This document shows, in pieces, positions 1 through 33,871 of a stretch of 33,871 bases of DNA (positions are counted from its first letter, which is position 1; every line of letters begins with the position of its first letter). The DNA is taken from assembly GCA_001303785.1 (NCBI GenBank), contig LJUJ01000026.1, positions 1-33,871 of the forward strand, given 5' to 3'. Both the position numbers and the translations under genes were made by a program. Below the pieces are notes generated by a model. That model ran no database searches and was not told where the DNA came from. It saw only the letters and a program-made list of their open reading frames with translations. This stretch comes from Caldifarciminota bacterium SM23_42 (GTDB lineage: Bacteria > Hydrothermota > Tepidihabitantia > SM23-42).

Positions 1-105
1 GGATCTACGACAGGTTGGTTGCAGGTCCTTGGACAGGTTGGTTCGCATGATACACGTAGTTTCTCCAGTGTAATCGAAGTTCTTCAATTATCCTGCGTAT
101 CGATC

Positions 106-780
106 TCATACTTTAGTTACAAGATCAGTTGCCTTTTTTATAAATTTGCCTTTGGAAAGCAAAAATACCATATCGCCTTCATCCACAACATGACTTCCTC
201 GTGGGATCAAGAACTCGCCTTTTTCTTCCTTATAAAGCCCGACAAAGAGACACTCACTGGGGAAGTTCTTTTTCTGAGCAACTTCTTTAATCGTCATACC
301 CGCTATTTTTGCGGATTCTGGTATCTTTACTGCATAAATCTCTGCCTTTCCCCCACCAAGGGTCATGATCTTTCTCACCTTCGGCTGCTCTATTTCCATA
401 ATAATCTGATTTACTAAAAGATCAGCCATCCTGACGATAGACGTGACTCCTGCTAATATATATGCCTCTTCGTAGCGCGGATTCCTAAGACGCGAAACGA
501 TTCGTGGAATACCAAGACTTCGGGCAAGCAAAGCGCAAGCTATGTTATCTGCGGATTGATGCATAAGACACAGGACCACATCTGCCTTTGACGCACCCGC
601 TTTTTCTAAAGTGTGAATATCCGTAGCGTTACCGTTGATGGTCAATGCGCCAGTCTCGGCATATATGGACTCACACACATCTGGATCTTTGTCGATAACG
701 ACAACATCATGTTTGCTTTCTGTTAAAACTTTAGTGATTTCCTGCCCAATGATTCCTGCACCGGCAACTATAACATACAT
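106..780 (-). CDS. trkA: Trk/Ktr-type K+ uptake regulatory subunit (RCK domains)
   Basis: Cytoplasmic NAD(H)/nucleotide-binding gating subunit of a Trk/Ktr potassium transporter. The 224-residue product starts with a Rossmann fold: MYVIVAGAGIIGQ gives the GxGxxG loop at residues 7-12, and VVVIDKD follows at the end of the second strand. This is an RCK_N domain (about 1-130). An RCK_C/TrkA_C domain follows (about 140-220). It has the single-RCK length of KtrA, not the doubled 450-residue E. coli TrkA. The gene lies 19 bases downstream of trkH on the same strand, so the two are almost certainly co-transcribed and form one transporter. Family assignment is firm; whether Trk or Ktr is the better name is open. 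Confidence 0.95.
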   Translation of the reverse strand: MYVIVAGAGIIGQEITKVLTESKHDVVVIDKDPDVCESIYAETGALTINGNATDIHTLEKAGASKADVVLCLMHQSADNIACALLARSLGIPRIVSRLRNPRYEEAYILAGVTSIVRMADLLVNQIIMEIEQPKVRKIMTLGGGKAEIYAVKIPESAKIAGMTIKEVAQKKNFPSECLFVGLYKEEKGEFLIPRGSHVVDEGDMVFLLSKGKFIKKATDLVTKV

Positions 781-799
781 TATTCCTCCTTGTTATATC

Positions 800-2323
800 T
801 CATCCCCGCCACGCTCTTGGGCTCATGAGTAAGAGGACAGGCAGAATTTCCAAACGCCCTGCAAGCATGCCAAAGATATATGCGATTTTAATTGCAGGAT
901 TGAGCTGGCCCATAACCTTTACAGGTATGTAACACGGACCAATGTTTCCCAATGCACTGAACATACCAGAAAAGGATTCATATGCACCCAGCTGCGATAA
1001 AAGGGCTGTGATACCCCCGCCGAAAATAAGTAGAACGATCCATGCAAAAAACAATCCGCTTACCCGGTAAATCTCATTTGTTGTAACTGGCTTTCCGTCA
1101 ATAATAACGGTAGACACCGATCGTGACGGTGTTCGCAGTCGGAAAATCTCTCTTTGGATAATTTTTGTAAGGATGCTAATACGAAAGACCTTGAATCCCC
1201 CACCAGTCGAACCAACACAACCTCCTATGACCATCATTATTAAGAAAAGTTGTTTGGCTAACTGGCCAAAGAAGGCGCTTCCGATATCCTGTGTGGCAAA
1301 CCCGGTTGTGGTTATTATCGATACCACCTGAAAAAGAACAGCCCGGAAATTACTTTCAATAATTTTCAAAATATTGGAATTGAGCAACAACTGATTAGGT
1401 AATTCGAATTTCATGAGTCTTTCTATGAACACTATTGCAACAAAAATACCAATTAATGTCCACCAATATTTCATCTCCGTGTTATCGAACAAAGCTCTCC
1501 AGTCACGGCTTAGAATTCTGTAGTGTATTAGGAAATTGGTGCCACCCATCAGCATGCCAATGACCAGAATGTACTCAATCCAGATAAAATTGGGATGTCC
1601 TGATAATTGGTAATGCTGTATGCTCGCATCATGGGGCGAAAAGCCGCCTGTTGAAAGAGCCGTAAAACTGTGGCAGATACTATCAAAAAGAGATAATGAC
1701 GCCAGTAGTAAGCCTATTATGATAATACACGTAAATATAACATAGATTACCCATAATGTTTTCAATGTATTGAAGAGACCAGGCACTGGCCGATCTGTTC
1801 CTATTTTGTGGCTTTCGGCACCGAAAAGACTGTGCGCACCTGCCCCACTTCGGTACGTGACAGCTAGGAAAAATGTTAATATACCCAGACCACCAACCCA
1901 TTGCGTCAGGCTACGCCAGAAGAGTATACTCTTCGGCAAGCCATCAAGACCGCTGAACATGGTAATACCTGTTGTGGTAAAACCACTCATTGCTTCAAAA
2001 AAACCATCCAGATAACTGGCATTAATACCGATTGCATATGGTAAAGCACCAACCGCAGAAAAAACCAGCCATCCAATACTACACACCAACATTGCCTGAG
2101 TCTTATTAGGATTTGCAGCACGAAAGAGAAATCTACATAATACTCCGAGGATGAATGATAAGAGACTCGGAAGCAAGAATGCAAACAATGTTTTAGTTCC
2201 ATCATTGACCTCATTATTTAGGAACAGAACAAGAAGGGGTATGAGTAAGACAAAACTCAATAATATAAGGAGCAGGCCTAAAAAATGGAATACAACGTGT
2301 GTTGCTTGAAATCGACTTCGCAT
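800..2323 (-). CDS. trkH: TrkH/KtrB family K+ transporter membrane subunit
   Basis: Polytopic inner-membrane K+ channel-like transporter subunit, 507 residues, many hydrophobic helices. Four selectivity-filter-like P-loop signatures are visible: SGFTTTG, ALSTGGFS, TTTGFAT and SALGNIG, as expected of the fourfold M1-P-M2 architecture. The C-terminus (LPVLLLMSPRAWRG) matches the usual TrkH ending, so the gene is full length. The start MRSRFQATHVV is followed directly by the first hydrophobic helix. No Shine-Dalgarno site precedes this ATG; a 34-codon ORF with its own SD ends 7 bases upstream, so translational coupling is possible. It is the first large gene of the trkH-trkA operon. Confidence 0.95.
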   Translation of the reverse strand: MRSRFQATHVVFHFLGLLLILLSFVLLIPLLVLFLNNEVNDGTKTLFAFLLPSLLSFILGVLCRFLFRAANPNKTQAMLVCSIGWLVFSAVGALPYAIGINASYLDGFFEAMSGFTTTGITMFSGLDGLPKSILFWRSLTQWVGGLGILTFFLAVTYRSGAGAHSLFGAESHKIGTDRPVPGLFNTLKTLWVIYVIFTCIIIIGLLLASLSLFDSICHSFTALSTGGFSPHDASIQHYQLSGHPNFIWIEYILVIGMLMGGTNFLIHYRILSRDWRALFDNTEMKYWWTLIGIFVAIVFIERLMKFELPNQLLLNSNILKIIESNFRAVLFQVVSIITTTGFATQDIGSAFFGQLAKQLFLIMMVIGGCVGSTGGGFKVFRISILTKIIQREIFRLRTPSRSVSTVIIDGKPVTTNEIYRVSGLFFAWIVLLIFGGGITALLSQLGAYESFSGMFSALGNIGPCYIPVKVMGQLNPAIKIAYIFGMLAGRLEILPVLLLMSPRAWRG

Positions 2324-2330
2324 TAGCCAA

Positions 2331-2435
2331 TCATTTTTCCGAAAGGGTCAACTGCAACAATGTCATTTTCCGCAATCCCCTAATATTCTGTTTGTGTTCA
2401 AGGTGTAATGGGCTAGTAAGACTCTTCCCCATCAT
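2331..2435 (-). CDS. Possible 34-residue leader ORF upstream of trkH
   Basis: On the minus strand a GGGAGGG site lies 5 bases before an ATG ATG pair that opens a 34-codon ORF (MMGKSLTSPL... ending LTLSEK). It stops at TGA 7 bases before the trkH ATG, which itself lacks an SD. It lies between the predicted trk promoter and trkH. I do not recognise the peptide. It may be a coupling or attenuation leader, or a chance ORF with a lucky SD. A trkH start extended upstream is excluded because the stop is in a different frame and close to the ATG. Confidence 0.35.
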   Translation of the reverse strand: MMGKSLTSPLHLEHKQNIRGLRKMTLLQLTLSEK

Positions 2436-2478
2436 GGACGCCCTCCCAAAGTAGTTTTTTTCCACATTCATAATATCT

Positions 2479-2508
2479 AATATATAGCTTTCAGTGCAAT
2501 TAAGTCAA
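2479..2508 (-). promoter_or_regulatory. Predicted sigma70-type promoter of the trk operon
   Basis: Minus strand: -35 TTGACT (2508-2503), 16-18 base spacer, -10 TATATA or TATATT (around 2486-2479). The predicted start is about 35 bases before the leader ORF and about 150 bases before trkH, leaving a long 5' leader. Confidence 0.5.
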
Positions 2509-2953
2509 GTCTTTCTTAACAACCATGCGCTTGGGACTTTCCTTTTATGTGGCCCTGGGTGCTAATCTCTCGAAGCACAAACGACAGACGGCTGCTGATA
2601 TCCGATACGAGATAACCGATATCAGTTGAGTTACAACTCATCCCTTACCCGAGTAGACATACCGATGTCGCCATATGTCCGTGTACTCTGTGGTGGCCAC
2701 GATGGCATCCATTTATTCATTCAAAATGTCCAAAGCGGCCATCAGATACTTACAAACGTCAGCAGAGTGTAACCCTCCCCTTTTAGGAATCTTAGGCCGG
2801 ATCTACGACAGGCGGTCTATGTCAATGGTGGTTCGTGGTAATATATGCATAAGATTTCGCGTACCCGAAGCAGTAGCAATTAATGACTACCGAAAACCGA
2901 AGGAATGTCTATTAAGACGGAAAATTGAAAGCATTTAAATCGAGATGTCTGAC
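2509..2953. other. Intergenic region between divergent trk and propeller genes
   Basis: No gene supported. The only plus-strand ORF (2675-2938, 87 codons) has no SD and an unconvincing composition. The stretch contains an imperfect palindrome at 2595-2625 related in motif (CTGATATC, CGATATCAG) to DNA encoding sorting domains elsewhere in the window, and a 14-base match (2799-2812) to the first 14 bases of the window. Otherwise I see nothing in it. Confidence 0.5.
2595..2625. repeat. Imperfect GATATC palindrome
   Basis: 13-base arms (left begins CTGATATCCGATA; right ends TAACCGATATCAG) around a 5-base loop, with two mismatches. The outer 8 bases pair perfectly. The vocabulary (GATATC, ATCGGATA, CAG) is the same as in the sorting-domain coding DNA near 11255-11290 and on the minus strand near 7860-7890. 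Confidence 0.5.
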
Positions 2954-2981
2954 TTGACATTCAGCTCCGTTCTCTTATACT
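2954..2981 (+). promoter_or_regulatory. Predicted strong promoter for the 3061 propeller gene
   Basis: TTGACA (2954-2959), 16-base spacer, TATACT (2976-2981). Predicted start near 2988 gives a leader of roughly 70 bases, ending in an AAGGAGG SD right before the ATG at 3061. Confidence 0.65.
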
Positions 2982-3060
2982 GTTCTTATAGTCGTATAGT
3001 ATATTTGTTAATTCTTTCTTAATTGTAATGCAAGATGATCGTAAGCCGGAAGGAGGAAAG

Positions 3061-4446
3061 ATGAAGAGGCATAGTAAAGATGTAGTCCTCGTAGGGATAT
3101 GCATGTTACTATGGGTAGCCAACCTACCTGCCCAAGCCCCTGATACCCTGTGGACAAGGATCTATGGAGGAATTTACGTTGATGTGGGTTTTTCAGTTCA
3201 ACAAACCTTGGATGGTGGTTACATAATCACAGGATACACTGAATCTTTCGGTGCGGGGAGTACAGACCTTTGGCTTCTGAAGACTTATGCAAATGGTGAT
3301 ACCGTGTGGACCAAATCTTATGGAGGCACAGGTCTGGAGGAAGGCAGGTCTGTTCAGCAGACCTTGGACGGCGGCTACATAATCACTGGAAGCACTGAAT
3401 CTTTCGGTGCTGGTGCGAGCGATGTCTGGCTTCTGAAGACTACTGCAAATGGTGACACCGTGTGGGCCAAGACTTACGGTGGGGGCTCAGTTGATTACAG
3501 CCTTTCAGTTCAACAGGCTTCAGACAGTGGATACATTGTCGCGGGGGCTACTAGGTCATTCGGTGTGGGGTCTGATGATGTTTATCTCATAAAAGTAAAT
3601 GCCGATGGTACGCCCCTCTGGACCAACACCTATGGAGGAATCGGTTCTGATTATGGTCAGTCAATTCAACAAACTTCAGACGGTGGATACATTGTCGCAG
3701 GCAGAACCATGTCATTTGGTCCAGGTATTTCCAATGTTTACCTAATAAAGACCGATGCAAATGGCGACACAATGTGGACAAAAACATATGGGGAGGCGGG
3801 TCATCTTGCAGTGGGCTTTTCGGTTAAACAGACCTCTGATCAGGGATATATAATTGCTGGATGTATCACGTCTGGGCCGGGTCAAACTTACGGTTATCTT
3901 ATCAAGACAGATACGATTGGCGATACACTCTGGACAAAACAATATGGAGAAGGGGGCGATTATGATTGGCTCGTATCAGTTCAACAAACCTCGGATGAAG
4001 GATATATTGTTGCAGGATTCACAGATTCGCAAGGCGCCGGCAGTCTGGATGTTTGGCTTATCAGGACATATGTTAATGGTGACACCATATGGACACAGAC
4101 GTATGGCGGGACAAGTGATGAGGCAGGCTATTCACTTCAAAAGACTTCTGATGAGGGATACATTATTGTCGGAGCAACCAACTCATCTGGTGCTGGCTCG
4201 GATGACCTCTGGCTTATTAAGACCGAGCCAGATACACTTGGCATCAGAGAGCAGGAAGTCACCACCGAAAAAAGCGGCAATTTTGGTACCACCATTTTTG
4301 GCGAAGAACTATTACTACCCGAAGGTAAGAAATGCAGAGTATTCGACATCACAGGAAGAGCTGTAATGCCTGATAGAATAGGACCTGGCATCTATTTCAT
4401 CGAATTTGATGGACAGATAGCAAGGAAGGTAGTCAAGACAAGATAA
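3061..4446 (+). CDS. Secreted protein with seven ~52-residue propeller repeats and C-terminal sorting domain
   Basis: The 461-residue product starts with a signal peptide (MKRHSKDVVLVGICMLLWV..LPAQA). Seven tandem units of about 52 residues follow, each of pattern DT.WTK.YGG, then SVQQT.DGGYI..G.T.SFGAG, then DVWLLKT.ANG. This is the 'delta-60-like' propeller repeat common in uncultured FCB bacteria and probably folds as a seven-bladed beta-propeller. The last about 60 residues (CRVFDITGRAV ... PGIYFIEFDG, basic end KTR) are a short FlgD-like/type-A sorting domain. I chose the ATG at 3061 over one 33 bases upstream because AAGGAGG lies 4-10 bases before it. It is followed 23 bases later by a barrel protein gene, so both may be one transcript. 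The function of the propeller is unknown. Confidence 0.85.
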   Translation: MKRHSKDVVLVGICMLLWVANLPAQAPDTLWTRIYGGIYVDVGFSVQQTLDGGYIITGYTESFGAGSTDLWLLKTYANGDTVWTKSYGGTGLEEGRSVQQTLDGGYIITGSTESFGAGASDVWLLKTTANGDTVWAKTYGGGSVDYSLSVQQASDSGYIVAGATRSFGVGSDDVYLIKVNADGTPLWTNTYGGIGSDYGQSIQQTSDGGYIVAGRTMSFGPGISNVYLIKTDANGDTMWTKTYGEAGHLAVGFSVKQTSDQGYIIAGCITSGPGQTYGYLIKTDTIGDTLWTKQYGEGGDYDWLVSVQQTSDEGYIVAGFTDSQGAGSLDVWLIRTYVNGDTIWTQTYGGTSDEAGYSLQKTSDEGYIIVGATNSSGAGSDDLWLIKTEPDTLGIREQEVTTEKSGNFGTTIFGEELLLPEGKKCRVFDITGRAVMPDRIGPGIYFIEFDGQIARKVVKTR

Positions 4447-4469
4447 AGATTTCCTGGAAAGGAGGAGAT

Positions 4470-5045
4470 ATGAGGGGATTTCATTTTGTGGTCATTGCTG
4501 TAATAATCATGTGTGTTTTTTCCAATGCCCACGCTGTCGGTTTGACTGTACGCCTGGGTGGTGGCCTACTTTATGATGACCGCCCTGCAGATGGAAAATT
4601 GGGCGGTGGACAGCTTGCTCTGGAAATAAGATTGAACAAGGTTCCAATTGCATTCCAAGGTGCTGGCGAATACTGGTCAAAGGGCAGCCTTGAGCATGCC
4701 TATGAAATAGAAAGTTATGAAGCGATCAAAGTACTACTGTATGGATACATTGGAAATATCATGTCTTTTCTGTATACAAGACCAGTAACTACGAAAACCA
4801 CATATGTTTACCTGGGAGGTGGCGCTGGCAGGATCAGTGTTCCTAAGATTGAGAACCCTGATGCGAGAGAAAGAGGTATAGCATTTGATGCGGTCTGTGG
4901 TGCTAACATCGGGTTATTCTGGAAGATAGGTCTCTTTGCCGAAGGCAAGTACATCTACAGCAGCAAAACAAGCAATAACACTAAAGTGATCGACTTCAGC
5001 GACTTCGGTTTCTTACTGGGTATTTCGCTTAATTTTGATCTATAG
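4470..5045 (+). CDS. Small outer-membrane beta-barrel-like protein
   Basis: 191 residues with a clear signal peptide (MRGFHFVVIAVIIMCVFSNAHA) followed by alternating hydrophobic/polar strands with Gly and aromatics (VGLTVRLGGGLLYDD, TYVYLGGGAGRISV, CGANIGLFWKIGLFAEGKY). It ends on an amphipathic strand closing in an aromatic/hydrophobic residue (FGFLLGISLNFDL), as in OmpA/OmpW-size eight-stranded barrels. A strong SD (GGAAAGGAGG) precedes the ATG. It lies 23 bases after the propeller gene and is probably co-expressed with it. No family-specific motif is recognisable, so only the fold class and location are inferred. Confidence 0.7.
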   Translation: MRGFHFVVIAVIIMCVFSNAHAVGLTVRLGGGLLYDDRPADGKLGGGQLALEIRLNKVPIAFQGAGEYWSKGSLEHAYEIESYEAIKVLLYGYIGNIMSFLYTRPVTTKTTYVYLGGGAGRISVPKIENPDARERGIAFDAVCGANIGLFWKIGLFAEGKYIYSSKTSNNTKVIDFSDFGFLLGISLNFDL

Positions 5046-5179
5046 GTCATATACAATAGAACTTCATTGTAATCCCTACGGTACTACTGACGGTACTCTG
5101 AAGTCAACGTCAATGCGCTGGTCCGCCGCATGTGGGTAACACGACGCCCCAAGTTCCAGTGGTGTAGGTATCTGTTCTC

Positions 5180-5210
5180 TTGATTTAATCCCCAGGAATT
5201 GTAATATATT
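5180..5210 (+). promoter_or_regulatory. Predicted promoter placed just upstream of the 5218 ATG
   Basis: TTGATT (5180-5185) followed after 16 bases by TAATAT (5202-5207) or after 19 by TATATT (5205-5210). The ATG begins 8-11 bases after the -10 and no SD is present, so the transcript would be leaderless or have only a few leader bases. Confidence 0.5.
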
Positions 5211-5217
5211 AGACAAA

Positions 5218-6192
5218 ATGAAAACCATCAAACCAGTGAAACTCACAAGAGAGACTCCTATTGATGAGCTAAAAGGATTGAAGACTAAAACGAAGATTTT
5301 CGTTAAACGCGATGATTTGAATGGGCTACTTATCTCGGGTAATAAAGCAAGAAAACTTGAGTATTTGATTGCCGATGCAAAGAAGAATAAATGTGATACC
5401 ATTGTTACCTGTGGTGCGGTTCAATCAAACCACTGTCGAACAGCGGCGGTATTTGCGAAACACTTCGGATTTGAATGTCATCTCTTCCTTCGCGTCCACG
5501 GATCCCCGCGTAAGGTTTATAGTGGAAATCTTTTGATCGATGAGCTACTCGGCGCAAATGTAAAGTACCTTACACCTACCCAATATGAGAGGCGCACGGA
5601 AGTCATGGAACGCTATGCGCAAAAACTAAGGAAAAAGGGAAAAACACCGTATGTTATACCAGAGGGGGGATCGAACGAAATTGGCGCTCTGGGTTATCTT
5701 GATTGTATGAAGGAGATGGCAGAAATTATTAAGCAGCAACAGATAGACGCGGTTTACTGTGCTGTCGGTTCTGGAGGCACTTACTCAGGATTATTGCTTG
5801 GCAAGAAGTTGTTAGATTTGAGAATCGCCCTGAATGGAGTAATCGTCTGCGATACTGTTGAGCATTTTCGAGAAAGAATTTATGGCATCTGCGTACGGGC
5901 AATAAGTAGATTCAAATTCCCAAAGGAAATCTCCCCTAATGACATTTACCTCATTGATGGCTATGTTGGCAAAGGTTATGGCATACCTTATCCTGAAGAA
6001 TTAAAGACTATAAGACATATTGCAAAATTAGGAATTATTCTGGATCCAGTTTACACGGGTAAAGCATTTCATGGTATGCTGAATGAAATCAAGAAACACA
6101 AGCACAAAAATGTTATCTTTGTTCACACCGGCGGAATTTTCAGCATATTCGCATATCAGAGGGAAATAACAAAAGCAATCCTCAGGCAATAG
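5218..6192 (+). CDS. PLP-dependent D-cysteine desulfhydrase / ACC deaminase family enzyme
   Basis: 324 residues, the normal length for the family. The PLP-binding lysine is K43 in SGNKARKLEYL; the substrate/cofactor loop QSNHCRTAA and the phosphate-binding glycines GSGGTYSG follow. The late motif LDPVYTGKAFHGM and VHTGGIFSIFAY are typical of D-cysteine desulfhydrase and relatives, which cleave D-cysteine to pyruvate, ammonia and sulfide. ACC deaminases share the fold, so the substrate is not settled by sequence alone. It is cytoplasmic (no signal peptide). It appears monocistronic with its own close promoter and converges on the lipocalin-like gene. The ATG has no SD. Confidence 0.88.
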   Translation: MKTIKPVKLTRETPIDELKGLKTKTKIFVKRDDLNGLLISGNKARKLEYLIADAKKNKCDTIVTCGAVQSNHCRTAAVFAKHFGFECHLFLRVHGSPRKVYSGNLLIDELLGANVKYLTPTQYERRTEVMERYAQKLRKKGKTPYVIPEGGSNEIGALGYLDCMKEMAEIIKQQQIDAVYCAVGSGGTYSGLLLGKKLLDLRIALNGVIVCDTVEHFRERIYGICVRAISRFKFPKEISPNDIYLIDGYVGKGYGIPYPEELKTIRHIAKLGIILDPVYTGKAFHGMLNEIKKHKHKNVIFVHTGGIFSIFAYQREITKAILRQ

Positions 6193-6310
6193 ACTGGGTT
6201 AGGTCCATTCCTAAAGGTTATTTAAAAGAGCCAACGTGTGCGGACCTTAAGGCACGAGGAGAATAATTCAAGGGACTTAACCGCAGCCTCTTCCGTGTGA
6301 AATGCTGGCG

Positions 6311-6778
6311 TTACTGATCGATACGAACGAGCGCTAGAATGAGTCCGCGGCCGCTGGCGACCCAGGGTGCCTGCACTCCGTCATACGTGTATTCATCAAC
6401 AAACTTCAACCGCAGAGAATTACCCTCGACCCGATATTCACAGACGAGCCTACCGCCCACGAACTCAGGGATTCGAGCAACAATTGGATGCACCGTTATG
6501 GTTGATTCCGTGATCTCGTAAGTACCGGCATTGACCACCAAAGAATCATAACGCTCGATCTTCTCGGCATCTGTGGGATTCCAGCGCTCTGCAAATGCGC
6601 GCTGCGGCTCTGCACTCAGTACCCACACCATGCTATAGTGGTGAGGTGTGAAGATGAAAATGCTGCGTTTTGTCATATCAGCAACTGGTTCGCCACCATT
6701 CTGCCTCGCGACCTCTTTAATCTGCCACACACCAACAATTTCATGCAGACCTCTTTTTCGACTATTTCCTTTATTCAT
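6311..6778 (-). CDS. Lipocalin-like domain protein
   Basis: About 155 residues. GVWQIKEVARQNGG..VADMTKRSIFIFTPHHYSMVWV, GTYEITESTITVHPIVARIPEF and CEYRVEGNSLRLKF are the successive strands of the bacterial lipocalin-like family (PF13924 type), a small eight-stranded barrel of unclear ligand. The reading frame also opens with a TTG at 6784; I prefer the ATG at 6778. Neither has a clear SD. No signal peptide is visible, so it is probably cytoplasmic. It is convergent with the 5218 gene and separated from the isochorismatase-like gene by 140 bases. Function unknown. Confidence 0.72.
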   Translation of the reverse strand: MNKGNSRKRGLHEIVGVWQIKEVARQNGGEPVADMTKRSIFIFTPHHYSMVWVLSAEPQRAFAERWNPTDAEKIERYDSLVVNAGTYEITESTITVHPIVARIPEFVGGRLVCEYRVEGNSLRLKFVDEYTYDGVQAPWVASGRGLILALVRIDQ

Positions 6779-6918
6779 AATCAATCAAAAAAATGTTTCA
6801 TAAACGAACATTCTCTCATACGGCTCAATTATGTCACATAAAACTATTGTGGCACGATAACTCAACATAAAAGGGTTTTGACACATATCAAATGAAACCC
6901 GCAATAATTAGCAGACTC

Positions 6919-7590
6919 CTATCCCAAGACTTTTATTATTTCCTCAGCAGCCATGACTTTGGCGTAACCTTTTCGTAACACCTTCAATTCAGGCTCTTGC
7001 ATTTCGGGATCATCAGTTGAAGTTACATCACTCCCGAATATTACCTTGAAACTTCTTTCATATGCCTGGCGCGCCGTGGTACCGCAGCAACAATTGGTTA
7101 ACGTCCCGCATATTATCACTGTATCTTTTCCCAAATTCTTGAGAATGGTTTCCAAAGGTGTACCATAAAACGCGCCGTATGATGATTTTCTTATAACTAT
7201 CTCGTCTTCTCGAGGGGCAAGCTCATGCCAAACTTGTCCATCGACGAAGAAAACGGAAAAATCTATGTCCAATTCTGAATAGCGTCCAGGCATGAATTTG
7301 CCAGTTTTGGGACGGTCTAGGTATTTGTGCGTCTGTGAATATACCGTGTAGATTACGGGAACGCTCTTGCTCCTGCAGTGTTCAATCAATCGTCTGATAC
7401 GAGGAACTTGTTTTGTCGCCTCTGGTACCCAATCAGGAGACCAATGAGGCTTTACGAATTCATTCTGCATATCAATGACTAACAGGGCACACTTGCCCGG
7501 AACAATGTCAAATTGTGCATCCCCTTCATTGTACGCTTTTCTTGCTAAACTTAGTACGTCTTGCTCCGTGAAGTCACCTATTTTCAGCAT
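6919..7590 (-). CDS. Isochorismatase-like cysteine hydrolase (nicotinamidase superfamily)
   Basis: 223 residues. The catalytic triad of the cysteine hydrolase family is visible: D40 in LLVIDMQNEF, K135 in IVIRKSSYGAFYGT and the nucleophile in TNCCCGTTAR, where C168 aligns with the usual Cys of TNVCVESTAR. Three consecutive cysteines (167-169) are unusual. Members hydrolyse amides or isochorismate; substrate cannot be assigned. A good SD (AAAAGGAG) precedes the ATG. The gene lies 55 bases downstream of the secreted propeller gene on the same strand and may be read through from it. There is no obvious functional link between the two. Confidence 0.88.
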   Translation of the reverse strand: MLKIGDFTEQDVLSLARKAYNEGDAQFDIVPGKCALLVIDMQNEFVKPHWSPDWVPEATKQVPRIRRLIEHCRSKSVPVIYTVYSQTHKYLDRPKTGKFMPGRYSELDIDFSVFFVDGQVWHELAPREDEIVIRKSSYGAFYGTPLETILKNLGKDTVIICGTLTNCCCGTTARQAYERSFKVIFGSDVTSTDDPEMQEPELKVLRKGYAKVMAAEEIIKVLG

Positions 7591-7645
7591 CGTACGCTCC
7601 TTTTGTGAGTCTTGCCATACTTAACCTCGTTTATTTCAGATAGAG

Positions 7646-9265
7646 TTATTTCAGTAATACTACCTTTTCTATTTCTCTGTGGTTCGCGTTTTCCAAGTGC
7701 ACAAAATATACGCCGCTTCCCAGCATTCTGTTATGTTCGTCGCGACCATCCCACACCACTGATGACTGATGACCGATATCCGATGACGGTATATTCAGAA
7801 ACTTCACCACTCGGCCTGAAGCGTCGAATATTTTCAGAGCGACTCCCCCACTGTTATCGGCTATCTGAAATCTGATATCTGTCTGTTGGCTGAACGGGTT
7901 CGGGTGAATGTCGATCAACGAAACAGCGGCAATGTTAGCCAAATCGCTGTCCGCAATCCCAGTGATGTCGGTATTGATCATTACGACATCTCCGCCACTT
8001 CCCATAACATTGGCGTGGACATGCTTACCGCACGCAGTAGCGTAGCTGCCATCGCTCGATATATCCACGGAAAACATCGACCCAGGCATATCCACGGTAT
8101 AGTATACGTAAGGGGTGCTGTCTCGCCGGAATATGTGGACTTCTGGATTCAGGTTTGCATCATCCCCTAAACTGCCAACAATGAAGTATTTTCCGTCATC
8201 AGTGATATCAACATCCATAGGATCCTCCTGGTAGACGCCGCTGGAGAAGGGATAATCGTAGGTCCATAATGGAGTGGCGGAACCGACATCATGTACGACA
8301 ACCTTGAGTGTATTGAATGAGAGTGTATACCAGCAGGAGACGATTGTCGTGCCGTCGTTGGAGATGGCAATCGTGCTTGCGTAATAACTTGCTCCGGGGT
8401 TATATGCCCACAGGTTTTGATATGACGATCCGGTCCACTCCATGACTTGGAGAGTTGGCCAAGCATAGGCAATCAAGTTGCCGTCCCCGGAAATGTCCAT
8501 CGCATCATTGCTATAACCCATTGATATCTGGCCGCGTACGCTCAGAAGATCGCGGTCAAATACTACAATAGTGGCCAACGCAATGAATGCCGTGTATCGA
8601 CCATCCGAGTTAATCCTCACGTATCGGGGAAACCCCAAGCCAGAGGCTACATAATCAATTAAAGGAGTTGCTGAATCTGCATCGAACAGTAAAAGGTGAG
8701 CGTCAGTTCCAGGAGGAGCAGCGATAGCAGCAATGGTTGAGCCATCATCCGAGACCGCAATTGGTCCATACGATGACACGCTGTACCCGGCAAAACTAGT
8801 AGTCCAGTCTGGGATGCTATCCGGACCAGTCCACTTGATCACCGTCACTCCAGAGGCATCCTCATCAACAGCGGCCAAGGTGAAAGTATTGTCACCCGCA
8901 TCAGTGTAAAACTCGGTACCACTGTATCCCCATTCTGGCGCACCTCCTCCGCCCGATGCAAACAGTTCGGCTTCCTTCGGAGGGTTTAGATAGGTTCCTG
9001 CAAATACATGGCCACCCACGGTGTTGGATGTGGTATTATAAATAGCACTCGTTAAGTAGTGCGACCAAACCACTGCAGGGTCTTGTAACATCCTTACACT
9101 ATTAGTATGTGGTATCCCCTGTCGTTGGATTATTATCGGCCCATTCACAGTATGCTGCACGAACAGTGCTTCTTCCTGGAGTGAGCTCGCTGACAATGAC
9201 CACATACCAGCAATTAGGCATATCATTAGCCTCGACAGGAGTACTTCATTCCATTTTCGCTCCAT
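7646..9265 (-). CDS. Secreted WD40/PQQ-like beta-propeller protein with sorting domain
   Basis: 539 residues: hydrophobic signal (VLLSRLMICLIAGMWSLSASS), then about 400 residues of repeated blades with the pattern '.I.ISNDGTTIV..W' , 'AVSDDGSTIAAIA', 'DITDDGKYFIVGS', 'DISSDGSYATACG'. This is a seven/eight-bladed propeller of the WD40-like 'S.DG....' kind. The C-terminal about 80 residues (DIHPNPFSQQTDIRFQIAD ... VKFLNI ... WDGRD ... GSGVYFVHLE) are a FlgD-like sorting domain. SD AAGAAGGTG lies before the ATG, and a promoter is predicted at 9320-9292. The DNA of its sorting domain is nearly identical over 43 bases to that of the divergent protease gene at 9569. Likely cell-surface or secreted; ligand unknown. 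Confidence 0.85.
   Translation of the reverse strand: MERKWNEVLLSRLMICLIAGMWSLSASSLQEEALFVQHTVNGPIIIQRQGIPHTNSVRMLQDPAVVWSHYLTSAIYNTTSNTVGGHVFAGTYLNPPKEAELFASGGGGAPEWGYSGTEFYTDAGDNTFTLAAVDEDASGVTVIKWTGPDSIPDWTTSFAGYSVSSYGPIAVSDDGSTIAAIAAPPGTDAHLLLFDADSATPLIDYVASGLGFPRYVRINSDGRYTAFIALATIVVFDRDLLSVRGQISMGYSNDAMDISGDGNLIAYAWPTLQVMEWTGSSYQNLWAYNPGASYYASTIAISNDGTTIVSCWYTLSFNTLKVVVHDVGSATPLWTYDYPFSSGVYQEDPMDVDITDDGKYFIVGSLGDDANLNPEVHIFRRDSTPYVYYTVDMPGSMFSVDISSDGSYATACGKHVHANVMGSGGDVVMINTDITGIADSDLANIAAVSLIDIHPNPFSQQTDIRFQIADNSGGVALKIFDASGRVVKFLNIPSSDIGHQSSVVWDGRDEHNRMLGSGVYFVHLENANHREIEKVVLLK
7765..7807 (-). repeat. 43-base repeat in sorting-domain DNA (copy 1)
   Basis: Inverted relative to 11327-11369; the two copies differ at only two bases as far as I can align by eye. 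It encodes VKFLNIPSSDIGHQ of the sorting domain in this gene. See the finding on shared CTD DNA. Confidence 0.8.
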
Positions 9266-9291
9266 TTTTCACCTTCTTTTCTGTCGCTTTA

Positions 9292-9320
9292 AGTTTAGTT
9301 ACTCTACCGGGGGTTGTCAA
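9292..9320 (-). promoter_or_regulatory. Predicted promoter for the 7646-9265 propeller gene
   Basis: Minus strand TTGACA (9320-9315), 17-base spacer, TAAACT (9297-9292). The predicted start lies about 20 bases before the ATG at 9265, with the SD AAGAAGGTG between. Confidence 0.6.
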
Positions 9321-9568
9321 GGAATCACAGCATTAGCCGTGCATTGGTTCATTGATTGAAAAACACAAGCTTTCGCCGTACTACCGTTGGTATTACATAT
9401 AAAGAATTCACTTTCTCTAAGCCTTGACTCACATCGCATAATGAATACCATTGCAATAGACCGCATATGCCGGTGTACTGATTGACGTGTATGCCGGGAA
9501 TGAAACCTAAGAAGATTTACATACGTATTATATATTGGACGAGGCTATAAAGCAAAAAGGGGGATAAT
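9321..9568. other. Divergent intergenic region
   Basis: Lies between the divergently transcribed propeller (minus) and zincin (plus) genes. It must hold the plus-strand promoter of the zincin gene. The AT-rich stretch around 9520-9537 is a candidate -10 but I see no matching -35. No coding ORF is supported. An SD-like AAGGGGG lies at the right edge. Confidence 0.4.
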
Positions 9569-11488
9569 ATGAAGTGCCAACGGTTCATAGAGACACTGGG
9601 CGTGTCTTGTCTTGTTGTTCTTACATTACCTTGTATTGGTGCCGCCGAACTCATTCACGGCTCAGCCGATCCCGTCGAGGCATGGAATAGTGGTCATTAT
9701 TTTGTTGAAGAAGGACCCATTCGTCAGGCTACACTATATACTGACGGCTCGGTCCATCAACTCCCGACTCTAATCGTAACGTGGCCAGTGACAAACAGCG
9801 ATATGACAAATGTTTCCTTCGATGACTTTAGGAGAATGGTAATGACCTCACGTGAAGCATTTGGTAACGATCCAAATAAAATCGTGGTCAGCGGTGAAAT
9901 ATCACGTAACGGGTTGAATATTGTCTTCAATGTCTCCAGTCCTCCTCCGGGTGTTACTGCCGCGTTGGAATCCGTTGCAACGTACATCGAAAATGTGTTC
10001 AGCGATAGCGCCACCGTCACGATCAATATGAATTTTCAACCGCTTGGCCCTGGCATCCTTGGGATGGCAAGTAGTTCTATGGCGCCTGTTCCTTCCTGGA
10101 CTGATGCACGTAACTGTCTGATCAACGATATGGATGATGACGATTCCATGCAGCTCTGGTTACCATCAGGCAACACGATCCCGGTGCGCTACGAGTACAC
10201 CTTGCCGACAATCACCAATGAAGACCGCTGTTGGTTCAGAGTGGCAACATATAATGCTGCAATTGGCTATTGTCCCGGTGTTGCAGCTCAGATTACTTTC
10301 AATTCAACCATCACTTGGGACTGCGATCCAAGTGATGGTATCACGGGTTATTGCTTCCAGTCGGTGACTGCCCACGAGATAGGGCACGTGTTAGGCTTTG
10401 GCTGCGGTGCATGGATGAATTTTGATATAGAGGCGCTCGACATTTATCGCTTCCAATTTTCCGACAGCATATTTGATTACAACCCAGATGATTTGTACGA
10501 ATTCCAGACCACGGCACGCATGGTTGATGAATCCCCTGGAGACAACGATGTCATAAGCGATTTGATCAGTGTTGAATACCGCATGTCAGATGGGAGTCCG
10601 TATCAGTGTTCGCACTTTATGCAGAACGCCGTCAATGCTATCATGCAACCCGCGATAGGTTCCAGCCAAACATACTACCCCTGCTTCTATAGGGCTCCGG
10701 ATAGAATCATGTTCGACGCAATCGGGTGGGACTATTTACTTTCGTATTTTTTAGCAACCAGAACGCATCTTGGAAGTGGCACAATAGAAAGGAATCCTGA
10801 CTCATCATGGTACAGTCCGGGAACAGAAATCGAACTCACCGCAGTCCCGGATGTGGGATGGGAGTTTGTTAATTGGTTGGGTGACCTTTCCGGGAGTGAC
10901 AACCCGGATACTATAATCATGGACGACGACAAGACGGTATTGGCTTATTTTCAGACAGCGAATTGTACTCTGACAATATATACTGATGGAAATGGTTCAG
11001 TCATAAGAAATCCTGCTCTACCCTATTATCCAAGCGGAAGTGCGGTCGAACTTACTGCCGTTCCTGATACGGGTTGGGAATTCAGCCACTGGAGCGGTAA
11101 TCTATGGGGGTCTCAGAATCCGGATACGATTATCATGAACAATGACAAAACAGTGACCGCGCACTTCACACAGATGGGCATCGAAGAAATCTCTGGTGAT
11201 TTGGTCGCAGTAACATCTCTGGAAGTCTTTCCGAATCCGTTTAGTGATTTCACGGATATCAGATACCAGATATCGGATAACAGCAGAGAGGCCACTTTGA
11301 AAATAATTGATATTTCAGGTAGAATAGTGAAGCTTCTGAATATACCGTCATCCGATATCGGTCATCAGTTGTCAGTGAGTTGGGACGGAAGGGACTATAC
11401 AGGAAGAAAGGTTCCGACTGGTGTTTATTTTGTTAAACTCGAAACAACCGATGAAAAAATCACAAAACCGATACTCTTACTCAAATAA
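9569..11488 (+). CDS. Secreted HExxH zinc protease (NF038122-like) with two InlB-type repeats and sorting domain
   Basis: 639 residues: signal peptide (1-26, ..LPCIGAA); metalloprotease region to about 390 with the zinc motif HEIGHVLGFGC (H269, E270, H273); two tandem repeats (about 396-462 and 467-536) of the divergent InlB B-repeat kind, each with G.G...RNP, YY/WY.PG/SG..VELTAVPD.GWEF..W.G, NPDTIIM..DKTV.A.F; and a FlgD-like sorting domain (about 545-639, VFPNPFSDFTDIRYQISD... WDGRD ... GVYFVKLE). Metzincins carry His or Asp three residues after the Gly of the motif; here that position is Cys279, so a downstream residue (D286, E288 or D291) may complete the site. SD AAGGGGG precedes the ATG. 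A terminator follows at 11510. Confidence 0.85.
   Translation: MKCQRFIETLGVSCLVVLTLPCIGAAELIHGSADPVEAWNSGHYFVEEGPIRQATLYTDGSVHQLPTLIVTWPVTNSDMTNVSFDDFRRMVMTSREAFGNDPNKIVVSGEISRNGLNIVFNVSSPPPGVTAALESVATYIENVFSDSATVTINMNFQPLGPGILGMASSSMAPVPSWTDARNCLINDMDDDDSMQLWLPSGNTIPVRYEYTLPTITNEDRCWFRVATYNAAIGYCPGVAAQITFNSTITWDCDPSDGITGYCFQSVTAHEIGHVLGFGCGAWMNFDIEALDIYRFQFSDSIFDYNPDDLYEFQTTARMVDESPGDNDVISDLISVEYRMSDGSPYQCSHFMQNAVNAIMQPAIGSSQTYYPCFYRAPDRIMFDAIGWDYLLSYFLATRTHLGSGTIERNPDSSWYSPGTEIELTAVPDVGWEFVNWLGDLSGSDNPDTIIMDDDKTVLAYFQTANCTLTIYTDGNGSVIRNPALPYYPSGSAVELTAVPDTGWEFSHWSGNLWGSQNPDTIIMNNDKTVTAHFTQMGIEEISGDLVAVTSLEVFPNPFSDFTDIRYQISDNSREATLKIIDISGRIVKLLNIPSSDIGHQLSVSWDGRDYTGRKVPTGVYFVKLETTDEKITKPILLLK
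11327..11369 (+). repeat. 43-base repeat in sorting-domain DNA (copy 2)
   Basis: Partner of 7765-7807 in inverted orientation. It encodes VKLLNIPSSDIGHQ. The match continues more weakly on both sides. Confidence 0.8.
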
Positions 11489-11509
11489 TATGCACTAGGA
11501 CATGATACA

Positions 11510-11537
11510 GGGGAGTGATTAGTCTCACTCCCCTTTT
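11510..11537 (+). terminator. Rho-independent terminator after the zincin gene
   Basis: A perfect 9-bp stem GGGGAGTGA / TCACTCCCC (11510-11518, 11525-11533) with a 6-base loop is followed by TTTT (11534-11537), starting 22 bases after the stop codon. Confidence 0.85.
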
Positions 11538-11634
11538 CGTTACGACTCACAACAGCCAATTGTTTAAACGTCGCGGCAAGAGTAATCCGTAGTGACAATG
11601 AAGTAACTACTCATATGGAAATCCATCATTAAAT

Positions 11635-12309
11635 CTAAGTATTGATATTATCCACAATGTATTGGAGATGCCGTGCCCCCGTGCCGCAACACCCTCCAAG
11701 AATCTTTACACCGTAGCTTCGATTCAACTTGATCATCTCGTCGCCCCAATCAGAAATCTCCTCAACCTGAATAGTTGCGCTACCGTCCAGGTCCGCATGG
11801 TCGAGAGCTGAGGCATTTGCTTGAAAACCAATAAGACGGGACATGACCGATGTGGGTTGTTTGTGCGCATTGAGAGAAGATGGATAGGCACAATTAATCA
11901 TGTAACCGAGCGGCGGTTTGCCACAAGCGGCATCGATCTCGTCCACACAACGCTCAGGGCTGTTTCTGCCGAGAATCGCCCCCTCCCTGTTGATAACAAA
12001 ACTGATGACATAAGGAATACCTGTTTTCGCCATAGAAAGAGCCATGCCGGTTGCTTCTGGCAAAGTAGGTATGGTCGCGGCCAAGAGAAAATCCACACCT
12101 GGTTCGGCAAGCTTTTCAATCTGCCATGAATGAAAGTCATATGCTTTCTGCAATGAAAGCCCCTCAACTGGTTTATAACAGTCATTCTTGCAGCCAATCA
12201 AGCCAGCAACCAGAATGTTTTCTTCCCAAGAAAGCCACCTGGTTCTCAGTTGCTTCATGAAATTGACCGCGTCTTTGTTCACGTCACTCGATGCTCCTGC
12301 TTCTGACAA
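11635..12309 (-). CDS. N-terminally truncated homocysteine S-methyltransferase family protein (possible pseudogene)
   Basis: 224 residues matching the C-terminal three quarters of the BHMT/Hcy methyltransferase barrel. The zinc ligands are kept: the Cys of INCAYPSS and the pair in ILGGCCGTGARHL. PTLPEATGMALSM and PYVISFVINREG are also typical. Full-length members begin about 75 residues earlier with a DG.MGTEL strand, which is absent. A stop (TAG) lies 9 bases upstream of the TTG at 12309. In another frame just upstream, residues like FTNHTVNRS resemble the expected TNTFR.NR segment, suggesting a frameshift plus 5' loss. A GTG at 12285 preceded by GGAG is an alternative start. The missing 5' part would overlap the neighbouring promoter and gene, so this is probably a decaying remnant. 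Confidence 0.7.
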   Translation of the reverse strand: MSEAGASSDVNKDAVNFMKQLRTRWLSWEENILVAGLIGCKNDCYKPVEGLSLQKAYDFHSWQIEKLAEPGVDFLLAATIPTLPEATGMALSMAKTGIPYVISFVINREGAILGRNSPERCVDEIDAACGKPPLGYMINCAYPSSLNAHKQPTSVMSRLIGFQANASALDHADLDGSATIQVEEISDWGDEMIKLNRSYGVKILGGCCGTGARHLQYIVDNINT

Positions 12310-12410
12310 TCGCTCCTATTTACAGTGTGATTAGTGAACAACGGAACTACGATCTGGTTGGCACGGAGTTTAAACCCAACTGGTGCGGCAGCGACGATAC
12401 TCGATTCATC

Positions 12411-12438
12411 TTGACAGTGCTATTTTAGCCTATATAAT
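12411..12438 (+). promoter_or_regulatory. Near-consensus sigma70 promoter for the 12456 gene
   Basis: TTGACA (12411-12416), 16-base spacer, TATAAT (12433-12438), both hexamers perfect. The ATG at 12456 is 17 bases after the -10, so the leader is about 10 bases and there is no SD. Confidence 0.8.
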
Positions 12439-12455
12439 GTCTCAAGACACCAAGA

Positions 12456-13385
12456 ATGTATACACGAATCATGGCTATGATGACATTAGTTGCCGCGCTT
12501 AACACGCTCTCATCGGATACGATTCCTGGCCGAGACGGGTACGGCACATGGCATAACGGTGATTCATCCGATGTGCACACCAATGATCCCGGGGACCCGG
12601 TGTCCGTAAATACTACTTGTGGCGATGATCAACTCTTGGATGTACCTACTGAAAAGACACGGAATGTTGCCTTGGGTGTTGGGTTGCTGGCAGCAGAATA
12701 CACCATAGGACCCGTCATCGCATACAATACGTGGTGGCAGGAAGGATTTGTGTGGGACAATCCACTCAACCACATTGGCGAACGCGAGCCTTATTATGCC
12801 GATAACGCCTGGCATATTATCGGTTGCGTAGTGGTAACAGACTTACATTATTACGTAATGCATGACTGTTTCCGCTCGCGGCATGCCGTGCTCCTGGCTC
12901 CGTCCCTTACCCTCTTTACCTTCACCATCGTTGAGTGTCTCGATGCTCTCGAGAAAACGGGTAAATGGGAATTTTCTCTTGGGGACACGTGGGCTAATGT
13001 GATTGGTGTCGGTTTTTGGACGCTCAAACACTACTATCCCGATGCACCTGTGGATATCCGTGTCGGCATAAGAAAGTGGGGTGATGTCATAGATCTTTCT
13101 AAAGAAGCACTCACTGCAATTACGGATTTCGACAAGTTTCACGCAGAAAAATGGGACCACTACAGTATACTCAAAGTAGAGGGCATTTTCAGAGTCTACA
13201 AAGGGTTTTACTGCGGTGTTGCGATCTCGAAGAAAGATTCTCCTTCGATAGAAAATCTATGGGGGATCACGGCCGGCTGGGATGTTGTCAAAGGATTGCA
13301 GGGAATGGGATTTCGGAACTCGCTGCTAGAGACTATCAGCAAGTACGTTTCAGTACCTGTTTCGGTTACTTATTGGCTGGATTGA
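12456..13385 (+). CDS. DUF2279-like putative membrane/periplasmic protein
   Basis: 309 residues. It has a short hydrophobic start (MAMMTLVAALNTLSSDT after an alternative ATG at 12471), a segment VALGVGLLAAEYTIGPVIAYNTWW, and the core AWHIIGCVVVTDLHYYVMHD ... LAPSLTLFTFTIVECLDALE ... WEFSLGDTWANVIGVGF. The pattern of a hydrophobic helix ending in E.LDAL, then FS.GD..AN..G, resembles the DUF2279/YfiM group of predicted periplasmic or lipoproteins. I cannot confirm this without a profile search. The C-terminal 120 residues (GVAISKKDSPS, LWGITAGWDVVKG) could form a small barrel. It precedes psd/pssA by 54 bases and may share their transcript. No SD is visible at either start. Confidence 0.6.
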   Translation: MYTRIMAMMTLVAALNTLSSDTIPGRDGYGTWHNGDSSDVHTNDPGDPVSVNTTCGDDQLLDVPTEKTRNVALGVGLLAAEYTIGPVIAYNTWWQEGFVWDNPLNHIGEREPYYADNAWHIIGCVVVTDLHYYVMHDCFRSRHAVLLAPSLTLFTFTIVECLDALEKTGKWEFSLGDTWANVIGVGFWTLKHYYPDAPVDIRVGIRKWGDVIDLSKEALTAITDFDKFHAEKWDHYSILKVEGIFRVYKGFYCGVAISKKDSPSIENLWGITAGWDVVKGLQGMGFRNSLLETISKYVSVPVSVTYWLD

Positions 13386-13439
13386 ATTGATGAAGTGAGG
13401 ATTAGGTGTAACATATGATCGATCAACAAGAAAGTTGAT

Positions 13440-14168
13440 ATGTTCGTTTTATCGAAGATCGTGTCAGTCATATCAGAGCGTTTTGCAATAGCCAAGGAAG
13501 GTGCTCATATCGTACTACTGATGACTGCAGCGACTATTGTTATTTGGTGCGCAGCCGCGGCGGTGAATTCTAAGATTTTACTGTGCGGAGCAGTGCTGCT
13601 GACGATTATAACGGGTGGCGTATCATTCTTATTTAGAAACCCACGCAGAGCGGCTCGCGATTTAACGGACCTGGATATTATCTCTCCCGCAGACGGCAAA
13701 ATCGTTAGTATTATTCCGGTCACGGAATCAGGGTTCCTCAAGAAAGAGGCTTTACGAATAAGCATCTTTCTCTCTTTGCTCGATGTCCACGCCAATTGGA
13801 TTCCTGTAAGTGGTGTGATTAAGTATAAGAAAAAATCCGCCGGAAAATTTCTGCCGGCGTTTCTGGATAATGCGAGCATCCGCAACAAATGTGTCTCCAT
13901 TGGAATTGAATGTAATGACGGATTCCGCATGACCTTGGTACAGATTACTGGGTTTGTAGCAAGGAGGATCAAATGCCACCCGGAGCTGGGACAACGCGTC
14001 GATCGAGGAACTCGTTATGGAATGATCTATCTCGGATCACGTGTGGACATATTTGTCCCCCGCGATACTTCGCTCACGGTTCGAGAGGGAGATCGGGTTT
14101 ACGGCGGGATCACCGTCATCGGACAAAAGCACGATTCCCATGCAAAGAATAAAACTTCTCATTCCTGA
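13440..14168 (+). CDS. psd: Phosphatidylserine decarboxylase proenzyme
   Basis: 242-residue short-form enzyme that decarboxylates phosphatidylserine to phosphatidylethanolamine at the inner membrane. The N-terminus holds two hydrophobic segments (about 24-62). The self-cleavage site is G199-S200 in IYLGSRVDIFVP, where Ser becomes the pyruvoyl group; D84 (SPADGK) and H117 (LDVHANW) supply the processing triad. The C-terminal VREGDRVYGGITVIG is family-typical. No good SD precedes the ATG; instead a small hairpin (ATCAAC / GTTGAT, 13422-13439, 6-base loop) directly abuts the start codon and may modulate initiation. pssA overlaps its 3' end by 29 bases, so the two steps of PE synthesis are encoded together. 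Confidence 0.93.
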   Translation: MFVLSKIVSVISERFAIAKEGAHIVLLMTAATIVIWCAAAAVNSKILLCGAVLLTIITGGVSFLFRNPRRAARDLTDLDIISPADGKIVSIIPVTESGFLKKEALRISIFLSLLDVHANWIPVSGVIKYKKKSAGKFLPAFLDNASIRNKCVSIGIECNDGFRMTLVQITGFVARRIKCHPELGQRVDRGTRYGMIYLGSRVDIFVPRDTSLTVREGDRVYGGITVIGQKHDSHAKNKTSHS

Positions 14169-14907
14169 TCTACTCACCGGCCTCAACATCTGCATTGGGT
14201 TTATATGTATTATCCTTGTAATACAGGCACCACCTACGACGGGTGCTTCTCATCCCAATTACATATTATCTGCATGGCTCATAGTGATCGCCGGGTTGAT
14301 CGACATCTTGGACGGAGCGATAGCCCGATGGCTTGGGAAAACGGGGGCGTTTGGCATAGAATTTGATTCGATTGCCGATTTTACTGCTTTCGCAGTTGCA
14401 CCTAGCACACTCTTGTATGCGTACTTCTACAAGGGCCATTCCATTTTCTTTGCGTTAATTCCACTTTTCTACCTAGTATCGGCTGCCTACAGACTGGCTC
14501 GATTTAACACTAACGCGCTTGAATCGTCACGGAAGAAGATAATTGGTTTGGGAACACCAATATCAGCGATTATTGTTATCGCAACAGTACTGCTTGTTGC
14601 CAACTTGCAGGAACAGGGCGCCATACTGGAAATCTCTTCAAGCATAAGATCGGCTATAACTATCCTGATACTTTTTGTAACATCATTAATGATTTCACCC
14701 GTGGAGTTCATCACAGCTTATGAATATTGTTTCCAAAGTATCAGGCGTATAGTCCTACTTCTTGTCGCAATCCTCGCCCCACTGTTGCTGCTACGTTTTA
14801 GACTTCCAGCATTGAGTATTTTTCTGGTGGGCATACTCTATATCGCTGAGTCACTTGGTAGAGCGCTGTTGTGGAAAAGACCCTCGCAGAGGCGTAACAA
14901 AGCTTAA
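14140..14907 (+). CDS. pssA: CDP-diacylglycerol-serine O-phosphatidyltransferase
   Basis: 255 residues, polytopic. The CDP-alcohol phosphatidyltransferase signature is perfect: D58-G59-x2-A62-R63-x8-G72-x3-D76-x3-D80. The first residues (QRIKLLIPDLLTGLNICIGF) match the usual PssA start (N/T.LTL.N...G). It makes phosphatidylserine from CDP-diacylglycerol and serine, the substrate of the psd product. I take the ATG at 14140, not an in-frame ATG at 14041: the extra 33 residues are only psd in another frame, and the family starts at this point. The 29-base overlap with psd suggests translational coupling. It converges with the flavodoxin gene 83 bases away; no terminator is obvious in the gap. 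Confidence 0.93.
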   Translation: MQRIKLLIPDLLTGLNICIGFICIILVIQAPPTTGASHPNYILSAWLIVIAGLIDILDGAIARWLGKTGAFGIEFDSIADFTAFAVAPSTLLYAYFYKGHSIFFALIPLFYLVSAAYRLARFNTNALESSRKKIIGLGTPISAIIVIATVLLVANLQEQGAILEISSSIRSAITILILFVTSLMISPVEFITAYEYCFQSIRRIVLLLVAILAPLLLLRFRLPALSIFLVGILYIAESLGRALLWKRPSQRRNKA

Positions 14908-14990
14908 CCGGCACGACGCCGTAAAATACCATGCAAGCAATGTGATGTACTGAAGGAATCTGGTTAATTAACAGCATATAGTTGAGTATT

Positions 14991-15548
14991 TCAAGCTTCT
15001 GATTTCTTGATCTCCTTAACAAGTTGGACCGCGTCTTGTCGCAATTTTTCCAGATCCTCGTTGTTGGGACGGCCTCGAATGTCGCCTAATCTACCCCGTG
15101 TACTGCCTTCATCCCATCCATGGAATTCGCCGATAACGTACCACTCACCTACAATAGTGAAACCGAGGTGTTCGAAAAACTGCCCGGCATACAGAACTGC
15201 AGGCGTAGCCTCGCGAATACCAGTGTGGGGACCAGAATACGTACAGAAGATCAGGACGTTCCTACCCGGTACCCTAGGTGCCCCAACCTCCACAAGTCCT
15301 GTGTCGCCATATTCTCTGAACTTGTTAAGCAGGAATTTTTCAACGGGACTCGGTGGTCGCCAACCATAGGACGGAAACCCGATGCAGACCAAATCATAAG
15401 CGAAGAAATCAATGTCTTCTGCATCTTTAGCCTTCTTGAGCTGCCTGATTACAACGTCCGCTCCAGCTTCTTCCAAACCTTCCTGGATGGCGTATGCTGC
15501 TTTCTCAGTGTTCCCAGTTTTTGACCAGTAGACAATGATTGCATTCAC
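14991..15548 (-). CDS. Flavodoxin family protein
   Basis: About 185 residues. The start AIIVYWSKTGNTEKAA carries the FMN-phosphate loop (S/T-x-T-G-N-T), then DLVCIGFPSYGWRPPSP and VLIFCTYSGPHTG give the FMN isoalloxazine-contacting loops of flavodoxin-like folds. It is probably an electron carrier or NAD(P)H:flavin-type oxidoreductase domain. The reading frame opens at TTG 15554, but the GTG at 15548 has AGGA seven bases upstream and is the better start. It is downstream of phoA on the same strand with a 24-base gap and may be the last gene of that operon, although no functional link is clear. Confidence 0.85.
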   Translation of the reverse strand: MNAIIVYWSKTGNTEKAAYAIQEGLEEAGADVVIRQLKKAKDAEDIDFFAYDLVCIGFPSYGWRPPSPVEKFLLNKFREYGDTGLVEVGAPRVPGRNVLIFCTYSGPHTGIREATPAVLYAGQFFEHLGFTIVGEWYVIGEFHGWDEGSTRGRLGDIRGRPNNEDLEKLRQDAVQLVKEIKKSEA

Positions 15549-15572
15549 GAACAATTCCTAAACCAGGCTACA

Positions 15573-17294
15573 TCAGTATGCGGCAAAAAAACTTTTCACC
15601 TGTCTAGGCAAAAATACTCTATGTGACTTGAGTGAATAGAGTGTCAACCCTTCAAGCGCCACTGTATCTTGACCTACGATCATTACATTCTTGAAAAAAG
15701 GAAAAACCGCCTTCTTTTCATCTTTTTCCACAATGAGATGCCCTTTACTCATCTCCACTCCTGAAGTATCAATCATGAGTGTAGCGTCATCAAACAGCTC
15801 GCCGGCATCTACGATGAGTCTATCATTAACATCACTCAGGTCAAAGCCCATTGCATGCGCGCACAAATGTGCGATTTCGGTATTGTCAAGGGTCTGCGGC
15901 ACTCTGCTCAAGCCATAGCTAAACAGTGGCACGTCATTACCCGTATGATCAAATGTAGTCCAACCAATTCCGGCTCGCTCGCTCAACATAGGGCCGATAA
16001 CAGTTCTAAGATTGACATCCACGGTATCTGCTAGTTCCCTGAGAATCGCTTCTGTCTCTTCGTCGGTCAAGTCGGCAATGCCGTAGTACTGCGCAACAAC
16101 ATGCTCAATTGAATCCGCGTTCGGACCGACATTTCTCGCACTATTCCATATTAACACCTCGACCCCGTCGGCGGTCAGGGAGGCATTCTCTATAGCACTT
16201 TTCATATCCTCTGGCCTGAATGCATACGAATTCATATCCCTGCGTCCGAGCGACATGCCGCCGTTATCGTGATCAGGAAAAATCAAGACGAGGGTACGTT
16301 GCTCGGGGTGAGATTTGGCAAAATCTAGTGCAACCCTAACTGCCTGGTCGAACGCGATATAATCGGTCACCACGCCGACCGGATCATTATCATGAGAAGA
16401 CCAGTCAACCTGACTACCTTCGACCATAAGAAAAAAACCATCCGTATCCTTGCTCAATATCTCTATTCCCTTTTCTGTCATTTCTGCAAGCGAAGGTTCA
16501 TCAGGGGCAAGCTTAGACCGGTCAATATCATGGACCATGTGATTATCAGCGAACATACCCCATACTTTGCGTGCATTCGGTTCAAGGGTATTCAGTCCTT
16601 CTCTGTCAGTGACAACTGTGTAGCCGTTAGATCTTAGAACCTGGTACAGATTCTCGCCGTCCCGGCGCCCTCCCTTTGAAGAACTTCCGGGAACCTGCGC
16701 ATGAGCGTCGACCAAATACCGAAATCCCCCTCCGAAAACCACATCAATATCTCCGTAGACCATCTGCTCGATAAGCAAACTATTATTGTCACGGGAGTGC
16801 CAATGGCTGGCATAAGCTGCTGGTGTTGCATGGCTTACCCGACACGTCGCAACGAGTCCCACTGCCTTACCGGCAAGGCGCGCACCTTCCAGAACAGTGG
16901 CAACCGGACGCCACTGTTCAGAAACCGGAAACTCCTGTGCTTGTGGTAAGAGCAAAGAATCGGGGCACACCGAAAGGCATTTGGCTTTTTCCGAATCTTC
17001 CCATGTCTTGAATCCAGTGGCAAATGCAGTCGCGGCTGCTGCCGATCCGGTTATCATAGAATTGGCACAGAATGTGCGGACAAAACTGACATCCATTGAA
17101 TCCTGGGCCAGCGGCGCACCCTTAAACCATCGTGCAATGGCCATATGTGCCACACCACAACCATCAGGAATGAGTACAATCACATTATGGAATCGTTCAA
17201 CTTCACGTTGTGGCGCATAATGTTTCGCACAAAATGTCAGCGAACCACAAAGCACCAATACTATCGAAGCCAAATCCTTCAATGTTTTTTTCAT
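15573..17294 (-). CDS. phoA: Alkaline phosphatase (PhoA family)
   Basis: 573 residues with an N-terminal export signal (KDLASIVLVLCGSLTFCA). Metal and active-site residues of the family are present: D44 (LIPDGCGVAH), nucleophile S84 (ITGSAAAATAFATG), H155/T157 (VSHATPAA), R168, E292, D297, H301 (VEGSQVDWSSHDND), D341-H342 (FPDHDNGG) and H450 (TFDHTGND). The residue before the nucleophile is Gly, not the usual Asp of TDSAA. After the catalytic domain (to about 480) an extra about 90-residue tail (LIVDAGELFDD ... RQVKSFFAAY) follows; it is not a sorting domain. SD AAGGTG precedes the ATG, which overlaps the stop of the upstream TIGR04076-like gene (ATGA). It releases phosphate from monoesters outside the cytoplasm. 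Confidence 0.93.
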   Translation of the reverse strand: MKKTLKDLASIVLVLCGSLTFCAKHYAPQREVERFHNVIVLIPDGCGVAHMAIARWFKGAPLAQDSMDVSFVRTFCANSMITGSAAAATAFATGFKTWEDSEKAKCLSVCPDSLLLPQAQEFPVSEQWRPVATVLEGARLAGKAVGLVATCRVSHATPAAYASHWHSRDNNSLLIEQMVYGDIDVVFGGGFRYLVDAHAQVPGSSSKGGRRDGENLYQVLRSNGYTVVTDREGLNTLEPNARKVWGMFADNHMVHDIDRSKLAPDEPSLAEMTEKGIEILSKDTDGFFLMVEGSQVDWSSHDNDPVGVVTDYIAFDQAVRVALDFAKSHPEQRTLVLIFPDHDNGGMSLGRRDMNSYAFRPEDMKSAIENASLTADGVEVLIWNSARNVGPNADSIEHVVAQYYGIADLTDEETEAILRELADTVDVNLRTVIGPMLSERAGIGWTTFDHTGNDVPLFSYGLSRVPQTLDNTEIAHLCAHAMGFDLSDVNDRLIVDAGELFDDATLMIDTSGVEMSKGHLIVEKDEKKAVFPFFKNVMIVGQDTVALEGLTLYSLKSHRVFLPRQVKSFFAAY

Positions 17295-17689
17295 GTCGTC
17301 ACCTTCGTCCTAATTATCTTAACCACAATCCCCGAAGCGGTGGGGTCGATACAACGGACATATTCGGTAGTTTCGCCATCAGGGTCAATCATTTTTTCAT
17401 AAGGTGTATCTTTATAGTCCCAGTTCAGTGTTTCACCTGTACTCAGTGCTTCAAGGACACCTTTCAGGCTATCCAAAAGCCAATGACATATTTTATTTTT
17501 TTCTTCCGGATAGGAAAACTTTCGGCCGACCTGATAACTCCTTTCACCGTCTCCCCGGTACATCCAGGCACATATTCCTTCTTTTACAAAATCAGGGTAT
17601 ATTATCTCGTCACCTTCTTTCATGAGCTGACCGCCGTTGCCTTCGAATATTTCTATCTCGATTTTGTATTCACTGCTGGGGACAGGCAT
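17291..17689 (-). CDS. TIGR04076-like small protein
   Basis: 132 residues. YKIEIEIFEGNGGQLMKEGDEI at the start, EGICAWMY, KICHWLLDSLKGVLEALSTG in the middle and TEYVRCIDPTASGIVVKIIR at the end match the layout of TIGR04076-type proteins: a GD.. turn, a central 'IC' segment and a terminal CLDPG...G..V.F.I strand. The function of that family is unknown. The product has no signal peptide. It lies between the propeller (30-base gap) and phoA (4-base ATGA overlap), so it is translated with them. A long antisense ORF (17210-18025) covers the same DNA, but its composition is not protein-like. I am fairly sure this is the real gene and moderately sure of the family. Confidence 0.7.
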   Translation of the reverse strand: MPVPSSEYKIEIEIFEGNGGQLMKEGDEIIYPDFVKEGICAWMYRGDGERSYQVGRKFSYPEEKNKICHWLLDSLKGVLEALSTGETLNWDYKDTPYEKMIDPDGETTEYVRCIDPTASGIVVKIIRTKVTT

Positions 17690-17719
17690 AACATTTTTAA
17701 CCTTTTCTGCAAAAAGTCC

Positions 17720-20287
17720 TTATTTTACGATATCTATCTTCCTTGTTACTTTCTCATCCTGCGCTTCCATTCGGACAAAATATGTACCGGCGGGCAACCT
17801 CACTGGCTTTGTCATTTCATGTTTACCGGCACTAACCATTTCATCAATCAATGCTTGGACCATGCGACCTGCAACATCATAAATATTAATCCGTACTACG
17901 CCGGCCTTCGATACATGGTAAGAAAATCGAACTGCATTTCGACTCGGGCTCACAACCTGCAAACCAATCCCTCTAAAATCTGTTTCAACCACTTTTTCTC
18001 GTTCTCTTATGCCAATCTGATCTAGGTCGAACTCAAAGAAAGAACGGCCGTGGGTTGCGGCTCGGAGAACACGTGTTCCGTTGTGCATCACCAGGTCATC
18101 GACCGCGCTCAAGGGAAGACCGGTTCCCAGCGGTTCCCACACGTTGCCGGCATTTGTAGTGTAGTACACTCCGTAATCAGTGCCAATATATAGTGTCGCT
18201 GTATTTTGCGGATCCACTGCGATCACGTTCACGGGTACCTCGGGTAAGTTAGAAGATATGTCATCCCACGTAGTACCGTAATTGGTAGTCCGCCACACGT
18301 GAGGCAATGGCGAATCGTACCGATAACCAGAAAAGGTCACATAGGCAATTGCTTCATTGGTCGGGTCAATGGCAACGCGTGTCACCCATCGGTCTGGTAA
18401 ACCCGTGTTTATACTAGTCCAGTCTGAACCACCGTCTGTCGTAACCCAAACATTAGCATCGTCTGTGCCAACATATACTACATCGCCGTCGGTTTGAGCC
18501 ACGGCAACGGTTGTTATCGTCCCATAGGTCAGGTTGCCCGAACCAGGGCCATTGGTTAAGTCACTACTGATCGCATTCCAGTATCCTGCTCCGTCCGTAG
18601 TTTTGTACAACCGGTTAGCGCCGTAGTAAAGAACAAGATGATTGTTAGGATCCATAATTACCGGTGTGGACCAGTTGGTACGGTCATACGGATTGATGCC
18701 GTCGGTTGCCGAAAAGAAACTGTAGCCACCGTCAGTGGATTTCTCAAGATTACCCCACTGGTATTCAGCATAGATGATATTCGAATTTGTATAATCCACG
18801 ATGCAATAGAAACCATCTCCCCCCAGTATCATCTCCCAGTCGTCCAGGTTACCGGTCAGCGTCCGCATAGTACCATTATCCTGGGTCCCTCCATAGGTAC
18901 GCTCAGGATTAAGTTCATCAATAGTAGCGGCATAGAATTGAGTGATCGGCAAATTGTAGGATTTTGTCCATACTGTACCGCCGTTGGTTGAGTAATAGAC
19001 ACCCCCATCATTGCCATCTACTATGTGGTTAAAGTTTGTAGGGTCGAATTCTAGTGCGTGATGGTCTACATGCTGAATTCCCGAAACATCAGACCATGAA
19101 CTTCCGCCGTTAGTCGTACGATAGAGCGGTACGCCCAACACGAAAGCAACGTCTGGGTTCGTAGGGTGTACACGAATTTGCCCGAAATACCAGCCGTAGC
19201 TGTAGTACAAATAATAGGGAGGTTGTCCTGAAGTCGGCGCCCAGTTATTGCCCCCGTTGGTTGTCTTGTACACAGCATCAAGATATCCGATCGAATCGGC
19301 ATAGAGCGCATAAAGTACGTTGGGGCTTGTCTGGCAGATGGCGATACCAATTCTTCCGACCGTCGGGCCTGACGGCAAGCCGCTCGTCAGTTCGGTCCAG
19401 GTCGTACCCATATCCGTGCTTCGGTAGATACCCGAGGTTACACCCCCTGCCTTTCTGCGTGTTGGTGACCGCATTCGTTCCCACATTGCGGCATAGACCG
19501 TATCTGGATGTGTCGGGTCAATCCGCAGGTCGATGGCCGATGTTGAATCGGAGATATACAACACTTTGCTCCAGGTCGTCCCGCCGTCAGTCGTGCGGTA
19601 TATGCCGCGCGCGCTATCCGCGCTGAACTGCGCACCCGCTCCGGCCACGAATATAATATCACTGTCTGTTGGATGCACGGCAACGCGACCGATCCGCTTA
19701 GTTTGCGCAAGCCCGATATTGGTCCATGAAACACCGCCATCAGTAGTTCGGTAAACTCCATCACCGTCATAGTTGTCGCCAGCCAGATTGGCTTCACCGA
19801 GCCCTACATATACTGTGTTCGGATCGTTCGGATCGATTGCCACATCGCCGACAGAAAGCGTGGAGAAATGATCCGTAAGCATGTCCCAAGTAACTCCACC
19901 ATCGGTTGATTTAAGCACTCCACCGTCTGCGGCTCCGGCATAGATGACACTGCTATTTGATGGATGTAAGGCGACACCCGTGATTCGGCCACCAATATTC
20001 GTCGGCCCCTTTGAAACCCAAACACCGTTGTCACGGCTGGCATACTGATCCATCATATCGAGAGCCTGGCGGTATGCCATTTTATGCGCCTCTGCGTTTA
20101 TCAAACGGCTAGGGTATGCCCTTTGCATATAAAACCACTCATGCGGCTTTTCACTCCTGTCTTCTTCTTCGTGCTCTGCAAATTGCTCCTTCGTCTTTCC
20201 GGCTGACCACGGTCTCCAAACAACTGCCGTAACTAGTATGAATACCAGAACCAACAATGAAAAAACGATCCTTGATTTGTCCTTCAC
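17720..20287 (-). CDS. Secreted Asp-box (BNR/sortilin-like) propeller protein with sorting domain
   Basis: 855 residues. It has a basic N-terminus plus hydrophobic segment (KDKSRIVFSLLVLVFILVTAVVW), then WVSKGPTNIGGRITGVALHP, the usual opening of this family. I count about 12 Asp-box motifs (S/T-x-D/N-x-G-x-x-W), for example STDGGVTW, TTDGGVSW, TTNGGSSW and TTNAGNVW, alternating with HPTNPDVAFV-like strands. This is a double-propeller, sortilin/VPS10-like arrangement. The last about 85 residues (VRINIYDVAGRMVQAL ... LPAGTYFVRME, basic end) form a sorting domain. The open frame reaches a TTG at 20305, but GGAGG lies five bases before the GTG at 20287, which I take as the start. It lies 14 bases after the MBL gene. 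Probably exported and surface-bound; binding partner unknown. Confidence 0.88.
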   Translation of the reverse strand: MKDKSRIVFSLLVLVFILVTAVVWRPWSAGKTKEQFAEHEEEDRSEKPHEWFYMQRAYPSRLINAEAHKMAYRQALDMMDQYASRDNGVWVSKGPTNIGGRITGVALHPSNSSVIYAGAADGGVLKSTDGGVTWDMLTDHFSTLSVGDVAIDPNDPNTVYVGLGEANLAGDNYDGDGVYRTTDGGVSWTNIGLAQTKRIGRVAVHPTDSDIIFVAGAGAQFSADSARGIYRTTDGGTTWSKVLYISDSTSAIDLRIDPTHPDTVYAAMWERMRSPTRRKAGGVTSGIYRSTDMGTTWTELTSGLPSGPTVGRIGIAICQTSPNVLYALYADSIGYLDAVYKTTNGGNNWAPTSGQPPYYLYYSYGWYFGQIRVHPTNPDVAFVLGVPLYRTTNGGSSWSDVSGIQHVDHHALEFDPTNFNHIVDGNDGGVYYSTNGGTVWTKSYNLPITQFYAATIDELNPERTYGGTQDNGTMRTLTGNLDDWEMILGGDGFYCIVDYTNSNIIYAEYQWGNLEKSTDGGYSFFSATDGINPYDRTNWSTPVIMDPNNHLVLYYGANRLYKTTDGAGYWNAISSDLTNGPGSGNLTYGTITTVAVAQTDGDVVYVGTDDANVWVTTDGGSDWTSINTGLPDRWVTRVAIDPTNEAIAYVTFSGYRYDSPLPHVWRTTNYGTTWDDISSNLPEVPVNVIAVDPQNTATLYIGTDYGVYYTTNAGNVWEPLGTGLPLSAVDDLVMHNGTRVLRAATHGRSFFEFDLDQIGIREREKVVETDFRGIGLQVVSPSRNAVRFSYHVSKAGVVRINIYDVAGRMVQALIDEMVSAGKHEMTKPVRLPAGTYFVRMEAQDEKVTRKIDIVK

Positions 20288-20301
20288 GCTTGCCTCCTGT
20301 A

Positions 20302-21168
20302 TCAAAATTTAATAATCATACCAGAGTGCGTTCTTTTGACACGATCGTCAAAGGTTTCTTTGAATTGCCTAGTTGCTTTGTCACCAGTACAATGACCAAT
20401 ATAGAACTCCTTAACACTTAGTCTATCTAATTCTTCGATAGTCCTGTTTATCCTCTGTTCACGATCGCCCAGATGAAGTCCACCCACGATTGCCCGAACA
20501 GTCGAAATTTCCGTCACTGACACAGCATTCTGTACTATGTTAACAATACCCCGGTGTGAGCAACCGCTGACTATCACCAATTCCTTTCCCAAATTGACGA
20601 TCAATGCCAGCTCTTCTTCTATTTCATCTTGAATCATATCCGGCGGTACTAATCTATAGGCGGGTGGGTTGGGTACTTCAAAATCGGTCAAGAACGGAAT
20701 CTTACCAGAAACAAACAGACCGGGTGCAAATTCCAGCGGCGTTCTGACTGGCGTTAGCATACCTTTCAGGTCAACAATTTTCCTTTCCAGAAAGGGCATT
20801 AGCGTGAGGTGTGAAAGAAAGGGCTTAGCGACGATACTTGGTTCGAAGAAATTCTCTCCATGCAGTATCGTAACCCAGTCATCTTTAACTTGTAAGATAT
20901 CAACAAGACCTCCCGTATGATCAAAGTGCTTGTGTGAGAGGACTATGTAATCAACCTTTGAAAGGTCCAGTTTCATTTTCTTCATATTTGCCAATACTTT
21001 TTCGCCGGTAATGGAAGTGTCGAATAAAACATCCAAATACTGTTCAGGGTAGTGTGCTCTGACTAATACTGAAAGCCCCCATTCGGTCTGCAATTCATCC
21101 GATTCACTTTCGTTATCGACAAGAATGAATATCTCAATACCCATCAGATGTATTCTTTTATCGCTCAT
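20302..21168 (-). CDS. MBL-fold metallo-hydrolase (COG1237-like)
   Basis: 288 residues. The metallo-beta-lactamase signature is LSHKHFDHTGGL (HxHxDH); further metal-ligand regions are GCSHRGIVNIV, IVGGLHLG and YIGHCTGDKA. This combination is that of COG1237, annotated from archaeal work as dihydropterin-linked ribofuranosylaminobenzene 5'-phosphate synthase; in bacteria the substrate is generally unknown. No signal peptide, so cytoplasmic. It is the first gene of a four-gene run with the propeller, TIGR04076-like protein and phoA. The ATG at 21168 has no useful SD and begins 5 bases after a -10 box, suggesting a leaderless mRNA; a second ATG (codon 9) also lacks an SD. Confidence 0.87.
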   Translation of the reverse strand: MSDKRIHLMGIEIFILVDNESESDELQTEWGLSVLVRAHYPEQYLDVLFDTSITGEKVLANMKKMKLDLSKVDYIVLSHKHFDHTGGLVDILQVKDDWVTILHGENFFEPSIVAKPFLSHLTLMPFLERKIVDLKGMLTPVRTPLEFAPGLFVSGKIPFLTDFEVPNPPAYRLVPPDMIQDEIEEELALIVNLGKELVIVSGCSHRGIVNIVQNAVSVTEISTVRAIVGGLHLGDREQRINRTIEELDRLSVKEFYIGHCTGDKATRQFKETFDDRVKRTHSGMIIKF

Positions 21169-21173
21169 GCCTT

Positions 21174-21202
21174 ATTTTATTGTATTTTCTGAAACATGTC
21201 AA
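21174..21202 (-). promoter_or_regulatory. Predicted promoter giving a leaderless MBL transcript
   Basis: Minus strand TTGACA (21202-21197), 17-base spacer, TAAAAT (21179-21174), then only 5 bases to the ATG at 21168. Transcription would start at or next to the start codon. Confidence 0.7.
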
Positions 21203-21238
21203 CACGACCACTTGCGCGACTCACAAACGGTGTGCTAT

Positions 21239-21613
21239 TTAAGTCACACCGAGCATTTTGCGATTTTCTTCAGTATCCTCATAAATGCGCCATTCCGCGA
21301 CAAGGTCGTTTTCTATCCTTGCCGTCCAAATGGCGGGGTCATATTTGTTTTCTTCTGACCAATATGCGTACCCTATTAAGATAACCAGATCATCTTGCGA
21401 TCCAACTCTGGTGAAAGTGTTCCTGTATTTTGGAAAGCTCTTGAAGAACTCTATCCACCCCTTGGTCATTGATCCTTTTCCTTTATCCACCTCTCCTTTT
21501 CGATCGATGAAAGTATGGTCTTCAGTCATCAGGCTGGAGAGTCCTTTTATGTCTTGCTTATTAATGTACTCGTTAAACTGAAGAGCGATTAGTTTTGGAT
21601 CTGTTGTATTCAT
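21239..21613 (-). CDS. SnoaL/NTF2-like nuclear-transport-factor fold protein
   Basis: 124 residues. DPKLIALQFNEYINKQDIKGLSSLMTEDHTFIDRKGEVDKGK, WIEFFKSFPKYRNTFTRV and WTARIENDLVAEWRIYED follow the SnoaL/NTF2-like plan: helix, 'D...L..L...D..F.D..G', then a curved sheet ending in 'I.D..V.EWR.Y.D'. Members are small ligand-binding or isomerase-like pockets; substrate unknown. The ATG at 21613 overlaps the stop of the GNAT gene by ATGA, so I prefer it to an upstream TTG at 21634. It is the last gene of a run that starts with the broken hydrolase. Confidence 0.82.
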   Translation of the reverse strand: MNTTDPKLIALQFNEYINKQDIKGLSSLMTEDHTFIDRKGEVDKGKGSMTKGWIEFFKSFPKYRNTFTRVGSQDDLVILIGYAYWSEENKYDPAIWTARIENDLVAEWRIYEDTEENRKMLGVT

Positions 21614-22173
21614 TTTGCTTCTCGTTTTTCCCAATCTTCACGAAGCAATCCAAAATGTAAGCGATCAACCCATTCATTCAGCCAAAACATAATCTGTCTG
21701 TCAGTACCTTCATGAATGAAGCCCAGTTTCTCTCCGGTACGTATCATTCTCTCGTTAAATGAGTAAGTATCAAAGCCGATGCGGTGAACATCCGAGTTTG
21801 AGAAAAGGTAGTCGATCCACAGTCTCAACGCCTCAGTACCAAAACCCTTGTTCAAACAATCGTCCTCACAAATATCAATTCCTATGGACCAAGCACTCGG
21901 GGATCTTTTATCCCCGTACCGGTTAACCCAACCTAAAGCTCTTTCTTCTTTCTTGCAGATTATGGCACGCTTGCGCGGCACTGAAAGGCCGTGCAAGAAT
22001 CTCTCTGAAAAGCTTCTTCTGATTTCTTGGTCAGTCATAGATTGTCCACCAGTTTCCCAGGGTGCATCGAAACGCATCCATTCACCGCGCCTCATCCACC
22101 GGATATAGTCATCCGCGTCAGAGAGAAGTCCGTCTCGCAGAATCACCCTTTGCCCCGACGCAATCACCACCAT
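21610..22173 (-). CDS. GNAT family N-acetyltransferase (RimJ/RimL-like)
   Basis: 187 residues. It begins with ASGQRVILRDGLLSDADDYIRWM, the usual beta1/alpha1 of RimJ/RimL-type acetyltransferases. The acetyl-CoA loop is in LNKGFGTEALRLWIDYLF (Q/R-x-x-G-x-G/A region with N-K-G-F-G), and the terminal motif VHRIGFDTYSFNERMIRTGEKLGFIHEG is typical (N.. ....Y.K.GF). It transfers acetyl groups to an amine substrate, unidentified. It starts 4 bases after the remains of the alpha/beta hydrolase and overlaps the NTF2-like gene by ATGA. Confidence 0.88.
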   Translation of the reverse strand: MVVIASGQRVILRDGLLSDADDYIRWMRRGEWMRFDAPWETGGQSMTDQEIRRSFSERFLHGLSVPRKRAIICKKEERALGWVNRYGDKRSPSAWSIGIDICEDDCLNKGFGTEALRLWIDYLFSNSDVHRIGFDTYSFNERMIRTGEKLGFIHEGTDRQIMFWLNEWVDRLHFGLLREDWEKREAK

Positions 22174-22177
22174 TAGA

Positions 22178-22783
22178 CTATGTTCTTAATTCTGCTTTAA
22201 GGATCCCAAAGAACTCACTCCTTGCCTGCCTCTCAATCCAGGGTGTATGGCCACAATTCTTGATCGGAATGAATCGAAACTCCTTCAGCATCCTTCCAAA
22301 CGCTTTGAAAGACGTGATACTGAACTGCAAGCGTCTCATCTTTTTGCTGTATGGGATCATAAGCGTCAGCTTTGGCAATCAATTCCATTTGGTCAAGGTA
22401 AGGACTTCTCTCTTTTCTTCGGCGTCGAGTCGATCCAACCGGCTTTCCATTATAACTCGAGCATATTTTTTATCAAATGGTCCGCTGCTGACTAATATCA
22501 GCTTCCTCACCTTGGATGGATAGCGGGCAGCAACAATGAAACCCAACCAGGCACCCCATGAATAGCCAATAAGTGTAATCGGAAGGTCTGCGTATGCGCC
22601 AAGAATGTAATTTAATTCTTCAACCTGTCCTTCAAGTGTACCCGCAGTCTGGAGAGGTTCCAAAACGCCCTGTTCAGATGCAAGTTCACGCGCTACCGGA
22701 CCCATTTCTCCGGGTACACCAGGGCCTCCATGAATTACCGCTACTCCGTATGGTGCCCTGCCATATTTTCTCAAATTTTTCAT
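22178..22783 (-). pseudogene. Decayed alpha/beta hydrolase (proline iminopeptidase-like), split over three frames
   Basis: The N-terminal part (22783-22379, 134 codons) is a good alpha/beta hydrolase start: VAVIHGGPGVPGEM (oxyanion loop) and the nucleophile elbow LIGYSWGAWLG, up to a TGA after LTLTKWN. In a second frame (about 22382-22281) the expected lid sequence appears (KADAYDP ... VQYHVFQSVWKDAEG). In a third frame (about 22290-22178) comes the C-terminus with the catalytic His (IPIKNCGHTPWIER). The segment that should hold the catalytic Asp is missing. At least two frame changes and two deletions are needed, so the gene is inactivated. It lies 8 bases from a long inverted repeat. Confidence 0.85.
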
Positions 22784-22791
22784 AAACCGCC

Positions 22792-22871
22792 AGTGGGGTC
22801 AGAACTAGACAATGGACAATAGGTATCAACAACACACATGATTTTGTCCATTGTCTAGATCTGACCCCACT
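22792..22871. repeat. Inverted repeat element with 28-base arms (GGGGTCAG core)
   Basis: Arms 22792-22819 and 22844-22871 pair with one mismatch; the loop is 24 bases. The outer core is AGTGGGGTCAG ... CTGACCCCACT and the inner part CTAGACAATGGACA. It has no ORF and no terminator U-tract. The same GGGGTCA core occurs in a second palindrome at 29199-29226. It is REP/MITE-like in appearance. It sits between the micro-ORF and the 5' end of the hydrolase pseudogene. Confidence 0.85.
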
Positions 22872-22897
22872 ATCGACTCTTTTATGAAGCTCGCTTT

Positions 22898-23014
22898 TCA
22901 TGCCGGCGTCTTCATTAATTTGTATTCTGACAATCTGATACCGAGTCCAGACAAAGGATCCTTGCCAACAACTGTCTTGTAACTCAAACGAAATCTATCT
23001 ACGTGGAATGGCAT
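22898..23014 (-). CDS. Possible 38-residue protein with strong SD
   Basis: On the minus strand GAGGAGG lies 4 bases before an ATG at 23014 that opens a 38-codon ORF (MPFHVDRFRLSYKTVV ... YKLMKTPA). The SD is among the best in the window. I do not recognise the product. It ends 26 bases before the inverted repeat, so it may be the 5' stump of a gene truncated by that element, or a genuine micropeptide. It lies 46 bases downstream of the serine hydrolase gene and could be co-transcribed with it. Confidence 0.4.
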   Translation of the reverse strand: MPFHVDRFRLSYKTVVGKDPLSGLGIRLSEYKLMKTPA

Positions 23015-23060
23015 AAATCCTCCTCACGGAATTTCATATGTCTTGAAAGAGAATTGAAGC

Positions 23061-24548
23061 TTAGTTTAGCAAAATAGTGCGTTTTGTTCGACTTTGGTCC
23101 CCAGTGCTGAGCCGATAATAATAAACACCGCTCGGGATTCCGGCCGCGTTCCAAACGATTTTGTGTTCACCTGCCTCAAGCTTATGATCAACCAATGTCC
23201 TTACTTCTTGGCCTATGACATTGTAAATCTTCAATGAAATATCGTCTGCTTCGGGCAACACAAATCGAATGTTTGTCACGCTGTGAAACGGATTTGGACA
23301 ATTCTGGAATAGTCTAACCATCGACGGCATCGCGGCACGTGATTCTTTTTCAGCAACGCCAAACTGCGCCGCATAATTCAGAAGCGCGATGGTTATCTGC
23401 GTAACACTACTTATATCTTCCCCATTCGTTAGTACTATGGCCCCGGTATTGTTGCTCCGGTCAAAAGCAATTCTGGTACGAATGCCATCGAAGACACCTT
23501 GATGTCCCCAGATCCACCTTCCATCAAGGAATTTGCGATACCAGAAAAGTCCTTGCTCGGGGTTTAATATGGGGTACTGCGGTGTAGTCATTAGCTCCAC
23601 CGTCGCGCTATCAAGTATTCTCACCGTGTCATCGATCAGCCCGTATTGCATGAAGGCGACAAGAAAACGTGCCAGCTGATTCGAACTCGTCCTGAGAGTC
23701 CCGCAGGGATAGTAAGGCTTACCTATGTGCCCGTATGGAACATGGGTAGAACCATCCCAGTGATACGGCATTGCGATGTTGCTGGTATCGAGGTCGACCA
23801 AAAAATATGACGTCTCATTCATACTCAAAATCTCAAAGAGGGAATCATGACACCATATTGGGAAACTATCGGCCACTGTTTCAACCAGATAACCAGCCAG
23901 TGCGGCAGCCACGTTACAGTAGTCATCCTGTGTCGCAGGAGGCCAGGGATTATAATTGTCTGGGCTGTAGTATTCTCCACCCGGTACCAGGTATTGCTCG
24001 AGGAAATATCCCAGGGGAATCGGAGAATCTCCCTGTATGTTCAGGGGACCCAGAATATCATAGTTGTCATTGATACTCGACATATGGGTCATGATCATTC
24101 GAATTGTTATTACTGAATCTGGGTATAATGGATTGCGTACCGTAAAAGTGAGATAGTCACTGACATCGTCGCCTAGGTCGAATGGATAATTCTCCCACAC
24201 CTGCATTAATGCAACACCCGTCGCGGTCTTAGAGACCGAACCAAGATAGAAGATTGTCGTGTCGGCAACCGGCATGCTATCTTCGAGAACCGCGTAGCCA
24301 TAGGATTGGTTCCAGAGGATCTGGCCATCCCTGATTGCCATCGAGGTCAATCCTGGAATATGATTTTCAGCCATCTTATAGCATATTAATGAATCAAGCG
24401 AAGCAGAATCGCGCGGGACGATAAATTCATCGCACTCAACCTGCTCAATTCTAACATCATATTCGGGTTCGTGGATGTCGATTGACGACGCGTTAATAAA
24501 AGTTGTCGCTCCCACAATCCAAAGTAGAATGAGTACTATTTTATGCAT
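23061..24548 (-). CDS. Secreted class C beta-lactamase-family serine hydrolase with sorting domain
   Basis: 495 residues from the ATG at 24548: signal peptide (MHKIVLILLWIVGATTFINAS), then a class C beta-lactamase/DD-peptidase fold with S104-x-x-K107 (LGSVSKT), a Tyr-x-Asn box (DDYCNVAAAL) and WGHQGVFDG as the KTG-equivalent HxG. The C-terminal about 85 residues (LFQNCPNPFHSVTNIRF ... KIYNVIGQEVRTLVD ... GVYYYRLSTG) are a typical sorting domain. Likely an esterase or peptidase acting outside the cell; a true beta-lactamase function is not implied. The frame extends to a TTG at 24599, but that region holds the predicted promoter. No SD precedes the ATG. Confidence 0.88.
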   Translation of the reverse strand: MHKIVLILLWIVGATTFINASSIDIHEPEYDVRIEQVECDEFIVPRDSASLDSLICYKMAENHIPGLTSMAIRDGQILWNQSYGYAVLEDSMPVADTTIFYLGSVSKTATGVALMQVWENYPFDLGDDVSDYLTFTVRNPLYPDSVITIRMIMTHMSSINDNYDILGPLNIQGDSPIPLGYFLEQYLVPGGEYYSPDNYNPWPPATQDDYCNVAAALAGYLVETVADSFPIWCHDSLFEILSMNETSYFLVDLDTSNIAMPYHWDGSTHVPYGHIGKPYYPCGTLRTSSNQLARFLVAFMQYGLIDDTVRILDSATVELMTTPQYPILNPEQGLFWYRKFLDGRWIWGHQGVFDGIRTRIAFDRSNNTGAIVLTNGEDISSVTQITIALLNYAAQFGVAEKESRAAMPSMVRLFQNCPNPFHSVTNIRFVLPEADDISLKIYNVIGQEVRTLVDHKLEAGEHKIVWNAAGIPSGVYYYRLSTGDQSRTKRTILLN

Positions 24549-24559
24549 ATGGGTCAGTA

Positions 24560-24587
24560 ACTGTAACAAGAAAACCTTAAAAGTCAA
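24560..24587 (-). promoter_or_regulatory. Predicted promoter for the serine hydrolase, near-leaderless
   Basis: Minus strand TTGACT (24587-24582), 16-base spacer, TACAGT (24565-24560), 11 bases before the SD-less ATG at 24548; the predicted leader is only a few bases. Confidence 0.5.
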
Positions 24588-24732
24588 GGTTGAAGTCAAA
24601 TTTAGTCGACAGTTCCCGTAAGATCATATTGATATTGTGCCGAGTACAGTATCTGCCAGATAATAGGCAAGCACAGAACGGACAACAGTTTCATCAGCAG
24701 TTACCAAACACTTATCCCGTTTATTACCCTAA

Positions 24733-26679
24733 TTACTGCGCTGCTTCCTCGTACCGGCCACCCAAATAATTGGCGAGGAATTTTTCAGCCGCCGCATAAA
24801 ACTTGAGACGGTTATGAGGCTTTTTAAACCCATGACCCTCATCCGGAAAAAGCACGTATTCATAGTCTAGACCCTTTTGTTTCATCGCTTCAACAAGCTG
24901 TTCCGATTCAGCTTGCTTTACACGCGGATCATTAGCACCCTGAGCAATAAGAATTGGAATCTTTATCCTATCAACCTTGAAGAGTGGTGATTGCGCTTTC
25001 AGCAAGTCGTTTTCAGTCTCGGGATTACCCATTCTTTTATGTATAGTGGCAAGTAACGTTGAAAACCATGGTGGGATCGCCTCGATGAATGTAATAAGAT
25101 TACTCGGACCAAACATATCTACGGCACAGCAAAATAGATCCGGAGTGAAAGTTGCGCCAACCAATGCAGCATATCCACCATAAGATCCACCAAATATTGC
25201 TATTCTCTCTGGATCGGCAATGCCTTGGTCGATCGTCCAGTCGACTGCGTCCACGAGGTCATTATGCACTTTACCAGCCCATTCTTTGTCACCTGCATTC
25301 ACAAAATCCTTTCCATATCCAAGCGACCCACGGAAATTTACCTGCAGGCACACGTATCCCCGATTCGCAAACCACTGCGCATCGGCATCAAATTCCCATG
25401 TGTTCCGCGCCCACGGCCCACCATGGACGGCGAGAACCACAGGCAGATTTGTTTTCTCTTGCCCTACCGGATACGTGATATAACCATGAATGGTCAACCC
25501 ATCACGAGAAGTGAATGAGATAGGTTTCATCGATGCTAAGGTATACTCGTCCAAATCTGGTTTCTGATTAAAAAGGTACCTTCCCTGTTTAGTCGTCAAA
25601 TTGTAAACATAGTAAGAAACCGGACCGTTGTCTTTTTCAAAAGCTACAAGCCAGGTATCGTCGTCATTATCGCGACTCAATATTGTGAAATCACCATGAT
25701 CAAGTGTAGCTATCGCATCTAGATCATCTGTGATTGTCTTATCTAAAACCACCCATTCAAGACGCGCTCTCTGCACCGCAACTGCTTGAATCTCATTTGT
25801 TACTGGGTGGAGTAAGGCATGCTTACTGACATCATATTGTTGATCTTCGACTAATACTCCAATATTACCTGTGGCGATTTCCATCTTAACCAAGCGTCCT
25901 GCATTAACGCCTCGAGAGTCCATGAAATAGATATATTTGCCATCTTCAGAGAAAACAGTTGGCGGACTCACGAAATTTGGAGCACTTGTCATGCCATCTT
26001 CGGCGTCCCAAGTTACTAGCACTCTCCAATCATCATCATCACTGTCGCGCACCATCAAATCGAATCCACCGTCCGGTTTGGCGGTTATGATTCCGCGTAC
26101 TTTGAAGTCCGTATCGATGACCCATTCTATAACATCGCCAGGATTCTTAGCAACCAACGTAATCTCACCAGATATTAAATCTAGATGATACACATCATGC
26201 GCCTTTGGGTCTTCCTTGTTCATCGAGAACAGCAGTTCGTTCGGAAAGCGCTTGTTTGTTTCGACCATCCGAACCTGAATGTTTTCGAAGGGAGTCAAGT
26301 CTTTAATCTCTTCTGTTTCAAGATCGACCGAGTATAAACGCCAATTTTCGTTTCCCTCGGCATCCTGTGCATACATAATGTGCCTGCTGTCTTCTGCCCA
26401 AAAATAGTAACGTATACCCCGATTATCGTCTTTTGTTACTGGCCGATCATCCTCGGTACCTATCGTCCTGATCCAGATATTCAACACATTATCAATCGGA
26501 GCAATGTAGGCCAGAACCTTACCATCGGGCGACAAACGAGCAGTGATTCTGACGGGATTGCCGAAAAGCACTTCTCTTGGGATGAGTTCGGGTACTGATC
26601 CGCTAGCTGCCTGCTGAGGTATTATTAACACCATGGAGACAATTAGCCACCATATACAAGCCATTTGTCGGTATTTCAT
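24733..26679 (-). CDS. S9 family peptidase (prolyl oligopeptidase/acylaminoacyl peptidase type)
   Basis: 648 residues. Signal peptide (MACIWWLIVSMVLIIPQQAASG), an N-terminal seven-bladed propeller (about 30-385: PDGKVLAYIAP, WAEDSRHIMY, SEDGKYIYFM), then the alpha/beta hydrolase domain with VVLAVHGGPWARN (oxyanion region), nucleophile S499 in IFGGSYGGYAA, D584 in GANDPRV and H616 in DEGHGF. It cleaves short peptides, often after proline or from acylated N-termini, probably in the periplasm. A perfect SD (AAAGGAGG) lies 4 bases before the ATG. No sorting domain, unlike its secreted neighbours. It ends 184 bases before the serine hydrolase ATG, with a separate promoter between. Confidence 0.94.
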   Translation of the reverse strand: MKYRQMACIWWLIVSMVLIIPQQAASGSVPELIPREVLFGNPVRITARLSPDGKVLAYIAPIDNVLNIWIRTIGTEDDRPVTKDDNRGIRYYFWAEDSRHIMYAQDAEGNENWRLYSVDLETEEIKDLTPFENIQVRMVETNKRFPNELLFSMNKEDPKAHDVYHLDLISGEITLVAKNPGDVIEWVIDTDFKVRGIITAKPDGGFDLMVRDSDDDDWRVLVTWDAEDGMTSAPNFVSPPTVFSEDGKYIYFMDSRGVNAGRLVKMEIATGNIGVLVEDQQYDVSKHALLHPVTNEIQAVAVQRARLEWVVLDKTITDDLDAIATLDHGDFTILSRDNDDDTWLVAFEKDNGPVSYYVYNLTTKQGRYLFNQKPDLDEYTLASMKPISFTSRDGLTIHGYITYPVGQEKTNLPVVLAVHGGPWARNTWEFDADAQWFANRGYVCLQVNFRGSLGYGKDFVNAGDKEWAGKVHNDLVDAVDWTIDQGIADPERIAIFGGSYGGYAALVGATFTPDLFCCAVDMFGPSNLITFIEAIPPWFSTLLATIHKRMGNPETENDLLKAQSPLFKVDRIKIPILIAQGANDPRVKQAESEQLVEAMKQKGLDYEYVLFPDEGHGFKKPHNRLKFYAAAEKFLANYLGGRYEEAAQ

Positions 26680-26928
26680 GTTTCCTCCTTTGAGTATTCT
26701 CTCGCATCTGTCTACTAGGTATACGTGGAAAAGATGTGATAAGTTGCACCGGAGATCTTAGGTCCTGAGATACAAACTCATAAATACACTGAAAAATGGA
26801 TCATCAAATCGCGGATATCAATGACACCGTGATCCTGGAAGTATGACATCTGTGTACAAAAAAGACACGGAGTACGTATCTTGTCCATCAAAAGTTTAAG
26901 AGTTGGTGCCCATCACCAATATGTGGCT
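26680..26928. other. Intergenic region upstream of the S9 peptidase
   Basis: Holds the SD of the peptidase and presumably its promoter, though I see no good -35/-10 pair. A 6-bp hairpin (TTGGTG / CACCAA, 26903-26919) lies near the end of the sigma-factor operon, with no U-tract of its own. No coding ORF is supported. Confidence 0.4.
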
Positions 26929-26965
26929 AAAAAAAGGGAATTCGCGGCTTAGGTCGCAAATCCCT
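26929..26965 (-). terminator. Rho-independent terminator of the sigma/anti-sigma/Spy operon
   Basis: Read on the minus strand: an 11-pair stem with one bulge (5' arm AGGGATTTGCG, 3' arm starting CGCGAATTCCCT) and a 7-base loop, followed by a run of T (26935-26929). It begins 13 bases after the stop of the Spy-like gene. Confidence 0.8.
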
Positions 26966-26977
26966 CTCTCGTGTTCT

Positions 26978-27451
26978 TTAGTGCGGCTTTCTCCCAAGAT
27001 GCTTTCCAGCATGAGGAGGTCCATCTTGGTGCGGAGGCTTGTGGGCGTCGAAGATAACACGCTGCTCATCAGTGAGAAGCTTGCGGACATCCTGACGATG
27101 TTGCGCTCTGAGCTTCATCATTTGTGTTTGCATTTTGCCGATATCATCAATGACGCGATTTATCTCGGTCATATTGACTTTGTCGCTCGTTGATAACGTA
27201 CGCAGCCGAGCTTTCTTTTCACCCATTTGATTACGCAACGGCTGTAATGCTTTCATGTGTTCAACCCTTAGTTCTTTCATTTGCTCTTTCTGCGCCTCGG
27301 TCAGATCGGGTATCATCATTCCATGTTCGCGCGGATGTTGTCTTTCACCGCGTTCGGGCCCATGTCCTGGCGGCTGCGCAAAAGCACTACCAGTCACGAG
27401 TAGCAATGCTGCAACAAGCAGCACAATATGTCTTGGTTTCGGTTTCAACAT
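26978..27451 (-). CDS. Spy/CpxP-like periplasmic LTxxQ protein, His-rich tail
   Basis: 157 residues: signal peptide (LLVAALLLVTGSAFA), then a helical protein with the two LTxxQ motifs of the Spy/CpxP/ZraP group, LTEAQ (50-54) and LTDEQ (126-130), bracketing about 70 residues of charged helix. The N-terminal mature region and the tail are rich in His, Gly and Pro (GHGPERGERQHPREHG; H137, H141, H147, H151, H157), suggesting metal binding. Family members act as periplasmic chaperones or metal sensors. SD AAAGGAG precedes the ATG. It is the last gene of the ECF-sigma operon, 27 bases after the anchored LTxxQ gene and followed by a terminator. Confidence 0.85.
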   Translation of the reverse strand: MLKPKPRHIVLLVAALLLVTGSAFAQPPGHGPERGERQHPREHGMMIPDLTEAQKEQMKELRVEHMKALQPLRNQMGEKKARLRTLSTSDKVNMTEINRVIDDIGKMQTQMMKLRAQHRQDVRKLLTDEQRVIFDAHKPPHQDGPPHAGKHLGRKPH

Positions 27452-27478
27452 GTCTTTCTCCTTTCTTGCACAGACATA

Positions 27479-28018
27479 CTAACGTCCTTTTTCACCTCGG
27501 GGTGATTCAAAATGTCTATGAGGCAGTCCTGGTCGGTGCGGCATCTCATGTGGCCGTCCTTCTTCGAGCAATGTATTAAGCAACGCACCCAACTTCTGCT
27601 GCTGTTCAGGCGTCAGAATATTCTTCATAGTAAGCAATCGATCAAAGATATATTCATCATGCCGTGCCTGTAGCAATGAAATTTCTTCAAGCAGCATGTC
27701 AGCACGACTCCTATTGGTTTCTTTCTCTCTGACTAATGACATCAATTCTCGACGTTTCTCAAACAACTCCTCGCGCAGGGGGTGCATTGCATTCCTCATC
27801 TCCTCATTTGCTTTTATTATCTGCGTTATCTGATCATCAGTGAGCATGAGTTCTCTAACAAACCGTGTATGTTGCCAATCTAGCATCATACGTGGTCGCG
27901 TCCAGAATTCTTGTCGGCCGGTGTGTCTTGTCCACCAAAAGTATCCGAAGGTGAACATAGTGGCCAGGTTGATGGCGACTGAGACGATAAGAACAATAAC
28001 TAACACTTTTTTATCCAT
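27479..28018 (-). CDS. Membrane-anchored periplasmic heavy-metal-sensor-like LTxxQ protein
   Basis: 179 residues from the ATG at 28018: one N-terminal membrane helix (VLVIVLIVSVAINLATMFTFGYFWW), a periplasmic helical region with LTDDQ (59-63) and LTPEQ (135-139), and a His/Pro-rich tail (RPHEMPHRPGLPHRH). This matches CnrX/ZraP-type metal sensors, which hold an anti-sigma factor in check in nickel/cobalt systems. The start is chosen from GGAGGG six bases upstream; a longer frame to 28081 only repeats anti-sigma DNA. It overlaps the anti-sigma gene by 8 bases, so the two are translationally coupled. Confidence 0.82.
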   Translation of the reverse strand: MDKKVLVIVLIVSVAINLATMFTFGYFWWTRHTGRQEFWTRPRMMLDWQHTRFVRELMLTDDQITQIIKANEEMRNAMHPLREELFEKRRELMSLVREKETNRSRADMLLEEISLLQARHDEYIFDRLLTMKNILTPEQQQKLGALLNTLLEEGRPHEMPHRPGLPHRHFESPRGEKGR

Positions 28019-28493
28019 TGTTCCCTCCAGTAACAAGCTCATCATAAATTTCCGATAAGGAACCCTCTGGGAATGCTTCAAAAGAGCCTAAACCGAGAAC
28101 GTCGGTGGCCTCGACGCCTGATTGTCGAGAACCGTCAGTAATTGCCTGATATAGCGTCCTGCCCATCTGACTACCGACGAAAAGTGAGGCCACCACCGCC
28201 GCAGCGGTTGCAGCGGGAACTGCGAGCCGTCTGATTCTCTCCAGAAATGGAATGTGTTCGACAGTCTCCAGTTTCTCGTCTCTGATGCGCTGTCTGAGTC
28301 GCGCCATGAAATACGGCGGCACCTCCATTCCGTCCAGCACACTGAGAGACCCCTTGACCCTCGACAATACAGCCACCTCTTCTTGGCATATTGCACAAGC
28401 CTTCAGGTGTTTCTTTATCATTATCTTTTCATTATCTGTTATCTCGCCGTCTATATATGCCGAGAGTTTTTTCTTTATCTGAGAACACTTCAT
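28011..28493 (-). CDS. Anti-sigma factor with zinc-finger (ZAS/zf-HC2) domain
   Basis: 160 residues. The N-terminus has the zinc-binding anti-sigma signature: C3, H29, C33, C36 (CSQIKKKLSAYIDGEI ... IKKHLKACAICQEE). A single membrane helix (about 92-106, VPAATAAAVVASLFVG) places the C-terminal 55 residues outside the membrane. It should bind and inhibit the sigma factor encoded 60 bases upstream until an envelope signal arrives. SD ATAGGAG lies before the ATG. Its gene overlaps the LTxxQ sensor gene by 8 bases. Assignment is firm from the HxxxCxxC motif and position. Confidence 0.9.
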   Translation of the reverse strand: MKCSQIKKKLSAYIDGEITDNEKIMIKKHLKACAICQEEVAVLSRVKGSLSVLDGMEVPPYFMARLRQRIRDEKLETVEHIPFLERIRRLAVPAATAAAVVASLFVGSQMGRTLYQAITDGSRQSGVEATDVLGLGSFEAFPEGSLSEIYDELVTGGNNG

Positions 28494-28553
28494 CTTTTCT
28501 CCTATCTATTTTGACAAGCAAATCGATTCAATTCTTGCGGTAGAATTTTCATT

Positions 28554-29117
28554 TCACACAACCTTTGCCAGTTTTTCTCTCAGGTGACTTCGCGCCCTAA
28601 AGATAAGCGATTCAACCGACGATAAAGAAACCTTCATAATTTCGGCGATTTCTTTGTACGATCTACCCTCGTACTGGGCCAGGACAAGGGCCATACGCTG
28701 CCGCTCGGGCAATTCATCCACCGCTTTTCTCACCGATTCAACTCTTCTCTTCTGTTCCCAGTCCGGCTCAACTTTCAGAGCATTTGGAGTCTTGCCGTGT
28801 TCGGTCAACTCATCCAGAGAGATACTTCCGTGCTTACGTTTTCGCCGGTAATTAAGGCAGTGATTTGCAGTTATTCTGTACAACCATGTCGAGAACTTTG
28901 ATTTGCCTTTGAATTTCTTGGCATTACGCCACACCTTTATGAAAATCTCTTGAGCCAGGTCCTCGACATCGTCCTGATTACCGATATAGCGGTAAATCGT
29001 ATTAAACACTGCTTGCTCGTATTTGTGAACCAGGCGTTCAAAGGCATGTTCGTCGCCTTGCCCAACTTGTTTGATGAGCAATTCGTCGCTATCTTCTCGC
29101 CTAGTGATTTCGGCCAT
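28554..29117 (-). CDS. ECF-family RNA polymerase sigma factor (RpoE-like)
   Basis: 187 residues with only regions 2 and 4. Region 2: VFNTIYRYIGNQDDVEDLAQEIFIKVWRN with the -10-binding segment FSTWLYRITANHCLNYRRK. Region 4: LPERQRMALVLAQYEGRSYKEIAEIMKVSLSSVESLIFRARSHLREKL, the -35-binding helix-turn-helix. Length is typical. It is first in the sigma, anti-sigma, sensor, Spy series and probably drives it. The ATG has no SD; a 12-base perfect palindrome (29131-29142) lies just upstream. The target regulon cannot be read from this window. Confidence 0.93.
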   Translation of the reverse strand: MAEITRREDSDELLIKQVGQGDEHAFERLVHKYEQAVFNTIYRYIGNQDDVEDLAQEIFIKVWRNAKKFKGKSKFSTWLYRITANHCLNYRRKRKHGSISLDELTEHGKTPNALKVEPDWEQKRRVESVRKAVDELPERQRMALVLAQYEGRSYKEIAEIMKVSLSSVESLIFRARSHLREKLAKVV

Positions 29118-29130
29118 GACTGCGGTACTC

Positions 29131-29142
29131 GAAAGATCTTTC
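29131..29142. promoter_or_regulatory. 12-base perfect palindrome upstream of the sigma factor gene
   Basis: GAAAGATCTTTC, ending 14 bases before the sigma-factor ATG. It could be an operator or a chance palindrome; no regulator is known to match. Confidence 0.3.
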
Positions 29143-29198
29143 CATTACTTTAGACAGAGGCTAGCGCCAAAACTTGCGCCGGAAATAGCCTACAAAGA

Positions 29199-29226
29199 AC
29201 ATGGGGTCAAGAACCTGACCCCATGT
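29199..29226. repeat. Palindrome with GGGGTCA core (11-base perfect arms)
   Basis: Arms ACATGGGGTCA and TGACCCCATGT around a 6-base loop. The core is shared with the inverted repeat at 22792-22871. It lies in the 168-base gap between the DUF4097 and sigma-factor genes and could also act as a hairpin there; no strong U-tract follows on the minus strand. Confidence 0.8.
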
Positions 29227-29285
29227 CCATCATTTTTTATAAATTTGTAATTTAGTCTTAGTGTCTATATCCAGGGCACCATACA

Positions 29286-30062
29286 CTACCGTGCCATTAT
29301 CGTTATATCGCCGTTAACAACACCAATATCGATGACTGCGCCGCCACCACCGATCGTACCGGCTTTATGATTTTCTTCGTCTATTGTGTAGGTTACCGAT
29401 GCAAAACCGGTGACCACAACCTCACCATTTGTGGTTGCCGCGTTGAAATTGGCAGATACGTCGGCCGGCAACTTCAAATTCACTGCACCATTTGTAGTAA
29501 CCAAGAGTGCCGATTCGCCGAGCTCGAGTGCTTCCATATCACAGTTAATCGTGCCATTGACAATCACACCATCAAAACCACCCCGTAGGTTTGCCGTAGC
29601 AATCCCACCGTTTGTGATGACCACTCTTGCGCCATCTATCATGTCATTTACTGTCACGTCTCCATTTACGGTTGTGAGATTGACATATTTCGACTGGGGA
29701 GAGGTGATATCGAAATCCGCCTGATAATCACGCGCGGCATCATCCGGCATATCAGCCTCTAGGTTGAGCTGTCCCTCATTGATGCTCTCGCTTATAGCAA
29801 TATTAGCGATATGAGCCTCAGCATCTGCTGAATCGGCGCCAGTGCAACTCCTGGTAATCTCGGCCGTAACCAGAGTATCTTGCAGTGCAGCGACAGCCAT
29901 ATCCCCATTCACCGTAGTCGCATGGATTTGAGTCACCTCGGATGTGTGCCAGGTGCGCGTTTCCGTTCGTACCATATTATAGTCGAAAGCTCCGCCGTTT
30001 TCTTGTGTACACACAGTCGCGATCATAGCCACGCAAAAAAACATTATGAGATATTTTCCCAT
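29286..30062 (-). CDS. DUF4097-type putative adhesin/beta-helix protein
   Basis: 258 residues. Signal peptide (KYLIMFFCVAMIATVC), then a repetitive beta-helix-like body in which short strands end in 'VNGDV', 'TNGGI', 'VNGTI', 'TTNGAV', 'TTNGEV', 'VNGDI'. This is the hallmark of the DUF4097 family, usually encoded beside ECF sigma/anti-sigma genes. It is exported; its role is unknown, possibly a cell-envelope component or stress sensor. SD CAGGAGG precedes the ATG. It is on the same strand as the sigma operon, 168 bases upstream, with a hairpin between. Confidence 0.82.
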   Translation of the reverse strand: MGKYLIMFFCVAMIATVCTQENGGAFDYNMVRTETRTWHTSEVTQIHATTVNGDMAVAALQDTLVTAEITRSCTGADSADAEAHIANIAISESINEGQLNLEADMPDDAARDYQADFDITSPQSKYVNLTTVNGDVTVNDMIDGARVVITNGGIATANLRGGFDGVIVNGTINCDMEALELGESALLVTTNGAVNLKLPADVSANFNAATTNGEVVVTGFASVTYTIDEENHKAGTIGGGGAVIDIGVVNGDITIMAR

Positions 30063-30135
30063 CTATACCTCCTGTTTGTATTGTATTGAAATGTACTACT
30101 GTGTCAAGTCAATTTGCTATGTGCGTCTATCTTCG

Positions 30136-31152
30136 TTAAGATAGCACATTCATATCGGCTTTGGCAAAAAGTGAATAAGCCTTTCCTTCTAGTTGCGAGC
30201 TACCCGCGTATTTAGGCTCACCGTACTTCTCAACGAGTTTTGTAGCGTAGCGCCTCAACGCCTGAAGCGTTGAAGCACCACCAGCCTTCATGTCAAATGA
30301 AAGCTTCAACTGCCAACCGTGTGGCTCTCTTGATACAAACTCACCCTTGGCACCAAAACCTCTCATGATTCTAATGGATTGCACAAACACGTCAAAAAGC
30401 TGGTTGTCTCGCTTGCGTACAAAATAGCCAACTTCTGGCCGTGAGCCATGGGTAACGCTATCGATGACAAGCTCCGCACGCTTACCGCTCATAAGCCTGC
30501 CGTACCGGCCAAACACCCATAACAGGCTTAACATGTGTGATTTGCGTCTTTTCATGATGATCTGACGTGCATAGGTTTTGGTATTTCCCGTGATAACATC
30601 TTTCATGAACGTATAGAGTTTCTCAAACGCTGCTCGTCTGGGCCTAGAAATGCCAAACCTTACAGGGAACGAGGCAATTCTTGCTTTGAGAGGCTTCACT
30701 TCACGTTTCTCTACAATATCCTGCTTACCGAGCGATGCGCGCATTTCGTGCAGATGCTTTATGCCCTCATATGGCTTAATGAATGTATGATAATCTTCTT
30801 GCGACAGTGGTCTGCCTATTCTTGACTCAACTACCTTACGTAGATCTTTACCGGGGATCCGTGCCAACAAATCTTCACATGGAAACCATGGGCAGTATGC
30901 ACATGTTTTGATATTCATTTGTATTACACACGGCCTTACGTAGCAAATACGGTCGGGCAACATGTTACCCGCTTTCCAAGGATCTTTTGCCTGACAGCCC
31001 AGACACACGCAACGCTCAGGTTTCAAACTCGCGTCCAAGTATTTACGCCAGCCATCACTACATTTTCTTCTATCCTTCAGTGTTTTGGCATTAGCAGCAT
31101 AGGCTGGACAATGCCCACAGTTGAATCCACATTTAGCAAATAGATCCTTCAT
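30136..31152 (-). CDS. Cys-rich DUF3795-domain protein with uncharacterised C-terminal domain
   Basis: 338 residues. The N-terminal about 100 match DUF3795: CGFNCGHCPAY, RKCSDGW, CVCLGCQAKDP, CYVRPCV and CAYCPWFPCEDL, about 12 cysteines likely binding zinc or an Fe-S cluster. The rest (about 105-338) is mixed alpha/beta (RYGRLMSGKRAELVID, VGYFVRKRDNQLFDVFVQS, SREPHGWQLKLSFDM, LRRYATKLVEKYGEPKY) and unlike anything I recognise. The total length is over twice a normal DUF3795 protein, so this looks like a fusion. It lies 18 bases downstream of the enoyl-CoA isomerase-like gene, last in that operon. Cytoplasmic; function unknown. Confidence 0.7.
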   Translation of the reverse strand: MKDLFAKCGFNCGHCPAYAANAKTLKDRRKCSDGWRKYLDASLKPERCVCLGCQAKDPWKAGNMLPDRICYVRPCVIQMNIKTCAYCPWFPCEDLLARIPGKDLRKVVESRIGRPLSQEDYHTFIKPYEGIKHLHEMRASLGKQDIVEKREVKPLKARIASFPVRFGISRPRRAAFEKLYTFMKDVITGNTKTYARQIIMKRRKSHMLSLLWVFGRYGRLMSGKRAELVIDSVTHGSRPEVGYFVRKRDNQLFDVFVQSIRIMRGFGAKGEFVSREPHGWQLKLSFDMKAGGASTLQALRRYATKLVEKYGEPKYAGSSQLEGKAYSLFAKADMNVLS

Positions 31153-31170
31153 ACTGCCGTCTCCGTAGGG

Positions 31171-31929
31171 TCAAAATTTCTCAAGTGCTGCTCTCAGTTT
31201 TTCGCGCGTTTTATCTGAATACCAGAGATCAATAAAAATCTTCTCTTTCCCCAAAAGATTACCTCGTATCTGCTCAGCAATCTTCTCCGTGCGATTTCGC
31301 TTTATCATGCCAAAGGCTTCAGTTGATAAGGCAATTATTGATTGTGCTTTTTCGATTGACTGTGCCGCAACACGATCCAACGGCAAAACTTCATCAACCA
31401 GACCCATTTCAAGCGTCTCTTCTGGCGGGAAGAAATCACCAGTATCCAAAATCGTGCGCGCAGTATGATCATCGACGATCTGCCTCAGAATACAATCAGC
31501 CGGATACGGTAGGGGTACACCAAGTTTAATCTCATTGAGTCCCATCAGTTTCTTGCCCTCAGCAATGAATCGGTAATCACAACAAAGCGTCAATATGCAC
31601 CCTCCAGCTACAGCATGGCCGGTAATGGCTGCAATAACAGGTTTTGGAAAAGTGTACAGATGTATGCACAGGTGATTAAAAGAGTGATAGAAATCCTCGA
31701 AATCATCCCTATTCAATCTGATGAGTTCGGGAATATCAAAACCGATAGAGAAAAATTTGTCGTTGGCACTGGTAAGCACAATCCCATCTACATCACCGTC
31801 TTCCCCACTTAGCCGCAAGTGCTCAGATACTTCATTGATTAAATCCAGATTTATTGCATTAGTAACTTCACGGTTCAATCTTAATACGGCTATATTACCA
31901 CTGACTTCTCTATTCACGAGTTTCTTCAT
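31171..31929 (-). CDS. Crotonase-family enoyl-CoA isomerase-like protein
   Basis: 252 residues. The oxyanion-hole elements of the crotonase fold are FFSIGFDI and GHAVAGGCILTLCCDYRF. The second catalytic Glu is kept (E133 in MGLNEIKLGVPLP), while the position of the hydratase Glu is Ile112 (GGCILT instead of GGCEL). The pattern (GGC-I/L, CDYR, GLNE, FFPPEE, GLVDEV) is close to delta3-delta2 enoyl-CoA isomerases, which use only the second Glu to shift a double bond. It is therefore more likely an isomerase than a hydratase. The ATG overlaps the DUF3788 stop (ATGA), with AGGAAAG upstream. No other fatty-acid oxidation gene is nearby. Confidence 0.87.
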   Translation of the reverse strand: MKKLVNREVSGNIAVLRLNREVTNAINLDLINEVSEHLRLSGEDGDVDGIVLTSANDKFFSIGFDIPELIRLNRDDFEDFYHSFNHLCIHLYTFPKPVIAAITGHAVAGGCILTLCCDYRFIAEGKKLMGLNEIKLGVPLPYPADCILRQIVDDHTARTILDTGDFFPPEETLEMGLVDEVLPLDRVAAQSIEKAQSIIALSTEAFGMIKRNRTEKIAEQIRGNLLGKEKIFIDLWYSDKTREKLRAALEKF

Positions 31930-32381
31930 GAAACTTTCCTGCCTTTCTGTCTCCTCTTCATCTTGATGAGCGCGATGACATCCTTCACATCACTATTATT
32001 CACAACTCTTTTGTACAGCCATTTTCCATCGTGGTATTGATAAGCTGTCTTGAACAACCTCCGGGTGTCTTCGTTGAAACTCAGTCTTTTCTCCTCAAAC
32101 TGGGCAACTTCTTTCTTGCCAAGGACCACTAATACGGTAAATGCCTTGGTCTCTGGAAAGAGCACGCAGAGTGTCTTGTTCTTCCGCGTGTATTTAAAAC
32201 ACCAACCATATTTGATGCCATAGAAGTGCAATTCTGGTTTGAAATCGTAGTTCACCTTAAGGAAAGCTCTCAGTTGCTTCCACAACTTTGTACCGCGCGT
32301 CCCTATGGCTACCAATATGCTTCTCTCAGATGGCTTTGTTTCTCCGTCGAGAAGTCTCTGGTACTTATTCTTTTTCAACAC
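31926..32381 (-). CDS. DUF3788 family protein
   Basis: 151 residues. LWKQLRAFLKVNYDFKPELHFYGIKYGWCFKYTRKNKTLCVLFPETKAFTVLVVLG and the tail YHDGKWLYKRVVNNSDVKDVIALIKMK reproduce the DUF3788 layout (W..L..F....Y...PE....K.GW...Y......L..L.P....F...VVLG, then HDGKWL.....). The family is small, cytoplasmic and of unknown function. The frame starts at GTG 32381, with AGGAGG three bases before it; the next codon is a TTG at better spacing. It is 17 bases after the zinc-ribbon gene and overlaps the isomerase gene by ATGA. Confidence 0.8.
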   Translation of the reverse strand: MLKKNKYQRLLDGETKPSERSILVAIGTRGTKLWKQLRAFLKVNYDFKPELHFYGIKYGWCFKYTRKNKTLCVLFPETKAFTVLVVLGKKEVAQFEEKRLSFNEDTRRLFKTAYQYHDGKWLYKRVVNNSDVKDVIALIKMKRRQKGRKVS

Positions 32382-32398
32382 AAACCTCCTTTTACGTA

Positions 32399-32575
32399 TT
32401 ATGGTTCTTTACGCCACCGTTTCAAAGTCGGGATGATCTCATCCGCCTGAGCACGGGCTTTCTCTTTAGGTATACTCATCTGCGATACCGCGATCTCATC
32501 GGCATTGGTACCGAAATCCTTCTCTTTCTGCATAGGCATACCACAACTCTGACATATAAAAGCTTTTGCTTCCAC
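32399..32575 (-). CDS. Short zinc-ribbon protein (PF12674-like) lacking its second CxxC
   Basis: 58 residues from a GTG at 32575, with an excellent SD (GGAAGGAGG) upstream. The start ICQSCGMPMQKEKDFGTNAD is the first knuckle of the small zinc-ribbon family, and the end SIPKEKARAQADEIIPTLKRWRKEP matches the usual C-terminus. The middle of normal members, about 35-40 residues holding a second C-x-x-C (as in EYCKYCYQ.G.F), is missing, although the frame is intact. The gene is too short for most gene finders. It is the first gene of the operon starting at the 32654 promoter. It cannot bind zinc as a monomer in the standard way; it may dimerise, or may be a remnant. Confidence 0.7.
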   Translation of the reverse strand: MEAKAFICQSCGMPMQKEKDFGTNADEIAVSQMSIPKEKARAQADEIIPTLKRWRKEP

Positions 32576-32626
32576 GCTGTAACCTCCTTCCTCTCTTGTG
32601 CAGTTTTGTGCTTAGTGTTTCAACGA

Positions 32627-32654
32627 ATTCTACTTGCGCAGCATACAATGTCAA
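32627..32654 (-). promoter_or_regulatory. Predicted promoter of the zinc-ribbon/DUF3788/isomerase/DUF3795 operon
   Basis: Minus strand TTGACA (32654-32649), 16-base spacer, TAGAAT (32632-32627). The predicted leader is about 45 bases, ending with the SD of the zinc-ribbon gene. Confidence 0.65.
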
Positions 32655-32869
32655 TGCACTTTGACAAGTCTAAGATGCATCACCACCCTGCTCGCATTGG
32701 CCTCAACAGGTGGCGATAATAAACTACCCATCAATCTAAGAAATGCCCACCCATGAGTCACTTGTCACTGAGGTAAGTGATTCCATCGCGTTTATCTCAA
32801 ACGAATTTAGAGAAGCAATGTCAAATTCATGCCATCTATACTTGGAGACACACGTAAGGAGTGTGAAGA
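32655..32869. other. Intergenic region downstream of the flavin reductase-like gene
   Basis: No coding ORF is supported (the plus-strand ORF 32743-32946 runs antisense into a real gene and has no SD). Weak hairpins occur (TCACTT / AAGTGA near 32758-32780), but none has a terminator-like T run. I see nothing else in it. Confidence 0.4.
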
Positions 32870-33412
32870 CTAATCTGTTTCTTTTTCTGGCAGAATTTTC
32901 TCGCCGAGTCGATAGTACGAGAAATCACCCCCGGTTGTCCAAGTAATCAACCGAGCTCTTTGCATATCGATCACGCCTTCTTTCACGAGTTCGGGGTTTG
33001 CATAGGATTTCACAACCTTACCGATTATTCCTTTGCTGGGCTCGTAATCGACAATGTCGGTCACCTTACACTCCATGGTGAGGGGACACTCACGTATCAT
33101 AGGCGCAGACTCGAGCTTGCCGTAAAAAGTGTGAAACAGCTTCGACTTGTCGACATCACGGCCTGACTTGCTACCACAAATCTCAATTTCCTTCATTAGT
33201 CTATCTGATGGGATGTTCACACTGAATGCTTTGTTTTCCTGAATGCCGACCCACGTGTAACGCTTCTTATATAGACTAAAGAAAACATGCTTGCCAAAAT
33301 CAAAGGGTGACATATATCCTATTATGCAGTAGTTCGGCCGACCATCGATCAGAGTACCCACCAAAACTACAGGTAATGGATTCAAGATGTTGCCTTCAAA
33401 TTCCTTCTTCAT
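32870..33412 (-). CDS. Flavin reductase-like (FMN-binding split barrel) protein
   Basis: 180 residues. The split-barrel pattern is visible: NPLPVVLVGTLIDGRPNYCIIGYMSPFDFGKHVFFSLYKKRYTWVGIQENKAFSVNIPS, then KSKLFHTFYGKLESAPMIRECPLTMECKVTDIVDY. This is the flavin reductase-like/FMN-binding domain family (T...G.PN........ P..... ........FsVNIPS). It probably binds FMN and acts as an NAD(P)H-dependent reductase or unknown flavoprotein. Its ATG overlaps the stop of the cupin gene by one base (TAATG), so the two are translated together. No signal peptide. Confidence 0.85.
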   Translation of the reverse strand: MKKEFEGNILNPLPVVLVGTLIDGRPNYCIIGYMSPFDFGKHVFFSLYKKRYTWVGIQENKAFSVNIPSDRLMKEIEICGSKSGRDVDKSKLFHTFYGKLESAPMIRECPLTMECKVTDIVDYEPSKGIIGKVVKSYANPELVKEGVIDMQRARLITWTTGGDFSYYRLGEKILPEKETD

Positions 33413-33777
33413 TACTTACTCCTTTCTTCATCCAAATATTCGTGCCTTATTGGAGACCATGCGTCTACGGCTATCACCCGTTTATCCTTTGTGTATGCGG
33501 CATGTGGAGCATTTAAGGGGATAGCAATGACGGTACCGGGCTCCAGACATATCGTCTTGTCAGCAATTTCGAAAAAGAATTCACCTTCAAGAACGAACGT
33601 TATCTGCTCGCTCTCATGCTTGTGTCTCTCAAATCTGGTTTCTGGTTCTATGTCAAAATAGGTAAACATGGCTTTGTCCAAAGCGATTGCCCACATCTTT
33701 ACTCCCGGCATTTTAGGCGCAAAGTCGAGCAATTCTTTTGTTATATAAAATATTTTATTATCGATTCTTCTGGTCAT
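33412..33777 (-). CDS. Small cupin-domain protein (start uncertain)
   Basis: 121 residues from the ATG at 33777. The cupin motif 1 is ERHKHESEQITFVLEGEFFFEI (two His, one Glu as metal ligands) and motif 2 is PGTVIAIPLNAPHAAYT (third His). Single-domain cupins bind a metal and often a small-molecule ligand; the specific role is unknown. No SD precedes the ATG, and the frame stays open upstream to the edge of the window with a plausible sequence (KTNEFLNLCPTSAV). The true start, or a longer protein, may lie outside. It is followed directly by the flavin reductase-like gene. Confidence 0.82.
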   Translation of the reverse strand: MTRRIDNKIFYITKELLDFAPKMPGVKMWAIALDKAMFTYFDIEPETRFERHKHESEQITFVLEGEFFFEIADKTICLEPGTVIAIPLNAPHAAYTKDKRVIAVDAWSPIRHEYLDEERSK

Positions 33778-33871
33778 ACAAACGGCACTTGTCGGACAAA
33801 GGTTCAGGAATTCATTAGTCTTTCGAATTGTCTCTGGTAACTTACTTCGATCAACAACCGTGAATCCGAGT

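Follow-up and report, generated by a model that had tools for sequence, protein, structure and literature searches.

Decay of an alpha/beta hydrolase gene beside a short palindromic element in Caldifarciminota bacterium SM23_42

Results

The locus and its neighbours

The window analysed here is the whole 33,871-nt contig LJUJ01000026.1 (C30) of Caldifarciminota bacterium SM23_42, whose genome (G000) comprises 2.53 Mb in 59 contigs, and we compared it with seven other genomes of the genus (G001-G007) and with a wider set of 61 genomes. The named relatives that best match the hydrolase fragment described below include candidate division WOR-3 MAGs, and we treat the genome as WOR-3. The gene cluster at the locus consists of a serine hydrolase, a DUF6144-like gene, an alpha/beta hydrolase, a GNAT gene and a SnoaL gene, and carries the following features in the window:

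21239-21634, minus strand: SnoaL/NTF2-like gene, overlapping the GNAT gene by 25 nt
21610-22173, minus strand: GNAT acetyltransferase gene, open frame, downstream neighbour
22178-22783, minus strand: pseudogene of an alpha/beta hydrolase, from its ATG to the last stop codon (from tblastn with relatives, alignment and lengths)
22388-22783, minus strand: hydrolase codons 1-132, first frame (ORF of 134 aa ending at 22379; GYSWG motif)
22284-22385, minus strand: hydrolase residues ~151-184, read in the second frame beyond an inferred deletion of 52 nt
22283-22291, minus strand: ATGCTGAAG, a 9-nt word at the junction of the second deletion that can be read, in the two frames, as either flank
22178-22291, minus strand: hydrolase residues ~225-261, first frame again, after an inferred 128-nt deletion (CGHTPW motif)
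22792-22871, no strand assigned: 80-bp palindromic doublet whose arms resemble the end sequences of a RAYT-like transposase element
22872-23014, minus strand: remnant of a DUF6144-like gene, residues 1 to ~48 of 183, with one TGA inside
23061-24599, minus strand: upstream neighbour, a secreted serine hydrolase (PF00144, Beta-lactamase family; Por_Secre_tail)

The genes adjoining the broken locus are open frames, and the overlap of the GNAT and SnoaL/NTF2-like genes, which an earlier note on this DNA had called normal, is likewise 25 nt in G006. A metallo-beta-lactamase-fold gene (PF00753; 20302-21168) lies between the SnoaL gene and a BNR-repeat gene, and has no match in the compared stretches of the seven sister genomes. 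No tRNA or tmRNA was found in the window.

A hydrolase with two inferred internal deletions

The hydrolase was found in nine of the 61 genomes searched, the window's own among them, and the eight other matching genomes (for example the intact gene at G006:C179:6220-7005) share 57-72% identity with window residues 1-132. It stands in an open frame of 263-272 codons in six of the seven other genus genomes, with a full reading in G002, G003, G004 and G006 (260-261 aa) and a tblastn match in one piece, over residues 1-260, in G001 and G007. The window copy measures 606 nt against 786 nt in G006, and its alignment to that gene points to two internal deletions of about 52 and 128 nt, sizes that assume an ancestor of G006 length and that together make up the 180-nt difference. 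The earlier note had described hydrolase segments in the right order but in three frames; the order holds, on the minus strand, and alignment to relatives reduces the frames to two, since residues 1-132 are read in the first, ~151-184 in the second and ~225-261 in the first again.

The first fragment scores 39.2 bits against PF00561 (cut-off 25.8) and retains GYSWG, which we take to be the nucleophile (Ser) motif of the fold, as the 3' segment retains CGHTPW, presumably the His motif. The counterpart of HGDYDPH in intact relatives, which we assume bears the catalytic Asp, is absent, as the earlier note had supposed, and the second of the inferred deletions removed it. A functional PF00561 enzyme would have its nucleophile, Asp and His segments in a single open frame, and the window copy, its frame broken twice, falls outside that definition; as the Asp-bearing segment is gone, it can hardly be a working enzyme and is best read as a pseudogene.

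The junction of the second deletion suggests how that loss may have come about. The word ATGCTGAAG encodes most of DAE when read in one frame and MLK when read in the other. In the alignment, the first site holds DAE in relatives and the second holds MLN or VLK, so that the deletion looks like slippage between short direct repeats in an inferred ancestral sequence; the exact 9-nt word is present at both places in none of the three relatives shown. No clear microhomology was found at the junction of the first (52-nt) deletion.

A palindrome on the junction of an upstream deletion

The 80-base inverted repeat at 22792-22871 has 28-nt arms that are 96% complementary, and lies beyond chance: the longest arm in 100 first-order Markov simulations of the window was 16 nt (one mismatch, spacer up to 100). 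Folded as single-stranded DNA it reaches -29 kcal/mol, against a shuffle mean of -8.0, and none of 200 shuffles folded as well. The repeat, and its separation by 8 bases from the hydrolase start codon (ATG at 22783), agree with the earlier note. Relatives align from that ATG, and we therefore rejected both an element within the hydrolase coding sequence and a pseudogene reaching into the repeat.

Comparison with G006 shows what the palindrome replaces. By blastn, window 22870-24416 corresponds to G006 5778-4233 and window 22427-22784 to G006 6576-6219, while the intervening ~440 bp of G006 (5779-6218) have no blastn counterpart, the window having the 80-bp element and 8 nt there. The G006 counterpart of window 22872-23060 (E 3.5e-33; next best match among the 61 genomes 0.0024) takes in the last part of a spacer and the first part of a DUF6144-like gene of 183 aa (PF19641, E 2.1e-12) that sits between the serine hydrolase and the hydrolase. 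By this comparison, the element lies exactly on the junction of an upstream deletion that truncated the neighbouring gene and removed the region upstream of the hydrolase. The earlier note's view that decay is confined to the hydrolase must accordingly be given up, the DUF6144-like gene being truncated at the other edge of the repeat.

The whole DUF6144-like gene occurs in G006 only among the eight genus genomes, and would therefore either have been acquired ahead of the divergence of the window lineage from G006 or have been lost in the other genomes; the other DUF6144-like matches (E 1e-4 or better, the remnant apart) cover residues ~115-182 only. Further differences in content mark the cluster. 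The serine hydrolase of G005 adjoins the GNAT gene with no hydrolase between them, and GNAT has no match at 1e-15 anywhere in G001 (67% complete) or G004, where the compared stretches have a BNR-repeat gene after the hydrolase. Judged by gene content, this is a cluster that repeatedly loses genes.

A search expression allowing two substitutions detected no copy of the same element at this site in the stretches of G001-G007, from serine hydrolase to hydrolase (in G005, to GNAT), and a shared element at the site was rejected. Elsewhere the expression gives unpaired matches, of which one, in the G003 hydrolase coding sequence, departs from the head and looks like chance; a good end-like match lies 73 bp before the G003 serine hydrolase.

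Timing of the decay

Substitutions in hydrolase codons 1-130 are distributed similarly on the two branches: with G003 as outgroup, the window lineage has 16 synonymous (S) and 18 nonsynonymous (N) changes and the sister lineage 22 S and 23 N; with G002, the counts are 16 S and 21 N against 20 S and 19 N (pairwise dN 0.220, dS 0.886). Given these similar counts, which are small, the hydrolase branch was probably under constraint for most of its length and the decay seems recent. Two short segments give a weak hint of longer relaxation in an excess of N, residues 151-184 (window lineage 2 S, 2 N; sister 5 S, 1 N) and 30 codons of the 3' part (5 S, 3 N; sister 6 S, 0 N). As rate controls, GNAT gave 34 S and 22 N versus 16 S and 25 N with G003, and 28 S and 25 N versus 25 S and 20 N with G002; the serine hydrolase, of no help as a control with its saturated pairwise synonymous distance of 2.85, gave 104 S and 113 N in the window lineage versus 70 S and 47 N in G006.

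Related ends and their transposase

Sequences matching the palindrome arms stand as paired ends at three further places in the genome, which makes four with the window palindrome. One, C3:11703-12758, is a 1.05-kb unit with a 330-aa Y1_Tnp protein between inverted ends; the protein passes the Pfam gathering score (PF01797, 38.6 bits, cut-off 23) and scores 50.8 bits against the NCBIfam RAYT model NF047646, below the curated cut-off of 80. The other two are inverted pairs of 125 and 131 bp. The interiors of the non-autonomous pairs in this genome (L014, L015 and L016, on C3, C32 and C24) look unlike one another, as if the transposase were able to move whatever sits between two ends.

The 13-nt tail AGACAATGGACAA is common to the window arms and the right C3 end, the left end differing at one base, and the C3 transposase is therefore the probable mobiliser of the window element. 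It may nevertheless not be, since the window arms read GGGGTCAG at the position where the C3 element reads GGGGTCAA. The GGGGTCAG forms also occur in G001, G004, G005 and G007, and once in G018.

Across the wider set, a 25-mer with up to three mismatches was found in 15 of 61 genomes (nine matches in G000), against none of 61 for a reversed control. Inverted ends occur at 15 of 15 transposase loci in relatives (L083-L097), which were drawn from a larger list of matches. In 19 autonomous elements from relatives and from G000:C47 (L083-L097, L103, L104, L111 and L160), 37 of 38 ends begin GGGGTCAAATCT, a figure that is partly selection, the ends having been chosen by a search expression allowing up to two substitutions. 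For the 12-nt tail that follows, the two ends of an element agree without mismatch in 14 of the 19 and with one or two mismatches in five. Tail distance is correlated with transposase distance (Mantel r 0.355, with 0 of 2000 permutations as high; the L089 transposase frame is broken), a correlation suggesting that a tail and its transposase evolve in step.

In three sister genomes the serine hydrolase is preceded, at a distance of ~0.4-2.7 kb on its upstream side, by a gene distantly similar to RAYTs (27-28% identity):

L154 (G005:C62), 565-1161: distant RAYT-like gene
L157 (G004), 1243-1803: distant RAYT-like gene
L158 (G007), 9587-10216: distant RAYT-like gene

Discussion

We read the locus as a cluster that is losing genes, with a palindromic element on an upstream deletion beside a twice-deleted hydrolase, and give this reading a probability of roughly 0.8. 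By comparison with G006, a short non-autonomous palindromic element, of a kind presumably mobilised by a RAYT-like Y1 transposase, now occupies the place that in G006 belongs to the final three quarters of the DUF6144-like gene and to the spacer ahead of the hydrolase. If the ancestor was like G006, the hydrolase start was thereby cut off from its original upstream region. The hydrolase itself bears two small deletions, one of them resembling slippage, and loss of the upstream region would have set off its decay, although the alignments do not order these steps in time. That the element arrived with, or caused, the ~440-bp deletion, and that this in turn triggered the decay, is plausible. The earlier note had called a link between insertion and loss of function plausible, and the position of the element where ~440 bp of G006 are missing keeps it so; the element nevertheless lies outside the coding sequence, the frame damage consists of two separate internal deletions away from it, and a second gene is also broken.

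The strongest alternative, which we consider a serious possibility though somewhat short of even odds, is that these neighbours are unrelated: the element entered neutral sequence beside a hydrolase that by then was inactive or no longer needed, and the DUF6144-like deletion was a third independent event. G005, which lacks both the hydrolase and an element at the site, counts for this alternative and against a causal link, and the missing GNAT of the G001 and G004 stretches indicates that the cluster loses genes anyway; the exact placement of the element on the junction argues against coincidence. The opposite extreme, in which insertion of a RAYT-type palindrome directly made the ~440-bp flanking deletion and one event set off the loss of two genes, seems to us unlikely. 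Errors of assembly or consensus are a natural concern for a contig from a 59-contig MAG, but we think it improbable that they made the breaks, as there are three separate losses of different size, all of them flanked by stretches in good alignment with relatives, the 80-bp element is typical of the genome, and neighbouring genes have open frames. Least credible is that the first fragment, of 134 aa, continues to serve as a protein: codons 1-130 have no clear excess of amino-acid changes and the PF00561 match is above cut-off, but recent loss yields the same substitution pattern, and the fragment has neither the regions of the fold with Asp and His nor its native upstream region.

The element family resembles the RAYT/REPIN systems, in the passages of PMC2817692 and PMC3116915 that describe these as a Y1 transposase gene between inverted copies of a short sequence, with inverted doublets that form hairpins: the C3 Y1_Tnp gene is flanked by two inverted copies of a short sequence, and the window doublet could form a single-strand hairpin. 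The elements differ from the RAYT/REPIN description in PMC2817692 in their head, GGGGTCA rather than GTAG or GTGG, and in their number, nine 25-mer matches in G000 compared with the usual more than 100, and the C3 protein falls short of the RAYT model cut-off. The Y1 transposase also recalls MITE-like derivatives of IS200/IS605 elements, although the elements here have terminal inverted repeats, which known IS200/IS605 members lack in the account given in PMC2817692. Our literature search found no report on a REP-associated transposase in WOR-3, or on a REP-associated tyrosine transposase in candidate phyla.

On the preferred reading, the locus looks like an ordinary case of genes decaying, fairly recently, next to a miniature mobile element that depends on a transposase for its movement, and it leaves general understanding unchanged. 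Its value is that of a clear comparative example from an uncultured lineage, and it draws attention to RAYT-like transposases in this WOR-3 family that have palindromic ends of their own.
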